This document shows, one piece after another, positions 1-64,000 of a stretch of DNA of 64,000 nt. Numbering within the stretch: the first letter of the stretch is position 1; the number at the start of each line of letters is the position of its first letter. The notes beneath the pieces are model-generated. The model had not been told where the DNA came from. It saw only the letters and a list, made by a program, of their open reading frames with translations, and made no database searches. A program made the translations under genes and the position numbers. The DNA comes from Burkholderiales bacterium (GTDB lineage Bacteria > Pseudomonadota > Gammaproteobacteria > Burkholderiales > Casimicrobiaceae), in the NCBI GenBank assembly GCA_016790165.1, contig JAEUPL010000011.1, positions 1 to 64,000 on the forward strand. Reading direction: 5' to 3'.

Positions 1-50
1 AGCAACTTGCGTCCTTCCACGGTCAATCTGGCATTCTTATGGCTGTTCAC
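1..50 (-). CDS. IS481-family transposase, N-terminal fragment (cut by window edge)
   Basis: Reading on the minus strand from a GTG at 50, the first residues are MNSHKNARLTVEGRKL. This matches the typical opening of IS481-type transposases (MNTHKNARLT...), which start an N-terminal helix-turn-helix ahead of a DDE integrase core. Only 16 codons are inside the window, so the catalytic domain cannot be seen. The position directly inside the element's terminal sequence supports the call. Whether the transposase is intact is unknown. Confidence 0.65.
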   Translation of the reverse strand, partial: MNSHKNARLTVEGRKL

Positions 51-136
51 CTGGTTGATTTCCTCTGAGAGTTCTGAAGCGTGCTAACTCCAGTCTCCCA
101 GAATCTTTCAGGTGAACAACCTATTGAAACATCACA
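1..136 (-). mobile_element. End of an IS481-family insertion sequence (partial)
   Basis: On the minus strand the element begins at 136 with TGTGATGTTTCAATAGGTTG, which resembles the terminal sequence of IS481 (TGTGA..ATTCAATAGGTTG, recalled from Bordetella pertussis). About 85 bases further in, a transposase reading frame opens at 50 and runs off the window edge. The base just outside the tip starts GCTAGC (137-142), which fits the NCTAGN target preference known for IS481. An internal 9-bp inverted repeat (45-53 and 109-117) flanks the leader. The rest of the element lies outside the window, so completeness and the second target copy cannot be judged. Confidence 0.75.
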
Positions 137-137
137 G

Positions 138-3100
138 CTAGCGCAGCAGTTCGGCCAGCACCCGCCCCGTATGTGATTTCGCTTTTGCCTTGAGCACCGT
201 TGGCAAGTCGCCGGCGACGACGACGGTGCCGCCGCCGGTGCCGCCCTCGGGTCCCATGTCGATGATCCAGTCGGCCTCGGCGATCAGGTCGAGGTTGTGC
301 TCAATCAGGATGACCGTGTTGCCCGCGTCCACCAAGCGGTGCAACACGTGGATCAGCTTTTCCACATCGGCCATATGCAGGCCCACAGTAGGTTCGTCGA
401 GCACGTAGAGCGTATGCGGCGCCTTGCTAGCGCGGGCTCCGCGCGCCGGTGCGGCATCGGTTCTGACTTTTGCCAGCTCGGTGACCAGCTTGATGCGCTG
501 TGCCTCGCCGCCCGACAGCGTCGGGCTGGGCTGGCCGAGGGTGAGGTAGCCGAGGCCGACGTCCTGCATCAGTTTCAGTGGATGATGGATCGACGGCATC
601 GACGCGAAAAACGGAACAGCGTCGTCCACTTCCATCGCCAGCACGTCACCGATCGATTTGTCGCGCCAGGTGACCGACAGCGTCTCGCTGTTGAAGCGTG
701 AACCATTGCACACATCGCAAGGCAGCTTCACATCAGGCAGAAAGTTCATCTCCACCGTCACCACCCCGGCGCCGGCGCACGCATCGCAGCGCCCGCCCGC
801 CGCGTTGAATGAGAAGCGACCGGGGCCGTAGCCACGCATCTTCGCCTCGGACGTTTCGGCGTAGAGCTTGCGGATGTTGTCCCAGAAGCCGATGTAGGTC
901 GCCGGGCAAGAGCGCGGCGTCTTGCCGATGGGGGTCTGGTCAACCTCCAGCACGCGGTCGACTTCTTCCCAGCCGGTCAGTGCTTTGCAACCGATGAGCG
1001 CAGGTGCCTTCTTGCGGGTATTCCGCGCTGCGACGAGCGCCTGCAGGTTCTCGTGCAGCACCTCACGGGCGAGTGTTGACTTGCCTGAGCCCGACACACC
1101 GGTGATCACTGACAAACGCGCCAGCGGCAGCCCGGTCGAGACGTTCTTCAGGTTGTGCAGATCCGCGCCTTTGATCTCAATGCGTGCGTCCTTCTTGCCC
1201 ACCGGCGCGCGCTGATGCAGGGGGTGCGCCAGCGGCTTCTTCAGGAAGCGACCGGTGATCGATTTCGGGTTCGCTTTGAGCTCATCAGCCGTACCCTCCG
1301 CCACGATCTCGCCGCCACGCACACCAGCGCCTGGTCCGAGGTCAATGATGTGGTGGGCGCGCTTGATGGTGTCTTCATCGTGTTCGACGACGACCAGCGT
1401 GTTGCCTTTGGCCTGCAGTTTCTCCAGCGTGTCGAGCAGGATGCGGTTGTCGCGTGCGTGCAGACCGATGGTCGGCTCATCAAGCACATAAGCCACGCCC
1501 TGAAGGTTTGAGCCCAATTGTGCGGCCAGGCGAATGCGCTGCGCTTCGCCGCCGGACAGTGTCGGCGCGGACCGATCCAGCGTCAGGTAGCCCAGCCCCA
1601 CTTCCTGCAGGAACGCGAGTCGTGATTTCACCTCCACCAGAATGTCACGGGCGATCTCTTCTTCGCGCGGTGTCAGTTTCAACGCGTTCACGAAGCGCTC
1701 TACATCAATGACAGATTGTGCGACCACCGCATGAATGCCCTGCTCGCGGAAGCGCACATTGCGCGCAACGGGGTTCAGTCGAGCGCCTTCGCACGACGTG
1801 CAAAGCTCGAACGCCTCTTTGGCGTCGAGGAAGGCATCAAGCTCACGGTCGGCGAATTCCTCGCTGACGCGGTCGTCGCGCTTGAAGCCCTTCACGCTCT
1901 CGCCAGTGCCCTGGCAGCTTGCGCACCAGCCATGCTTGCTGTTAAACGAGAACAACCGTGGGTCAAGCTCGGCGAAGCTGGTCCCGCAACTCCGGCAGGC
2001 CCGCTTGGTGGAGAACACGGTCAGCTCGGCTTGTTCGCTGCCCTTTTTCCACGACAGCACCTGCACTACGCCTTTGCCGTAGTCGAGGCCCGAGATCAAC
2101 GCCGCGCGTAGTTCCTTCTCGTGCTTCGCGGCCACCTCAACCGTCGCGACTGGCAGCTCAATGTTGTGTTCGGCAAAACGGTCCAGCCGGGGCCAGGGCG
2201 AGACCGCGACCAGGTCGCCATCGACCCGCAGATGCGCAAAGCCCTTGCCTTTAGCCCATTTCGCCAGATCGGTATAGAGCCCTTTGCGGTTAACCACCAG
2301 CGGCGCCAGGATGGTGGCGTGCTTGCCCTTGCATTCCTTCATCACGCGCGCTGCGATGGTGTCCAGCGACTGCGGCTCAATCGGCACGTCGCACGTCGGG
2401 CAATATTGCGTGCCAAGCTTCATCCAGAGCAGGCGCAGGAAGTGATAGATCTCGGTCAGCGTTGCCACGGTGGACTTTCGCCCGCCGCGCGAGACGCGCT
2501 GCTCAATCGCCACCGTCGGTGGAATGCCGTGAATCGCATCCACATCGGGCCGCGCCGAGGGCTGAACGAACTGCCGTGCGTAGGCGTTGAGCGACTCAAG
2601 ATAGCGCCGCTGGCCTTCGTTGAAGATGATGTCGAAGGCCAACGTCGATTTGCCTGAGCCTGACGGGCCGGTGATCACGGTAAATCCCTTCGCCGGAATT
2701 TCCACACTGACGTTCTTCAGATTGTGCTCGCGCGCATGCAGCACACTGATGTTGCGCGCAGCCGCGCGATGCAGATAGACGCCACGCGGCTCAGCGGCCT
2801 TCGGCGTGCGCGTGGATTCGGCCAGCGCGGCGAGGTCGCGGTCGTAGTCGTTGAGCGCCTTGCCGGTATGCGATCCCGCATCGCGCCGGATGGCTTCGGG
2901 TGTGCCGGTGAAAATGACCTCACCACCGGCGTCGCCGCCTTCCGGGCCAAGGTCGATCAGCCAGTCGCTGGCGTTGATCACATCGAGGTTGTGCTCAATC
3001 ACTACGATGGAGTGACCGGCGTCGAGCAGTTTGTCGAACGCGCCGAGCAGCTTGGCGATGTCGTCGAAGTGCAATCCGGTAGTCGGCTCGTCGAACACGA

Positions 3101-5906
3101 ACAGCTTGCCACGAGGGTTGCCGGGATCGTCCGGCTTGATGCGCTTGGGCAGCAGGGCAATCGGCCGTCCGCCATCCGGCCCCGCGCTTTCGGCGAGATG
3201 GCCTGCGAGCTTCAGCCGCTGCGCCTCGCCGCCGGAGAGCGTGGGCACCGGTTGTCCAAGCCGCACGTAGTCGAGACCGACGTCGGCGAGCGGCTGCAGC
3301 GTGCGCAGCACGTCGGCCCCGCCCTTGAGGACAGCGAAGAACTGGATGGCTTCGCTGACAGTCAGCTCCAGTACGTCGCTGATGCTCTTGTCGTTCACCT
3401 TGACCTCGCGTACTTCGGCGCGGAAGCGGGTGCCATCGCAGTCCGGGCAGCGCAGGTAGACGTCGGAGAGGAACTGCATCTCGACATGCTCGAAGCCCGA
3501 GCCCGAGCAAGTCGGACAGCGTCCGTTGCCGGCGTTGAAGCTGAAAGTTCCCTGCGTGTAGCCGCGTTCGACCGCGAGCGCGGCTTTCGCGTAGATCGCC
3601 CGAATCGCATCAAACGCGCCCACAAAGCTGGCCGGATTCGATCGCGATGACTTGCCGATCGGTGACTGGTCAACGAACACCACATCGTCGATATTCTGAT
3701 GGCCGAAGAGCAGATCGTAGGCGCCCGGCGCATCGGTCGTCTTGCCCTTGGCCTTGTACAGCGCCGGCACCAGCACGTCCTGTACCAGACTTGACTTGCC
3801 GGATCCGGACACACCGGTCACGGTGACGAGGCCATGCAGCGGGAAGGCAACGGCGATGCCCTTCAGGTTGTTTTCACGAGCACCGGTCACGGTGATGACG
3901 TGCTGCTCATCCGTAGTCACCGCCTTGCGCTTGCGGCCGAGGCGTTCGCGGCCGAGCAGGTAAGCGGCCGTACGCGAGTCCCGCGTGTTCGCCAGCTCGC
4001 GCGGCGCGCCGTCGAAGATGATGTTGCCGCCGCGTTCGCCGGGGCCGGGGCCAACGTCGAGCAGGCGATCTGCGGCAAACATGATCTGCGGGTCGTGCTC
4101 TACCACGACGAGCGTGTTACCCGCGCCCTTGAGGCGCTGCATCACGCCGATGATGCGCGTCATGTCACGCGGATGCAGGCCGATCGACGGCTCGTCAAGC
4201 ACGAACAGCGTGTTGGTCAGCGACGTACCCAGCGCGGTGGTCAGATTGATGCGTTGCACTTCGCCGCCGGAGAGTGTGCGGCTCTGGCGATCCAGCGTGA
4301 GGTAGCCGAGGCCGACATCACACAGGTAACCGAGGCGCGACCGCACTTCGCCGAGCACCAATTCGCCCGCTTCATCCATCACTGCGCCGGACGCAGCAAA
4401 ATCCAGTGTGGCGAAGAACTGCCGCAAACGCTCGATCGGCAGCAGCATCAGATCGTGAATCGTGAGGCCGGGCAGCGCTTCCAGTGTGCCGCGCGAGAAC
4501 TTGAAGTGGCGCGGAGAAAAGCGCTTGGCCGGCGCCAGCACAGCATCCGCGTTGGCCTTTGAGCCAAGCCGGAAGTTGATCGAAGTCGGCTTCAACCGTG
4601 CGCCTTCGCAGGCACTGCACGGCGTGTAGGCGCGGTACTTCGACAGCAGCACGCGAATGTGCATCTTGTACGCCTTCGACTCCAGCCAGTCGAAGAAGCG
4701 CATCACGCCGTACCACCGCTTGTTCGCGTCTTTCTCCCACGACCGCCAGGTGTCATCCCCCTCAATGATGTAGCGACGATCGTTCGGCCCAAGGTCGCGA
4801 AACGGCACATCCATCGAAATGTTGCGCGCGATCATGTATTTCTTCAGATCGTCCTGGCACTCCTTGAAGCTCGCGGTCTGCCAGGGTTTGATGGCGCCCT
4901 CGGCGAGTGACTTGCCCTCGTCCGGGATCACCAGGCCAAGATCAACGCCAATCACGCGCCCGAAGCCGCGGCAGGTTTCGCAGGCCCCCAATGGGTTGTT
5001 GAACGAAAAAGACGACGGATGCGGGTCGCTATAGGTGATGTCACACGCGGCGCAGTGCAGATCTGCGGAGTAGGGCCACTGCGTGGAGGACGAATGACGA
5101 ACGACCAATGACGAAACGGCCTGATGCGACGCCTCTGCTGCTTGCACGGGAGCGTCGAGCACAAACACATTCACCCGCCCTTTGCCATGCAACAGCGCGG
5201 CTTCCAGCGCCTCCATCACTCGCGCTTTTTCGGCGCTGCCAATACGCATGCGGTCCTGCACGACGTGCAGCGTGGCGCCATCCCGTTGCTGCACCCGCGT
5301 GTAGCCTTGCGCCGATAGGAACTGTTCGACCTCGGCTTCCTTGAAGTTCTCCGGCACCGTCACCGGGAAGGTGATCGCAACACGCGGATCACTGGCCTTG
5401 GCGGCGCGCAGCTTGAGGTCGACGTAGATTAAATCCGGCGTGTCGCGCCGCACCTGTTCGCCGCAGCCCTGGCAATGCAGCGCGGCGAAGCGCGCGAACA
5501 TCAATTTGAGGTGATCGTTCACCTCGGTCATGGTGCCGACCGTGGAGCGCGAGGTGCGCACCGGGTTGGTCTGGTCGATCGCGATGGCGGGCGGAATGCC
5601 TTCGATGCGGTCCACCTGCGGCTTGTCCATGCGGTCGAGGAACTGCCGCGCGTAGGGCGAGAACGTCTCGACGTAACGCCGCTGACCTTCCGCGTACAGC
5701 GTGTCAAACACCAGCGACGATTTGCCCGAACCCGACACACCAGTGACGACGGTCAGTTCGCCGGTGTGAATGTCGAGATCAATGTTCTTCAGGTTGTTCT
5801 GCCGCGCGCCGCGGATGCGGATGTCGGTCGCAGCGAGTGCGGTGACATTGGCAGGCAGCGCAGGCGCCACCGATTTGCGCTTGCGGGAAGAAACGGGTGC
5901 AGGCAT
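138..5906 (-). CDS. uvrA: Tandem-fused excinuclease ABC subunit A
   Basis: This is a damage-recognition ATPase of nucleotide excision repair, which loads UvrB onto damaged DNA. At 1922 residues it is twice the usual UvrA length (about 940-960), and it contains two complete UvrA-like halves in one frame. Four P-loops of the form GxSGSGKS lie near residues 56, 699, 1078 and 1601, each paired with a LSGGE signature. Each half also carries zinc-binding cysteine pairs, for example CPTCSGSG...CPDCDG in the first and CDACAGAG...CDVCNGSR in the second. The start at 5906 (MPAPVSSRKRK) precedes the first ABC domain directly. A LexA-like box lies 66 bases upstream. The stop codon TAG at 138-140 sits inside the CTAG target next to an IS481 end. 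Such double UvrA proteins are known in some betaproteobacteria. Another normal uvrA may exist elsewhere. Confidence 0.95.
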   Translation of the reverse strand: MPAPVSSRKRKSVAPALPANVTALAATDIRIRGARQNNLKNIDLDIHTGELTVVTGVSGSGKSSLVFDTLYAEGQRRYVETFSPYARQFLDRMDKPQVDRIEGIPPAIAIDQTNPVRTSRSTVGTMTEVNDHLKLMFARFAALHCQGCGEQVRRDTPDLIYVDLKLRAAKASDPRVAITFPVTVPENFKEAEVEQFLSAQGYTRVQQRDGATLHVVQDRMRIGSAEKARVMEALEAALLHGKGRVNVFVLDAPVQAAEASHQAVSSLVVRHSSSTQWPYSADLHCAACDITYSDPHPSSFSFNNPLGACETCRGFGRVIGVDLGLVIPDEGKSLAEGAIKPWQTASFKECQDDLKKYMIARNISMDVPFRDLGPNDRRYIIEGDDTWRSWEKDANKRWYGVMRFFDWLESKAYKMHIRVLLSKYRAYTPCSACEGARLKPTSINFRLGSKANADAVLAPAKRFSPRHFKFSRGTLEALPGLTIHDLMLLPIERLRQFFATLDFAASGAVMDEAGELVLGEVRSRLGYLCDVGLGYLTLDRQSRTLSGGEVQRINLTTALGTSLTNTLFVLDEPSIGLHPRDMTRIIGVMQRLKGAGNTLVVVEHDPQIMFAADRLLDVGPGPGERGGNIIFDGAPRELANTRDSRTAAYLLGRERLGRKRKAVTTDEQHVITVTGARENNLKGIAVAFPLHGLVTVTGVSGSGKSSLVQDVLVPALYKAKGKTTDAPGAYDLLFGHQNIDDVVFVDQSPIGKSSRSNPASFVGAFDAIRAIYAKAALAVERGYTQGTFSFNAGNGRCPTCSGSGFEHVEMQFLSDVYLRCPDCDGTRFRAEVREVKVNDKSISDVLELTVSEAIQFFAVLKGGADVLRTLQPLADVGLDYVRLGQPVPTLSGGEAQRLKLAGHLAESAGPDGGRPIALLPKRIKPDDPGNPRGKLFVFDEPTTGLHFDDIAKLLGAFDKLLDAGHSIVVIEHNLDVINASDWLIDLGPEGGDAGGEVIFTGTPEAIRRDAGSHTGKALNDYDRDLAALAESTRTPKAAEPRGVYLHRAAARNISVLHAREHNLKNVSVEIPAKGFTVITGPSGSGKSTLAFDIIFNEGQRRYLESLNAYARQFVQPSARPDVDAIHGIPPTVAIEQRVSRGGRKSTVATLTEIYHFLRLLWMKLGTQYCPTCDVPIEPQSLDTIAARVMKECKGKHATILAPLVVNRKGLYTDLAKWAKGKGFAHLRVDGDLVAVSPWPRLDRFAEHNIELPVATVEVAAKHEKELRAALISGLDYGKGVVQVLSWKKGSEQAELTVFSTKRACRSCGTSFAELDPRLFSFNSKHGWCASCQGTGESVKGFKRDDRVSEEFADRELDAFLDAKEAFELCTSCEGARLNPVARNVRFREQGIHAVVAQSVIDVERFVNALKLTPREEEIARDILVEVKSRLAFLQEVGLGYLTLDRSAPTLSGGEAQRIRLAAQLGSNLQGVAYVLDEPTIGLHARDNRILLDTLEKLQAKGNTLVVVEHDEDTIKRAHHIIDLGPGAGVRGGEIVAEGTADELKANPKSITGRFLKKPLAHPLHQRAPVGKKDARIEIKGADLHNLKNVSTGLPLARLSVITGVSGSGKSTLAREVLHENLQALVAARNTRKKAPALIGCKALTGWEEVDRVLEVDQTPIGKTPRSCPATYIGFWDNIRKLYAETSEAKMRGYGPGRFSFNAAGGRCDACAGAGVVTVEMNFLPDVKLPCDVCNGSRFNSETLSVTWRDKSIGDVLAMEVDDAVPFFASMPSIHHPLKLMQDVGLGYLTLGQPSPTLSGGEAQRIKLVTELAKVRTDAAPARGARASKAPHTLYVLDEPTVGLHMADVEKLIHVLHRLVDAGNTVILIEHNLDLIAEADWIIDMGPEGGTGGGTVVVAGDLPTVLKAKAKSHTGRVLAELLR

Positions 5907-5971
5907 GGAAAGCGGGGTAAGACAAGCCGCGCAACGGGGTTTGCGCGAGAATGCGCAGTGTACCGGTAAAG

Positions 5972-5987
5972 CTGTGCAAATGCACAG
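5972..5987. promoter_or_regulatory. LexA-type SOS box between uvrA and pepE
   Basis: The sequence CTGTGCAAATGCACAG is a perfect dyad of two 7-bp arms with a 2-bp spacer, and it fits the LexA consensus CTGT-N8-ACAG exactly. It lies 66 bases upstream of the uvrA start and 53 bases upstream of the pepE start, inside the divergent promoter region. LexA control of uvrA is established in Escherichia coli. The core is less AT-rich than the E. coli consensus, so binding is inferred. Confidence 0.7.
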
Positions 5988-6040
5988 TGGTTGTGGTGAC
6001 TGGATTCACTGCCACCGGACCATCTAACTGGGGCCTTTGC

Positions 6041-6739
6041 TTGAAAAACCTTCTGCTGCTTTCAAACTCCCGCATGCCGGGCCGTGAATACCTGGAACAC
6101 GCCGTAGACGCGATTCGCGAAACGCTAGGCGGCGCGAAGAACGTGGTGCTGATCCCGTATGCCAGCGTCACCATCGTGTGGGATTCGACGGCGAAGAACG
6201 TCCGCAAGGGCCTGCAGGTGCTGCGCGACGAAGGTGTGGAAATCACTGCGATCCATCACTTCAAGGACCCGGTCGCGGCGCTGGCGGAATGTGACGCGAT
6301 TTTGGTGAATGGCGGCAACACCTTCAACCTGCTGCATCACCTGCGCCGCAAGGAATTGATCGTGCCGCTGCGCAACGAGATTCTGAACGGCAAGCCTTAC
6401 GTGGGCTGGAGCGCGGGCAGCGGCATCTGCGCGCCCACCATCCGCACCACCAACGACATGCCGATCATTGACCCGGCCGGGTTTGACGCCCTGGGCGTCA
6501 TCGACTTCCAGCTCAACGCGCACTACACCAACGCGGTGCCTGAGGGCTGGATGGGCGAGACCCGCGACCAGCGACTGGCGGAGTTCGTGCACATCAACCC
6601 AACCATGCCGGTGTTGGGGCTGCCCGAGGGCGACTGGCTCCGCGTACGCGGCAGCGAAATCACGCTGCACGGGCCGTTTGCGGGCAAGTGGTTCAGGGCT
6701 GGCGCGGAGCCAGAGACCGTGTTGCCGGGCAGGCTGTAA
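6041..6739 (+). CDS. pepE: Peptidase E, alpha-aspartyl dipeptidase
   Basis: Cytoplasmic serine peptidase of family S51 that hydrolyses dipeptides with an N-terminal aspartate. From the chosen TTG start at 6041 the protein is 232 residues, close to the 229 of enteric PepE, and opens MKNLLLLSNSRMPGREYLEH like that family. The nucleophile motif GWSAGS places Ser124. The next expected triad residues are Asp139 (in TTNDMP) and His161, all shifted by four from Salmonella Ser120/Asp135/His157. An upstream ATG at 5951 would add 30 residues with no family counterpart and would begin before the LexA-like box, so it was rejected. The ribosome-binding site is weak (GGGG at 6030-6033). It is divergent from uvrA. 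Confidence 0.9.
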   Translation: MKNLLLLSNSRMPGREYLEHAVDAIRETLGGAKNVVLIPYASVTIVWDSTAKNVRKGLQVLRDEGVEITAIHHFKDPVAALAECDAILVNGGNTFNLLHHLRRKELIVPLRNEILNGKPYVGWSAGSGICAPTIRTTNDMPIIDPAGFDALGVIDFQLNAHYTNAVPEGWMGETRDQRLAEFVHINPTMPVLGLPEGDWLRVRGSEITLHGPFAGKWFRAGAEPETVLPGRL

Positions 6740-6774
6740 CGCGAAGGCAACGCTGCTGACGAACTGCGTCGGCG

Positions 6775-9700
6775 CTACACCAGTACGCGTTCGATGCCGC
6801 CGCTATTGGCGCGTTCAACGTACTCCGCCATCCAGCTCGGGCCGAGCAGATGTTTGGCCATCTCGACCACAATGTAATCTGCAGTGGTGCCCGCATCGTC
6901 GTTGTAGCGTGATAGACCCTGCAGGCAACTCGGGCAGCTGGTCAGGATCTTCACGTCACCGGCGAACTGTTTCTCGCTGCCCTCGGCGGTTTTCACCGGA
7001 ATGGCGCGCAATGCGTCGGCGCCTTTTTTCATCTCGCCCTCTTTGCGGAAGCGCACCTGCGTTGAGATGTCGGGGCGCGTCACCGCCAGGGTGCCGCTCT
7101 CGCCGCAGCAGCGGTCATTGAGTGCGACCTTCTGGCCCATCAGCGCATCGACGACTTTGGTGGGCGCCTGCGTCTTGATCGGCGTGTGGCAAGGATCGTG
7201 GTACATGTAGCGAGTACCAGTAACACCCTCGAGTTTGACGCCTTTCTCGAGCAGGTATTCGTGAATGTCGAGCAGGCGGCAGCCGGGGAAAATCTTCTCG
7301 AACTGGTACTTCTGCAGCTGGTCCATGCAGGTGCCGCAGCTCACGATCACCGTCTTGATATCCAGGTAGTTCAGCGTGTTGGCTACACGGTGGAACAGCA
7401 CCCGGTTGTCGGTAGTGATCTCCTGCCCCTTGTCATGGTTGCCGCTGGCGGTCTGCGGATAGCCACAACACAGGTAGCCCGGCGGCAGCACGGTCTGGGC
7501 GCCGACGTGCCAGAGCATCGCTTGGGTGGCGAGGCCGACCTGCGAAAACAGGCGCTCTGAGCCGCAGCCGGGGAAATAAAACACCGCTTCCTGCTCAAGG
7601 GCATCCAGCTTCGGGTTGCGGATGATGGGAACGACCTTGTCGTCCTCGATGTCGAGCAGTTTGCGCGCGGTTTGCTTCGGCAGACCGCCGGGCATCGGCT
7701 TATTGATGAAGTGAATGACCTGCGCCTTGATCGGCGGCTTGCTGCCGGTGGTGGAGGGCGGTCGTTTCGTTTGTGAGCCGATCAGGCCGAACCGGCGCGC
7801 GAGGCTGTGTGCGAAGCGTTGTGCGCGATAACCGGTGTTGACCACGGTTCGCTTCAGAAGATTCACCGTGGCAGGATCGCGAGCGTTAAGCAGTGTCATC
7901 GCAACCGCGGTGCCGGGGTTGAACTTCTTTTTGCCTTCCTTGCGCAACAAATTGCGCATGGCCATCGACACGTCGCCGAAGTCAATGTCCACCGGACAAG
8001 GGTTCACACACTTGTGGCAGACCGTGCAATGGTCGGCCACGTCGGCCAACTCGTCCCAGTGCCGTAGAGAGATGCCGCGCCGGGTTTGTTCTTCGTAAAG
8101 GAATGCTTCCACCAGCAAGCCGGTGGCAAGAATCTTGTTGCGCGGACTGTAAAGCAGATTTGCGCGAGGAACGTGGGTGGAGCACACCGGCTTGCATTTG
8201 CCGCAACGCAGGCAGTCCTTTACCGAATCACTGATGGCGCCGATGTCGCTGGCCTCAAGAATCAACGACTCGCTGCCAAGCAGGCCGAACGAGGGCGTAT
8301 ACGCGTAACGCAGATCGCCGCCGGGCAACAGCTTGCCCTTGTTGAAGCGTCCCTCGGGGTCGACCTTGTTCTTGTAGCGCTGGAACGGCGCGATCTCGTC
8401 GGCGGTGAGGAATTCGAGTTTGGTCAGACCAATGCCGTGCTCGCCGGAGATCACGCCGTCGAGCGCACGCGCCAGCCGCATGATGCGCGCCACTGCGGCG
8501 TTGGCCTGCTGCAACATCTCGTAGTTGTCGCTGTTCACCGGGATGTTGGTGTGCACATTGCCGTCGCCGGCATGCATGTGCAGAGCTACCCACACACGGG
8601 CACGCAACACGTCCTGATGAATGCCGCGCAGCCGCTCGACGATGGGCTTCAGTGCCTCACCGGCAAAGAGATCTTCCAGCGGCGTCTTGATTGCACTGCG
8701 CCAGCTGACGCGAATTTCATGCGATTGCAACTTGCGGAACAACGCAAGCGCTCCGGCGTCATCGTGAACACCGCCACTTTCGAAGAACGGCTCCGTGTGG
8801 CAAATTGACGATGCAGCGATGCCCTGCAGCAGTTCCGCCCATTGACCGCGAACGCGAGTTACCAGCGCGGTCGCTTCGGCCACCTTGTCGGCGAGCAGCT
8901 CGACCGACACGCCATATTCCTCGTAACGATGCTGTGGCATGGGCCCGGCGAGGAACGCGAGCAACTGGTCGCAGAGCGCGAGCTTGTTGCTGATCGAGAG
9001 TTCGATATTGATGCGCTCAATGCCATCGCAATACTCGCCCATGCGCGGCAGCGGGATCACCACATCCTCGTTCAACTTGAACGCATTGGTGTGCTTCGAG
9101 ATCGCTGCTGTGCGGGCACGGTCGAGCCAGAATTTCTTTCGCATCTCGGCGCTGACGGCAACGAAGCCTTCGCCGCCGCGGGCATTGCAGATGCGCACCA
9201 CTTCAGAGGCCGCACGCGCGACCGCATCTTCATCGTCGCCGACGATATCGCCGATCAGCACCATCTTGGGCCGACCGTGACGCTTGGCCTTGGTCGCGTA
9301 GCCAACGGCGCGAACGTAGCGCTCATCGAGGTGCTCCAGACCCGACAGCATGACGCGCGCGGCGCCGGTCTTGGGCAGGCTGTCGAGATAGTCCTTCACC
9401 TCGACGATCGAGGGCACCGAATCTCGCACCTGCCCGAAGAACTCCATGCACACGGTGCGCGTGTGCGGCGGCATCCTGTGCAACACCCACTTCGACCACG
9501 TGATCAGGCCGTCACAGCCCTCCTTTTGTACCCCCGGCAGGCCGGACAGGAATTTGTCGGTGACGTCCTTGCCGAGCCCGATCTTGCGGAAGCTCGGGCC
9601 GGGGATGATGAGCGTCTCTTCGCGTAACGGACGCCGTCTTTCGTCCATGTACTGCAGGTTGAACGTCGCATGATTGGCGTCGTGAATCTTGCCGACGTTG

Positions 9701-10731
9701 TGATCCGTGCGGGTGACCTCCAGCCACTCACCGTCGGGTGTGACCATGCGCCACTGCACCAGGTTGTCGAGCGCCGTGCCCCACAGCACCGCCTTCTTGC
9801 CACCGGCATTCATGGCGATGTTGCCGCCGATGCAGCTGGCATCCGCGCTGGTCGGGTCGCAGGCCCACACGAGGCCGGCGTGCTCGGCCGCCTCCATCGC
9901 GCGGCGCGTCACCACGCCTGCCTCACACTCGATCACGCCGTACGGCTCACCATTATTGGCGCCACCGGGCAACACCTCAAAGCGCACCGGCGATAGCGTT
10001 TCCAGCTTCTCGGTGTTAATCACGGCTGACATGCGCGACAGCGGAATCGCGCCGCCGGTGTAGCCGGTGCCGCCGCCGCGCGGAATGATGGTGAGGCCTA
10101 GTTCGATGCAACCTTTGACCAGACCGATGACTTCTTCTTCGCTATCCGGATGCAGCACGACGAACGGGTACTCAACCCGCCAGTCTGTGGCGTCAGTGAC
10201 ATGGGACACGCGCGCAAGCCCGTCAAAGGTGATGTTGTCCTTGTGGGTAATGCGGCCAAGGACTTTCAGCACGCGCTTGCGCAGATCGTAGGTTTCGCGG
10301 AATTGCGCCTCGAAACGATCTACTGCTTTGGCGGCACGTGCGACCAGCTCGCCGACCTTTTCTTTCCGCGTCTCGCCCTCTACGTCGGCGACGTCGACGT
10401 TGCGGCGCTTCTCCACCTCACGCAGCCGGTGCCGCAACGCCTCGATCAACTGTGCGCGACGGCGCGGGTTGTCGATCATGTCGTCCTGCAGATACGGATT
10501 GCGATCAACGACCCAGATGTCGCCCAGCACCTCGAACAGCATGCGGGCGCTGCGACCCGTCTTGCGCTCACCACGGAGCGATTGCAGGATGTCCCATGCA
10601 TCGTCACCAAGCAGACGGATCACGATCTCGCGGTCCGAGAAACTGGTGTAGTTGTAGGGAATTTCGCGGATGCGGCGATCACTGCTATCGGGCGAGTTCG
10701 CGCTGTCAAGGTGCGTGGCCTTCTGCGCCAT
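6775..10731 (-). CDS. Fused FAD-linked oxidase and Fe-S oxidoreductase (DUF3683 type)
   Basis: A 1318-residue protein that joins parts usually found as separate glycolate or lactate oxidase subunits. After an N-terminal DUF3683-like region comes a FAD-binding PCMH/GlcD-type oxidase ([16 protein letters not shown] and [12 protein letters not shown] motifs) with its C-terminal lobe ending [13 protein letters not shown]. Two 4Fe-4S motifs follow, [11 protein letters not shown] near residue 840 and [11 protein letters not shown] near 902. Two cysteine-rich CCG domains end the chain, with CCGYPQ near 1087 and CCGESG near 1206. It probably oxidises a 2-hydroxy acid and passes electrons to the respiratory chain; the substrate is not readable. 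The longer frame opens at 10926, but MAQKATHL at 10731 is preferred because the extra 65 residues look non-coding. Single gene, convergent with pepE. Confidence 0.88.
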
Positions 10732-11028
10732 GGTGCGTGGGCGACTCGCGTTCACAGAGGATGCTGCCGTGGCAGGTATCGCAGTGGGACGCAAAAAACG
10801 GACGATACGCTCAATGGAGCGTGCGCCGACAAGCGAGACGGGCCACAACGAAGCCTTCATGGCGGCAGGTAGAGCACGCTCGGCGCGCCTTGGTAAATGG
10901 GGCCGCAGTATACCGCGGCGCAGCATCGCTGGAAGCCGCGTAAAACCGTGGCTGCAGCGCGGTTGTTATGGTCATTTCGGTAGCATTCATGGTTCCTGCC
11001 ACTGGACATGCCGCCGAAGGTTGCCGCC
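10732..11028. other. Divergent intergenic region, no gene seen
   Basis: These 297 bases separate the divergent oxidoreductase and decarboxylase genes and must carry both promoters. I see no convincing -35/-10 pair, operator dyad or structured RNA in it. The upstream extensions of both flanking reading frames enter this stretch but show no family similarity. Confidence 0.5.
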
Positions 11029-13272
11029 ATGAAATTTCGTTTTCCCGTAGTCATCATCGATGAAGACTGGCGCGCCGAGTCGGCGTCCGGCCTTGGCATC
11101 CGCGCACTGGCCAAGGCGCTCGAGGACGAAGGGATGGAGGTGGTTGGCGGCTTTACCTATGTCGACGTCGGCATGGTGGCCAATCAGGCGGCGCGCGCTT
11201 CGGCCTTTGTGGTGTCAATCGACGACGAGGAAATCAACGAAGACGGCGCCGAAAGCACCGCGGTCGTCGAGCTCAAGAAGTTCATCGAAGCCACGCGCAA
11301 GCGCAACGCCGACGTGCCGATTTTTCTGTTCGGCGAGACGCGCACCTCGCAGCATTTGCCGAATGAAATCCTGAAGGAACTGCACGGTTTCATCCACATG
11401 TTCGAGGACACCCCGGAGTTCACGGCGCGGATGATCGTGCGTGAGTCGACCAAGTACCTCAGCGCGCTGCCGCCGCCGTTCTTCAAGGAGCTGGTGGACT
11501 ACGCCCGCGATGGCTCGTACTCCTGGCACTGCCCCGGCCACTCGGGCGGCGTCGCGTTTCTCAAAAGCCCGGTCGGCCAGATGTTCCACCAGTTCTTCGG
11601 CGAAAACATGCTGCGCGCCGACGTCTGCAACGCAGTGGAAGAGCTCGGCCAGCTGCTGGATCACACCGGGCCAGTGGCCGCCAGCGAGCGCAACGCCGCG
11701 CGCATTTTTGGTGCGGATCATCTCTTCTTCGTTACGAACGGCACCAGCACCTCGAACAAGGTAGTGTGGCACGCCAACGTGGCGCGCGACGACATCGTGC
11801 TCGTGGATCGCAACTGCCACAAGAGCATCCTGCACGCGATCATGATGACCGGCACCGTGCCGATCTTTCTGCAGCCGACGCGCAATCATCTCGGCATCAT
11901 CGGGCCGATTACTCGCGACCAGTTCTCTCGCGAGTCGATCCAGAAGAAGATCAACGCACACCCACTGGTCAAGAACAAGAAAGCCAAGCCGCGCGTGATG
12001 ACCATCACCCAGAGCACTTACGACGGCGTGCTCTATAACGTTGAGACCATCAAAAAGGAGCTCGCCGGTTACGTCGAAAACCTCCACTTCGATGAAGCCT
12101 GGCTGCCACACGCCGCGTTCCATCCGTTTTATCAGGACATGCACGCGATTGGCCCCGGCCGCAAGCCGTGCAAGGACTCGATGGTGTACGCCACGCAGAG
12201 CACCCACAAGCTGCTCGCGGGCCTGTCGCAGGCATCGCAGATTCTGGTGCAGGACGCCGAGCAGTTGAAGCTCGATTTCACGCGGTTCAACGAGGCGTAC
12301 CTCATGCACACCAGTACTTCGCCTCAGTACGCGATCATCGCGAGCTGTGACGTGGCAGCGGCGATGATGGAGCAGCCCGGCGGCGGTGCGCTGGTGGAAG
12401 AAAGCATCAGCGAGGCGCTCGACTTCCGCCGCGCGATGGCGAAGGTGGACAAGGAGTGGGGCAAGGACTGGTGGTTCAAGACCTGGGGGCCAACCAGGTT
12501 TGACTCGCAAGGCTCCGGCAAGCGCGAGGAATGGTTCCTCAAACCCACCGACAAGTGGCATGGCTTTGGCAACATCGCGTCCGGCTTCAACATGCTCGAC
12601 CCGATCAAGGCGACGATCGTCACGCCGGGGCTGGACGTCAATGGACGTTTCTCCAAGCAGGGCATCCCGGCTTCGCTGGTCACCAAGTACTTGGCAGAGC
12701 ACGGCGTGGTGGTGGAAAAGACGGGTCTTTACAGCTTCTTCGTCATGTTCACCATCGGCATCACCAAGGGCCGCTGGAACTCGCTGGTCACCGAGCTACA
12801 GCAGTTCAAGATGGACTACGACCAGAACCAGCCGCTGTGGCGCGTGATGCCCGAGTTCGTGCACGCGCATCCGCAGTACGAGCGCGTCGGCCTGCGCGAC
12901 CTCGCGCAGCGCATCCACGAGGCATACCGCAAGTACGACGTCGCCCGCGTCACCACCGAGATGTACCTCTCGCCAATGGAACCGGCAATGAAACCGAGCG
13001 ACGCCTTCGAGCACTTGGCGCACCGCAAGGTCGATCGGGTGCCCGTTGACGAACTCCTCGGTCGGGTGACGGCAATGCTGGTGACGCCCTACCCGCCGGG
13101 TATTCCGTTGCTGCTGCCCGGCGAACGCTTCAACAAGACCATCGTCGACTACCTGAAATTCGCCCGCGAGTTCAACACCCTGCTGCCCGGCTTCGATACC
13201 GATGTGCATGGACTGGTGATGGAGCACGATAAGGGCGTGGAGCGGTATTTTGTGGATTGTGTGAGGGCATAA
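11029..13272 (+). CDS. Orn/Lys/Arg decarboxylase, PLP-dependent
   Basis: Pyridoxal-phosphate decarboxylase of the fold-I group III family, which contains the inducible arginine, lysine and ornithine decarboxylases. The 747-residue length fits AdiA-like enzymes. An N-terminal receiver-like wing domain (residues 1 to about 130, VVIIDEDW) precedes the PLP domain. Seen there are SWHCPGHSGG, the FFVTNGTSTSNK stretch, the aspartate-containing HFDEAW, and STHKLL with the PLP lysine at K394. The start MKFRFPVVIIDEDW at 11029 matches the usual family N-terminus; an ATG seven codons upstream is also possible. It may act in acid resistance or polyamine synthesis. Substrate choice among arginine, lysine and ornithine cannot be settled by eye. 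Confidence 0.9.
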   Translation: MKFRFPVVIIDEDWRAESASGLGIRALAKALEDEGMEVVGGFTYVDVGMVANQAARASAFVVSIDDEEINEDGAESTAVVELKKFIEATRKRNADVPIFLFGETRTSQHLPNEILKELHGFIHMFEDTPEFTARMIVRESTKYLSALPPPFFKELVDYARDGSYSWHCPGHSGGVAFLKSPVGQMFHQFFGENMLRADVCNAVEELGQLLDHTGPVAASERNAARIFGADHLFFVTNGTSTSNKVVWHANVARDDIVLVDRNCHKSILHAIMMTGTVPIFLQPTRNHLGIIGPITRDQFSRESIQKKINAHPLVKNKKAKPRVMTITQSTYDGVLYNVETIKKELAGYVENLHFDEAWLPHAAFHPFYQDMHAIGPGRKPCKDSMVYATQSTHKLLAGLSQASQILVQDAEQLKLDFTRFNEAYLMHTSTSPQYAIIASCDVAAAMMEQPGGGALVEESISEALDFRRAMAKVDKEWGKDWWFKTWGPTRFDSQGSGKREEWFLKPTDKWHGFGNIASGFNMLDPIKATIVTPGLDVNGRFSKQGIPASLVTKYLAEHGVVVEKTGLYSFFVMFTIGITKGRWNSLVTELQQFKMDYDQNQPLWRVMPEFVHAHPQYERVGLRDLAQRIHEAYRKYDVARVTTEMYLSPMEPAMKPSDAFEHLAHRKVDRVPVDELLGRVTAMLVTPYPPGIPLLLPGERFNKTIVDYLKFAREFNTLLPGFDTDVHGLVMEHDKGVERYFVDCVRA

Positions 13273-13289
13273 GCACCCCTCACGCTGGC

Positions 13290-13318
13290 CGTCTCCGCGG
13301 CCACCCATCGCGGAGACG
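13290..13318. terminator. Stem-loop between convergent genes
   Basis: A perfect 10-bp stem, CGTCTCCGCG with CGCGGAGACG, encloses a 9-base loop just after the decarboxylase stop and before the end of the opposing gene. There is no U-run on either side, so it may act as a bidirectional 3' structure rather than a classic intrinsic terminator. Confidence 0.5.
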
Positions 13319-13359
13319 TTGCCGGGTAGCCTCGCGCCACGCTTGGCCAGGCGAATAGC

Positions 13360-14505
13360 CTATCGCTTGCCTTCACTCATTGCGTAACTGGCGGGCGGGC
13401 GGAATAGTGATGCATCGGGATCGCCCCGCTTGATGTCCGTCATGCGATAGAGCGATTCGCCGTTGCGCGGGTCGATGCGACGGTGGTAAACCGTCATTTT
13501 GAGCTCCGGCGAATAGTATTTCTCAACAACCGTTTCGATGGCCTTGCTGTTGCCGATCGCACCCGCCGCAACGATCTCGACGCTGCGCTCGGTGTCCACG
13601 CTCAGACCCTCGTAGGGTTGACCGGTCTTCTTCTCGCGCGTGAGCTGTGTAGTCACGCCCGATGTGCCCGCGTTCGCCAAGGCGGGAGGCACCGGCGGTG
13701 TGGGCGGTAGCGGTGCGGCGCTGCCGGCGCCGCGCTCCCTATTGACCGTGATGCCCTGCGTGAAATCAAGAATCTGCGCGCGCGGGCTGATGGTGACGTT
13801 GACATCGTCACGCGTACTCATCATGGCAATCCCGCTGCGGTTGCTCGCGATGAATCCGAAGCCCAGCGGCTTCCAGTCGCCTTTCATCTGCCGGAAGCAA
13901 TCGTGAATAGCGCGTTCGTCGAATCCCGCCCGACAGGCCGTTTGTTTTTGCGGATCGACAATGTAGGCCTCTTTCGCCACCGGGTCATTGATGAACACGC
14001 GCGCGCTGCCGTCGGCCTGACGCAGCTCCTGCCGCGTGCGGCCCTCGCTGTCGCGCGCAAGCAGGCGCGTGCTTGAGCGTTGAATCACGGTGCCGTCGCC
14101 AAGCGTCTGCCGGAACTCACGCACTTCGCGCGCGGCATAGGGATTGCCCTTTTGTCGGTCGTTGGCGGCCGAGCGAAAGATCGCGGCGCCCTTGCTGCCG
14201 GCCTCCTCAATCGCTTTGAGAATGGTTTCGCGCACCTCGTCAGCGTTGACCGAGGAGCGATCCGCGCTGGCAAGCGCGCCGTGGACGGCCGCCATTGCCT
14301 TGTCGATGGCGCTACCCGCCACGTCTGGCAGATCGAGCTCTTTGCCGTCGATCTTGATCACGATGCTGCGGCGTTCGCGCGGCTCCGCCGGAGCCGTGTT
14401 TGCCGCCTTGTCGTCCGCGCGTGCGGGTGCAGCGGCGAAGAGCACCGCCGCAGTGGCAAGCGCGCAGACCAGGGGGCGCGGGGGAAGGTCGGTCCGAATC
14501 GGCAT
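13360..14505 (-). CDS. Exported protein of unknown function, third gene of ECF sigma operon
   Basis: A 381-residue protein with a clear signal peptide (PLVCALATAAVLFAAAPARA, cleavage after ARA). I do not recognise a named family. Residues 45-60 contain IVIKIDGKELDLPD, and the middle part (about 120-210) is rich in polar strands with two cysteines (TACRAGF and IHDCF). A proline-rich linker (PLPPTPPVPP) splits it before a C-terminal region that includes KKTGQPYEGLSVDTERS. It lies 17 bases downstream of the membrane protein of the sigma operon, so it is probably cotranscribed and acts in the periplasm, perhaps in sensing. That role is inference from position. Confidence 0.75.
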   Translation of the reverse strand: MPIRTDLPPRPLVCALATAAVLFAAAPARADDKAANTAPAEPRERRSIVIKIDGKELDLPDVAGSAIDKAMAAVHGALASADRSSVNADEVRETILKAIEEAGSKGAAIFRSAANDRQKGNPYAAREVREFRQTLGDGTVIQRSSTRLLARDSEGRTRQELRQADGSARVFINDPVAKEAYIVDPQKQTACRAGFDERAIHDCFRQMKGDWKPLGFGFIASNRSGIAMMSTRDDVNVTISPRAQILDFTQGITVNRERGAGSAAPLPPTPPVPPALANAGTSGVTTQLTREKKTGQPYEGLSVDTERSVEIVAAGAIGNSKAIETVVEKYYSPELKMTVYHRRIDPRNGESLYRMTDIKRGDPDASLFRPPASYAMSEGKR

Positions 14506-14522
14506 GGGTCACTCTCCATCGA

Positions 14523-15065
14523 TCAGTAAAAAATCGCACGCTGGTGCGTCACCGGGCGATCAACAAAACGCACCGCGAGCGGCTCACCTCGCGCCCCCAG
14601 CAGCAGCTCGGCACGCACGGGCTCGTGCAGCTTCTGCGGCGGCACCGGAATGCCGAAGTCGAGCATCGCTTCACGCGACACGCTGACGCGCAACAACTGG
14701 CTCACGTCGAGCGTGTTGCCGATGGGCTCGGCAACGAGCATGAAGGGCGTCGTCACCTCTGCCACGTCTGCGCTACGGCCGGTTGAGGTCGCAAGCCAGC
14801 CAATCCCTGTCCCCGCGGCCAACAGCATCGAACCGGCGACCGCGAATGCGAGGCGCTGCGGGAACAGCCAGCGCGTCCGCCACCCGCCGACACGCGGCCG
14901 CAACGGATGCGCAGCGGACGTCGCGTCCGTGCGGGCGACCGCAAACTGCTTGAGCAGGCTCCCTTCGAGCGCGTCCGGCGGGCCTGTCCGGCGCCACGCG
15001 ATACGAGCGTTCGCCCAGGCGTCGTGCACGTCGGCGGCGGGGAAGCGTGAGTCGGCGTTGTTCAT
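14523..15065 (-). CDS. Single-pass membrane protein, probable anti-sigma factor by position
   Basis: A 180-residue protein with a cytoplasmic-looking N-terminus of about 70 residues. It has one transmembrane segment near residues 73-91 (LAFAVAGSMLLAAGTGIGWL) and a periplasmic C-terminal part of about 90 residues. This topology and its ATGA overlap with the sigma factor stop are typical of anti-sigma factors. However, the N-terminus shows no zinc-binding HxxxCxxC motif and no strong family match, so the anti-sigma role is inferred. The periplasmic part contains PVPPQKLHEPVRAELLLG and could bind the third operon protein. Confidence 0.7.
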   Translation of the reverse strand: MNNADSRFPAADVHDAWANARIAWRRTGPPDALEGSLLKQFAVARTDATSAAHPLRPRVGGWRTRWLFPQRLAFAVAGSMLLAAGTGIGWLATSTGRSADVAEVTTPFMLVAEPIGNTLDVSQLLRVSVSREAMLDFGIPVPPQKLHEPVRAELLLGARGEPLAVRFVDRPVTHQRAIFY

Positions 15066-15697
15066 GCTGCATTTCGCCGTTCAGGCGGAAAAAGTTCCAT
15101 CAAGCGCTGGTGCAGCGCTGCCTTGGCCCGATGCAAGCGCGAACGCACCGTCCCGATCGCGCAGCCGAGAATCGCCGCCGTCTCGGCGTAGCTGAATTCT
15201 TCAAACTCAATGAGGGCTACGACTTCGCGATGTTCCGGCGGCAGCTCTCGCAGCGCGTCGAGCAGCGCCTGGCCACGCTCCTGCGCCAGCAGCGGAGCGA
15301 GCGCGTCCTGAATCGCGTCTTCATCGCCGTCCGGGCTGGGGGCTTCGACGTCTTCGAGGGACAGCGGCTGCCGCGCGTCCTGCGCGCGAATCCGCAGCAC
15401 CTGGTTTCGCACCACGCCACAAAGGAACGCAGCCAGGCTGCCCTGTGCGCGGTCATAGCTGAAAGCGCCCTGCGTGGCGAGCCAGAGGAAGGTCTCCTGA
15501 GTCGCGTCGGCGGCCGCGTCGCAGTGCGGCGCGTGGATTCGGGCGTGACGAAACACGACGCCCGAGTGCCGGCGGTACAGCGTCGACAGCGCAGCCGCGT
15601 CGCCCTGTCGCACACGCGTGAGCAACGTCATGTCGTCGACGGCAGAAGAATCGGGCGGCGCGGCATCCACAGGCGCTATTCCAGTTCGTGGCGACAA
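15062..15697 (-). CDS. ECF-type RNA polymerase sigma factor
   Basis: A 211-residue sigma-70 family factor of the extracytoplasmic function group. Region 2 covers about residues 25-100 (LLTRVRQGDAAALSTLYRRH, and DATQETFLWLATQGAF for -10 recognition). Region 4 covers about 145-200 (LRELPPEHREVVALIEFEEF, followed by the helix-turn-helix YAETAAILGCAIGTVRSRLH). No region 3 is present, as expected. The gene is first in a three-gene minus-strand operon with a membrane protein and an exported protein. It is divergent from a TonB-dependent receptor that it may control. The start at 15697 is uncertain; a later GTG or ATG before LLTRVRQG is possible. Confidence 0.88.
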   Translation of the reverse strand: MSPRTGIAPVDAAPPDSSAVDDMTLLTRVRQGDAAALSTLYRRHSGVVFRHARIHAPHCDAAADATQETFLWLATQGAFSYDRAQGSLAAFLCGVVRNQVLRIRAQDARQPLSLEDVEAPSPDGDEDAIQDALAPLLAQERGQALLDALRELPPEHREVVALIEFEEFSYAETAAILGCAIGTVRSRLHRAKAALHQRLMELFPPERRNAA

Positions 15698-15756
15698 AAG
15701 TTCCCATTCCGCGGGCGCGGAGCGTCGTGCTTCAAACGATCGTGCGACACACGGCG

Positions 15757-15880
15757 GTACAGCTTTCGCGGTCTATGCACTGATTGGCGGTCGTTACGTT
15801 GCATTTGTTCAGTAAGTCGACTTTATGCGAAATGCTGCGCAAACGACCGCGTAGTAGCGGTCAAGCAACAAAAGCTGTAC
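15757..15880. promoter_or_regulatory. Symmetric inverted duplication, candidate divergent ECF promoters
   Basis: Read outward from 15818.5, both strands carry the same ordered elements: a central palindrome AAGTCGACTT, then AACGACCGC, then exactly 20 variable bases, then AAAGCTGTAC. The outer arms are 15757-15766 and 15871-15880, the middle arms 15787-15795 and 15842-15850. The spacers between arms differ in sequence but keep the same length. Conserved blocks with fixed spacing in both outward directions, between an ECF sigma gene and a receptor gene, suggest two matching promoters or operators. That role is inference. Confidence 0.55.
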
Positions 15881-16107
15881 TGAGTTGGCGGGACCCATTT
15901 GCCAGCCACCAGCAATAAATCGGCGCGGCGAAATGCGCCGGGCGTCCGCGTCCATGCATTTGTCATAACCACGGGCGCGCCGAAAGTGACGCCGTTGCGA
16001 CAGTGGTTGCCGCGCTTTGCGATTTGTCACCGCGCCGTCATCCGCCCACCGCCCGGCTGTGAAATATTTGGTTGTTTCCCAAATCCTCCTCAATCCGGCA
16101 AATCATC
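15881..16107. other. Long leader upstream of the TonB receptor, no gene seen
   Basis: Together with the inverted duplication this forms a 410-base gap between the sigma factor and receptor genes. These 227 bases would be the 5' leader of the receptor transcript if the rightward element at 15842-15880 is a promoter. I see no open reading frame with family similarity and no strong terminator. A weak CTCCTC/GGCA region precedes the ATG at 16108. Confidence 0.4.
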
Positions 16108-18504
16108 ATGCAAATCTCCTCGTCAGCCCCGCAGCGACACCTGCGCGTTTCGCGCGTCGCTCGCGCCGTCACCCTCGCCCTTGCCAGCGCCGCAATGTCC
16201 GGCGCCATGGCTCAGGCCACGCAAGAGAAGGACGACGCACCGCGCGCCAAGGAAGACGCGATTCGCGTCGGTACCATCACCATCGTCGGTCAGGGCGACA
16301 AACTCGGCGCCGGGCAGATCTTGAAAGAGGATACGGTCAAGGCGCGCTCGACCGTCACCAAAGATGCCACCGAGAAGGATCGCGCCACCGGCAACCCTTA
16401 CCAGGCGATTGCCATCCTGCCTGGCATCAACACGTTTAACCATGACGCAACCGGCCTCTTCGGCGGTGGTTTGACCATTCGCGGCTTCGGTGCCGACCAG
16501 ATCGGCTTCACCATCAACGGTGTGCCAGTCAATGATTCCGGCAGCTATTCCGTGTTCCCACAGGAATATGTCGACAACGAAAACTCCTGCACCCAGACGG
16601 TGGCGCAGGGCAATCCCGACGTCGAATCCCCGCACATCGGCGCCACGGGCGGCAGCGTGGGCATCACCAGCTGCGACCCACTGGACGCACGACGTTTCCG
16701 CGTTGCCCAGACGTTGGGCAGCCTGAGTCTGTCCCGCACCTTCGTGCGTGTCGACAGCGGCCGCTTTGCCGGCGGCAAGGCGAAAGTCTACGTAAGCTAT
16801 TCGCATTCCGAAGCCGACAAGTGGAAGGGCCCGGGTGGAGCCAAGCGCGACCATATTGACACCGCGTTCGCTTTGGACCTTTCACCAGACAATCGCATCG
16901 TGGGCGTGTTCAATTACAACAAGGCGATCAACAACAACTACGTCTCGCCGACCCTCGCTCAAATCAACACCAACGGTTACTACTGGGATCTCTCACCCAC
17001 CTTCGTTGGTCATCTGACGCCTGTCAACGGAACGGCGCAGCGCGAATCGTCGCCATTCCCGCCGTACTACAAGCTGGCAACCAACCCGTTCGAAAACCTC
17101 GTTGGATCGCTGTCGGGCTCGTTCAAGCTGGCGCAGAGTACCTACCTGAAAGTTCAACCCTATCTGTGGTGGGGCTACGGTACAGGCGGTACGCAGCAGC
17201 GAACGCTCTCGGAAACTGCGTTCCTCAACACGACGACCAACCGCACCGGCGCTGGCGTTGACCTGAACGGGGATCGCGACACGCTGGACACCGTGGTCGT
17301 TGCCAGCAGCAACGTCACGCGCACGATGCGCCCTGGCGTGACTGCGGAAATCAATCACCAGTGGGGTAATCACGCCCTCAAATTCGGCGTCTGGTATGAA
17401 CGCGCACAACACAAGCAAACCGGTCCGGCCGTGCTGGTGGATGCGGCGGGCAATCCTGCGGACGCGTGGCTGCGCGACGGCCGACTGCTACGCCCTGACG
17501 GCTCGCAATACAACTCGCGCGACTGGCTGACCATCAGCCCGGCGTATCAGGCCTACATCGCCGACTCGTTCAGTTTCATGAATGATCGCGGTGTGCTGCA
17601 ACTGGGCCTTCGCGCGCCGGGCGTCACCCGCAAGTTCACCAATTACGCCAGCGAAGCCGCCAATTCGCAAACCACTTACACCATCGAAAAGACGTACACC
17701 GATATCCTGCCGCAACTGGGTGTGCGCTTTAACGTTGACCGCGAGCAGCAGGTATTCGCCAACGTCGGCAAGAACTTCCGCGCACCGCCGAATTTCGCGT
17801 TCGCCCCCACCAACAACAACGTTGCATTCATCAATGGTGTCCCGACGCTGGTTGGCAAGGTGGAGGCCGAAACCTCAGTGGTTACCGATGTTGGTTACCG
17901 CTTCCAGGGCCGCTCGCTCACACTCTCTGCGTCGGTGTTCAATGTCGATTTCAAGAATCGCCAGGCCAACGCGTTTGACCCGAACACCCTGAAGAGCATC
18001 TACACCAACGCCGGTGATGTACGTAATCGCGGCCTCGAGCTCGAATTGGGCACGGCAGCGGTCAACGGCTGGACGGCCTATGGATCGCTCACGGTGCAGA
18101 AGAGCAAGGTACTCAACGACCTCCGGGTAAGTGCGACATCCACGCTGGCTACGTCCGGCAAGCAATTCCCCATGACGCCGCGCATGATGGCCGGTCTGGC
18201 CATCCAGTACGCCAATGGGCCGCTCTACGCCCGCCTGAAGGCCAAGAAGACGGGCCGTCAGTTCGCCACGCTGATGAACGACGAGGAAGCACCCAGCTAC
18301 ATGACGGCGGATTTCGACGCCGGCTACCGCTTTGCGAACATGGGCTTTATCAAGAACCCGATGATCCGCCTGAACGTGAGCAACGTAGGTAACACCAAGT
18401 ACCGCACACCGAGTTCGAACGCGGTGCTGACAGCCGCCAACACGCCGTTCTACTATCTCGGTGCTCCGCGCTTCTTCTCGGCCACGCTGAGCGCTGACTT
18501 CTAG
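16108..18504 (+). CDS. TonB-dependent outer membrane receptor
   Basis: A 798-residue outer-membrane active transporter. A signal peptide (ending SGAMAQA) is followed by a plug domain with the TonB-box-like stretch TITIVGQ, the plug core QAIAILPGINTFNHDATGLF, and GLTIRGFGADQIGFTINGVP. A 22-stranded barrel follows, and the chain ends in phenylalanine (FFSATLSADF), as expected for Bam-dependent folding. The ATG at 16108 was chosen over a TTG at 16072 because it starts the signal peptide. It is divergent from the ECF sigma operon, which suggests regulation by that sigma factor. Substrate (siderophore, cobalamin, sugar or other) is not evident. An intrinsic terminator lies about 60 bases downstream. 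Confidence 0.92.
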   Translation: MQISSSAPQRHLRVSRVARAVTLALASAAMSGAMAQATQEKDDAPRAKEDAIRVGTITIVGQGDKLGAGQILKEDTVKARSTVTKDATEKDRATGNPYQAIAILPGINTFNHDATGLFGGGLTIRGFGADQIGFTINGVPVNDSGSYSVFPQEYVDNENSCTQTVAQGNPDVESPHIGATGGSVGITSCDPLDARRFRVAQTLGSLSLSRTFVRVDSGRFAGGKAKVYVSYSHSEADKWKGPGGAKRDHIDTAFALDLSPDNRIVGVFNYNKAINNNYVSPTLAQINTNGYYWDLSPTFVGHLTPVNGTAQRESSPFPPYYKLATNPFENLVGSLSGSFKLAQSTYLKVQPYLWWGYGTGGTQQRTLSETAFLNTTTNRTGAGVDLNGDRDTLDTVVVASSNVTRTMRPGVTAEINHQWGNHALKFGVWYERAQHKQTGPAVLVDAAGNPADAWLRDGRLLRPDGSQYNSRDWLTISPAYQAYIADSFSFMNDRGVLQLGLRAPGVTRKFTNYASEAANSQTTYTIEKTYTDILPQLGVRFNVDREQQVFANVGKNFRAPPNFAFAPTNNNVAFINGVPTLVGKVEAETSVVTDVGYRFQGRSLTLSASVFNVDFKNRQANAFDPNTLKSIYTNAGDVRNRGLELELGTAAVNGWTAYGSLTVQKSKVLNDLRVSATSTLATSGKQFPMTPRMMAGLAIQYANGPLYARLKAKKTGRQFATLMNDEEAPSYMTADFDAGYRFANMGFIKNPMIRLNVSNVGNTKYRTPSSNAVLTAANTPFYYLGAPRFFSATLSADF

Positions 18505-18562
18505 TCGATCGCTCTGCGTAGCGCGCGGGTCATGCACCCGACCCGCGCGACGATCATCACGA

Positions 18563-18593
18563 CAAAGCCGCGCGAGCCGCGGCTTTGTTTTTT
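18563..18593 (+). terminator. Intrinsic terminator after the TonB receptor
   Basis: CAAAGCCGCG pairs perfectly with CGCGGCTTTG over 10 bp around a 5-base loop and is followed by six T residues. The T-run touches the GGAG ribosome-binding site of the next gene, whose ATG is at 18606. Any transcript entering that gene from upstream must therefore pass this hairpin. Confidence 0.85.
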
Positions 18594-18605
18594 GGAGACT
18601 ACGGC

Positions 18606-20681
18606 ATGAACATTCAGGCAACGATCCCCCGGCTGCTACTCGTCCTCGCAGGTTGCGTCGCGCTGACCGCGTGCACGATTGCCCCGCGATCCACCCCGTC
18701 AAGCACGCCAACAGACGCAATTCGCACTGTCGCGCCATTGCCTGAAGGCACCCGCGCCCAGCTCGCCGTGCTGGAAACCACCGACCTGCACACCAACATC
18801 CTCTCTTACGACTACTACAAACTCGGCGAGGATCGCAGCATCGGCTTCGAGCGCACGGCGGCGTTGATCACTGCGGCGCGCAAGGAATTTGCCAATACAC
18901 TGCTTTTCGACAACGGCGACACCATCCAGGGCACCGCGCTCTCGGACTACCAGGCGCAGGTCAAGCGCCTCGGTTGCGGCGAGGTGCTGGCGATGTACAA
19001 AGTGATGAATGCGCTGGGGTACGACGCCGGCGGCATTGGCAATCACGAGTTCAACTACGGCTTGTCGTTCCTCTCGCAGGTCACCGGCAATCGCTTCAAC
19101 GTCGATTTGCGACCGGGGGAACAGGCCATTGCCGCGCAACCCTGCGCTGGCCCCAACTTTCCACTGGTGCTCGCCAACGTACTGTCGGTGAAAGACCGCA
19201 AGCCACTGTTCAAGCCCTACGTCGTTCTCGACCGCACGCTGAAGGCAACCACCGCTGACGGCAAGATGATCGAAGCGCCGATCAAGGTGGGCGTCATCGC
19301 CTTTACACCGCCGAAGATTCTGGACTGGGACAAGCGCTGGCTGAACGGCGTGGTCTACACCGACGGCATCAAGGAACTGGCCGAGCAATACATCCCCGAG
19401 ATGAAAGCGCAGGGTGCCGACCTGATCGTCGCCATCTCGCACGGCGGACTGGATGCCAACCCCTACACACCGTCGATGGAGAACGCGAACTGGCATCTGG
19501 CGCAGGTGAAGGATGTGGACGTGATGCTGATCGGCCATTCACATCAAACCTTCCCCAATGCGGCGAGCACCATGAACCAGTTCAACCTGCCGGGCGTCGA
19601 CAAGGCCAAAGGCTTGGTGCACGGTGTGCCGACGGTGATGGCGAATTTCTGGGGCAAGACGCTCGGCGTGATCCAGTTGCAACTGATCGCGAAGGACGGT
19701 CGCTGGTCGGTCGACAAAACGAAGACGGTGGTCGAGGCACGCAACATTCAGAACGCTGATCGCAGTTTTGTCGCCCCGCTTCCAGTCGTCGCCGAGACGA
19801 TCCGCGCCGAGCATCAGGCCACGATCAACTACGTGAAAACACCCATCGGCCACAGCGATTTCGCGATGACCAGCTACTTCGCCGATGTCGGCGATGTGTC
19901 CGCCATGCAGATTGTGAACATGGCACAGACCGAGTACGTCGCCAATTACATCAAGCAGACCATGCCGCAATTCGCCAACCTGCCAGTGCTTTCAACCGCA
20001 TCGCCGTTCAAGACCGGCTTTGCCGGGGGGGCCGATTTCACCGACGTGGCCGCCGGGCCGATCGCCATCAACAACGCCGCCGATTTGTATCTGTTCCCGA
20101 ACACGCTGTACGCCGTGAAAGTGGACGGTGCGGGACTGAAGGCCTGGCTCGAGGCCGCCGCGCGCCGCTTTAACCAGATCGACCCAGCGCGCCCGACGGA
20201 GCAATCGCTGACCAGTACGGCGCCCGGCTATACGTTTGACATGCTCACTCATCCTGACGTCAGCTACGAAATCGACGTCAGCAAACCCTTCGGTTCCCGC
20301 ATCGCGAACCTGACCTACAAAGGGGTGGCAGTGCCGCCAACGGCAGAGTTCATCGTAGCCACCAATAACTACCGCGCCAGCGGCGGCGGCAACTTCCCTG
20401 GTCTCGATGGCACCCGGACGATCTTTGCCTCGCCAGACACCAACCGCGAAGTGCTGATCAACTATGTCAAGGCCGTAAAGACGCTCACTCGTGCGGCCCA
20501 CGGCAGCGCGCGCAGCTGGCGCTTTGTCAAGCTCGCTACAGCCGGCCCGGTGGTGTTCAAGTCGGCGCCAGGCAAACTGGCCGTCGCACAGGCTGCGGGC
20601 ATCAACAACGTCCGCGAGCTGCGCGCCGACGATGGCTCCGGCAAGGGGCTGGCGGTTTATCAGATCGACTTGTCGAAGTAG
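18606..20681 (+). CDS. 5'-nucleotidase / 2',3'-cyclic phosphodiesterase, lipoprotein
   Basis: A 691-residue metallophosphoesterase of the CpdB/UshA family that dephosphorylates extracellular nucleotides and 2',3'-cyclic nucleotides. The N-terminus is a lipoprotein signal (LVLAGCVALTAC, lipid-modified cysteine near residue 23), unlike the soluble E. coli CpdB. Metal-binding motifs are visible in order: TTDLHTN, DNGDTIQG, GIGNHEFNYG, AISHGG and GHSHQ. The C-terminal nucleotidase domain includes NNYRASGGGNFPGL. The start at 18606 is supported by GGAG eight bases upstream and by the signal sequence; the frame opens seven codons earlier inside the terminator. It may supply phosphate and nucleosides, in keeping with the nearby pst operon, but no Pho box was seen here. 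Confidence 0.9.
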   Translation: MNIQATIPRLLLVLAGCVALTACTIAPRSTPSSTPTDAIRTVAPLPEGTRAQLAVLETTDLHTNILSYDYYKLGEDRSIGFERTAALITAARKEFANTLLFDNGDTIQGTALSDYQAQVKRLGCGEVLAMYKVMNALGYDAGGIGNHEFNYGLSFLSQVTGNRFNVDLRPGEQAIAAQPCAGPNFPLVLANVLSVKDRKPLFKPYVVLDRTLKATTADGKMIEAPIKVGVIAFTPPKILDWDKRWLNGVVYTDGIKELAEQYIPEMKAQGADLIVAISHGGLDANPYTPSMENANWHLAQVKDVDVMLIGHSHQTFPNAASTMNQFNLPGVDKAKGLVHGVPTVMANFWGKTLGVIQLQLIAKDGRWSVDKTKTVVEARNIQNADRSFVAPLPVVAETIRAEHQATINYVKTPIGHSDFAMTSYFADVGDVSAMQIVNMAQTEYVANYIKQTMPQFANLPVLSTASPFKTGFAGGADFTDVAAGPIAINNAADLYLFPNTLYAVKVDGAGLKAWLEAAARRFNQIDPARPTEQSLTSTAPGYTFDMLTHPDVSYEIDVSKPFGSRIANLTYKGVAVPPTAEFIVATNNYRASGGGNFPGLDGTRTIFASPDTNREVLINYVKAVKTLTRAAHGSARSWRFVKLATAGPVVFKSAPGKLAVAQAAGINNVRELRADDGSGKGLAVYQIDLSK

Positions 20682-21446
20682 TTGAACCCGGTGCGTTGCC
20701 CATCCCGCGCGGTCACTGGCTCGCTCATCGCAGCGCTGGTAGCGGTATCCGTTTGTGCAACCGTAGCCGCGATGGAGCGCAGCGACGAGGCAACGCCACC
20801 CGCTCGCATTGACCGCCTGCGCATGGCTGCTGATGCGGGCCGGGACGATGACGCGCTACGCGCGCTGCTCTCGATCGGGCAGACAGGCAATGCCAACGCG
20901 CAGCGCGCAGCGGGCGAGACGCTGCTTCGGCGTGGCGACGCGGCCTCGGTCGAGCGCGGGCTGGGCTGGTTGCATCGCGCCGCCGTGCAGGGCGACGCTG
21001 AAGCAGCGCTCAGCCTTGGCCGCGCGGCGTTGTCTGATTTAGCCGTCGCGCCGCGCAACGACGCGCGCGCACGCGGGTGGTTTCAACAAGCCTACGCATC
21101 CAGTGTCACACGCGCGCGCGCGGCGCACTACCTCGGTCTGCTCTTTCGTACGAGCGACGCACCACAAGCAGCGCACTATTTTCGCGAGGCGGCGGAGCAC
21201 GGAATCGCTGAGGCGATGTATCAACTGGGCAACGCCTATGCCGCCGGCGAAGGTGTTGATCACGATCCGCGCGAGGCGATGCGCTGGTACCTGCGTGCCG
21301 CGTCACTGGAACATCCAGCGGCCATTCAGGAGGTCGCGCACGCGTTCGCGCGGGGTGATGCTTTTCTACCGCAGAGCGACTATCAAGCCGTGCAAATGCG
21401 CCTCGCGATGGAGCACGCGCTGCGTCATCCGAGAGCCGCGCCTTAA
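20682..21446 (+). CDS. Sel1-repeat exported protein
   Basis: A 254-residue protein with an N-terminal hydrophobic signal (SLIAALVAVSVCATVAA) followed by several Sel1/TPR-like helical repeats. The clearest are RGLGWLHRAAVQGDAEAALSLG, ARGWFQQAY, APQAAHYFREAAEHGIAEAM and PREAMRWYLRAASLEHPAAI. Such repeats bind other proteins, often in envelope or signalling contexts, but no partner is evident. The only plausible start is a TTG directly abutting the stop codon of the nucleotidase gene, so the two are probably translationally coupled. The function is unknown. Confidence 0.75.
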   Translation: MNPVRCPSRAVTGSLIAALVAVSVCATVAAMERSDEATPPARIDRLRMAADAGRDDDALRALLSIGQTGNANAQRAAGETLLRRGDAASVERGLGWLHRAAVQGDAEAALSLGRAALSDLAVAPRNDARARGWFQQAYASSVTRARAAHYLGLLFRTSDAPQAAHYFREAAEHGIAEAMYQLGNAYAAGEGVDHDPREAMRWYLRAASLEHPAAIQEVAHAFARGDAFLPQSDYQAVQMRLAMEHALRHPRAAP

Positions 21447-21482
21447 TCGACGCAGGGGCTTTGTCCCCATCACCACAGCGTA

Positions 21483-21507
21483 GGGCAACCGCCCACTGCG
21501 GCTGCCC
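21483..21507. terminator. Hairpin between convergent genes
   Basis: GGGCA-A-CCGC pairs with GCGG-C-TGCCC around a 5-base loop, with one internal mismatch. It lies between the ends of the convergent Sel1 and DUF5648 genes. There is no U-run, so efficient termination is not assured. Confidence 0.35.
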
Positions 21508-21552
21508 ATTCGAGGCGGCGTCTCTGTGCGCCGCACCATGCATTTCACAAGG

Positions 21553-23196
21553 CTATCCGTTTGCGTCGGTCACAGCGGAGGAGCAGAACACCACCCCCTC
21601 ATCCAACCAGCCTTGCGCGAGCATCTTCGCCTTCGTCGCCGCACTCACCACGTAGCGGTGGTTGCCGTCGTTGGCGGATGCACGGTTGTTGAAGAGCCGT
21701 GTGATGCCGTGCGGCGCCCCGACCGGGCAGGCTTGCGCGCTGTCCGGTCGCTGGATCGAGAAGTCGTAGCCTTCGTACTTGAGGCCGGTCAATTTGTTCA
21801 GCGCCTTGCAATCCTCGCCGATGCCGTAGAAGTGCGAATTGCTCATGCCGTTCTCAGGTGAGGCGTACATCCGGCACACCGGCTGCTCCGGGATGTCGCG
21901 GTATTTGCTCGACTTCGCGGCGAACGTCATGCCCGTGCGCGAAAAACTCGCGGGCAGCGCATCCAGCGCGGCTTGCTCGTTGCGGCGCCCGGTCAGAAAG
22001 TAGTGCTTCAGCGCAGGCACGTAGTACTCCACGACGGTGACGTCGGGTTCCACCTTGCCGTCGTCTTTGACCATGAAGCCGTGCGAGGCCAATCGCGAAG
22101 CAGCGTCGCGGTCCGTGACCAGCAACCCTGCGGAATCGGCGCCCTGACTGCCCGCGAACCACCAAAACGCCTGCGCCTTTGCACGATAGGCGGCGTACTG
22201 CACTGGCATGGCGTAGCGCCATGCGGTGTCCTGTAGTCCATCGACGATGGCGTGCCGCATCAGGACGGTCGGCACCGTGGCTGAGTTCGACTCCGCGATG
22301 GCATAGGCAAATGACGCCGTGACGCGAAGCGTATTCAGGCGCGGCCATGCGGTGTCTTCGCTCAAGTCGGCGATACGATACCGGCGACGCTGCAAAAAGA
22401 CGTGTTCGTCCGTCACATCGAAAAATTCAACAGCTTCGCCAACTGACAGTCCCCGATTGACAACGCCCCGATTGCCGATGCCTGTTGCTGGCTGAATGTC
22501 ACATCGTGACACACTGACCCAGCCCGGCTCTTCCATCGACAGGTAACTGAAGAACTGGCGCAGCCACAATCGCCCCCCACCGTCCGCCAGCAGGCGGTCG
22601 TAGTCCGCGTCCGCGCGCGTGCATCCGCCGAGTCGAGGACTGTTCCAGTTTGCGTCGAGGCGGCCAGTACTGCCCGACATTCGATAGTGACCGTTTAGTG
22701 CGTGGTTGAAGTACACCCAGTCTCCGGTACGGTCATAACTGCTGATGGCAAATACTCTGGACCGGGGCGTTATGGTTGGCCATGGCAACGCAGCGGCAGT
22801 CCAGTCAATAAGCGCGATACCTTCTGTCGCCGCGCCGTTGACGCCCTGAAAGTCACCAAACACGAAGGCGCCTACCGGGGTCGGGGTGACGCTGATGAGA
22901 GCCCCATTCGCAAACAAATTGTCATAGGACAGCGCCGGCGCCCACGCCGTATCCGGCGAGCCATCGGCCTTGAGCTTGAGCAGGTCGAACCGACGCTTGC
23001 CTTCATACCAGTAAGAAAAGCGCCCGCCAATCAGGTGCCCACCGTCGGGCGTCGGGACGACTTGCGTCACCTGCAGCGTGTCGCCACGAGGTTCGAGCAC
23101 GCTCAGGTCGGGCAACGTCAACAGGCGCTGACTCAGGGCGGTGCCCGCAACGAGCAAACAGCCGCTTGCCAGGCCAAAAATGAGGATGTGCTTCAT
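21553..23196 (-). CDS. Secreted protein with delta-60-like repeats and C-terminal DUF5648-type domain
   Basis: A 547-residue exported protein with a signal peptide (ILIFGLASGCLLVAGTALS). The N-terminal two thirds resemble delta-60/WD-like repeats (QVVPTPDGGHLIGGRFSYWYEGKRR, LLKLKADGSPDTAWAPALS). The last 150 residues match the DUF5648 pattern: VVEYYVPALKHYFLTG, RTGMTFAAK, PVCRMY, NSHFYGIGEDCKAL, and a final NHRYVVSAATKAKMLAQGWLDEGVVFCSS. This domain is common in secreted proteins of betaproteobacteria and its role is not known. Four cysteines in the domain are likely disulfide-bonded. It is a single gene divergent from pstS. Confidence 0.75.
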   Translation of the reverse strand: MKHILIFGLASGCLLVAGTALSQRLLTLPDLSVLEPRGDTLQVTQVVPTPDGGHLIGGRFSYWYEGKRRFDLLKLKADGSPDTAWAPALSYDNLFANGALISVTPTPVGAFVFGDFQGVNGAATEGIALIDWTAAALPWPTITPRSRVFAISSYDRTGDWVYFNHALNGHYRMSGSTGRLDANWNSPRLGGCTRADADYDRLLADGGGRLWLRQFFSYLSMEEPGWVSVSRCDIQPATGIGNRGVVNRGLSVGEAVEFFDVTDEHVFLQRRRYRIADLSEDTAWPRLNTLRVTASFAYAIAESNSATVPTVLMRHAIVDGLQDTAWRYAMPVQYAAYRAKAQAFWWFAGSQGADSAGLLVTDRDAASRLASHGFMVKDDGKVEPDVTVVEYYVPALKHYFLTGRRNEQAALDALPASFSRTGMTFAAKSSKYRDIPEQPVCRMYASPENGMSNSHFYGIGEDCKALNKLTGLKYEGYDFSIQRPDSAQACPVGAPHGITRLFNNRASANDGNHRYVVSAATKAKMLAQGWLDEGVVFCSSAVTDANG

Positions 23197-23363
23197 GGGG
23201 TCTAGGTTGTATCTACGCCGTCCCTGCGGCGCCTTGCAATCCGTTGCACTCGTCAGGGTTCAGGGCCTGCAGACTCTAACCCATTTCACTTGAGCTGTTC
23301 GCCACCGCGCGGCGGCGGCTTGACGCACATCACCCCCGACCGCTCGGGCACACCGCCAGCGCA

Positions 23364-23381
23364 CTGCAATATTCCTGTCAC
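23364..23381 (+). promoter_or_regulatory. Pho box upstream of pstS
   Basis: CTGCAATATTCCTGTCAC has two 7-base half sites spaced 11 bases apart, like the PhoB consensus CTGTCAT-N4-CTGTCAY. The second half site matches perfectly and the first matches at five of seven positions. It lies about 80 bases before the pstS start. A -10-like CTAGAA occurs near 23405. PhoB control of pst operons is well established. Confidence 0.6.
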
Positions 23382-23463
23382 AAATCCCGGTCAAACTCGC
23401 TGGACTAGAAAAGGGAAGGGTTCACCTTCCGCTCCTCGAGAAGACCACAGAAGGATTTTGATC

Positions 23464-24501
23464 ATGCGTTTCTCGCAAACTTTGATTGCTGCTGCCGCGC
23501 TGGCGGCCGCTTCGCTGCCGTTCGCGGCCGGCGCCCAGACCACCATTACCGGCGCCGGCGCGACATTTCCGTTCCCGATCTACGCCAAATGGGCGGATGA
23601 GTACAAGAAGGCCACCAATGTGGCCATGAACTACCAGTCCATCGGCTCCGGCGGCGGTATCAAACAGATTCAGTCGAGAACGGTGGATTTCGGTGCATCT
23701 GACATGCCGCTCAAGGCAGAGGACCTCACCAAGGACGGCCTCGTGCAGTTCCCCGCCATCATCGGCGGTGTGGTGCCGGTGACCAATCTGGATGCCGTGA
23801 AGCCGGGCGAGTTGAAGCTTACCGGTGCCGTGCTTGCCGACATCTTCCTCGGCAAGATCAAGAACTGGAACGACAAAGCCATCACCGATCTCAACCCTGG
23901 CTTCAAACTCGACGGCCCGATCACCGTCGTCCGTCGCTCCGACGGCTCGGGCACGACGTTTGTGTTCGTTGACTATCTCTCAAAAGTCTCGCTGGAATGG
24001 AAGAGCAAGGTCGGCGTGGGCACGGCTGTGGCGTGGCCGGAAGGCGTGGGCGGCAAGGGGAACGAAGGTGTGGCGCAGTACGTGCAGCGCATCAAGGGCG
24101 CCATTGGCTACGTTGAGTACGCCTACGCCAAGAAGAACAAGCTCGACCACATCCAGCTGAAGAACCGCGACGGCCAGTTCGTGCAGCCGGAAGAAACAAC
24201 GTTCGCCGCCGCGTCCGCAGGCGCCAACTGGAAGGGCACACCCGGCATGGGCGTGATTCTGACCGATCAGCCGGGCGCGAAGAGCTGGCCGATGACGAGC
24301 GCATCGTTCATTCTGATGCACGCCAAAGCCGCCAAGCCGGAAGCGTCAAAGGAAGTTCTCAAATTCTTCGACTGGGCATTCAAGAACGGACAGAAGTCGG
24401 CGGTTGACCTGGATTACGTGCCGCTGCCTGCGGCTACCGTGTCTCTGATCAACGCCGAATGGAAAAAGATCACTGACGGCAATAACAAAGCGATCTTCTG
24501 A
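23464..24501 (+). CDS. pstS: Phosphate ABC transporter substrate-binding protein
   Basis: Periplasmic phosphate-binding protein of the high-affinity Pst transporter. The 345-residue chain starts with a signal peptide (TLIAAAALAAASLPFAAGAQ). It continues with the family hallmark ITGAGATFPFPIYAKWADEY, the phosphate-contacting GSGGGIKQI and FGASDMPL stretches, and VVRRSDGSGTTFVF. The frame opens 58 codons earlier, but the signal peptide fixes the start at 23464, with GAAGGA about 8 bases upstream. It is first in pstSCAB-phoU, preceded by a Pho box. A hairpin after the gene probably keeps its expression higher than that of the downstream genes. Confidence 0.97.
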   Translation: MRFSQTLIAAAALAAASLPFAAGAQTTITGAGATFPFPIYAKWADEYKKATNVAMNYQSIGSGGGIKQIQSRTVDFGASDMPLKAEDLTKDGLVQFPAIIGGVVPVTNLDAVKPGELKLTGAVLADIFLGKIKNWNDKAITDLNPGFKLDGPITVVRRSDGSGTTFVFVDYLSKVSLEWKSKVGVGTAVAWPEGVGGKGNEGVAQYVQRIKGAIGYVEYAYAKKNKLDHIQLKNRDGQFVQPEETTFAAASAGANWKGTPGMGVILTDQPGAKSWPMTSASFILMHAKAAKPEASKEVLKFFDWAFKNGQKSAVDLDYVPLPAATVSLINAEWKKITDGNNKAIF

Positions 24502-24520
24502 TCTTTCGTACACAACACGT

Positions 24521-24553
24521 CGCGGCGCTGGTCACCGGCGCCGCGGCCTTTTT
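24521..24553 (+). terminator. Hairpin between pstS and pstC
   Basis: CGCGGCGC pairs with GCGCCGCG around a 9-base loop, followed closely by GCC and five T residues. It sits in the only sizeable gap of the pst operon. A partial terminator here would give the usual excess of binding protein over membrane subunits. Confidence 0.65.
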
Positions 24554-24613
24554 CTGTATTGCTGAGAAGCTTGCCATCGGCGCGCCACAAAAAGACAAAG
24601 ACGCGATACGTCC

Positions 24614-25576
24614 ATGACACCTGACGCAGCTGACAAGCGTGACAATTCGTTCGCGCTCCAGGACAAACTCTTCGCCGGTACGACGCAATTCTTTGCGTTG
24701 CTGGTGCTCGTCACGTTACTTGGCATCATCGGATCGCTGTTTGCTGGCGCGTGGCAAACGCTGTCGCAGACGGGGCCGGGATTTTTCGCCTCTGACAGCT
24801 GGGACCCGGTGCGCAAGGCGTTTGGCGGCCTGGCTCCGATCTGGGGAACGTTGATCACGGCGACCATCGCATTGCTGGTCGGTGTGCCTGTGAGTTTTGG
24901 CATCGCAGTGTTTCTCACCGAGATGTGCCCGCCGGTCCTCAAGCGACCTCTCGGCACGGCGGTTGAGCTGCTCGCGGCGATTCCATCGATCATCTACGGC
25001 ATGTGGGGTCTGTTTGTATTCGCTCCCCTGTTCGCCGAAACATTGCAGCCGCTGATGATCAGCACGCTGGGCAAGTTGCCGCTGGTGGGCATCCTGTTTC
25101 AGGGCACCCCGATGGGCTTCGGCGTGTTCACGGCAGGCTTGATTCTCGCGGTCATGATCATCCCCTTCATTGCGGCAGTGATGCGCGATGTGTTCGAGAC
25201 CACGCCACCGATTCTCAAGGAATCTGCCTATGGTCTCGGCGCAACCACCTGGGAAGTGGTGTGGAATGTCGTCCTGCCCTACACCAAGGCGGGCGTCATT
25301 GGCGGCATCATGCTGGGTCTCGGCCGTGCGCTTGGCGAAACCATGGCGGTCACGTTTGTGATCGGCAATGCCTACAACATCTCGGCGCAACTGTTCGAGC
25401 CGGGTAACTCGATCGCATCGGCGCTGGCCAACGAGTTCAACGAGGCATCGGATCCCGCGCACCTGTCGGCCTTGATCACGCTTGGTCTGACCCTGTTCGT
25501 ACTGTCATTTATTGTGCTTGCGGCATCGCGCCTGATGCTCGCGAAGCTCTCGGCGAAGGAGGGCAAGCGCACATGA
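24614..25576 (+). CDS. pstC: Phosphate ABC transporter permease
   Basis: A 320-residue inner-membrane permease of the Pst phosphate importer, pairing with PstA. It has about six transmembrane segments. The first follows a polar N-terminus ([21 protein letters not shown]). The binding-protein-dependent transport motif near the ATPase contact is visible as [20 protein letters not shown], and later [19 protein letters not shown] is typical of PstC. It overlaps pstA by 4 bases (ATGA), so the two permeases are translationally coupled. The length fits the family (about 319 in E. coli). Confidence 0.96.
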
Positions 25577-26463
25577 GCACCACCCACACCAACCGCCACG
25601 CAGCCGCGAGCGGCGCATCGCCTGACAACCCGATTTATCGCCGCCGGGTCTGGGTGAATCGCTTCAACCTGGCGATGTCGATAGGCACCATGGCTTTTGG
25701 CATGGTGTTCCTGCTGTGGATTCTTGCGGTGCTGTTCAGCAAGGGCTTCGCGGCGGTCGGGACCGCGATGTTTACGCAGATGACACCGCCGCCAGGATCG
25801 GACGGCGGTCTCGCCAACGCGATTGTCGGCAGCCTGATCATCGTGGGTGCAGCCATCTTCATCGCCACGCCGATTGGCATTCTCGCCGGCATTTATCTCG
25901 CCGAAGTGGGGCGTGAGAGCAAGATTGCCAAGGTGACCCGCTTCATCAACGACATCCTGCTGTCCGCGCCGTCCATTGTGATTGGCCTGTTTGTCTACAC
26001 GGTGATCGTTGCCAACGTGAAGCACTACTCGGCGTGGGCCGGTGCGGTTGCGCTGGCCATCATCGCAGTGCCGGTGATTGTTCGCCAGACCGAAAACATG
26101 CTGCAGCTGGTGCCGAACAGCCTGCGTGAAGCCGCCGTTGCACTGGGCGCGCCGCAGTGGCGGGTGGTATTGATGGTGACGTTGCGGGCCGTCAAGGGTG
26201 GCGTGGTGACGGGTGTCCTGCTGGCGCTGGCTCGCATCGCGGGTGAAACAGCGCCGCTGTTGTTTACCGCACTGAACAATCAGTTCTGGAGCACCGATCT
26301 CAACGCGCCGATGGCCAATCTGCCGGTGGTGATCTTCCAGTTTGCAATGAGTCCCTACGAAGAATGGCAGCGGCTGGCCTGGGGCGGCGCGCTGCTGATC
26401 ACGCTGGCCGTATTGCTGCTCAACATCATCGCGCGCACGCTGTTCCGACAGACCAAACATTGA
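25573..26463 (+). CDS. pstA: Phosphate ABC transporter permease
   Basis: A 296-residue inner-membrane permease that forms the phosphate channel with PstC. After a polar N-terminus come six transmembrane segments. The family motifs [33 protein letters not shown] and [19 protein letters not shown] are present. The start ATG at 25573 overlaps the pstC stop. The gene is followed after 51 bases by pstB. Length and gene order are standard for pstSCAB. Confidence 0.96.
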
Positions 26464-26514
26464 CGGGTCGTCGGCACACTGCGTGACCACACCGAAGAAA
26501 CAAAGAAGATAGCT

Positions 26515-27315
26515 ATGTCGTTTCAAGTCAGTCTCGGCGATACCCAGGTGGCGGCAGCGGCACGCACCAAGATCGGTATTCGCAACCTGAATTTTTTCTA
26601 CGGCAGCTTTCAGGGCTTGCGTGACATCACGCTCGATATCCCCGAGAAGCAGGTCACCGCGTTTATCGGTCCGTCCGGTTGTGGCAAATCAACCCTGCTG
26701 CGCACCCTGAACCGCATGTACTCGCTCTACCCCGGCCAGCGTGCCGAGGGCGAGATCAACCTCAACGGCGTTAACGTGCTGAGCGCGAAGCAGGATCTCA
26801 ATGCGCTGCGCGGACAGGTGGGCATGGTGTTCCAGAAACCGACGCCGTTCCCGATGTCGATCTACGACAACATCGCGTTCGGTGTGAAGCTCTATGAAAA
26901 GCTCGGCAAGGGCGACTTGGATGACCGTGTCGAGTGGGCGCTCAAGAAGGCCGCGCTGTGGAACGAGGCGAAGGACAAGTTACACCAGAGTGGCCTGTCG
27001 CTCTCCGGAGGCCAGCAGCAGCGCCTGTGCATCGCCCGCGGCATCGCCGTAAAGCCGGAAGTGCTGCTGCTCGACGAGCCGACCTCGGCGCTTGACCCCA
27101 TTTCGACCGCCCGCATCGAGGAGCTGGTCAGCGAGCTGCGCAGCGACTACACCATCGTGATCGTCACCCACAACATGCAGCAGGCCGCGCGCGTTTCGCA
27201 GCACACCGCGTACATGTACCTGGGTGAGCTGATCGAATTCACGCCGACGGCGCAGATCTTCGTCAAACCGAGGGACAAACGCACCGAAGACTACATCACA
27301 GGTCGCTTTGGTTAG
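26515..27315 (+). CDS. pstB: Phosphate ABC transporter ATP-binding protein
   Basis: A 266-residue cytoplasmic ATPase energising the Pst importer. The Walker A motif GPSGCGKST is near residue 53. The Q-loop is [20 protein letters not shown], the signature is [14 protein letters not shown], Walker B is [12 protein letters not shown], and the switch histidine lies in [11 protein letters not shown]. The pattern is specifically PstB ([13 protein letters not shown] and FPMSIYDN). The start ATG follows AAGAAG about 8 bases upstream. The gene lies 10 bases ahead of phoU. Confidence 0.97.
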
Positions 27316-27325
27316 GACAGTCACC

Positions 27326-27994
27326 ATGGAACACACTTCAAAACAATTCGAGCTCGAACTGGAAGACCTGCGCAGCGGTCTGCTCGCAATGGGCGGGCTG
27401 GTGGAGGCGCAACTCGAACGGGCTCTGGAGGCCATTGCCTCGGGCGAGGATGAACTGGTGGAGGTCGTCGTGCGCGAGGAAAAGCGCGTCAACGAAGCCC
27501 AGATCGAACTTGACCGCAAGAGCATGGAAGTCATCGCCAAGCGGCAGCCGACGGCCGTGGATCTACGACAGATCGTCTGCACCATGCAGGCGGTGAATGA
27601 TCTGGAGCGTATCGGCGACGAAGTGAAGAAAATTGCGCTGCGCGCGCAGCAGTTTCAAGCGTCCGAGCGCTTTCAGCACCTGCGCCTGAACGAAGCCAAA
27701 CACATTGGCGCGCTGGCGCAAGAGATGCTGAAGGAAACCCTGAATGCTTTTGCGCGCCTCGATGTGGTCGCCGCGGGCGAGGTGATCGGTCGCGACGTGG
27801 CGGTGGACGAGGAGTTCGAACGCATCATGCGCTTGCTGGTGACCTACATGATGGAAGACCCGCGAACCATCAGCCCCGGTCTGGACGTTGCCTTCCTCGC
27901 CAAGGCCATCGAGCGCGTGGCCGACCACGCCAAGAACATCAGCGAATACGTGATCCACATCGTGCAGGGGCAAGACCCCAGACACGCCGGCTGA
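27326..27994 (+). CDS. phoU: Phosphate signalling and transport regulator
   Basis: A 222-residue cytoplasmic helical protein that links Pst transport to PhoR signalling and represses the Pho regulon under phosphate excess. It shows two PhoU repeats; conserved stretches are KRVNEAQIELDRKSMEVIAKRQP, LRQIVCTMQAVNDLERIGDEVKKIA and LAKAIERVADHAKNISEYVIHIVQG. The E/DxxxD metal-contact motifs are in ERIGDE and ERVADH. The ATG at 27326 follows AGGACAG; the open frame begins six codons upstream. It closes the pst operon. Confidence 0.96.
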   Translation: MEHTSKQFELELEDLRSGLLAMGGLVEAQLERALEAIASGEDELVEVVVREEKRVNEAQIELDRKSMEVIAKRQPTAVDLRQIVCTMQAVNDLERIGDEVKKIALRAQQFQASERFQHLRLNEAKHIGALAQEMLKETLNAFARLDVVAAGEVIGRDVAVDEEFERIMRLLVTYMMEDPRTISPGLDVAFLAKAIERVADHAKNISEYVIHIVQGQDPRHAG

Positions 27995-28382
27995 GCTCAG
28001 GCGCGTTCAGGTGGTGCCGGTTCTGGGGTGCCTGCGCGGTTGGCGCCGCAGGTGGTTCGGCGGCGCAGATTAATAGCTCCCCGCGTCGTCACCCTGCCCA
28101 GACCGATCATCGCGTCGACCCCGGCGATGCGCGAATTCAGGCCTCAACAGCTTTTTAGGTCCAACGGCGGCTGCTCGGTAGTTTGATCGCAATTTTGTCT
28201 ATTATCGACAATGCTCGAAAATTGCCTCAATAGCCCGCCGGCCGGTCGATGGGGCGAAAAGCTGTTGACCTCGTCTACACTGCGCGCATCCTGTTTTGGC
28301 GCCAGGCCGTCTTGACCGTCGCGACGACCGCTGACGGCGGGTGAGGCGCCCATACCTTAGAACTTCGCCATGGCCCGGTGCA
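27995..28382. other. Intergenic region between phoU and rsmB
   Basis: These 388 bases hold no supported gene. The stretch at 28180-28230 is AT-richer than its surroundings and contains a dyad, and the promoter for the rsmB-ntrYX operon is probably within or after it. No convincing phoU terminator or small RNA was identified. Confidence 0.4.
28189..28225. repeat. Inverted repeat upstream of rsmB
   Basis: GCAATTTT at 28189-28196 is complementary to AAAATTGC at 28218-28225 across a 21-base spacer. A second short dyad, TTGTC and GACAA, lies inside it with a different centre. The AT-rich setting suggests an operator or promoter structure. A regulator cannot be named. Confidence 0.35.
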
Positions 28383-29738
28383 ATGTCTGACGCTTCTGCT
28401 TCCGCTGTGCCGGCTACCCCGGCCACATCAGGCAAGGCAGGCGTTGCGCTGTCGCGGGTGCAGCGGCGCGCGGCCGAGGCCGTGCTGGGCGTGCTCGTGG
28501 GCGCCAACGCCGACTCCGCGCTGGCGCGACTCGACTGCAGCGGGTTCGACGGTGCCACGCGTGCTGCGCTGACCGATCTGACTTACGGCACACTGCGCTT
28601 TCTCGGCGAAACGCGCGGCATGGTCCGTCTGTTTGTGCACCAGAAGCCCGAGCCGCTGATTGAAGCACTGCTGTGGATTGCGGTCTACCAGCTGCGGCAC
28701 AGCAAAACGGCGTCGCACGTGGTAGTGTCCCAGGCGGTGGCGGCCGTTGCCGAGGTCAACCGCGCAGCGAAGGGCTTTGCCAATGCCGTGTTGCGCAACT
28801 ATCTGCGTGGCCCGGAGGAGGCGCTCACGCGCGCCTGCGAGCGCGACGAGGCGTTGTGGAATCATCCGTCGTGGTGGATCAGCCGGCTGCAGCAGGAACA
28901 ACCCGAGTGGTGGGAGGCGATCCTGCGTGGCGGCAATGGCAGCGGGCCATTGACGCTGCGCGTGAACCGGCGACGCAGCACCGCGGAGACGCTCTGCGCG
29001 GCGCTCGCGGCGAAGAAGATCGACGCCGAAGCACTCTCCGCCCACACCGTGGTGCTACGCCGGCCACGTCCGGTGGAACGCCTGCCGGGGTTTCGCGCCG
29101 GCGATTTTTCGGTGCAGGATGCCGGTGCCCAGTTGGCCGCGCCGCTCCTGGGCGCGAAGAGCGGCATGCGCGTGCTTGACGCCTGCGCCGCGCCGGGCGG
29201 CAAGGCGGCGCACCTGCTGGAACTGGCCGATATTGATTTGCTGGCACTTGATGTCGATGCCACCCGTTGCCAGCGCATTGCCGAGAATTTCGCCCGGCTC
29301 GGATTGAGGGCTGACGTGCGCACTGCCGACGCCGCTCTACCGGCGGCCTGGTGGGACGGCCGCCCCTTTGATCGTATCCTGCTTGACGCGCCGTGCACGG
29401 GCTCGGGCGTAGTGCGCCGTCATCCTGACGGCAAATGGCTCAAGCGCGAGAGCGACATCGCGCAGCTCGCCGCGCAACAACGGCGCCTGCTGGACGCACT
29501 GTGGCCACTCGTCGCGCCCGGTGGCCGATTGCTCTATGCCACGTGCTCGGTATTTCGCGCTGAAAACAGTCAACAGGTCGAGGCTGCGCTCGCCCGGCAC
29601 GCCGATATGCGTCGTATCCGCATCAATTTGCCCGGCGATCCAGCGAGCAGCGGCGGGCAGTTGTTGCCAGGTGGCAATCGCAAGACCCACAATCACGATG
29701 GCTATTTCTATGCCTTGCTGGAGAAGGCGCCGTCGTGA
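28383..29738 (+). CDS. rsmB: 16S rRNA m5C967 methyltransferase
   Basis: A 451-residue S-adenosylmethionine-dependent RNA methyltransferase that modifies cytosine 967 of 16S rRNA. The N-terminal NusB-like helical domain covers about residues 15-150 (RRAAEAVLGVLVG, LTDLTYGTLRFLGETRGM). The catalytic domain carries the SAM motif LDACAAPGGKAAHLLEL and the two RsmB cysteines in DAPCTGSGVVRRHPD and YATCSVFRAEN. The ATG at 28383 was chosen because the 14 codons upstream in the same frame have no family counterpart. It overlaps the next gene (TGATG). The rsmB-DUF4390-ntrY-ntrX order is typical of betaproteobacteria. Confidence 0.93.
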   Translation: MSDASASAVPATPATSGKAGVALSRVQRRAAEAVLGVLVGANADSALARLDCSGFDGATRAALTDLTYGTLRFLGETRGMVRLFVHQKPEPLIEALLWIAVYQLRHSKTASHVVVSQAVAAVAEVNRAAKGFANAVLRNYLRGPEEALTRACERDEALWNHPSWWISRLQQEQPEWWEAILRGGNGSGPLTLRVNRRRSTAETLCAALAAKKIDAEALSAHTVVLRRPRPVERLPGFRAGDFSVQDAGAQLAAPLLGAKSGMRVLDACAAPGGKAAHLLELADIDLLALDVDATRCQRIAENFARLGLRADVRTADAALPAAWWDGRPFDRILLDAPCTGSGVVRRHPDGKWLKRESDIAQLAAQQRRLLDALWPLVAPGGRLLYATCSVFRAENSQQVEAALARHADMRRIRINLPGDPASSGGQLLPGGNRKTHNHDGYFYALLEKAPS

Positions 29739-30349
29739 TGCGCAACGTGGCTGATTCGAACACTCATGGGTGGCACCCGGCCTGGTCGTTGCGCCCGGTC
29801 TGGGTGAGCCTTGCACTCGTGTTGCTCGTACTCACAGCCGGCCTGGACGCTGCCGCCGAATCGATTGCCGTGAAAAGCGCGGTGCTGCGCGCGCAGGACG
29901 AGAGTTATGTCATCGACGCCGAGTTCGATTTCAGCCTGCCCGGCCCGCTCGAACAGGCATTGCTGCGTGGCACGCCGCTTTACTTTGTGCTGGAAACCGA
30001 AGTCACACGCAATCGCAGCTACTGGTTTGACGAGCGCATCAATTCGCCGCAATCGGTTCGCCGGCTGACCTTTCATGCACTGACCAATTCCTATCGCGTC
30101 GACACTGGACACTCGGTCAGCACGTCAGGCAACTACGCCACGCTGGACGAAGCGCTGCGACAAATCCGGCTGGTGCGTGGTCGCACGCTACTCGAACGTC
30201 GCGAGTTGCGCAGTGGCGAACGCTACGACGTGTCGTTGCGGCTGCGGCTCGACACCACGCAGTTGCCCAAGCCACTGCAGGTGAACACGCTGGTATCTCG
30301 CGAGTGGACGCTGGTGTCGGACTGGTATCGCGTGGTGCTCTCGCCATGA
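29738..30349 (+). CDS. DUF4390 family exported protein
   Basis: A 203-residue protein with an uncleaved or cleavable N-terminal hydrophobic segment (PVWVSLALVLLVLTAGLDAAAE). It is followed by a beta-rich domain typical of DUF4390: AVLRAQDESYVIDAEFDFSLPGPLEQALLRG, RNRSYWFDE and a final SREWTLVSDWYRVVLSP. The family regularly sits between rsmB and ntrY in betaproteobacteria, and its biochemical role is not known. Both ends overlap neighbours (TGATG with rsmB, ATGA with ntrY), so translation is coupled. A periplasmic sensory link to NtrY is inference. Confidence 0.88.
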   Translation: MRNVADSNTHGWHPAWSLRPVWVSLALVLLVLTAGLDAAAESIAVKSAVLRAQDESYVIDAEFDFSLPGPLEQALLRGTPLYFVLETEVTRNRSYWFDERINSPQSVRRLTFHALTNSYRVDTGHSVSTSGNYATLDEALRQIRLVRGRTLLERRELRSGERYDVSLRLRLDTTQLPKPLQVNTLVSREWTLVSDWYRVVLSP

Positions 30350-32544
30350 CCGCAGCGGGCGGAGTCGCGCTGTCGCCCCCGCGCTGGATGCGGTTGGCGT
30401 GGCTGGTGCTCGCCGTTGCCGGTGCGGTGTTCATCACCGTGCTCACGCGCGCGTCGGCCAACACGGCGCTGTTCACGCGCTACTACACGGAGTTGCTGGT
30501 TGCCAACGTCCTTATCGTTGCCGGGCTGGCGGCGCTGGTGATTTATCAAGTCGTGCTGCTGCTGCGCGCGCGACGCGCCGCGGTGTTTGGTGCCAAGCTG
30601 ACCACGCGCATGATGATGTTCTTTGCGGTGGTAGCGGTGCTGCCAGGTGCACTGGTGTACGGCATTTCGGTGCAGTTTCTCGCGTCGTCGGTGGAAAGCT
30701 ACTTTGATACACGCATCGACAAGGCGCTGGAGAGCGGCCTGCAACTCGGTCGCACCGCACTCAGCCAGCCGTTGAAAGAACTCTCGCGCAAGGCGGAGAC
30801 GATGGCGGGTGCGCTCGCGATGCGTGAACCCGCCGAGGTGCGCGCTGCGCTACTCACGCTGCGCGAGCAGAACGACGTCACCAGTGCCGCGCTGCTCACG
30901 GGCAGTGGCAACCTCATCGCACAGGCCACGGAGAAGGTCGCTGCGCCGCCGCCGTCGCCACTGGGCGCGATGGAGTTGCGCCAGTTACGCGCAATGCAGA
31001 CGGTGACCAGCGTGGAACCCGTTGGCGACGCCGGCTTGCAGTTGAAAGTGCTGGTGCCGGTGCGCAGTGCGGATGGCTCCCCGCCCCGCGTGCTGCTGGT
31101 CAACCAACCGGTGCCTGCCGCGCTACGTGACCAGACCGAGCGCGTGGAGGCCGGGTTTCGCGACTATCAGGAACTGTCGTATCAACGCGTGTCACTCAAG
31201 CGGTTGTTTGCACTGACGCTCACGCTCGCGCTGTTGCTGGCGTTGTTAACCGCGCTGGCGCTGGCCACGGTGTTTTCCGAGCGCCTGGCGCAGCCGCTGG
31301 CGCGGCTGGCCGACGGCACGCGTGCGGTGGCGGACGGGGATTTTTCGCGCCGCCAGCCGGTGGAAGGTCGCGACGAACTCTCGGTGTTGACGCAGTCGTT
31401 CAACACCATGACGGCGCAGTTGGCCGAGGCACGCGATCGCGATCTCGCCAACCGACGCGAGATCGAGACCAGCAATCTCTATCTCGAAAACATCCTCAAG
31501 AACCTTAACACCGGCGTGCTGGTGATGACCGACGCGTTCGTGCTGCGGGTTGCCAATGCCGCCGCATCGGTGGTTCTACAGGCACGCGTTGACGAGCGCG
31601 TCGGGGAGGCGCTCAGTGCCTGGTCCGGCACCGAGCCGGGACTCACGCATTTCGCGGAGATCGTCGCGCGCAATTTCGCGCAGGCCGGGGATGACGACTG
31701 GCACCGCGAGCAGGAGCTCATGGTGGGTGGCAATGCGCGCACCTTCATCCTGCGCGGCGCACGGCGGGTGGTGGCGGACGTTGCCGCACGCATCGTCGTG
31801 TTCGACGACATCACCGAAGTGCTTCAGGCGCAGCGCGACACCGCCTGGGCCGAGGTCGCGCGGCGACTGGCGCACGAGATCAAGAATCCGCTCACGCCGA
31901 TCCAGCTTTCGGCGGAACGGCTGGAGATGAAGCTCGCACCCCGGCTGACCGACGCCGACACCGAAACACTGCGCAAGGGTACGCAGACCATCGTCAATCA
32001 AGTCACGGCCATGAAGAACATGGTCAACGATTTCGCCATCTACGCGCGACGACCACGGCCCGGCAGCCTGCAACCCGTGGATGTCGAGGCCCTGATTCGT
32101 GAGACGCTGGAGTTGTACGCGTCCTACCCCGTACAGCTCGCGCTCGACTGGCAGGCCAGCGCGCGCGTGATCCGGGGTGAGGGCACGCGGCTGCGGCAGG
32201 TGATCCACAACCTGTTGCAGAACGCCGTGGATGCCTGCACCGAGCGCAGCGACGGCAGCGTACGCGTCGAAGCCGTATCGCGTGACATCATCGGTCATCC
32301 CGGTGAGCAGGAACTACTACTGCGATTCTGCGACAATGGCGCCGGTTTCAGCGATGCCGTCAAACAGCGGGCGTTCGAGCCCTACGTGACCACCAAACCC
32401 AAGGGCACCGGACTCGGGCTCGCCATCGTCAAGAAGATCATTGATGAGCACAAGGGTCGCATCAGTCTGGACAATGCCGCATCGGGTGGTGCGGTCGTTA
32501 CTGTGATATTCCCGTTATTGGCCGAAGAGAATACTGACCGTTGA
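30346..32544 (+). CDS. ntrY: NtrY-like sensor histidine kinase
   Basis: A 732-residue inner-membrane histidine kinase that phosphorylates the NtrX-type regulator encoded next. There are three N-terminal transmembrane segments (about residues 16-34, 48-71 and 86-108), a periplasmic sensor of about 180 residues, and another membrane span (LTLTLALLLALLTALALATVF). HAMP (LAQPLARLADGTRAVADGDF) and PAS follow, then HisKA with the phosphorylatable histidine in RRLAHEIKNPLTPIQLSAER. The ATPase has the N box HNLLQNAVDA, G1 CDNGAGF and G2 GTGLGLAIVKKI. The start at 30346 overlaps the preceding stop; the long frame opens 14 codons upstream. NtrYX systems respond to nitrogen or redox state in proteobacteria; the signal here is unknown. 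Confidence 0.9.
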   Translation: MTAAGGVALSPPRWMRLAWLVLAVAGAVFITVLTRASANTALFTRYYTELLVANVLIVAGLAALVIYQVVLLLRARRAAVFGAKLTTRMMMFFAVVAVLPGALVYGISVQFLASSVESYFDTRIDKALESGLQLGRTALSQPLKELSRKAETMAGALAMREPAEVRAALLTLREQNDVTSAALLTGSGNLIAQATEKVAAPPPSPLGAMELRQLRAMQTVTSVEPVGDAGLQLKVLVPVRSADGSPPRVLLVNQPVPAALRDQTERVEAGFRDYQELSYQRVSLKRLFALTLTLALLLALLTALALATVFSERLAQPLARLADGTRAVADGDFSRRQPVEGRDELSVLTQSFNTMTAQLAEARDRDLANRREIETSNLYLENILKNLNTGVLVMTDAFVLRVANAAASVVLQARVDERVGEALSAWSGTEPGLTHFAEIVARNFAQAGDDDWHREQELMVGGNARTFILRGARRVVADVAARIVVFDDITEVLQAQRDTAWAEVARRLAHEIKNPLTPIQLSAERLEMKLAPRLTDADTETLRKGTQTIVNQVTAMKNMVNDFAIYARRPRPGSLQPVDVEALIRETLELYASYPVQLALDWQASARVIRGEGTRLRQVIHNLLQNAVDACTERSDGSVRVEAVSRDIIGHPGEQELLLRFCDNGAGFSDAVKQRAFEPYVTTKPKGTGLGLAIVKKIIDEHKGRISLDNAASGGAVVTVIFPLLAEENTDR

Positions 32545-33809
32545 GCGCTCCCACCAAAATTCTTGTCGTTGACGACGAGGTTGGCATCCGCGAATTGCTG
32601 CAGGAGATCCTCGAGGACGAGGGCTACATCGTGCTGCTGGCTGATAACGCTGCCAGCGCCCGCGAGCTGCGCCGGCAGCATAGCCCCTCCGTGGTGCTGC
32701 TCGACATCTGGATGCCCGATTCCGACGGCGTGACGCTGCTCAAGGAATGGAAGGCCAGCGGCCAGCTGACGATGCCAGTGATCATGCTGTCTGGCCATGC
32801 CACGATCGAAACGGCCGTCGAGGCGACGCGCATCGGCGCGTTCGATTTTCTGGAAAAGCCCATTGGACTGCAGAAGCTGCTGACCACGGTGCAGCGGGCG
32901 CTGAAAGTTGGGCAAACCAAGCGGGTCAATCACGTCAATTTGTCCGAACTGGGCGAAAGCCCCGCCATTGCCGAAGTGCAGGCGCGACTCGAAACGCTCG
33001 TCGGCGAGCGCCGCGTGGTGCTGCTGACCGGCGAGGTCGGCGTTGGCTTTACCGAATGTGCGCGCGCGCTGCACGAGGTCAATACGCCGTGGCTGGTGCT
33101 GGAGAGTGGCCAGCGCCTGATCAGCAGCCCGCTGGAAATTCTTGAAAGCGCGCGCGGAGGCACCCTGTATTGCCCCGAAGTTGCGCTGTTGTCGCGCAGC
33201 GAGCAACGTTCGCTTGCTTTCATGCTCGGCAAGACGCCGGTGTATCAGGTGCGCGTGATCTGCGCCAGCAGCGAGCCGCTCGGCCAGTTGTCCGGCGAGG
33301 GCCGATTTGACCCCACGCTGTTTGCGCTGTTGTCATCCGCAACCGTCGTGATTCCACCGTTGCGTGCGCGACGCGGCGATCTGGCAGGCCTGATCGAACG
33401 CTGCGCACTGGCATTTTCTTCGGACGCGCCAGCCCGGTTGTCGCTTGAAGTGAGGCAGTTGCTCGAGGCCGCGCCGTGGCCCGGCAATTTGATCCAGCTA
33501 CAAAGCGTGCTGTCGAGCCTGTTGTTGTCGAATAACGATGACATCACCGTCGATCACCTGCAGGCGATTTTGGGTGATCTCAAGGAATCGACCGAGCCGG
33601 AGCGCCCGGCGCTGCCACCGGAGTTTTTTGATTTGCCGCTTCGTGAGGCGCGCGAAGCGTTCGAGCGCATCTACTTCGAGAATTTGCTTGGCCGTGAGTC
33701 GAGCAACATGAGCCGCGTGGCCGACAAGGCTGGCCTCGAGCGCACCCATTTGTATCGCAAGCTGAAGCAGCTCAATATCCGCTTCCCGCGCCGTGCCGCG
33801 AGCGAATAG
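32541..33809 (+). CDS. NtrX-like response regulator with degenerate AAA+ domain
   Basis: A 422-residue partner of the NtrY kinase. The receiver domain is intact, with D11/D12, phosphoacceptor D55, S84 and K106. The central domain aligns with sigma-54 activator ATPases but is broken at key sites. The Walker A lysine is replaced by phenylalanine (GEVGVGFTE, 164-172), the Walker B FLDE is YCPE (210-213), and the GAFTGA loop is missing, since only about 42 residues separate Walker A from GGTL. The C-terminal Fis-type helix-turn-helix (about 379-425, MSRVADKAGLERTHLYRKLK) is well kept. It therefore probably regulates DNA without ATP hydrolysis or sigma-54. The start is a TTG overlapping the ntrY stop. 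Confidence 0.85.
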   Translation: MSAPTKILVVDDEVGIRELLQEILEDEGYIVLLADNAASARELRRQHSPSVVLLDIWMPDSDGVTLLKEWKASGQLTMPVIMLSGHATIETAVEATRIGAFDFLEKPIGLQKLLTTVQRALKVGQTKRVNHVNLSELGESPAIAEVQARLETLVGERRVVLLTGEVGVGFTECARALHEVNTPWLVLESGQRLISSPLEILESARGGTLYCPEVALLSRSEQRSLAFMLGKTPVYQVRVICASSEPLGQLSGEGRFDPTLFALLSSATVVIPPLRARRGDLAGLIERCALAFSSDAPARLSLEVRQLLEAAPWPGNLIQLQSVLSSLLLSNNDDITVDHLQAILGDLKESTEPERPALPPEFFDLPLREAREAFERIYFENLLGRESSNMSRVADKAGLERTHLYRKLKQLNIRFPRRAASE

Positions 33810-33833
33810 CCGCTCGCCATCCTCTGCGCGCCC

Positions 33834-34721
33834 ATGACATCCGGTCGGAACTGGTGGTTGTTCTTTATCCCGGTTGTGGTCTGGTCGACGACGTTCTACG
33901 CGATCACATTACAACTCGCCAGCCCGACCACACCTGCGTATGCGGTCGCAATGCGATTCGCCCTGGCTGCGGCGCTGTTGTTCGCATGGCTCCGCGTGCA
34001 CGGTGAATTGCAGCCACTTGGCGCGGGCGCGCACCGCTGGGCTGCGCTGTCGGGTGTGTGCGCGTACGGCATCAGCTACGTGCTGACCTACGTGGCTGAG
34101 CAACACATCCCATCCGGTCTGGTGGCGATCGCCTTTACCTTGATGGTGTTCATGACACCCGCGCTGTCGCGTGTCGTGTGGCGCACTGATGTGAGTCCGC
34201 GCACCTGGGTGGGAGGCGGTCTGGGTGTCCTCGGCGTGACGCTTTGCTTCCTGCCGGATTTGCTGCGCGCCGAGCTCTCCGCTGCGTTCGTGCCGGCCAT
34301 GCTGGCGATGATGCTGGCCGCATTTGTTTCGAGTGTGGCCGCGGTCTGTTCAATGCAGCTCAACCGCATGGCCGTGCCGGTCACCAACTACACGGCCTGG
34401 GCCATGGCTTACGGCGCCACCGCCACCTTTGCCTATGCCATCGTGGCCGACGGCACTCCAAAGCTCGATACGCGCCTGTCGTTTTGGGCGGCGTTCCTCT
34501 ATTTGTCGCTCGCGGGAACGCTATTGGCCTTCCTTTGCTACCTGACGCTGATGAAACGTGAAGGCGCTGCGCGGACGATGTATATCTCGGTGCTGTCTCC
34601 GATCGGCGCGGTGTTGGTGTCGATCCTGTTTGAGGGTTTACGTCCACAAGCGCTTACTATCACTGGAGTCCTTATCGCACTTGCTGGTGCTTGGGTGACG
34701 CTGGGAGGGAAGCGATCCTGA
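33834..34721 (+). CDS. EamA/DMT-family transporter
   Basis: A 295-residue inner-membrane protein with about ten transmembrane segments in two EamA halves (for example AMRFALAAALLFAWLRVHG, then GVLGVTLCFLPDLL, and the second half from FVPAMLAMMLAAFVSSVAAV). The conserved end of the first half GLVAIAFTLMVFMTPALSRV and of the second (SPIGAVLVSILFEG) are typical of drug/metabolite exporters. The substrate is unknown. It lies 24 bases after the ntrX-like gene on the same strand and directly upstream of dnaA, in the place where rpmH is often found divergently. Confidence 0.85.
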   Translation: MTSGRNWWLFFIPVVVWSTTFYAITLQLASPTTPAYAVAMRFALAAALLFAWLRVHGELQPLGAGAHRWAALSGVCAYGISYVLTYVAEQHIPSGLVAIAFTLMVFMTPALSRVVWRTDVSPRTWVGGGLGVLGVTLCFLPDLLRAELSAAFVPAMLAMMLAAFVSSVAAVCSMQLNRMAVPVTNYTAWAMAYGATATFAYAIVADGTPKLDTRLSFWAAFLYLSLAGTLLAFLCYLTLMKREGAARTMYISVLSPIGAVLVSILFEGLRPQALTITGVLIALAGAWVTLGGKRS

Positions 34722-34750
34722 CGATGACCCCGAAATCCGATTTGTCGGGC

Positions 34751-34759
34751 TGTGGATAA
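34751..34759 (-). promoter_or_regulatory. DnaA box upstream of dnaA
   Basis: TGTGGATAA is the exact complement of the DnaA consensus TTATCCACA. It lies 135 bases before the dnaA start and just upstream of a possible promoter, which would allow autoregulation by DnaA. Confidence 0.75.
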
Positions 34760-34760
34760 C

Positions 34761-34791
34761 TTACTGATCAACGCCTGATTCGCGGTAAAAT
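34761..34791 (+). promoter_or_regulatory. Possible dnaA promoter
   Basis: TTACTG (34761-34766) and TAAAAT (34786-34791) are separated by 19 bases and lie right after the DnaA box. The spacing is longer than ideal for sigma-70. Downstream, ACCGGGT (34828-34834) and ACCCGGT (34874-34880) form a long-loop dyad in the leader. Confidence 0.35.
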
Positions 34792-34893
34792 TTGGGCATC
34801 CGCCTGCCCCCATCCGCCCCGCGCTCTACCGGGTCGTTGCAAATACGGGTTGCTGGGTGATTACCCCTCTCAAACCCGGTTTTGCGTTGTTCG

Positions 34894-36303
34894 ATGCCCT
34901 CTTTCTGGTCGCACTGTCTGAGTCACTTTGAGCGGGAACTCTCGGCACAACAATTCGCGACCTGGTTTCGCGTATTGAGCGCGGAAGAGCAGGGTCCCAA
35001 CGTGACCGTCGTGGCACCCAACGCGTTTATTGGCAAGTGGGTGCGCGAGCGGTACCTGAATACGATTGACGCGTTGGCCAGCCAGTATTTTGGTGGCAGC
35101 AGCAGCGTGCGGCTAAAGGTAGGCAGCTCCGCTACTGTGAACGGTCCCCCGGATTCGGTCATCGCGACCGGGGCGACCGATCCGGCGCTGGCAGACCATC
35201 GCACCACTGAAGCGACTGAACCCTCCCTCGCGCAGACGACCCCCATCGGCAACCCGGCGGTCGCCTCGGCCTTGCCGGCGCGAGAAGCAACGTTGAACCC
35301 GGATTTCACGTTCGAGAGCTTCGTCACTGGAAAAGCCAATCAGCTCGCCCGCGCTGCGGCCATGCAGGTCGCTGGCAATCCGGGGGATGCCTACAACCCG
35401 CTATTCATCTATGGCGGTGTCGGTCTTGGCAAGACCCACTTGCTGCAGGCGATCGGCAACCAGTTGCTGCGTGAACATCCAACCGCCCGGGTGCGCTATA
35501 TCCACGCCGAGCGCTATGTGTCCGATGTGGTGAAGGCGTATCAGCACAAGGCGTGGGATGCCTTCAAGCAAAGCTATGCCTCGCTTGATCTGCTGCTGAT
35601 CGACGACATCCAGTTCTTCAACAACAAGAGCAGTACTCAGGAACAATTCTTCTACCTGTTCAATGCGCTGACTGAAGCGAAGAAGCAGGTGATCATCACC
35701 TGCGACACCTACCCGAAAGAGATTGAAGGCATCGAAGACCGGCTGAAGAGCCGATTCAGTTGGGGCCTCACGGTGCAGATTGAGCCACCAGAGACCGAGA
35801 TGCGGGTGGCGATCTTGCTCGCCAAGGCGAAGCAGGTGGGGGTGGCGCTTGATGAACAGGTGGCGTTCTTCATCGCCAAACACATCCGCTCCAACGTGCG
35901 TGAACTCGAAGGCGGACTGAAACGCGTCATCGCTTACGCCAGCTTTCACAACGTCGCGATCACGCCGCAAGTGGCCAAAGAGGCACTGCGCGATCTGCTC
36001 GCCGTGCAATCGCGGCAGATCTCAATTGAGAATATCCAGAAGACGGTCGCTGACTACTACAAGATCAAGGTCAGCGACATGCACTCCAAGAAGCGCTCTC
36101 GCATCGTGGCACGGCCTCGGCAAATGGCGATGGCGCTGGCCAAGGAGCTGACACCCATGTCGCTGCCGGAGATCGGTCAAAACTTCGGTGGACGCGACCA
36201 CACCACGGTGCTGCACGCCTGTCGGCAGATCGCCAGCTTGCGCGAGAGCACGCCACAAATTCAGCATGACTTCGCATTCCTGCTGCAGGTGTTGCGCAGT
36301 TGA
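34894..36303 (+). CDS. dnaA: Chromosomal replication initiator protein
   Basis: A 469-residue ATP-dependent initiator that binds DnaA boxes and opens the origin. Domain I covers about residues 1-80 (FWSHCLSHFERELSAQQFATWF), with a variable linker to about 140. The AAA+ domain starts with FTFESFVTGKANQLARAAA and has Walker A GGVGLGKTH (K180) and Walker B LLIDDIQFF. The C-terminal DNA-binding domain carries RPRQMAMALAKELT and the signature GGRDHTTVLHAC. The ATG at 34894 gives the normal N-terminus; an in-frame TTG four codons earlier is less likely. It is followed by candidate oriC, dnaN and gyrB. Confidence 0.98.
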   Translation: MPSFWSHCLSHFERELSAQQFATWFRVLSAEEQGPNVTVVAPNAFIGKWVRERYLNTIDALASQYFGGSSSVRLKVGSSATVNGPPDSVIATGATDPALADHRTTEATEPSLAQTTPIGNPAVASALPAREATLNPDFTFESFVTGKANQLARAAAMQVAGNPGDAYNPLFIYGGVGLGKTHLLQAIGNQLLREHPTARVRYIHAERYVSDVVKAYQHKAWDAFKQSYASLDLLLIDDIQFFNNKSSTQEQFFYLFNALTEAKKQVIITCDTYPKEIEGIEDRLKSRFSWGLTVQIEPPETEMRVAILLAKAKQVGVALDEQVAFFIAKHIRSNVRELEGGLKRVIAYASFHNVAITPQVAKEALRDLLAVQSRQISIENIQKTVADYYKIKVSDMHSKKRSRIVARPRQMAMALAKELTPMSLPEIGQNFGGRDHTTVLHACRQIASLRESTPQIQHDFAFLLQVLRS

Positions 36304-36504
36304 TCGGCAAAAGGTGTTGATGGAATACGATCAATTGTGGATAAGTGCATGCGGCGGCGTAGTTGAAAATCCTGTCCACAATTCGTCCGCATTTGAAACC
36401 GTCGTCAGCCGCCGTTTGAAAATAGTCTCAAGTGTTTGATTTTTTTATCTTTTCAGAGTTACCCACAGCCCAGCTGGCGCTCTATTAAATAGGGTTACGT
36501 ATAT
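36304..36504. other. Candidate chromosomal origin oriC (dnaA-dnaN intergenic)
   Basis: The 201-base gap holds one perfect DnaA box on the minus strand (TGTGGATAA, 36336-36344), a two-mismatch box CTGTCCACA (36372-36380) and a one-mismatch box TTACCCACA (36459-36467). Between them lies an AT-rich tract (36431-36453, including TTTGATTTTTTTATC) that could be the unwinding element. A further perfect box lies before dnaA. The split between the two gaps leaves the exact origin open. Confidence 0.6.
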
Positions 36505-37608
36505 ATGCAATTTAAGAACATACCTCGCGACCTGGTGTTGAAACCCTTGCAGGCAGTATCCGGGATTGTGGAACGTCGCCAGACGTTGCCGATCCTCGCC
36601 AACGTGCTGTTTGAGCACAAGGGCACGACGCTCAACACCATCGCCACCGATCTTGAATTGCAGATTTCCGCCAAGGTTGAAGTGCCGGACGCGGGCGATC
36701 AGGCCACCACGGTCGCCGCGCGCAAACTGCAGGACCTGCTCCGCGCGCTGCCCGATAACAGCGAGATATCGATTGACGCCAAGGACAGCAAGATGGCGGT
36801 GAAGGCGGGCAAGAGCCGCTTCAGCCTGCAAACACTGCCGGCGGCGGACTATCCACGCCTGACCATGAGCCAGGAGCAGTTGCAGAGCTTCAAGCTGCCG
36901 CAGAAGCTGCTCAAGGCCACGTTGCGCCTGGTCGAATTCGCGATGGCGCAACAGGACATCCGCTTCTACCTGAACGGAATGCTGTTCGTGCTCGATAAAG
37001 ATCAGCTCGTCTGCGTCGCCACCGATGGCCATCGTCTGAGCTACGCCACGATGCCGGTCGAAGGCAACTTCAACCGCCAGGAAATCATCGTGCCGCGCAA
37101 GACGGTGATTGAGCTGTCCAAGCTGCTGGCCGAGACCGACGACCTGATCACGGTGGACATCCTCGCCAACCAGGTGCGCTTCAGCTTTGGCAATATCGAG
37201 CTCACCAGCAAGGTCATCGACGGCAAGTTCCCGGATTACAACCGCGTCATTCCGACGTCACACAGCAAGATCATCACACTGGATCGTCTGCTGCTGCTGC
37301 ACACGCTGCAACGCGCGGCGATTTTGTCCAATGAGCGGTTCCGTGGTGTGCGGATCGGTCTGCATCCGGGGGCGCTCAAGATTGCCTGTACCAACAACGA
37401 GCAGGAAGAGGCGGAAGAAGAAATCGAAGTCGCCTACGAAGGTGCGGCAGTCGATATCGGCTTCAACATCAATTACCTGCTCGACGCGTTGGCAACCCTG
37501 TCGTCCAACGAAATCACCATCGCCTTGCAGGACTCCTCCGCCAGCGCGCTGTTCACGGTGCCCGGTCGCACCGACTTCAAATACGTCGTGATGCCAATGC
37601 GGATCTAG
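36505..37608 (+). CDS. dnaN: DNA polymerase III beta subunit (sliding clamp)
   Basis: A 367-residue processivity clamp that encircles DNA as a dimer and tethers polymerase III. Three clamp repeats are readable: domain 1 (LQAVSGIVERRQTLPILANVLFEH), domain 2 (LRLVEFAMAQQDIRFYLNGMLFVLD, CVATDGHRLSYATM) and domain 3 (DRLLLLHTLQRAAILSNERFRGVRIG). The chain ends with the conserved YVVMPMRI. The ATG follows AGGG about 11 bases upstream. Gene order dnaA-dnaN-gyrB is standard, and the preceding gap is the candidate origin. Confidence 0.98.
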   Translation: MQFKNIPRDLVLKPLQAVSGIVERRQTLPILANVLFEHKGTTLNTIATDLELQISAKVEVPDAGDQATTVAARKLQDLLRALPDNSEISIDAKDSKMAVKAGKSRFSLQTLPAADYPRLTMSQEQLQSFKLPQKLLKATLRLVEFAMAQQDIRFYLNGMLFVLDKDQLVCVATDGHRLSYATMPVEGNFNRQEIIVPRKTVIELSKLLAETDDLITVDILANQVRFSFGNIELTSKVIDGKFPDYNRVIPTSHSKIITLDRLLLLHTLQRAAILSNERFRGVRIGLHPGALKIACTNNEQEEAEEEIEVAYEGAAVDIGFNINYLLDALATLSSNEITIALQDSSASALFTVPGRTDFKYVVMPMRI

Positions 37609-37623
37609 CGCAAGCGTTGCCCC

Positions 37624-37643
37624 GCAGGAGCGGCTTGCCGCGA
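37624..37643. repeat. REP-like palindrome between dnaN and gyrB
   Basis: GCAGGAGCGGCTTGCCGCGA resembles the widespread REP core GTAGGAGCGGCTT.AGCCGCGA found in many gamma- and betaproteobacterial genomes. GCGGC-TT-GCCGC forms a small perfect stem. A related core occurs at 62961-62990. Confidence 0.5.
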
Positions 37644-37673
37644 CACCTCCATTTGTTCCATCGTATGCCGTAG

Positions 37674-40148
<2,475 letters not shown>

Positions 40149-40169
40149 CCAAGACCCTGAGGAAGTCCG

Positions 40170-40520
40170 ATGGAACCACTTCGCGAGCCTGATGCGGAAG
40201 TGGTTTTTTCATTGAAGGCGACGCGGGCAGATGGAAAGCCGAAAACAGCGAAGTCAGGATATCGGCCGGAGTACGGCATTCGTCCTGACTATTGGACCTG
40301 CACTCACCATGAGTTTGAAGAAGCTTCAGGGGTTTCCACTGGACAATCTGTCAATGCCCGCATTTGGTTCATCTCGCCGGAGGTCTATCCTCACACTCTG
40401 TGGATTGGACGACAGTTAGTTGTTCGAGAAGGAGCTAGGATAGTTGGTAGCGCGATTGTCGTACGTGTAGTAAATCCGCTGATGCTGTCTTTGGATGAAG
40501 GGCCTGTTGATTTTTCGTAA
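40170..40520 (+). CDS. Free-standing EF-Tu domain III-like protein
   Basis: A 116-residue protein that reads like the third beta-barrel domain of elongation factor Tu without the GTPase. Residues 9-40 (AEVVFSLKATRADGKPKTAK and GYRPEYGIR) parallel the EF-Tu AEVYILSKDEGG...GYRPQFYFR. Residues 80-105 (RQLVVREGARIVGSAIVVRV) parallel RFAIREGGRTVGAGVVAKV. There is no P-loop or domain II. The start has AGGAAG nine bases upstream. The coding bases are AT-richer than gyrB next to it, and the next genes are a toxin-antitoxin pair, so horizontal gain is likely. It could mimic or compete with EF-Tu; no function is proven. Confidence 0.8.
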   Translation: MEPLREPDAEVVFSLKATRADGKPKTAKSGYRPEYGIRPDYWTCTHHEFEEASGVSTGQSVNARIWFISPEVYPHTLWIGRQLVVREGARIVGSAIVVRVVNPLMLSLDEGPVDFS

Positions 40521-40573
40521 CTCATACCGCGCTGCGGTCTGAGCCACCGCCTGTACAGGTCATCGCTCAAGAG

Positions 40574-40960
40574 TCACCTGAACGGATTCACCACTTTCAC
40601 CGTTCCAATTACCTGCCCATGCTGCAGGTCTTCGCTGTAGAGCGTCTCGCACTGCGCGAGCGTGGCTGCTGCGACAATCAATCCGTCCCAATGTGAGAGC
40701 TGGTAGCGCGTGGCGAGTGCCTGTGCCAGCCGATAGGTTGCCAGCGTGATGTCGTGCACGGTGCTCACGTTGGCGATGGCGTCAGCTAGCGCGTAGGCGG
40801 TTTCGCGATCCTTGCCGGTTTTGCGGCAGACGGCCACAAATTCGTTGAGCACCTGAACGCTGATGTGCGGTTGCGCGCCGGCGAGGCGACGGGCGATCTT
40901 TTCTTTCTTGCCGCTGTCGAGCAGGTAGCCGAGGATATTGGTGTCGAGGAATGCAGGCAT
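40574..40960 (-). CDS. PIN-domain toxin, VapC family
   Basis: A 128-residue PIN-domain ribonuclease, probably the toxin of a type II toxin-antitoxin pair that cleaves RNA. The four acidic metal ligands are present: D6 (FLDTNIL), E40 (LNEFVAVC), D92 (HWDGLIVAAA) and D111 (YSEDLQHG). The length fits VapC. The start overlaps the antitoxin stop codon as TGATG, so translation is coupled. Its RNA target cannot be read from sequence. Confidence 0.88.
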   Translation of the reverse strand: MPAFLDTNILGYLLDSGKKEKIARRLAGAQPHISVQVLNEFVAVCRKTGKDRETAYALADAIANVSTVHDITLATYRLAQALATRYQLSHWDGLIVAAATLAQCETLYSEDLQHGQVIGTVKVVNPFR

Positions 40961-41181
40961 CAGCGACGGCTGTTCAATTCATCGCGATCGAACTTGAATC
41001 CTTTCGGCAAGGTGCCGCGATGCGCGTCAAAGATCGAAAGATCGGCCACCGGTTCTTCGTAAGGCACGATCTTCGCCACCGGCTTGCCGTGCCGCGTGAT
41101 GACGGCCGGCTTGCCCGCCAGCGCGGCATCGATCACGGCGCTGAGGCGGGCTTTGGCTTGGGCGAGTGAATATGCAGACAT
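40960..41181 (-). CDS. Phd/YefM-type antitoxin
   Basis: A 73-residue antitoxin partner of the PIN toxin. The N-terminal fold SAYSLAQAKARLSAVIDAALAGKPAVITRHGKPVAKIVPYEE (shown by its parts MSAYSLAQAKARLS and VITRHGKPVAKIVP) is the Phd DNA-binding domain. The C-terminal tail FDAHRGTLPKGFKFDRDEL would wrap the toxin. The start MSAYSL at 41181 is preferred over a TTG-type start five codons upstream. It lies directly downstream of a perfect inverted repeat that is probably its operator. Confidence 0.85.
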   Translation of the reverse strand: MSAYSLAQAKARLSAVIDAALAGKPAVITRHGKPVAKIVPYEEPVADLSIFDAHRGTLPKGFKFDRDELNSRR

Positions 41182-41185
41182 GACT

Positions 41186-41212
41186 AATATGACCAAATTT
41201 TATGGTCATATT
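41186..41212. promoter_or_regulatory. Palindromic operator of the toxin-antitoxin pair
   Basis: AATATGACCA (41186-41195) and TGGTCATATT (41203-41212) form a perfect 10-bp inverted repeat with an AT-only 7-base spacer, ending 5 bases before the antitoxin start. Phd-type antitoxins bind such dyads to repress their own operon. Binding here is inferred. Confidence 0.7.
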
Positions 41213-41257
41213 TTATCGTTCGTTTTCGGCGAATTCAAGGGAAGTGCGCGTTTTGCG

Positions 41258-42181
41258 TCACTTCCCCCGCCGCAACCCCAACCAGATCACAGCGCTCACC
41301 ACAATCAACGCGCCAACGACCTGAATCGGCGCGATGGCTTGGCCGAGGAATAGCCAGGCGAGGATGAGCGCGAACACCGGTTCCACGTTCATGATGGCGG
41401 AATTTCCGGCGACGCCGAGCTTGGGCAGCACGGTAAACATCAGCGTGAAGCCGGAGCCGTAGAGCAGCGTGAGCAGCGCGAGCCCGAGCCAGCCGAGATG
41501 CGGCGTGGGGCCGCTGGGGAATTGCAGGCCACCTTGCACGGTGGCGCTGAGGATGGCGACGATGCCCGCCATGCCCAGCGTGGTGCAGGAGCGCACGCGG
41601 CCGTCGAGCGCGGTGATTTCGTGCTGCGTCAGAATCATCGCCAGGCCAAACAGCAGTGCCGCAGCGAGCGCAAAGGCGACACCCACACCGATCTTGGCCC
41701 AGTGCGCGCCCGCGCCCAGGCCCGAGGCCGCGCCCGCCACATCGAGCGCCAGCGCGAGACCGAACAGGATCACCGGCATCGCGATCAGCATCGAGCGGTC
41801 CGGCCGCTTGCCGTAGAGCACGCGATCCCAGAACGCCGCGCAGAGCGGATAGGTGTTGAACGCGAGCAGTGCCAGCGCCACCGGCAGCCGCGCGACCGAG
41901 GAATAGATGGTCAGGCTTTGCAGACCGATCAGCACGCCAATCACGGGCACAAAACGCCGTTGCCGTGGCGTCAGCGCGTCGAAGCGAAACGGCACGCCCT
42001 GCAAGCGGATTACGGCGAACAGGATGGTGGCCGAGAGGGCGCTGCGAAACACCACTGCGGTGGCGACATCCACGCCGTTATTGAACGCCAGCCGCGCCGC
42101 GACGTGGTTGGCGCCCATCACCAGCGCGATCAGCAGCAGAATGAAGAACGCGGTGGTAGTGAGCGGTTTGGCGGACGACAT
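41258..42181 (-). CDS. EamA/DMT-family transporter
   Basis: A 307-residue inner-membrane protein with about ten transmembrane segments in two EamA repeats. Visible are the start FILLLIALVMGANHVAARLAF, the first-half end LPVALALLAFNTYPLCAAFWD, and the second-half end NVEPVFALILAWLFLGQAI. It differs clearly from the other EamA protein at 33834-34721. The substrate is unknown. It stands alone, between the toxin-antitoxin pair and a large surface protein gene. Confidence 0.85.
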   Translation of the reverse strand: MSSAKPLTTTAFFILLLIALVMGANHVAARLAFNNGVDVATAVVFRSALSATILFAVIRLQGVPFRFDALTPRQRRFVPVIGVLIGLQSLTIYSSVARLPVALALLAFNTYPLCAAFWDRVLYGKRPDRSMLIAMPVILFGLALALDVAGAASGLGAGAHWAKIGVGVAFALAAALLFGLAMILTQHEITALDGRVRSCTTLGMAGIVAILSATVQGGLQFPSGPTPHLGWLGLALLTLLYGSGFTLMFTVLPKLGVAGNSAIMNVEPVFALILAWLFLGQAIAPIQVVGALIVVSAVIWLGLRRGK

Positions 42182-42275
42182 CGCGTTAGCTTAGCGTTGG
42201 CCCGCTCCACGGGAAACCACGCGCTTCGAATTCGCAAGCGGCGATCGGTTTGCCGCCTGCGAGAACCGCCGGCGG

Positions 42276-45029
42276 CTAGGGCACCAGCGTGGCGAGATAG
42301 TTTTCGATGTCGGTGGCGGTGGTGCGGCAGGTGGTTAGCGGCGGGCAGACGCCGACCGCGTCGGCGATCAGCGCACTACCGCGGAAGCCGAGCAGGTAGC
42401 GCATGACCAGCAGACCGTCGGTCGCGGCGTCGTAACTCCCGTTGGCGTCGATATCGAGCGCAGTGCCGACGTTGAGCAGATAGCTGCGGATGAGCACGTC
42501 GTTGCGGGTGGCGGTGTTGCTGGTGGCACCGGTGGACAACGCTGCGCCGGTGAGGCCGAGCAGGTGGCGCATGATCAGCAGACCATCGGTGGTCGCCAGG
42601 TATTTGCCGGTAGCGCCGCTGGCGTCCACATCAAGCGTGAAGGGGGGCGCAGTCACGGTCAGTGCGCCGCCGGTCATCGTGATGTCGAAGCCAAGCTGGT
42701 CGGAGTAGAGCTGCGGCGGGTAGGTGCCCACATTGGTGGTGTCGGCTGTGCCGTAGGGCGCTCCCAGCCCAAGGATGTGCGGCGAGCCAGCGGCGGATGG
42801 CGGGTTGTAGGTGACGTTGGAGAGGCTGGTCACGGCAACGCCGTCCCAGACCTTGTTGATGTTGCTCGCCGAGATCGCGAGCGGTGTCAGGAACTGGCGC
42901 AGCAGCGGAGACGTGTTGCCCTCGTAGATGCGCCACACGCCGGTGCCTGCGGTGAAATCAAACCCCGTAAAGCTGGCCTGCTGCTTCATCTGTGCCGCAC
43001 TCAGGTTGGTGGTGCCAGCGGTCGAGCCGCTACCCGCGCCGAGGGTGGCGCCCGACAACGCACTGCTCCAGAACGTGTTGCTGACCGTGCCGCTGGCGTA
43101 TTGCCCGAGGACACCGCCTTTGGTGCCGGTGGCGGTGAGGGTGCCGGTGGCGTACGCGCGTGACAGATTGGCGAGGCCCGCGCTGATCTGTCGCTGATAG
43201 GCCGAGACGCCGCCGACCGGTGTGGTGCCGGTGACGTTTCCGGTGGCGTACACATCGCTGATGGTGGCGTCCGACGTGAAGCCGGCGAAACCGCCGCTGT
43301 AGCCAGCGCCCGCGACGTTGCCCGCAGCAAACGATTTGCTGATGGTATTGCCACGACTGAATCCCACAAAGCCGGCCACATAAGTGGCAGCCGGGGCGTT
43401 GACCGTGGACGTCGTGTAGGACGTAGTGACGTTGCCGTCCGCAAACCCGACAAAGCCCGCGACATACGAGTTGGCGCCGCTGCCGGTCACGGTTCCGCTG
43501 GCGTAAGACCCGCTGACCAGGACCCCGGAGCTGAGCGAACCGGCGAAGCCGCCGATGCTGCCTGCGCCTGCGGCGGTCGCGGTGACGCTGCCGGTTGCGT
43601 AACTGTTACTGATGCTGGTCCCTTGGAACGCACCGACCAGACCGCCGATGCCGGTGCCATTGCCGCTCACCGGACCGGTCGCATAGCCGTTGGTGATGGT
43701 GCCACTCTGGCCGGAGCCGATCAGACCGCCAGCGTAGGCCGTTCCCGTGACGCTGCCGGTGGCAAAGCTGTTGCTGATCGCGTTGCGGCTGAATCCGATC
43801 AGACCACCGGTGTAGGAACCCGTTGAGATGACCGTACCGCTGGCGGAAGATGCGGTGACGCCGCCGCCATTTTCGAAGCCCACCAAACCGCCCGTCGATC
43901 CCACACCAGTCACGGTGCCGCTGGCCGTTGAGTTGGTGATGCCGCCGCGCAAGTAGCCCACGAGCCCGCCCACCTGGTCACCCACGCCAGTGACGGCGCC
44001 TGAGGCGGTGCTGTTATTGACTGCGGAGTCGGCCCAGCCGACGGCGCCACCGGTGCCGCTTGGGAACGCGCCCACGGCTGCGGTGCCGTTGACGGTGGTC
44101 GATACGGTCACGTTGCGCACCGCGCCGCCGCCGAGGTAGCCAGCGACTGCCCCCACGGCGCCGCGACCGGTGACGCTGCCGCCGGTGAGGGTGATGTCAC
44201 GCACGTCGCCGTTGTTCCATCCATAACCGAACAGCCCGACGTAGTCTGTGGCGGGTCGATTGATGGTCAGGCCGCCAATGCGGTGGCCCAGACCGTGAAA
44301 CTGGCCGCTGAAGCGTGTCGCGGTCGGTGAGGCGGAGTCGTAGCCGACGGGACGAAATCCCTGGCCGCTATCCCACGTGGCTGTGCTGGATGCGTCAATG
44401 TCGGCACCCAGTGCGTACTTGACGGTGGGTGCGCCGTACATCCCCTGCAGATCGGTACCGGTGATGCTGCCGTCAGCGCCGAGCGCGGTGATCACGGTGA
44501 AGTTGTTGACGCCGAGCGAGAAGTTGTTGCCGGCTGGCAAGTCAATCTGCACGCCAGCGCCCAGGATGTAATCACGCGTCGCACCGACAGTGAGACGCAG
44601 CGCCCCGGAGGCGCCGGTGGCGCTGATGCTGGCGTTGACAGCGATGTCATTGGCTGCGGTGAGCAGCAATGTTTTTCCCGGTGCCGCCCAGGAGATCGGT
44701 GCAGCCACTGTGATCTTGCCGGGTTCCGTGCCAGTGCCCGCCGTGCCGGTGGTGACTGAAACATACGCGACTGCGCCAAAGCCGCTGGCGCCGGTGATGT
44801 CGGAGACGCACACCGAGGAGCCGCTGGCGCTCGGAGTCCACAAACGCGGCGAAACCTGGGTGCCTGCGCCGGACCAGGCACCGCCGCTGCTGCTGGCGCA
44901 GCTGGCGATGGTGACATCGAAAAAAGCGATGGCAGGTGTTACGCCGGTGATTGCGATGGCGGCCAGCGCAATGCGGGCCCACTGCCGCAGCGGGCGGAAG
45001 GCGCTGGATGAGCGCTCGAGTGAAAACAT
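42276..45029 (-). CDS. GLUG-repeat surface protein with dockerin-like C-terminus
   Basis: A 917-residue exported protein. After a signal peptide (WARIALAAIAITGVTPAIAF) comes a filamentous-haemagglutinin-like beta-helix start (residues about 40-230). From about 230 to 690 there are many GLUG-type repeats of the form GGLVG.......NSYATGSVTG. The last 130 residues hold two dockerin-like calcium motifs, LDVDASGATG...TTDGLLIMRHLLG and LDIDANGSYDAATDGLLVMRYLLG, then CPPLTTC and a final helix. It is probably a secreted or surface adhesin-like protein. The partner of the dockerin-like end is unknown. No autotransporter barrel is present, so the export route is unclear. Confidence 0.8.
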   Translation of the reverse strand: MFSLERSSSAFRPLRQWARIALAAIAITGVTPAIAFFDVTIASCASSSGGAWSGAGTQVSPRLWTPSASGSSVCVSDITGASGFGAVAYVSVTTGTAGTGTEPGKITVAAPISWAAPGKTLLLTAANDIAVNASISATGASGALRLTVGATRDYILGAGVQIDLPAGNNFSLGVNNFTVITALGADGSITGTDLQGMYGAPTVKYALGADIDASSTATWDSGQGFRPVGYDSASPTATRFSGQFHGLGHRIGGLTINRPATDYVGLFGYGWNNGDVRDITLTGGSVTGRGAVGAVAGYLGGGAVRNVTVSTTVNGTAAVGAFPSGTGGAVGWADSAVNNSTASGAVTGVGDQVGGLVGYLRGGITNSTASGTVTGVGSTGGLVGFENGGGVTASSASGTVISTGSYTGGLIGFSRNAISNSFATGSVTGTAYAGGLIGSGQSGTITNGYATGPVSGNGTGIGGLVGAFQGTSISNSYATGSVTATAAGAGSIGGFAGSLSSGVLVSGSYASGTVTGSGANSYVAGFVGFADGNVTTSYTTSTVNAPAATYVAGFVGFSRGNTISKSFAAGNVAGAGYSGGFAGFTSDATISDVYATGNVTGTTPVGGVSAYQRQISAGLANLSRAYATGTLTATGTKGGVLGQYASGTVSNTFWSSALSGATLGAGSGSTAGTTNLSAAQMKQQASFTGFDFTAGTGVWRIYEGNTSPLLRQFLTPLAISASNINKVWDGVAVTSLSNVTYNPPSAAGSPHILGLGAPYGTADTTNVGTYPPQLYSDQLGFDITMTGGALTVTAPPFTLDVDASGATGKYLATTDGLLIMRHLLGLTGAALSTGATSNTATRNDVLIRSYLLNVGTALDIDANGSYDAATDGLLVMRYLLGFRGSALIADAVGVCPPLTTCRTTATDIENYLATLVP

Positions 45030-45172
45030 TGAGACCCCCGGGAGAAGCTGATGGCTGGCCGCGCTTGGGTGTGCGGTCGTCGCTGCTCAGATTAATACTA
45101 TGCCTGCACCGCGACAGCAAGACCGGCACGGCGCGGCACAATGCGACGATGGCGGGCAGCGATGGATGGATG

Positions 45173-45180
45173 AGGGAGGA
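45173..45180 (+). promoter_or_regulatory. Strong ribosome-binding site fixing the phosphatase start
   Basis: The purine-rich GAGGGAGGA stretch ends six bases before a GTG at 45187. Upstream ATG codons at 45100 and 45166 lack such a site, so translation probably starts at the GTG. Confidence 0.7.
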
Positions 45181-45186
45181 AACGCC

Positions 45187-45675
45187 GTGGCAAATTCGCA
45201 GTGGGGGGTCTTGTTCGTTTGCATGGGCAATATCTGCCGCAGCCCGACGGCAGAAGGCGTGTTCCGCCACAAGGCGCGCCAGGCGGGGCTGCTGGATCGT
45301 TTGCTGATTGATTCGGCAGGGACGCACAACTATCACCCCGGTGAACCGCCGGACGCGCGCGCGCAGGCCTACGCGCGCGAACGCGGGTACGACCTCTCGG
45401 CACTGCGGGCGCGGCACCTGCGGGACGACGATTTCGAGCGCTTCGACCAGATCGTGGTGATGGATGACTTGAACTTTTCCACCGTGATCGCCCGCGCCAC
45501 TGCAGCGCAGCGAGGCAAAGTGCAGCGCCTTCTGGCGTTTGCGGCCGATCCAGCGATCCGCGCGCAGCGCGAGGTGCCCGATCCGTACTACGGCAACGCG
45601 GCAGACTTTCGCCGCGTGCTGGACTGGGTGGAGTGCGCCTGCGACGGCTTGCTGGCCAATATCGCCACGAGGTAG
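45187..45675 (+). CDS. Low-molecular-weight protein-tyrosine phosphatase
   Basis: A 162-residue cytoplasmic phosphatase. The catalytic loop C12-x5-R18-S19 is seen as VCMGNICRSP. The second family motif, with the general-acid aspartate, is VPDPYYG near residue 130, and the chain ends LDWVECACDGLLANI. The GTG start is supported by a strong ribosome-binding site and by the usual family length. Such enzymes act on tyrosine kinases of polysaccharide export or on arginine phosphate; no kinase gene is nearby. It is divergent from the GLUG-repeat gene and upstream of the secreted-protein cluster. Confidence 0.9.
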   Translation: MANSQWGVLFVCMGNICRSPTAEGVFRHKARQAGLLDRLLIDSAGTHNYHPGEPPDARAQAYARERGYDLSALRARHLRDDDFERFDQIVVMDDLNFSTVIARATAAQRGKVQRLLAFAADPAIRAQREVPDPYYGNAADFRRVLDWVECACDGLLANIATR

Positions 45676-45747
45676 CGGTGGTTTGATCGACTTGTCAATA
45701 AATCGCGCTGCAGCGACCGCCTGCTGGTGGTTTGCACTAAAAAGCTG

Positions 45748-45777
45748 TTGCCAACGCGGCGCGCAGCGCAGTAGTAT
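45748..45777 (+). promoter_or_regulatory. Possible promoter of the secreted-protein cluster
   Basis: TTGCCA and TAGTAT are separated by 18 bases in the 236-base gap before the CARDB-like gene. The gap holds no other gene-like feature. The match to sigma-70 boxes is fair only. Confidence 0.35.
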
Positions 45778-45911
45778 GCACAGCATCAAGCCCGCGGCAG
45801 GTTGGCACAGCGTCAGGGGGCGATTTCGTCTCTTTCCGACACAGGCTGATTGCGCCGCAAAAGCAAGGCCAATGCCCCCTGGACCGGGGTAGGATCATCG
45901 AGGGAAAGACC

Positions 45912-46481
45912 ATGTTGAAGCCATTCACCGCGTTGTTTGCCGCTGTGCTGACGAGCGCCGTCGCGTTCGCTCAGGTCGGACCGCTGAAACCGCCGCAACC
46001 GAATGGGCCGCCGAAGGTAGACCCAAAGTTGCTGACGCAACCCATCAAGCCGGACCTGTCGGTGAAGATACAGGACGTCAAGATGAGTTGCCCACAAACA
46101 GCGGGTGAATCACCGTTCAAGATCACTTTGCAAGTGCGCAATAACGGCGGCAAGTTTGCCGACGCCGCCGTCACGGGTGGCAAGTCAATGAGCATCGAGA
46201 TCAAGGTTGACGATGAGCCGACGGTGCTGGGCGGCGGGTTCTGGGCGAAGGCTGCGGTCGATGCCATCAATTCGCCCGCTGGCTGGGTTTCAACACAATC
46301 CGGGCCGATGATCCTTAATTTCACCAAGGGGGCGGGCAAGCCGGACCCGACGCGACTGGCTACGCCGAAAACGGTGGCGGTGACCGTGTTTGTTGATTCC
46401 AACAATGTGGTCGACGAGCTCAACGAGAACAACAACAAGGATCAAACGATGTTCACGATTCCGGCCAACGTTTGCAAATAA
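45912..46481 (+). CDS. Small exported CARDB-like protein
   Basis: A 189-residue protein with a signal peptide (TALFAAVLTSAVAFAQ), a proline-rich linker and one immunoglobulin-like domain. The pattern KPDLSVKIQDVKMSCP...FKITLQVRNNGGKFADAAVTGG...TVAVTVFVDSNNVVDELNENNNKDQ is typical of CARDB adhesion modules. The ending NNVVDELNENNN is the clearest hallmark. Two cysteines (MSCP and NVCK) may pair. The start follows GAGGGA nine bases upstream. It is first in a run of five exported proteins, with 46 bases to the next gene. Its partner is unknown. Confidence 0.75.
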   Translation: MLKPFTALFAAVLTSAVAFAQVGPLKPPQPNGPPKVDPKLLTQPIKPDLSVKIQDVKMSCPQTAGESPFKITLQVRNNGGKFADAAVTGGKSMSIEIKVDDEPTVLGGGFWAKAAVDAINSPAGWVSTQSGPMILNFTKGAGKPDPTRLATPKTVAVTVFVDSNNVVDELNENNNKDQTMFTIPANVCK

Positions 46482-46527
46482 GCGGTGGCGCGTGACGGAA
46501 GCATTACGAATCGGGGGGGATGGATCG

Positions 46528-48318
46528 ATGCTGAGCTTGACCGCGCGGCGTGCAAGGGCTGCCACCGTCTGGGCGCTGGTCGTATCGACTGCGGCTGCCG
46601 CTGAGACTGACCAGCAGGTGCTGCAACAGTTCGCACAGGCGACGGCGATGCCAGCGCCGCAGATATCACAGGGCGCGGATGGCAACACGCAGCTGACCTG
46701 GAACACCACGCTGGACCTCTCGGTGTATCGCAACACGCAGTCTGGCGGCGCAATGCTGAATCCGAACGCGGGCGGCGGTTTTTACAAGTTTCAGTTTGGC
46801 ACCGACTACAAGCTGGTCACCGAGGGCGACGTCACGCGCTGGGCGCAGGTGCAGCTCACGCAGAGCGATGACCGTACCGTGCAGCGCTTTTCGTTTTTCA
46901 CCAACAAGGTGCTGCTCGGCTATTCGCAGCCGGGGGTGACCGTCAATGTGGGCGACCTGGCGTTGTCGCACTCGCAGTTGAGCGCGAACCTGCCGATCCG
47001 CGGCGCGTCGGCGCAGAAATTCCTCGGGCCGCTGGTCATCACCGGCGCGGGCGGCGTGTTTGGCGAGGACTGGCGATCGGTGTTCGACCGTCGCGTCCGT
47101 ACCGCCTACCCGCGAGAGTCCTACGCGATGAAAGTTGGTAGCTCGCCGACAGCATTCGATACAGCCGCGCCCTTGCTCAAGGGGCTGGAAATCTACGCCA
47201 CCGTGCAGCGCTTTCGTGATCTGACCACGACCCAGGATCAGTCGCCACTGCTGACTACCTCTGCTGCCGGGGCGCAGGGAGCGAGCGCGACGGTTGGCGC
47301 GTCGTTCAAACGCGATTCGGTGTCGGTCGCGGCCGAGTTCGCGCGTAGCCGTTTTGAGCGCAGTGACATCGGACGTGATCGTGATCAGGCGTTTGTGTCC
47401 GAGTTTTCGTGGCAGGGCGACCCGGTGGCGCTGCGCTTCGGACACCAGAACATCGGGGCCGATTTCGCCACGCTGGCCACCCTTTCGCCGGGGACGCGCG
47501 AATCGTTTGGCAACGCGGTGTGGAAAGCACTGCCCACGCTCTCGTTCACCCTTGATGGTCGGCAGTCGCGTTATGTGCCGAGTTCGCGCACCGCCCTCAT
47601 CGCACCCGCCGAACCACCCAAGCCCACGCCGGACCCTTTTGCGCCACCGAATCCGACGCCGACGGCGGTCAAATTGAGCGGCATGACAGCGAGTGAATCC
47701 GGCTCGTTGACGGCAAACTGGACCCCGACCGAACCTGCCGGTTTCAGCATCACCGCGACGGCCGGTCGCGCAACCACGCGTCAGCTCGACTCCGACAGCC
47801 GGACGCGCAACGACAATGCATCAGCCACCGTCAACTACAGTCGCGACGGCTGGACGGCGACGGCCAACGTGACCGCGCAACGCAACCAAAGCCTCGGCAG
47901 TTCACCCGGCACCGCCAGCACCGATGCTGCGACGATGACGCTCGGCAAAACCTTCAGCGACGACAGCAATCAGCGCAGCCTGAACACGATGCTCGCTTAC
48001 ATGAAGCAATGGCAGGTGAATGGCGCGACGGCCACGCAGAGTGAGGCGCGCGGCTGGAACGATCGCTGGACACTGACGCTGGGCCTGAACCTGACGGGCA
48101 AGGGCAGTTTCAACGGCACCGCGTTCTACGGCCACATGAAAGACCCGGTCAGCGGGGCCGTTGGCAAGCAGCAAGGGGTGCAGGCAGAGCTCGTCTGGCA
48201 GATGAACCCCAAGTGGAGTTTCAAGCTGTTTGGCCGTGACAACCGAAACTGGCAGACGCTGGCCGCGCAGGCCTATTCCGACCGCAGCATCGGTGTCGCC
48301 GTCGTCGGCTCGTTCTAG
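46528..48318 (+). CDS. Outer membrane beta-barrel protein of unknown function
   Basis: A 596-residue protein with a signal peptide (AATVWALVVSTAAAAE) and an almost entirely beta-strand sequence with alternating residues. It ends SDRSIGVAVVGSF, whose final phenylalanine is the usual barrel signal. A proline-rich insert (EPPKPTPDPFAPPNPTP, near residue 370) divides two strand-rich halves. The second half shows repeated pairs such as WTATANVTAQRNQS and WTLTLGLNLTGKGSFNGTAFYG. I recognise no named family. The ATG at 46528 is chosen because it begins the signal peptide and follows a G-rich site; the frame opens far upstream over the previous gene. The next gene starts 8 bases later. Confidence 0.7.
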   Translation: MLSLTARRARAATVWALVVSTAAAAETDQQVLQQFAQATAMPAPQISQGADGNTQLTWNTTLDLSVYRNTQSGGAMLNPNAGGGFYKFQFGTDYKLVTEGDVTRWAQVQLTQSDDRTVQRFSFFTNKVLLGYSQPGVTVNVGDLALSHSQLSANLPIRGASAQKFLGPLVITGAGGVFGEDWRSVFDRRVRTAYPRESYAMKVGSSPTAFDTAAPLLKGLEIYATVQRFRDLTTTQDQSPLLTTSAAGAQGASATVGASFKRDSVSVAAEFARSRFERSDIGRDRDQAFVSEFSWQGDPVALRFGHQNIGADFATLATLSPGTRESFGNAVWKALPTLSFTLDGRQSRYVPSSRTALIAPAEPPKPTPDPFAPPNPTPTAVKLSGMTASESGSLTANWTPTEPAGFSITATAGRATTRQLDSDSRTRNDNASATVNYSRDGWTATANVTAQRNQSLGSSPGTASTDAATMTLGKTFSDDSNQRSLNTMLAYMKQWQVNGATATQSEARGWNDRWTLTLGLNLTGKGSFNGTAFYGHMKDPVSGAVGKQQGVQAELVWQMNPKWSFKLFGRDNRNWQTLAAQAYSDRSIGVAVVGSF

Positions 48319-48326
48319 GAGTGCCC

Positions 48327-50396
48327 ATGAATCGCCATCCCATCCTGCGCGCCACACTCCGCACCTCCATGCTGGCCGCGGTGACGCTGGGTTTCGCGCT
48401 GGTCGCCTCAGCGCAAGTGAATGCGCCGGGCAGTCGTGAAGAGCGTGAGACCGACGCCCGCGCGCTGTCCGCCGAACGCGCTGAGAAACCAGCCACGCCC
48501 GCTGATCAGGCGCTGCTCAACACGCAACTGCAGGCGCTGATTGATGCCTATGAGCGCGGTGATGTGGCGTTCTTCCAGGCCAAGCTGGATCCTGGTATGC
48601 CCGGTTATAGCCGCGTACTGGATGCGCTGCGGCGCGACGCGGTGGCGCAAACGCGGCCACGTCTGACTTTCACCGATCGCACCTGGAGCATCGGCGCGAA
48701 TGTGGCCATGCTGCAGGCCCGCTTTGAGAAGCGCTACTTCGACGCGCGCACGCTGGCGCCGGACCTGATCGCCGGGCGTGTGGTGCTGCTGCTCGCACGG
48801 CAGGGCAACTTGTGGCGTGTGTCTGCCGTGACCGGCGACAATCCGTTCGAGGCGCGCAACCCGGCGCCGTGCAGCACCGGCGCAATTCGCCTGATTTCGT
48901 CGGGGGATGGCGCGAATGATCCGCTGATCGTGGAGGTGGATGACAGTGATCTGGCCGGCGTGCCGACGATTCTGGTGGATCTGGTCACCGCGCGGGGCGA
49001 CCGCGAGACGCTGACCCTGAACGCGTTGACGCCCGATGGCCGCTACCGGGGCCAGATCCGCGTGAATCGGCTGGTGGATACGGCGTCATCGATCGCTGGC
49101 AACGGGCAGGTGGAGTTGATGGGTGACACGGCGGTCACTGCCCGATACGCCGATCAGTGCACCGCCACGTCGCGCGCGGCGCAGGTCGTCACCGCCACGG
49201 TGATCCGGCGCGATCCGGGCACGCTTGGAACGCTGGCTTGTCGGGCGGGTGGTAGTTTTACCTTCGCTTCGCTCGCCGCTGCATCGACCACGGCAGCGAC
49301 GTCGATGCCACTGACGATTGAACTGTACGACCCCGATCTGGCCGGGCAATCGACGGTCAACGTCACCGTGCGCACCGGCAACGGAGATAGCGAAACGGTG
49401 CCACTGCAATCGGTCAGCAATCAGGGCCGCTTTCTGCGGGCGTCAATCCCGGCGATAGCGCGCCCCGGGCTGTCGGCCGCGCCTGGCAATGGCACGCTGG
49501 AGCTGAACGGACCGACCACGATCAGCGCGGAATACACCGATGTCCGCTCGGGCGTGGTGGGGCGCACACAATTGGTGAGCGGCGATTGTTTGACCCTGGC
49601 GAGCGGCTACCAATTGGCCCAATTGAGTTGCACGGCGAATGCCACGCTGGTTGATTTGACGCCCGCCGGAACGCCACGATTGATGCCGGCGACGCTGAGT
49701 GTGGTGGACTCCGACCTCGCGATCACCAATCCGGCGTTCATCAACGCGACGCTGCGCAATTCCAATGGTGACAGTGAGGTGGTCCGTCTGGACTACCAAA
49801 GCAGCGGGCGCTACGTCGCGAACACGGTGCGCATGAACCAGGGCACGGTGATCGCCAACAACGGGCAACTTGACTTTCCGTCAACCGGCAGCATCAGTAT
49901 GGAATATCTCGATACCACGATCGCCAGCGGTGGATCTCAGGCGGTGAATCAGTCCTGCGGCAACGTGACTGCTGGCGTGGCACCCGCCGTATTGGCCACG
50001 ATGACTTTTTCGATCGCGGGCATCGGCCCGGGCGTGCCGCCGGCGACCGCTTTTGTGTCCGCGCCGGTCAACGCCACCTGCAGCATCCTGATCAACGATC
50101 CAGAGCAGGTGACGCCGTCCGTCAATGTGACGCTGACGGCAGTGCGCAACGTCGGCGGCCAGACCGATACCGAGACGCTCACGATTCCGCGCGTCTCGCC
50201 CGGTGTCTATCAGCGCACCAGCTGCCAGTTCGATCCTTTCATCTACGCTGGTGTTCCGGGCTTCCTGCCCGTGCCGGGCAATGGCATCATCAATCTCGGC
50301 GGCGGCGCGACGACGGTGACGGTGACTTACACCGACACCACCACACCGAGCGGCTTCCCGCAGAATGTGTCGCGTACGGTCGCTGTGACTAACTAG
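48327..50396 (+). CDS. Exported protein with repeated beta modules
   Basis: A 689-residue protein with a signal peptide (LAAVTLGFALVASAQ). Residues about 40-160 form an alpha/beta region resembling a nuclear-transport-factor-like or SnoaL-like fold (ALIDAYERGDVAFFQAKLDP). Then come about four modules of roughly 110 residues. Each reads Cys...D.DL......V.V.....GD.ETV.L.....GR, then ..NG.L.L.G...I...Y.D. Copies begin near DSDLAGVPTILVDL, DPDLAGQSTVNVTV, DSDLAITNPAFINA and DPEQVTPSVNVTL. Such modules occur in large bacterial surface proteins. AGGAG six bases upstream fixes the ATG at 48327. It is third in the cluster. Confidence 0.72.
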   Translation: MNRHPILRATLRTSMLAAVTLGFALVASAQVNAPGSREERETDARALSAERAEKPATPADQALLNTQLQALIDAYERGDVAFFQAKLDPGMPGYSRVLDALRRDAVAQTRPRLTFTDRTWSIGANVAMLQARFEKRYFDARTLAPDLIAGRVVLLLARQGNLWRVSAVTGDNPFEARNPAPCSTGAIRLISSGDGANDPLIVEVDDSDLAGVPTILVDLVTARGDRETLTLNALTPDGRYRGQIRVNRLVDTASSIAGNGQVELMGDTAVTARYADQCTATSRAAQVVTATVIRRDPGTLGTLACRAGGSFTFASLAAASTTAATSMPLTIELYDPDLAGQSTVNVTVRTGNGDSETVPLQSVSNQGRFLRASIPAIARPGLSAAPGNGTLELNGPTTISAEYTDVRSGVVGRTQLVSGDCLTLASGYQLAQLSCTANATLVDLTPAGTPRLMPATLSVVDSDLAITNPAFINATLRNSNGDSEVVRLDYQSSGRYVANTVRMNQGTVIANNGQLDFPSTGSISMEYLDTTIASGGSQAVNQSCGNVTAGVAPAVLATMTFSIAGIGPGVPPATAFVSAPVNATCSILINDPEQVTPSVNVTLTAVRNVGGQTDTETLTIPRVSPGVYQRTSCQFDPFIYAGVPGFLPVPGNGIINLGGGATTVTVTYTDTTTPSGFPQNVSRTVAVTN

Positions 50397-50478
50397 GGCG
50401 TGCTGCGTCGGCCGGAAACTGACGCCATTTGCCGCGCGATGGCGTCTCTACGTGTACTACCAACACGCGGAGATGAAC

Positions 50479-51144
50479 ATGAACTTTGCTTCGGGCCGCC
50501 ATATTCTTGCGGCATTTGGTGTGCGTGCGCTGTTCGTTGCGCTCGTCGCTGCTGCTTCGTTTAACGTGATCGGGCAGACGCCCGCTGCCACCGGGCCGGT
50601 TACCTTGCGCATGCAGCCTGCGACCTCATTGCAGGCGGCACGAGTGCTCCCGCCCACGGCCATCGTGGAATTGCCCAGCGGGCGTCGATTGACGGCGCAG
50701 CAGTTCAATGCCCAGGTCGACATGGTGCGCCGTGCGCAACAGCGTACTGCGGGCCGCGCGAAGGCCGACGTCTCGATCACCCGGTCGCTTGCACCGGTTA
50801 CTGTTGACATTAAGGATCGTGCATCGCTGGCTCAGGCGCTGGCGCGACCGGATAGCGATACTGTCAGGTTGCCCGATGGCGCCACGTTGACGGTTGCAAA
50901 TTTGCGCAAACTGGGCGCTTTGGCCCAACGTGAGCGAGGGCGCAACCCGCTGACTGAGACGGGCACATCGCTCGTCTCCGTTGGTGCCCGCGCGCTGAAC
51001 GCCACGCCAGTCATGGTGCGTAACCGACAGGAACTCATGGCGCTGAAAGGGCGACCGGACAACACCGTGGTACAGGCGCCCAACGGCGCCCGCGTGACGC
51101 TCGGCGAAATCCGTGTCGCGTCGATGGCCAAACGCGGTCGATAG
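50479..51144 (+). CDS. Exported protein with three short internal repeats
   Basis: A 221-residue protein of no recognised family with a signal peptide (VRALFVALVAAASFNVIGQ). It contains three related units of about 30 residues: PPTAIVELPSGRRLTAQQFN, RPDSDTVRLPDGATLTVANL and RPDNTVVQAPNGARVTLGEI. Each is followed by a basic helix (VDMVRRAQQR, RKLGALAQRER, RVASMAKRGR). The units pair a short strand-turn-strand with a helix. GCGGAG upstream supports ATG 50479 (ATG 50473 is also possible). It is fourth in the cluster, with 14 bases to the next gene. The role is unknown. Confidence 0.65.
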   Translation: MNFASGRHILAAFGVRALFVALVAAASFNVIGQTPAATGPVTLRMQPATSLQAARVLPPTAIVELPSGRRLTAQQFNAQVDMVRRAQQRTAGRAKADVSITRSLAPVTVDIKDRASLAQALARPDSDTVRLPDGATLTVANLRKLGALAQRERGRNPLTETGTSLVSVGARALNATPVMVRNRQELMALKGRPDNTVVQAPNGARVTLGEIRVASMAKRGR

Positions 51145-51158
51145 CAAGGGGCAGGATC

Positions 51159-53411
51159 ATGCGCAGTCTTTCTCTTCGCGCTACGCACGCCTTGCGCCAT
51201 CTCCTGTGCGTCGTGGTATTGACGCTTGGCATTGCAGCGCCGAAAGTGCACGCGTTCGACTTCTGGTCGTTTCTCGCGAACTTGCCTGCCCCGGCGAAGT
51301 TGACAATCAACTCGGTGATTGATCCCCTCACTGTAGAAATGGTGCTGGGCGCGAAGACGGTCTTCGACAGTTGTCAGGATTTCTCGGAGCCAGGCATTCT
51401 CAAGTGCATCGAAACGCTAAACAACAATCCAGACTTCCAGAGTGCGGTTGGTGCGGACGGTAGTAAAGGGATCGAAATGGCGCTGTCGATCTACATCGAC
51501 ATCCGCACCGATGACTATCTTGGACTCTTGCAGGATGCCGGCAAGCCCATCGCGTGCATTCTTGCGAGCTCTCTGGCCGGGGGGTTTCCAGTGTGTTCAG
51601 CGCTCGATGCGCTATTCAGTCTGGCCGAGGGATTGGGCGATGCCGTCGGCGCATTCTTTTCGGCCATCGGTGAGGGTGTCGAATCGGCGTGCGAATGGGT
51701 CGGGTTGTGTGATGCAGACAATTCAACCAAGGTCAGCACGTCGCAATTCGTGTATCTCAATGTGCTCAAGCCGGCTGTCGACGCCGGTGTGAAAACACGC
51801 ATGTTGCCCGAAACCAAGCAGTGGTTCGAATACAACAAGGCGTTGCGCGACAAAGCACAACAGCTTTTCCCGCTGTTGAAACCGAGTGAGGCGGACTGGA
51901 CGCAGGCGTTCACGGCGTACTACGCAGATGTGTTTGCGAAGTGGGATGCGTTGGTGAATGGGTACGACAATCAGCAGAAACTGCATGCGTTGTCTGGGAG
52001 TTACTACAACACCAATGCGCTGGCGCTGTCACGACAGTTCCATCTGCTTGGCAGTGACGGGGAGATTAAGGTGGCGGTAAGAAAGGCCGCCTCGCCATTG
52101 ATCGCCCAGTCACCGGATTTCAAGGTGTACGCTATCTGGCACGCCGAGAGCCCCACCGCCAAGACCGCTCCAACGCCGCTAGACATGGCGGGCTGGGCTG
52201 ATAGCGGTGTCTACTACTCAACGTTGGCAATCGCGTCTTCGTACCGCGTCGCCCAAAAGGCCGGTTGCAGTGTCTTGACGCGTAAGGATGACTTTGCGAG
52301 CCTCAAGTGCGACCAGCCAACGGGGATGACAGCCTGTGCCAGCGCGGCCTCCGCAATCACGGGCAAGTATTCGACCGTCAGTGTCGTCGGCTTGTGCGAC
52401 TTGGTCCCGTACGACGCAGGCACAGACATCAAAGCGCTCGTGTCGTGCGTTGACGCAGTGGGAAAAGTGAACGCTGCACAGGGTGGAACCATCAAGGCCG
52501 AAGCGATATGCAAGTTCGATCGGGTTGGCGCCGAGGCCCTCGCGCTGGCCAAAATGAAAGCGCTGGATCCGAAAGGTTACTGCCGTGCATCGGGTTCGGT
52601 GATTACGTGCGCGCGCGATGTGCCTGTGTGGAAGGTCTGCAAAGCGGCGCTTGCGGGAGGCAATACACTTCCGCAGCCATTTGCCTTGTCATTGACCTGC
52701 ACGCTGAGTCGGTCGAGCGACTATCAGTCGCTGGTCAATCATGCGGCGCAGGTGGCGAATACGCTGTCCACCAAGCTGGCGGACGAGTATTCGCGCCAGA
52801 TCAAGCAGATCAATGCTGGCATCAAGGATCCGAAGCTGCACATCCCGACGGCGCTGGTTGCAATGGCGATGCCTGACCTATCGGTGAAGATCGCCAGTGA
52901 TGATCCGCTGCTGATTGAGGCCACCTTGCGCAGCGACAAGTCGTCGTTCGAGGAGTTTGCAAAGGCGCTTCGTAAGGCGACGGGGCTCCCATTGCCGGAA
53001 ACGTCGGACTTTGACAATGCTGGTGAGGGGCAAGCCGCGTTGTTGATCTCCTGGGCTGCCCGGCCACCGACCCGGGAAGAAAAGGAGTTGCTTGACCGGA
53101 TCAAGAATGCGGCGGCGAACGCCACCTCGGGCACGGTTCCGAATCCCGGCGCGCCGGGGCTGACCGCGGGTGTTGCCAATCCGGTGATCAACCCGGGCGA
53201 CTTCGCGCGGCTCGGCGCCGTCATGCAGCGCGTGATGGCGGCGCCGGGTTTGGCGATGCGGCTCACCAGTGCTGATGTTGAGGCGCTGCGTAGCGGGCTG
53301 GTTGCTACCTCCAACCCGAAGGCATTCAAGGTGCTGACACCGGCTGCGGGCGTCGCGTTTGGCAAGCTGCAAGCGGCCGCACCACTGGAGGGCCTCTTGC
53401 TGGTGAAGTAA
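51159..53411 (+). CDS. Large exported protein of unknown function
   Basis: A 750-residue protein with a signal peptide (HLLCVVVLTLGIAAPKVHAF, cleavage after VHA). I recognise no family. Residues about 30-180 are helical with a glycine-rich hydrophobic patch (ALFSLAEGLGDAVGAFFSAIGEGVESACEWVG) that could insert in or lie on a membrane. The middle part contains many cysteines (for example KAGCSVL, LKCDQPTGMTAC, CVDAVGKV, ICKFDRVG), which suggests disulfides in the periplasm or outside. The C-terminal 250 residues are helical and rich in alanine. It is the last gene of the five-gene exported cluster and convergent with the sulfite reductase genes. Confidence 0.65.
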   Translation: MRSLSLRATHALRHLLCVVVLTLGIAAPKVHAFDFWSFLANLPAPAKLTINSVIDPLTVEMVLGAKTVFDSCQDFSEPGILKCIETLNNNPDFQSAVGADGSKGIEMALSIYIDIRTDDYLGLLQDAGKPIACILASSLAGGFPVCSALDALFSLAEGLGDAVGAFFSAIGEGVESACEWVGLCDADNSTKVSTSQFVYLNVLKPAVDAGVKTRMLPETKQWFEYNKALRDKAQQLFPLLKPSEADWTQAFTAYYADVFAKWDALVNGYDNQQKLHALSGSYYNTNALALSRQFHLLGSDGEIKVAVRKAASPLIAQSPDFKVYAIWHAESPTAKTAPTPLDMAGWADSGVYYSTLAIASSYRVAQKAGCSVLTRKDDFASLKCDQPTGMTACASAASAITGKYSTVSVVGLCDLVPYDAGTDIKALVSCVDAVGKVNAAQGGTIKAEAICKFDRVGAEALALAKMKALDPKGYCRASGSVITCARDVPVWKVCKAALAGGNTLPQPFALSLTCTLSRSSDYQSLVNHAAQVANTLSTKLADEYSRQIKQINAGIKDPKLHIPTALVAMAMPDLSVKIASDDPLLIEATLRSDKSSFEEFAKALRKATGLPLPETSDFDNAGEGQAALLISWAARPPTREEKELLDRIKNAAANATSGTVPNPGAPGLTAGVANPVINPGDFARLGAVMQRVMAAPGLAMRLTSADVEALRSGLVATSNPKAFKVLTPAAGVAFGKLQAAAPLEGLLLVK

Positions 53412-53434
53412 CGCGTACCGCTGGTGATGGTCGA

Positions 53435-53450
53435 GCCTGACGGCTCAGGC
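53435..53450. terminator. Small hairpin at convergent gene ends
   Basis: GCCTGA-CGGC-TCAGGC is a perfect 6-bp stem that overlaps the DUF934 stop codon and follows the end of the exported cluster. It has no U-run, so it is only a candidate. Confidence 0.35.
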
Positions 53451-53963
53451 CGCCAGCGGCAGTACGTCGGGGTTCACAAAGCGGTCCGCGGCGTGCTGGT
53501 AGTACGACGAAAAGTCGTTGAATGCAGCGAGCGCAGCATCGACCTTTTGGTCGTCGCGCAGCGCGAAGGTGGTGAAGCCGGCGCGGCTGAGCAAAAAGAG
53601 CTGGTCGCGCTGGATGTCGCCCACGGCGCGCAGCTCGCCGATGTAGCGATAGCGCTCTCGCAACAAGGTGGCGGTGGAGTAGCCGCGGCCATCGGTGAAG
53701 GCCGGAAAGTCAATCGCGATCAGCGCCAGCTTGCCCAGTTCGCCGGCAATGAGGCTCGGGTCGTCGGCGGGCGTCAACAGCACGCCGAGCGCACCATGTG
53801 TGCCCACATGCTTTTGCCACGTACCGGCGAATTCGCGGAATTCGGTGAGCGGCAGCAGTACCTTGGCACCGACCGGAATGGCCGATGCGTCGCCGGTGTA
53901 AGTGATCCAGCCGTCGGTGCCTTGTGCATCGACGACGCCGTAACGGTTAATCAACTTCAGCAT
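53445..53963 (-). CDS. DUF934 protein linked to sulfite reductase
   Basis: A 172-residue cytoplasmic protein of the DUF934 family, which almost always sits next to the siroheme sulfite reductase gene in betaproteobacteria. It is thought to support sulfite reduction, perhaps as an electron-transfer or assembly factor. Seen are MLKLINRYGV, VLLPLTEFREF, the family core IAIDFPAFTDGRGYSTATLLRERY (in parts), ELRAVGDIQRDQLFLL and YYQHAADRF. The long frame opens at 54380 inside cysI, but the real start is at 53963, overlapping the cysI end by 17 bases. Confidence 0.88.
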   Translation of the reverse strand: MLKLINRYGVVDAQGTDGWITYTGDASAIPVGAKVLLPLTEFREFAGTWQKHVGTHGALGVLLTPADDPSLIAGELGKLALIAIDFPAFTDGRGYSTATLLRERYRYIGELRAVGDIQRDQLFLLSRAGFTTFALRDDQKVDAALAAFNDFSSYYQHAADRFVNPDVLPLAA

Positions 53964-55632
53964 AGACGCGCTCCTTGAAGGGTTCGATGCCCACGCGGGC
54001 GACGACGTCGACGAAACGTTCGTCGTCGCGCTCGCGCAGTCCGAGGTAGGTTTGGATGAGGTTTTCCACGACATCGGGGATCTGCTCTTGCGCGAACGAC
54101 GGGCCGATGATCTTGCCGATGCGGGCCTGCGCGGCACCAGTGCCGGGTGCGGTGATGGTTTGTGCGCCACCAATCGTGACCTGATACCAGGCTTCGTCGT
54201 GCTTGTCGACACCGAGGATGCCGATGTGCCCGACGTGATGATGCCCGCAGGCGTTGATGCAGCCAGAGATGTTGAGATCCAGCTCGCCGATGTCGAATTG
54301 ATAGTCCAGCGCTTCGAACCGGTCGTAGATCGCTTCGGCGACTGGAATCGACACCGCGTTGGCCAGATCACAGAAGTCACCGCCGGGGCAAGCGATGATG
54401 TTGCCGATCAGGCCGATGTTGGGCACGGCCATGCCAAGTGCCTGGAGTTCGCGCCAGAGCGCAGGGAGTTCTCGTTGCTCCACGTCGCTGAACACCAGGT
54501 TTTGCTCGTGTGTGACGCGCAGTTCGCCCTGATTGAAGCGATCGGCCAGCGCCGCCACACGTTCCATCTCGTCGGCCGTGATGTCGCCGGGAGCAATCCC
54601 CTTGCGTTTGAGCGAAAGTGTCACGGCGGCGTAGCCCGGCACGCGATGCGCGTGCACGTTGCGGCGCTGCCAGCGCGCGAATTCGTCGTTGCCTGCCGCG
54701 AAGGTCACCGTGCCCGCGTCGTCTTGCGGCAGCGTTTTGTAGGTGGGCTGTGTAAAGCGTGCGGCGATGCGGTCGACCTCGGCTTGGGACAGCAGGGTCG
54801 GGCCGTTTTGCGTGGCTTCGAATTCGGCGTCGACCCACTCGGTGAATTGCGCGGGGGTTGACTCCTTGACCAGAATCTTGATGCGCGCCTTGTATTTGTT
54901 GTCTCGACGGCCAAGGCGGTTGTACACGCGCAGCACCGCTTCGAGATAGGTAATCAGGTGCTGCCAGGGCAGGAACTCACGGATCACCGTGCCCACGATC
55001 GGTGTGCGGCCGAGGCCGCCGCCGACAATGACGCGGAAACCGGTGTGGCCGGCATCGTTTTTTAATGCCACGAGGCCAATGTCGTGCACCTGCGTCGCGG
55101 CGCGGTCGTGCGTCGAGCCGCTGATGGCAATTTTGAACTTGCGCGGCAGGTAGGCAAATTCCGGGTGGATGGTGCTCCATTGACGGATGATTTCGGCCCA
55201 CACCAGGGGGTTGACCACTTCATCGGGCGCGATGCCAGCGAACTGGTCGGTGGTGGTGTTGCGGATGCAGTTGCCGCTGGTCTGGATGGCGTGCATTTGC
55301 ACTGTTGCCAGTTCGGCGAGGATGTCGGGTACCTGCGCCAGCGCCGGCCAGTTGAATTGCAGGTTGGTGCGCGTCGTGAAGTGCGCATAACCGCGGTCGT
55401 AGGTGCGCGCAATGTGTGCGAAGGTACGCAGCTGCCGGGTGTTCAGCAGGCCATAGGGGATGGCTACGCGCAGCATGGGGGCGTGCTTCTGGATGTAGAG
55501 GCCGTTTTGCAGGCGCAGCACGCGGAAATCGTCGGCCGACAGCTCGCCCGCAAGGTGCCGCGCCGTCTGGTCGCGGAACTGCGCTACGCGCTGGTCAACA
55601 ATTTTCTGGTCAAAGGCGGTGTACTGATACAT
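53947..55632 (-). CDS. cysI: Sulfite reductase hemoprotein (beta subunit)
   Basis: A 561-residue siroheme and 4Fe-4S enzyme that reduces sulfite to sulfide in sulfur assimilation. The four iron-sulfur cysteines are readable as C415 and C421 (CPGGDFC) and C458 and C462 (CINAC). The substrate-binding basic region TRTNLQFNWP and the nearby RNTTTDQFAG are typical of nitrite/sulfite reductases. It pairs with DUF934 downstream. The other assimilation genes (cysH, cysD, cysN) are not in the window. Nitrite reductase activity is a less likely alternative. Confidence 0.9.
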   Translation of the reverse strand: MYQYTAFDQKIVDQRVAQFRDQTARHLAGELSADDFRVLRLQNGLYIQKHAPMLRVAIPYGLLNTRQLRTFAHIARTYDRGYAHFTTRTNLQFNWPALAQVPDILAELATVQMHAIQTSGNCIRNTTTDQFAGIAPDEVVNPLVWAEIIRQWSTIHPEFAYLPRKFKIAISGSTHDRAATQVHDIGLVALKNDAGHTGFRVIVGGGLGRTPIVGTVIREFLPWQHLITYLEAVLRVYNRLGRRDNKYKARIKILVKESTPAQFTEWVDAEFEATQNGPTLLSQAEVDRIAARFTQPTYKTLPQDDAGTVTFAAGNDEFARWQRRNVHAHRVPGYAAVTLSLKRKGIAPGDITADEMERVAALADRFNQGELRVTHEQNLVFSDVEQRELPALWRELQALGMAVPNIGLIGNIIACPGGDFCDLANAVSIPVAEAIYDRFEALDYQFDIGELDLNISGCINACGHHHVGHIGILGVDKHDEAWYQVTIGGAQTITAPGTGAAQARIGKIIGPSFAQEQIPDVVENLIQTYLGLRERDDERFVDVVARVGIEPFKERVYAEVD

Positions 55633-55688
55633 GCGAGCATTGTGGGTGCCGCCTCGGCGACGTTATCGAAGCGATATGGAATAAACTA

Positions 55689-56210
55689 ATGCCTGAAGTG
55701 GGTGTTTCGGACCGCGTATGCAGCTTCGCGCCGATCGCGCCGCGGGGTGCGACGCGGCTGGTGCTGGGCAGCATGCCGGGCGTGGCGTCGCTCGCGGCCG
55801 GGCAGTACTACGCTCACCCGCACAATGCGTTTTGGCCCATCATGGCATCGCTATTTGGCGTGCCCGTTGAGGCGCCCTACGCTGCGCGCGTGCGGGCGCT
55901 GGAGCGTGCGGGGGTGGCGCTGTGGGACGTGCTCGCCGCCTGCGAGCGCACGGGGAGTCTTGATTCCGCGATCCGCCGCGGAAGTGAGGTGGCCAACGAC
56001 GTCGCGACGTTGCTTGCGCGTCGTCCGGCGATCCGCATGGTGGCGTTCAATGGCGCGGGTGCCGAGGCGGCGTTTCGTCGCCATTGCGGTGAGTTGCTGC
56101 GCGATTCGCGCTGGCGATTTGCGCGACTGCCATCGACCAGCCCGGCCCATGCGTCATTGTCGCGCGCGGCGAAGTGCGCACAGTGGCGGGCGGCGTTGCT
56201 GGATGGATGA
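55689..56210 (+). CDS. Hypoxanthine/uracil-type DNA glycosylase
   Basis: A 173-residue base-excision repair enzyme of the uracil-DNA-glycosylase superfamily, close to the DNA-deoxyinosine glycosylase group. The first catalytic motif is LVLGSMPGVASLAAGQYYAH (residues about 22-41) followed by HNAFWPIM. The second conserved region is LPSTSPAHASL near residue 148. The ATG at 55689 gives the usual family start; the open frame runs 91 codons further upstream over the cysI promoter and is not credible there. It would remove hypoxanthine or uracil arising from deamination. Confidence 0.85.
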   Translation: MPEVGVSDRVCSFAPIAPRGATRLVLGSMPGVASLAAGQYYAHPHNAFWPIMASLFGVPVEAPYAARVRALERAGVALWDVLAACERTGSLDSAIRRGSEVANDVATLLARRPAIRMVAFNGAGAEAAFRRHCGELLRDSRWRFARLPSTSPAHASLSRAAKCAQWRAALLDG

Positions 56211-56350
56211 GCCGCGAGCCTCGCGCGCGTGGTGTTGTGCGCTACATTGCGGGCTCAGGAAAGTCTGCTTGTTGCGGGCATCGGGCGTATGACGCGTTTC
56301 CGCAGTCAGAATTTCACGCGACGACTACCACTCGCTGTTTCGGGAATCCC

Positions 56351-56863
56351 ATGAAAAAAATCTCTGCTCTGTTAACTGTTCTGCTGGCTGCCGCCGCCTT
56401 CGCGCAAGCCCCCGCACCTGCCGCGCCTGCGGCGCCCGCCGCCCCGGCGCCAGCCGCTGCGCCCACGCCCGCTGCGGCTCCCGCAGCCGCGGTGGCGGAG
56501 AAAAAAGCGGTTACCGCCGCCGCTGTGGGTGACACCACCACCGGCAAGGCGGTTTGGTACGGCAAGAAGTTCAATGGTCGCAAGACGGCCAGCGGCCAGC
56601 GCTACAACGCGGCGGCCTTGACCGCAGCGAGTAACACGCTGCCCTTCGGTACGCTGGTCAAGGTGACCCATCTGAAGAACAAGAAAAGCGTGACGGTGCG
56701 CATCAATGACCGCGGCCCCAAGCAGGCGGATCGCATCATCGATCTGTCGCGCGCTGCGGCAGCGCGCCTCGGCATGCTCAAGAGCGGCGTCGCCGACGTG
56801 GAGTTGAAGGTGGTTGGTCAGGCCAAAGGCAAGGGCGGCAAAGCCAAGCGCGGCAAGAAGTAA
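56351..56863 (+). CDS. RlpA-like exported double-psi beta-barrel protein
   Basis: A 170-residue exported protein. A signal peptide (MKKISALLTVLLAAAAFAQ) is followed by an Ala/Pro-rich spacer (residues 20-50) and a double-psi beta-barrel of the RlpA family: GKAVWYGKKFNGRKTASGQRY, LPFGTLVKVTHL and VRINDRGP. The C-terminus is a lysine-glycine tail. RlpA proteins cut peptidoglycan glycan strands lacking stem peptides. The short form without a SPOR domain and without a lipobox is common in betaproteobacteria. An intrinsic terminator follows. Confidence 0.88.
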   Translation: MKKISALLTVLLAAAAFAQAPAPAAPAAPAAPAPAAAPTPAAAPAAAVAEKKAVTAAAVGDTTTGKAVWYGKKFNGRKTASGQRYNAAALTAASNTLPFGTLVKVTHLKNKKSVTVRINDRGPKQADRIIDLSRAAAARLGMLKSGVADVELKVVGQAKGKGGKAKRGKK

Positions 56864-56921
56864 ACGCGCCGATACATTGCCGGGACGCGCACCACGTCCG
56901 CGCGATCAGCACAAAGACCAC

Positions 56922-56951
56922 GCCCGCCACGTCACTGAGCGGGCATTTTTT
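56922..56951 (+). terminator. Intrinsic terminator after the RlpA-like gene
   Basis: GCCCGC pairs with GCGGGC around an 11-base loop and is followed by A and six T residues. It lies 59 bases after the stop codon. Confidence 0.7.
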
Positions 56952-57005
56952 CATTCGAATCGTCATGCCATAACATCGGCTGACTTTTCGTTATTGGGAT
57001 ACGAA

Positions 57006-58097
57006 GTGCTGTTGCAAACGTTGATCCGCTCGTTGGCCCGCTGGTTTGGTTGGCTTCCGTTTGTCGTGCTACTGGTGCTCGTCTTCGGTTGGGGTCGCCC
57101 ACTGGCGACGTTTGCGGTGTTGCTCGTGGCGTTGTCGCTGGTAGCGGCGGTGCTGACCGCAGTGCATCACGCGGAAGTAGTCGCGCATCGCGTGGGCGAG
57201 CCGTTTGGCACCCTGATCCTGGCGTTGGCGGTGACCGTGATCGAGGCAGCGCTGGTGGTGTCGATGATCCTTTCCGGTGGCGCCGGTGCAGCCGCGATAG
57301 CCCGCGACACCGTCTATGCCGCCGTGATGATCGTGTGCAATGGTGTGGTTGGGCTTTGCCTGCTCCTCGGCGGTTTGCGCCACCACGTCATGGTGTTTCG
57401 CGTCGACGGCACCAGTCCGGCGCTATCGGTGTTGGCGGCGTTGTCGGTACTGGTGCTCGTGTTGCCCGGTTTCACCACCAGTACGCCTGGGCCGACCTAT
57501 TCCATGTCCCAGCTTGTCTTTGCCGGGTTGATGTCACTGGTGCTGTACGCCGCTTTCGTGTTCGTGCAGACGGTGCGCCATCGCGACTATTTCCTGCCGG
57601 TGGAGACCGATGACCGCGACGTGCACGCGGCGCCGCCGGGCAACATCGAAGCGGCGTTGAGCCTGGGCTTGTTGCTGGTCTGCCTGGTCGCGGTGGTTGG
57701 ACTTGCCAAGCTGCTGGCACCGGCGATCCAGTCTGCGGTGGGTGCCGTCGGCGCGCCACCCGCCGTCGTAGGCATCGCGATCGCGATGCTGGTGCTATTG
57801 CCGGAAACGCTGGCGGCGGCACGTGCAGCGCGCGCCAATCGCATGCAGACCAGCCTGAACCTCGCGTTGGGCTCGGCGCTGGCAACGATTGGACTGACGA
57901 TTCCGGTGGTGGCAGCCTTGTCGGTCACGCTTGGATTTCCGCTGGTGCTCGGCCTGCCGGGCAAAGAGATGGTGTTGCTGGCGCTCACCTTGATCGTCAG
58001 CGTGCTGACGCTGGGCAGCGGTCGCGCCACCGTGTTGCAGGGCACGGTGCACTTGGTGATGTTTGCAGCGTTCCTGTTCCTTGCTGTCGTTCCATAG
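57006..58097 (+). CDS. Calcium/proton antiporter, ChaA type
   Basis: A 363-residue inner-membrane CaCA-superfamily exchanger with about eleven transmembrane segments. The two alpha-repeat motifs are visible: AVTVIEAALVVSMILSGG near residue 75 and AIAMLVLLPETLAAARAARAN near residue 265, each with the ion-binding acidic residue. The length is close to E. coli ChaA (366). The start is a GTG at 57006 with GGGA upstream; the frame opens 64 codons earlier across the previous terminator and is rejected there. It would export Ca2+, Na+ or K+ in exchange for protons. Confidence 0.85.
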   Translation: MLLQTLIRSLARWFGWLPFVVLLVLVFGWGRPLATFAVLLVALSLVAAVLTAVHHAEVVAHRVGEPFGTLILALAVTVIEAALVVSMILSGGAGAAAIARDTVYAAVMIVCNGVVGLCLLLGGLRHHVMVFRVDGTSPALSVLAALSVLVLVLPGFTTSTPGPTYSMSQLVFAGLMSLVLYAAFVFVQTVRHRDYFLPVETDDRDVHAAPPGNIEAALSLGLLLVCLVAVVGLAKLLAPAIQSAVGAVGAPPAVVGIAIAMLVLLPETLAAARAARANRMQTSLNLALGSALATIGLTIPVVAALSVTLGFPLVLGLPGKEMVLLALTLIVSVLTLGSGRATVLQGTVHLVMFAAFLFLAVVP

Positions 58098-58122
58098 CTA
58101 CGCCATTGCCGCCAGTGAACGC

Positions 58123-59223
58123 TTAGAACAATTCTCCTTGTATCGTGTCGGCACGGGGCGGCGTGAATTGATTCGTGTCCAGCGCTGGGAGGCTTGTTGC
58201 TGCCAGGGCCAACCCGTGGCGGGCGCAGGCCTTGCGGAAGCGTTGCCGGATCAGGTCGCCCCAGAGGCCCTGGCCTTTCATGCGGGCGCCGAATTCGCTG
58301 ACGTTTTCGCGACCGCCGCGCAGATCGCGAATGCGCTCCATCACGCGCTCGGCGCGGTCGGGGAAGTGGGTGGTGAGCCAGTCTTTCCACAACGCTTTCA
58401 GCTCATAGGGCAAGCGGATGATGGTGTAGCTGGCCGCGAAGGCGCCGGCGTCGTGCGCCGCCTCGAGCACGGCCTCAACGTACTGGTCGTTGATGAACGG
58501 GATGATCGGCGCGACGAGCACGGCGGTCGGGATGCCCGCGTCGGTCAGTTCGCGCACGCTGCGCAGGCGGTTGGCGGGGGTTGAGGCGCGGGGTTCGAGG
58601 ATGCGTGTGAGCTCGTTGTCGAGCTGCGAGATCGACACGAACACGGTGACCAGATTCCTGGCGGCCATCGGCGCCAGCAGGTCAATATCGCGGCAGACCA
58701 GCGCGTTCTTGGTGACGATGGTGAGCGGGTGGTTGCTCTCGGCGAGCACTTCAATCACGCCGCGGGTCAGGCGTTCGCTGCGCTCAATCGGTTGGTACGG
58801 GTCGGTGTTGGCGCCGAGGTTGATCGCGGAGGGAACGTAGCCGCGCTTGCCGAGTTCTTTGCGTAGCAGTGCTGCCGCGTTGCGTTTGGCAAAGATTTGC
58901 GTTTCGAAGTCCAGGCCCGGCGAGAGGTTGACGTACGAGTGTGTGGGGCGAGCGTAGCAATAGATGCAGCCGTGCTCGCAGCCGCGGTAGGGGTTCAGCG
59001 ACTGGTCGAAGCCGAGGTCGGGCGATTCGTTGTGCGAGATGATCGAGCGTGCCTGCTCGATGTGGATGACCGTCTTCGGCCGCTTCGCAGCGCGCTCGAT
59101 CGCGTCGTGGTCGTGTGCCTCGTGGCCCCAGCCGTCGTCGAACCACTCGGCGGTGCGTGACTCGAAGCGCCCCGCCATGTTCAGCGTGGCGCCGCGGCCT
59201 TTGTGCGTGCTGTGGGGGTTCAT
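58123..59223 (-). CDS. Radical SAM protein, PA0069 family
   Basis: A 366-residue radical SAM enzyme. The cluster motif CxxxCxxC is C82-C86-C89 (GCEHGCIYCYARPTH). Further family features are NPYRGCEHG, NLGANTDPYQPIE, LTIVTKNALVCRDIDLL and an SplB-like C-terminal half. Members are widespread and related to spore photoproduct lyase, but the reaction of this branch is not known. The start at 59223 (MNPHSTHKGRGATLN) matches family proteins. It is convergent with the antiporter gene. Confidence 0.87.
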   Translation of the reverse strand: MNPHSTHKGRGATLNMAGRFESRTAEWFDDGWGHEAHDHDAIERAAKRPKTVIHIEQARSIISHNESPDLGFDQSLNPYRGCEHGCIYCYARPTHSYVNLSPGLDFETQIFAKRNAAALLRKELGKRGYVPSAINLGANTDPYQPIERSERLTRGVIEVLAESNHPLTIVTKNALVCRDIDLLAPMAARNLVTVFVSISQLDNELTRILEPRASTPANRLRSVRELTDAGIPTAVLVAPIIPFINDQYVEAVLEAAHDAGAFAASYTIIRLPYELKALWKDWLTTHFPDRAERVMERIRDLRGGRENVSEFGARMKGQGLWGDLIRQRFRKACARHGLALAATSLPALDTNQFTPPRADTIQGELF

Positions 59224-59330
59224 CAGTGCAGTGTATATGCGTACAGTGATCGAGGCAACGTTCGGCAGGGTTGCTGCGTCGGCAGTTTGTCTTTACACTG
59301 TAAGCACGTTTACTGATCAGGAGTACCGTC

Positions 59331-59573
59331 GTGGCAATCCAACTGCAATCCCGTGCGATTTTTGTGATGGCCGTGAGCAGTGCGTTGCTGGTGGGTTGTG
59401 CGAGTGAACCCCGGCAGCAGGTCGCGGGTAACGAGCCTGCCCGCGATGAACGTTGCACCGTGACGGGCAGCAATGTGCCCAAGCGAGATTGCCGGGGCGA
59501 TGCGCGCGTGCTGCCGCCGGCGGCGATTGAGACGCTGCAACCATCGCTGGCACCGCGTCCGCCGGGGAATTAA
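59331..59573 (+). CDS. Small lipoprotein
   Basis: An 80-residue lipoprotein with a signal (IFVMAVSSALLVGC, lipidated cysteine at 23) and a short polar mature part of about 58 residues. It contains two more cysteines (ERCTVTG and KRDCRGDA) that may form a disulfide. The GTG start is supported by AGGAG seven bases upstream. No family is recognised. It stands alone and is followed by a long hairpin. Confidence 0.7.
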   Translation: MAIQLQSRAIFVMAVSSALLVGCASEPRQQVAGNEPARDERCTVTGSNVPKRDCRGDARVLPPAAIETLQPSLAPRPPGN

Positions 59574-59574
59574 G

Positions 59575-59628
59575 GAAACGCTGACCAAGCCGGCGCGCGA
59601 CGTATCGCGCAGGCTGGTTCAGCGTTTC
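59575..59628 (+). terminator. Long imperfect hairpin after the lipoprotein gene
   Basis: GAAACGCTGA pairs with TCAGCGTTTC, and a second inner stem GCGCG...CGCGC forms within it. It begins two bases after the stop codon. There is no U-run, so it may be a rho-independent-like stabiliser or a repeat element instead. Confidence 0.4.
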
Positions 59629-59704
59629 TCTCGCCCGGAAACTTCATGGGGGATGCAGTGGCGCGGGAAACTCGCGCAGGTTGTTGCGGCTGCCCGCGGC
59701 GCCG

Positions 59705-60628
59705 CTAGCGCTCGCGCATCAGCGTGGATTTACCGAACAGGCTTTCGATCAAATCCACGGCGAGCGCGGCGGTGCGGTTTTTTTCGTCAAGCGCGGGGTT
59801 GAGCTCCATGACGTCGAGCGAGGCCAGCGCGCCGGTGTCGGCGATCATCTCCATGCAGAGTTGCGCTTCGCGGTAGCTCGGGCCGCCGCGCACCGGGGTG
59901 CCGACGCCGGGCGCGATGTCGGGATCGAGAAAATCGATGTCGAAGCTCACGTGCAGGTGCGTGTTTTCGGTCACGCCATGCAGCGCCTGCTGCATCACCG
60001 TACGCATGCCGAGCTCGTCAATCGAGCGCATGTCGAACACCTCAAGCCCGTGCTCGTTGACGAAGCGCTTCTCGGCATCGTCAACGCTGCGAATGCCGAT
60101 CTGCACAATCTCGTCGCGCCGCAACGCGGGCGCCGGGTCGGCAAGATTGACGAGCGCCGCAGCCCCAAAACCGAACAGCGTTGCCACCGGCATGCCGTGA
60201 AGATTGCCCGAGGGGGTGATGGCGCTCGTGTTGAAATCGGCATGCGCGTCGAGCCACAGCACATGAAGTGTTTTGCCGCGACGGCGGCAATGCGCGGCCA
60301 CGGCGGCGATGGAACCGATGGCCAGACAATGGTCACCGCCGAGCAGCAGCGGCAACTCGCGCGCGCGCAGGGCGTGGCCGACCGCGTCGCGCACAGCAAG
60401 GTTCCACGCCAGCACTTCGGGCAGGTGTCGATAGCCCTCCGACGGCGGCTGCCACGGGTTCGGCGGGCCAGTCAAATTGCCGTCGTCGAGCACATTCATG
60501 CCGCGCGCCAACAACGCATCGGCGAGACCGGCGACGCGCAACGCCTCCGGTCCCATCGACGCGCCGCGCGTGCCGGCACCAACGTCAGTGGGAGCGCCGA
60601 TGAGGCGGATGGGTAAGTGGGCGTTCAT
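59705..60628 (-). CDS. rocF: Arginase
   Basis: A 307-residue manganese enzyme converting arginine to ornithine and urea. The metal-binding motifs are in order: LLLGGDHCLAIGS, LWLDAHADFNT with SGNLHGMPVA, and VSFDIDFLDPDIAPGVGTPV. The C-terminal LDVMELNPALDEKN is also typical. The start MNAHLPIRLIGAPTDVG at 60628 is preferred; the frame opens 20 codons upstream. Agmatinase is a less likely alternative. Arginine use may connect it loosely with the decarboxylase at 11029, but the two are far apart. Confidence 0.93.
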   Translation of the reverse strand: MNAHLPIRLIGAPTDVGAGTRGASMGPEALRVAGLADALLARGMNVLDDGNLTGPPNPWQPPSEGYRHLPEVLAWNLAVRDAVGHALRARELPLLLGGDHCLAIGSIAAVAAHCRRRGKTLHVLWLDAHADFNTSAITPSGNLHGMPVATLFGFGAAALVNLADPAPALRRDEIVQIGIRSVDDAEKRFVNEHGLEVFDMRSIDELGMRTVMQQALHGVTENTHLHVSFDIDFLDPDIAPGVGTPVRGGPSYREAQLCMEMIADTGALASLDVMELNPALDEKNRTAALAVDLIESLFGKSTLMRER

Positions 60629-60751
60629 CACAGTGGAAGCAGAATGATCGGGTGTCGCTCGACCCAATGATGGGACCCAAGAGCACAACTCCGCGAAGCT
60701 CGAATTGTCACGCTATTGGTCTGGCAAGATGATGTCCAAGGCACTCTCATG

Positions 60752-60773
60752 GTTCGACGGGCTCACCACGAAC
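60752..60773. repeat. REP-type palindromic repeat
   Basis: The sequence from 60752 starts GTTCGACGGGCTCACC and ends ACGAAC. It matches the widespread intergenic repeat seen in many proteobacteria (GTTCGACAGGCTCACCACGAAC-like). GTTCG/CGAAC and GG/CC form an imperfect stem. It lies between arginase and the immunity gene. Confidence 0.55.
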
Positions 60774-60802
60774 AGAGAGACTTCGTTCATCACCGCGCGG
60801 TA

Positions 60803-61114
60803 TCAATCGTCGCTGTCGGTTGCTTTGAGTTTGAGCACGAGTTCGCGCAACCACCGCGCCATGCTCTCGTTGTCTAGTTGCGGGTACGCGTTCATGGAGA
60901 ACAGGCGGTCCATCGCATCGAACGTGTCGTCCGGGTGCAAATGCAGTAGGCGCTGGATATCTGCGCGAAGCCCAAGGCGATCATAGGGCCAGTTGGTATC
61001 GATATAGTCGTCGACGATGTCATCGACGGTTTGGCCAAATTCAAAACAGTCCTGATGAAAGTATCCACCCAGGAGATTCTGCAGGTAGTAAAAGGCATCG
61101 TGATTGATTGACAT
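60803..61114 (-). CDS. CdiI-type immunity protein
   Basis: A 103-residue acidic cytoplasmic protein resembling contact-dependent growth inhibition immunity proteins. The N-terminal pattern YYLQNLLGGYFHQDCFEFGQTVDDIVDDYI is the clearest sign, with the helix LRADIQRLLHLHPDDTFDAMDRLF following. Its ATG lies two bases after the stop of an RNase A-like toxin fragment, the usual toxin-immunity arrangement. It would bind and neutralise that toxin. The gene is AT-richer than its neighbours, which suggests gain by transfer. Confidence 0.72.
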   Translation of the reverse strand: MSINHDAFYYLQNLLGGYFHQDCFEFGQTVDDIVDDYIDTNWPYDRLGLRADIQRLLHLHPDDTFDAMDRLFSMNAYPQLDNESMARWLRELVLKLKATDSDD

Positions 61115-61116
61115 AC

Positions 61117-61623
61117 TCAGAAGCTCGGGAACGCCGTCAGAATGTAGTAGAGCTTCCCGTTGTAAGTCTGCATTTTCAGTACAAAAGTTACCTTCTTGGT
61201 TTGTGTCAGCAGATTCGTGGCGCGCACGACGCCGTGGCCCACGACTTCGTGCGAAATGTACTCAAAGCTTTTGGTCGATCCCGGGCGCGCCAACCTCGCC
61301 CAGGTTTCGATCGCGGAACGGTTTGCTTTGAGTGCCGCGTAGAGCGTTCGTTCGGCGATGTCGAGACTCTTGAATGTAGACGCGGCAGGAATATTTCGCG
61401 TGGCGGCGAGTCTGGCCCGAAGCGCCGATTCCGGTTGTCCGACGTGCTTCAATAGCGTGTGACCACCGAGTCTCGAACCGGCCGCCGCCTCGTGCTCGAT
61501 AAGGGCAATCCTTCCACCGCGAATTGCTGCGATGCGTGCGGCGCCTACGCCCAACGATACGACGAGCGGGACCGCGATGTCGACGCCAGTACCGATAGCC
61601 CCGGCGGCTGTTTTGTCCTGCCG
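61117..61623 (-). pseudogene. 5'-truncated CDI-type toxin, RNase A-like C-terminal domain
   Basis: The frame begins right after a stop codon (61624-61626) and reads RQDKTAAGAIGTGVDIAVPL, then a hydrophobic stretch and the toxin domain. Only a TTG at 61554 could start translation, giving 145 residues. The domain shows EHEAAAGSRLGGHTLLKHVG, which fits the histidine-bearing start of bacterial RNase A-like toxins from CdiA C-termini, and ends GKLYYILTAFPSF, where the family's catalytic threonine is expected. It lacks the large CdiA, signal and pretoxin parts. It is probably an orphan toxin module kept with its immunity gene, or a decayed remnant. Confidence 0.65.
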
Positions 61624-61626
61624 TCA

Positions 61627-61998
61627 TGAATGTCCGTGTGCAAGGCTATACGACGGCCCGACGCCACGTTTCAGGCGCCACCATTCGAACGGCCTTCCGC
61701 GCTAAGCCACGGAGAGCGCGTGGCCGAGGCATGGATGTTGATACGCGAGACAACGCCACGACGGCGCAAGAAAGTAGTACGCAAGTAGTCCACGAGGTGG
61801 TGACAGGAAGTGGGCGCCGAGGCGGAATCAATGGAGTCAGGAAGCAAATCGGCCGGAGCACCCTTTGCTTTCCACTTATTGGGTTTGTTCTTGCGCGACC
61901 GCTAATCCGGGTGGGTGGCGGCTTGAATTCGGTCGCGACCGACCTTGGCTCCACGCCGGGCGAGGCGCGGTCGACGGCTGTAGGCCGACCCGTCGCGG
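61627..61998. other. Gene-poor stretch beside the toxin remnant
   Basis: These 372 bases show no supported gene on either strand. Open frames exist on both strands but have no recognisable similarity and unlikely composition (many Arg, Pro and Ser). The base composition is less GC-rich than the flanking genes. It may be the eroded upstream part of the toxin locus. Confidence 0.45.
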
Positions 61999-62952
61999 CT
62001 ACGTTTGCAGCAGTTTCGCAAATCGCGCGAAATCAATATTGCCACCCGAGAGCGTCACGGCGACGCGTCGCCCGGCAAATTGTTCGCGTGCCGTCATCAG
62101 CGCCGCCAGCGCGCACGCGCCGGAGGGCTCAAGCACGATTTTCATGCGCTCGAAGGCGAAGCGCATGGCGTCGATCACGGTGGCGTCGGAGGTGGTGAGG
62201 ATGTCCGTGACCTGGGTGCGGATCACCTCCCAGGGATGGATGCCCACGGCCTGCGTTTGCTGGCCGTCGCAGATGGTTTTGGGCACGTCGATGCTGACGA
62301 TGTGGCCGGAGCGCAGCGACTGCTGCACGTCGTTTCCGGCCTCCGGTTCCGCGCCGTAGACCTTGATGCCCGGTTGCCTGGTTTTCGCGGCCACGGTGCA
62401 GCCCGAGAGAAAACCCCCGCCGCCGGTGCAGACGATCAGCGCATCGAGATCGGGCACATCCTCGCATATTTCGAGGGCGCAGGTGCCTTGTCCGGCCATC
62501 ACCGGCAGATAGTCGTACGGCGGGATGAGCACCGCGCCGCGCTCGTCGGCGTAGCGCTTGGCGAGGGCGGAGCGATCTTCTCTGTAGCGGTCGTAGGTGA
62601 TGACCTCCGCGCCGTAGCCGCGCGTGGCATCGAGCTTCATCTGTGGCGCGTCCGACGGCATCAAGATGGCCGCCTTGCAGCCATGCAACTGCGCCGCGAG
62701 CGCCACCGCCTGCGCGTGATTGCCCGACGAAAACGCCAGCACACCACGCGCGCGTTCGGCATCGGTCAATGCGTTGATCGCGTTGTAGCCGCCGCGAAAC
62801 TTGAACGCCCCCATGCGCTGAAAGTTTTCGGCTTTGAGAAACACCTCGCAGCCCAGCAGCGCGTCGAGCGTGCGGCTGGTGAGGATCGGCGTGCGATGCG
62901 CTACGCCGTTGATACGGGCTGCGGCGGTTTGGATATCGGAGAACTCAAGCAT
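61999..62952 (-). CDS. Serine/threonine dehydratase (PLP)
   Basis: A 317-residue fold-II pyridoxal-phosphate enzyme of the threonine dehydratase and serine racemase group. The PLP lysine is in GAFKFRGGYNAI, near residue 53. The substrate-binding SSGNHAQAVALAA and the phosphate-binding CTGGGGFLSG are present, and the C-terminal VTLSGGNIDF is typical. There is no regulatory ACT domain, so it resembles the catabolic form or a hydroxyaspartate ammonia-lyase/serine racemase. The start MLEFSDIQTAAARI at 62952 is chosen by family similarity; the frame opens 19 codons earlier. Confidence 0.88.
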   Translation of the reverse strand: MLEFSDIQTAAARINGVAHRTPILTSRTLDALLGCEVFLKAENFQRMGAFKFRGGYNAINALTDAERARGVLAFSSGNHAQAVALAAQLHGCKAAILMPSDAPQMKLDATRGYGAEVITYDRYREDRSALAKRYADERGAVLIPPYDYLPVMAGQGTCALEICEDVPDLDALIVCTGGGGFLSGCTVAAKTRQPGIKVYGAEPEAGNDVQQSLRSGHIVSIDVPKTICDGQQTQAVGIHPWEVIRTQVTDILTTSDATVIDAMRFAFERMKIVLEPSGACALAALMTAREQFAGRRVAVTLSGGNIDFARFAKLLQT

Positions 62953-62960
62953 TCGCCGAT

Positions 62961-62990
62961 TGTAGGAGCGGCTTTGCAACGAGCTCGCGA
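62961..62990. repeat. REP-like core between dehydratase and delta-60 gene
   Basis: TGTAGGAGCGGCTTTGCAA followed by GAGCTCGCGA matches the common TGTAGGAGCGGCTTT REP core, with a diverged second half. It shares AGGAGCGGCTT with the repeat at 37624-37643. Confidence 0.4.
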
Positions 62991-62998
62991 AGAATGCG

Positions 62999-64000
62999 CT
63001 ACAGCGCAATCACCATGCCGCATTGCGTGACAAGATAGGTGCGGATGTCATCCCAGGATTGGCGGCTCGCGTGGGCGGCGAAGCTGATGTTGCCGATGAC
63101 GGCGTTGCCGGTCATGCCGAGACTCACGCGGGCGAGGATAAGGGCATCGGTGGTAGCGAGCACCACGCCGTCGCCGTCAAGATCCATCGAGCAGTTGCGC
63201 GCGTCAAACGGCCCACCGTCGTAGCGGGTGACGCAGAAGTCGTTGTTGCTGCCGTTGGAACAGTAGCCGGCCACCACGATCTTTCCGTCGGGTTGCAGCG
63301 CGACGGCCGCGGCTTCGGCACCGCCTGGGCCGATGGCGGTGATCACCTTGCCGGTGCTGTTGAAGCTGGCATCCAGCGCGCCGTTGGCACTGTAGCGTGC
63401 GAGGCAGAAGTCGTTGTTGCTGCCGTTGTGGCAAAGCCCTGCTGCCACGATCTTTCCGTCGGGTTGCAATGCGAGGGCGGTGGCGCTGTCGTCGCTGGCG
63501 CCAATGGCGGTCACCGCTCTGCCGTCGCCGTCAAACGAGGTGTCGAGCGCACCGTTGGCGCCATAGCGTGCGAGGCAGAAATCGCGGATCGTGCTGACCC
63601 AGCAAGCACTCGCCACGATGATCTTGCCATCGGGTTGCAAGGCAACGGCGGCGGCAGCGGCGAAATCAACGCCCGTCGCGATTGAGGTGATGACGGTGCC
63701 GTCCGCATCAAATGTGGGGTCGAGCGCGCCGCTGGCACTGTAGCGGGCAAGGCAGAGGCCGTAGACCGGGCCGACCAACCAGCAATTCCCGGCCACGACG
63801 ATCTTGCCGTCGGGTTGCAGGACCAGGGCGCGGGCGTAATCATCGCCGGTGCTGATCGCGGTGGTGACGATTCCGCTGCCGTTAAAGCTGGTATCGAGCC
63901 CGCCGCTGGCGCTATAGCGCGCGAGGCAGAAGTCGTACGTGCTGCCGATGCGGCAATATCCGGCCACAACGATTTTGCCGTCGGGTTGCAGCGCGAGCGC
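62999..64000 (-). CDS. Delta-60-repeat protein with dockerin-like end (partial)
   Basis: The C-terminal part of a large exported protein that starts beyond the right edge. At least five delta-60 repeats of about 55 residues are seen, each of the form LALQPDGKIVVAG.C..... DFCLARY.A.GALD.SF...G.V.T.I. The last 60 residues leave the repeat and carry a dockerin-like calcium motif, MDLDGDGVVLATTDALILAR, then a helix ending WDDIRTYLVTQCGM. That end resembles the C-terminus of the GLUG-repeat protein at 42276-45029. The repeats probably form a beta-propeller or beta-solenoid. The function is unknown. Confidence 0.8.
   Translation of the reverse strand, partial: ALALQPDGKIVVAGYCRIGSTYDFCLARYSASGGLDTSFNGSGIVTTAISTGDDYARALVLQPDGKIVVAGNCWLVGPVYGLCLARYSASGALDPTFDADGTVITSIATGVDFAAAAAVALQPDGKIIVASACWVSTIRDFCLARYGANGALDTSFDGDGRAVTAIGASDDSATALALQPDGKIVAAGLCHNGSNNDFCLARYSANGALDASFNSTGKVITAIGPGGAEAAAVALQPDGKIVVAGYCSNGSNNDFCVTRYDGGPFDARNCSMDLDGDGVVLATTDALILARVSLGMTGNAVIGNISFAAHASRQSWDDIRTYLVTQCGMVIAL

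Follow-up and report, generated by a model that had tools for sequence, protein, structure and literature searches.

The window analysed here, a stretch of 64,000 nucleotides from a Burkholderiales bacterium of the Casimicrobiaceae (assembly GCA_016790165.1, contig JAEUPL010000011.1), carries a 124-bp dyad element in the 410-bp gap separating an ECF sigma factor gene from a TonB-dependent receptor gene. Our best reading overall, which we hold with somewhat more belief than doubt, is that the element belongs to a dispersed, ancient and vertically inherited class of intergenic dyad sites on which a putative wrapping protein complex would assemble. Bacterial dispersed palindromes are usually explained as mobile DNA of doubtful benefit. 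Here, divergent copies hold an exact geometry and many hold their place across the genus, and selection at the DNA level therefore becomes visible. That the element is a DNA-level docking site kept by selection is, in our judgement, likely. Our literature search found no description of this 124-bp element, nor any title on repeats among the papers naming Casimicrobium or Casimicrobiaceae.

Geometry, copy number and placement of the element

The first-pass annotation had described symmetric blocks with equal arm spacing. This description proved exact, as all five blocks share one centre (Table 1) and each arm contains a 20-base spacer. The best dyad in the 410-bp gap has 35 of 62 positions complementary, with 24 bases lying in co-centred runs of at least 5, and none of 1000 dinucleotide shuffles of the gap reached the observed dyad or runs (maxima 32 and 17). 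Together the blocks belong to a single 124-bp element, whose additional conserved columns (the A/T steps and the outer P1 halves) are visible only on alignment. The window also contains a second complete element, with a PhoU-domain gene (27308-27994) on one side and an RsmB/F-type methyltransferase gene (28341-29738) on the other, and a half element downstream of a low-molecular-weight phosphatase gene (45100-45675), starting 13 bases past its stop codon. A 37-letter consensus searched across the window gave 0 matches because single copies deviate from it, and a score matrix was used instead, with the window's 99.9th percentile (about -84 or lower) as reference level.

Table 1. Positions of the dyad element, its parts, its neighbour genes and the further copies in the window.
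Feature	Coordinates	Strand	Score or basis
Complete 124-bp dyad element, centre 15818.5	15757..15880	.	profile score 87.6; shuffled null maximum about -60
Block GTACAGCTTT	15757-15766		direct reading
Block GCGGTCGTT	15787-15795		direct reading
Block AAGTCGACTT	15814-15823		direct reading
Block AACGACCGC	15842-15850		direct reading
Block AAAGCTGTAC	15871-15880		direct reading
Left end block, columns 3-11, consensus ACAGCTTTT	15759..15767	.	aligned copies
Left P1, hexamers in columns 19-24 and 34-39; inner GTCGTT intact, outer AACGAC degenerate in the window copy	15775..15795	.	
Left A/T step, columns 48-51	15804..15807	.	aligned copies
Central AGTCGACT, columns 59-66	15815..15822	.	aligned copies
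Right A/T step, columns 74-77	15830..15833	.	aligned copies
Right P1, columns 86-106; inner AACGAC intact	15842..15862	.	
Right end block, columns 114-122, AAAAGCTGT	15870..15878	.	aligned copies
ECF sigma factor gene, neighbour, outside the element	15062..15697	-	
TonB-dependent receptor gene, neighbour, outside the element	16108..18504	+	
Second complete element	28145..28268	.	score 66.5
Half element, centre to right end	45689..45750	+	half-profile score 60.3

Searching the 3.76-Mb G000 genome for AACGACCGC-N20-AAAGCTGTAC with up to 3 mismatches, a check that had been proposed for the blocks, returned 119 matches (56 + 63) as compared to 2 for the reversed control, and these block pairs often form inverted pairs at the same 85-base offset. 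When 23 of the 119 places were fetched, 22 held a complete element according to a P1-blind pattern at up to 4 mismatches, and 20 did so at up to 2. With offsets of 70-104 bases allowed, the spacing was identical to that in the window in 63 of 70 paired half-sites; 4 were one base shorter and 3 otherwise different. After excluding pairs off the modal spacing, along with duplicates of the copy in the window, we aligned 60 unique copies, which are 59% identical on average, the closest pair (75%) being orthologous copies from two genomes. Their consensus is a 124-bp dyad comprising CAGCTTTT, P1 (ARCGACNGCCNGGCGGTCGTT), a short A/T step and AGTCGACT, followed by the mirror image, where P1 is a hexamer pair at 9-bp spacing, the A/T step is AA/TT and the core is centred on TCGA. 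Block columns carry up to 2 bits of information and many spacer columns about 0. T61 and A64 are invariant in both of the dialect sets described below (90 and 40 copies), and AA or TT occupies columns 49-50 in most arms of either dialect (159 of 180 and 74 of 80, respectively). With their fixed geometry and free spacers, the blocks behave as protein recognition sites, as had been suggested from the window copy.

For the relatives, the P1-blind pattern was GCTTTT-N48-GTCGAC-N48-AAAAGC with up to 2 mismatches, for which controls gave 0-2 matches. It matched 189 times in G000, 209 in G008, 164 in G015, 162 in G014, 117 in G012 and 111 in G001, more sparsely in G009 (36), G011 (17), G007 (7), G013 (5), G005 (1) and G016 (1), and 0 times in G002, G003, G004, G006 and G010; of 47 other genomes of the family, 4 had one match each. 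A sequence profile built from 46 copies of GGGCTT-type genomes (E up to 0.01) detected the element family in 16 of the 17 genus genomes, the family not being found in G010. The profile matches listed came to 15-140 in G002-G006 and 26 in G016, numbers that are not copy numbers, as one element can match both strands and up to 150 candidates were scored per genome. Outside the genus the profile detected the family in 0 of 47 genomes, a zero that is weaker than it looks given stricter filters and no positive control. A contig scan returned 55 stretches, most of them from the MAG Burkholderiales Go_SlAct_bin_239, whose element places agree with those of G008, and from Pseudomonadota JPNA_metabat.25, which is probably G015; the remaining stretches, singletons from unrelated taxa, are counted as chance.

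With respect to genes, 77 element gaps from 80 loci comprised 49 co-directional, 16 convergent and 12 divergent gaps, as compared to 48, 6 and 22, respectively, among gaps of at least 120 bp without elements at the same loci. Convergent gaps were enriched (odds ratio 3.1, p 0.036) and divergent gaps had an odds ratio of 0.45 (p 0.054), the two tests being uncorrected; these placement biases are modest. Genes were called with a simple codon-usage script. In its first version 10 of 79 elements lay partly within genes; once the starts were refined, overlap with a called gene exceeded 60 bp for none of the elements. The flanks comprise 162 gene 3' ends at a median of 31 bp and 132 5' starts at a median of 53 bp. 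TANNNT is commoner on the 5' side of elements, as promoters would give, and no peak for a -10 or -35 box (TANNNT, TTGAC) at fixed distance was found in the 294 flanks.

The first-pass annotation had interpreted the blocks as back-to-back promoters read by the adjacent ECF sigma factor, one for each neighbouring gene. Both neighbour genes do start away from the element, and conserved blocks at fixed spacing would suit a promoter pair or activator sites specific to this sigma factor. However, this interpretation is contradicted by the 119 block pairs in one genome, by the recurrence of the element beside many different genes, with 111-209 copies in each of six genomes of the genus, by the 3' ends among the flanks (162 of 294), by the lack of a box at fixed distance and by the occupation of convergent gaps, and we regard it as scarcely tenable. 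As the elements extend beyond promoters and the boxes keep no fixed distance, membership in a class of ECF-sigma promoter pairs was rejected.

Copy independence, shared positions and P1 dialects

The analyses of flank distances, independence, phasing and target duplication were limited to the 151 copies with a score of 40 or more, with group sizes as given. Mean pairwise identities were 0.552 in G000 (n=42), 0.539 in G001 (n=41) and 0.591 in G008 (n=45), as compared to 0.549, 0.538 and 0.587 after column permutation, and the maximum identity within each of these genomes (0.67-0.73) fell inside the null range. The spread of pairwise identities exceeded the null by about 4-6 null standard deviations, and the copies are therefore close to, but not strictly, independent. 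The two arms within one copy were no more alike than arms from different copies. On this basis a recent inverted duplication, which the first-pass annotation had also argued against, was rejected. The copies resemble near-independent draws from one profile.

Pairing within P1 was assessed by covariation, which gave z scores (strict; with G-T) of 1.9 and 3.1 in one dialect and -0.6 and -2.5 in the other. The z of 3.1 corresponds to pairing of 0.808 versus 0.789, and compensatory stem changes showed no consistent signal across the two dialects. Covariation is thus absent or slight, in agreement with the earlier view that the blocks do not form an RNA stem. An RNA-level element, either a bidirectional terminator or mRNA-stability hairpins at gene ends, is suggested by the proximity to 3' ends, by the enrichment of convergent gaps, by the short hairpin that P1 could form together with the small pairing excess in one dialect, and by one copy in G001 (G001:C1:1057925-1058038, L128), the centre of which is extended into a perfect terminator-like hairpin (AAAAAACGGCTCAAGTCGACTTGAGCCGTTTTT). 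Such a role does not account for pairing below expectation in the other dialect, for an A/T step that takes AA or TT alike or for the occupied divergent gaps (12 of 77), and an Rfam scan of 8 loci gave no match at the elements; we consider it very improbable. The single Rfam match in these loci, to COG3860 RNA (L158 1517-1580, 48.1 bits), lies away from the element and is unrelated to it.

Elements in different genomes were compared through their flanking genes, using proteins of at least 45% identity and leaving out matches below 45% or half coverage as well as duplicate loci of the same copies. This comparison yielded 21 cross-genome element pairs at 16 loci, and all 21 face the same end of the orthologous neighbour gene, where chance would give about half. 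As the pairs were drawn from genomes sampled for elements, they show agreement of place, not its frequency. Most of these loci (13 of 16) join different dialects. Spacer identity in the 21 pairs was 0.31 as compared to a background of 0.29, core identity ranged from 0.56 to 0.88 (background 0.70), and P1 identity was 0.21-0.54 in the 16 cross-dialect pairs versus 0.54-0.79 in the 5 same-dialect pairs.

We also followed single gaps of the window through the relatives, the sigma and rsmB gaps having been picked on G000 alone. For the sigma gap, a comparison that had been proposed from the window copy, the element is present in all three relatives keeping the sigma-receptor pair (G001, G014 and G015), and P1 differs from that of G000 in two of them. 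In the rsmB gap (window 28145-28268), the element is recognisable, with a score above -30, in 10 of 14 other genomes: G001, G014, G007 and G012 score 27-67, and G011, G006, G005, G003, G004 and G002 score -1 to -27, the weaker of them being in divergent form. G013 has a half element by eye (score -48), and the element is absent from this gap in G009, G016 and G010 (scores -94 to -99). The phosphatase gap, which in the window contains the half element 45689-45750, carries a complete or partial copy in 4 of 11 other genomes and none in 7. Downstream of the phosphatase gene in G004, G003 and G006 (L242, L244 and L245), parS-like sites of the TGTTTCACGTGAAACA type occupy the place where some relatives carry the dyad element.

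One orthologous pair from G015 and G008 (L059 1340-1463 and L066 4842-4965) is identical in one half and rewritten in the other, at 86% DNA identity and with both flanks preserved. The L059 copy contains two perfect small palindromes, GCGCCGTCGGACGGCGC and GCGGTTTTTTCCGC, which could stem from template switching in a quasi-palindrome. In another element pair, synteny stops at the element. The half-rewriting and the synteny break could both reflect transposition, but recombination between copies or local rewriting would explain them equally well.

P1 is the part of the element that changes between species. AACGAC/GTCGTT halves characterise 90 copies from G000, G008 and G015 together; in the dialect of G001 (40 copies), GGGC occupies columns 34-37 in 96-100%, with a weaker outer AAGCCC. 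The ends, the A/T step and the centre are common to both sets. Most of the relatives whose copies were read have a GGGCTT-type P1: single copies of G007, G009, G011-G014 and G016 are of GGGC type, and G002, G004, G005 and G006 have a divergent GGGC type. The central TCGA is found in single copies from G002, G004 and G005 and is missing in one G006 copy. In an RsmB tree of 14 genomes (without G008, G012 and G015), rooted at the midpoint for drawing only, G016 and G010 branch first, and G000 lies inside a seven-genome fork together with GGGC-type genomes, with support of 90/90, which is below the strict limit. Since GGGC-type P1 occurs both among the early branches and in the fork of G000, it is probably ancestral, the rooting not being independent. 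Four G009 copies (L098, L110, L251 and L266) share P1 spacer letters (GCATCCA..) more than the copies of other genomes do, as expected from a younger expansion, and may represent a younger or homogenised population.

DNA-uptake sequences (DUS) are short words. The DUS dialects of Neisseriaceae are likewise genome-wide sites whose sequences change collectively from one species to the next (PMC3630211), and the element could by analogy be a DNA-uptake label with species dialects; segregation or condensin loading would be another single-protein purpose. However, DUS number in the thousands (PMC3630211), whereas the element is a fixed 124-bp dyad present in hundreds, and we hold purposes of this kind to be improbable.

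Relation to mobile dispersed repeats

The family could alternatively be an old miniature mobile one of the REPIN, MITE or ERIC type, whose copies, once dispersed by a transposase with the ends or P1 hairpins as its target, decayed in place. Inverted repeats, high copy number, intergenic location and species-specific sequence are typical of REPs, which likewise sit between unidirectional and convergent genes (PMC3733652). Moreover, T is found at column 2 (66%) and A at column 3 (86%) in the AACGAC dialect, half elements exist, and the G009 copies look more uniform. Against mobility stand the lack of near-identical copies (the best pair among the 60 being orthologues at 75%, and identities within genomes staying in the null range), positions common to species although spacers are at background, and a terminal TA that is missing in the G001 dialect. 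Clear target duplication was not seen in the 151 copies: at the 124-bp boundary, 3-bp matches occurred in 4 copies and 5-bp matches in 2, and at the best of 169 offsets, 2-bp matches reached 0.325 versus 0.231, 3-bp matches 9 copies (about 2 expected), and 4- and 5-bp matches 3 copies. In sum, we consider the mobile origin unlikely, though less so than the RNA-level and uptake readings.

Y1_Tnp (RAYT-like) genes gave 44 matches in 15 of the 17 genus genomes, some of which lack P1-blind matches. At 30 of these loci, scanned with two dialect matrices only, an element lay within 1.5 kb at just 2, which speaks against mobilisation by this route; both are in the element-rich G008, the closest about 180 bp from the gene (L219 1501-2157), and can be read in its favour. 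Likewise, G010 has neither elements nor Y1_Tnp matches, which counts for mobility; G016 has elements and no Y1_Tnp match, which counts against it. In G000, the Y1_Tnp genes of L036 and L037 are surrounded by other repeats. In L037 (G000:C12:1-3222), two adjacent RAYT-like genes (173 and 165 aa) lie amid copies of a GTAG-type palindrome (GTAGCCTCGATGCAGCGCAGCGGAATCGAGG), which is a separate REP family in G000, and in L036 (G000:C7:95970-99296) a 279-aa Y1_Tnp-like gene lies near many short repeats with GGGGTCAGGTCTTGC and its complement.

REPs are defined by a GTAG or CGTC tag beside a hairpin (PMC3733652), and REPINs by a near-identical population around a master sequence (PMC8049555). The element shares with REPINs and their RAYTs the inverted palindrome pairs, more than 100 copies and the intergenic location (PMC3116915, PMC8049555). 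Its consensus, however, has no GTAG or CGTC tag at a hairpin foot, and the family shows neither a RAYT flank of its own nor general RAYT linkage, nor a cloud of near-identical copies, and RAYT/REPIN membership was rejected. ERIC/MITE-type repeats (127 bp) resemble the element in length, imperfect dyad and intergenic placement (PMC2229807); unlike them, the element has no clear TA duplication and no near-identical copies, and its positions are common to species with RsmB 66-80% identical.

Helical phasing and the candidate occupant

RIP/RIB-type BIMEs consist of two inverted REPs around an IHF site, spanning about 100 bp. Like them, the element has two palindromes flanking a central region, but its centre is a TCGA-cored palindrome and its copies are not near-identical. 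In each of the four groups analysed, A/T minima along the element lie 3-5, 13-14, 24, 44-45 and 54 bp away from the dyad, with further minima at 29-41 bp that are off a single phase. The best period was 9.75 bp in three groups; in G001 a period of 7.75 was slightly stronger, with 9.75 coming next. Phasing near 10 bp was found in 4 of 4 groups, with p 0.0005-0.005 against single-column permutation, a null that ignores smoothness, and the power at 9.5-12 bp against permuted blocks of 3-5 columns gave p 0.0005-0.048, weaker than the single-column test. The four groups are related and do not amount to four independent tests. Phased A/T of this kind could be the look of protein-wrapped DNA.

We prefer the docking reading because it covers the fixed geometry, the phasing, the near-independent copies, the kept positions and the dialects. 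According to this reading, a symmetric protein complex would bind the centre and wrap some 60 bp of DNA to either side of it, recognising P1 by direct readout and the A/T steps through DNA shape. The existence of dialects would then mean that the DNA specificity of one or more partners shifts and that the sites track this shift. Findings that argue against docking include the phosphatase gap, which is occupied in just 4 of 11 other genomes, one close pair that is half-rewritten although its flanks are alike, the excess spread of pairwise identities, the small P1 pairing excess in one dialect, the P1 spacer letters common to four G009 copies and the modest size of the placement biases.

Gyrase is a weakly sequence-specific wrapper. 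Within the docking reading, the most likely occupant would be this type II topoisomerase, alone or with a sequence-specific partner, and gyrase is the leading candidate because of the size, symmetry, phasing and placement of the element. According to PMC6379681, the E. coli gyrase motif is 130 bp long, has its symmetry centre at the cut and shows GC phasing of 10.75 bp; BIME-2 repeats obtain high scores for this motif. The element likewise is symmetric, with helically phased G/C over 124 bp and a period near 10 bp, and it shares with E. coli BIME-2/REP clusters and strong gyrase sites the form of dispersed intergenic palindromes with about 130-bp symmetry and phased G/C (PMC6379681). It differs from them in that its blocks are base-specific, its spacing is exact, its period is nearer 10 than 10.75 and its P1 changes by species at fixed positions, gyrase being a candidate binder. 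Loaded at gene boundaries, gyrase would absorb supercoiling, the element then working in the manner of E. coli BIME-2 or of a strong gyrase site that is hard-wired. Against it stand the base specificity of P1 and of the ends, and a best period of 9.75 (7.75 in G001) instead of 10.75 weighs against docking and gyrase alike. Its share within the docking reading, which we had set slightly higher before the stricter phasing test, makes gyrase a possible but doubtful occupant.

Taken genus-wide, 100-200 or more nucleoprotein sites would be kept between genes, with the half-site rewritten in concert from GGGCTT-type to AACGAC/GTCGTT in one lineage (G000, G008 and G015), a scenario to which we assign not quite an even chance. 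If true, this would be a system of chromosome architecture whose DNA specificity co-evolves, different from every dispersed repeat that we found described, and the dialects would constitute a natural experiment on the joint change of a DNA-binding partner and of 100-200 or more sites. Should the elements be occupied by gyrase or a partner, they would act as sequence-encoded supercoiling sinks between genes.

As regards the genes around the window copy (window 13360-20681), the ECF sigma factor is accompanied by a possible membrane-anchored anti-sigma factor (14523-15065) and a 381-aa protein, neither of which has a Pfam match, and on the side opposite the sigma gene lie the TonB receptor and a 5'-nucleotidase-like enzyme. 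This locus may serve nucleotide or phosphate-ester scavenging.
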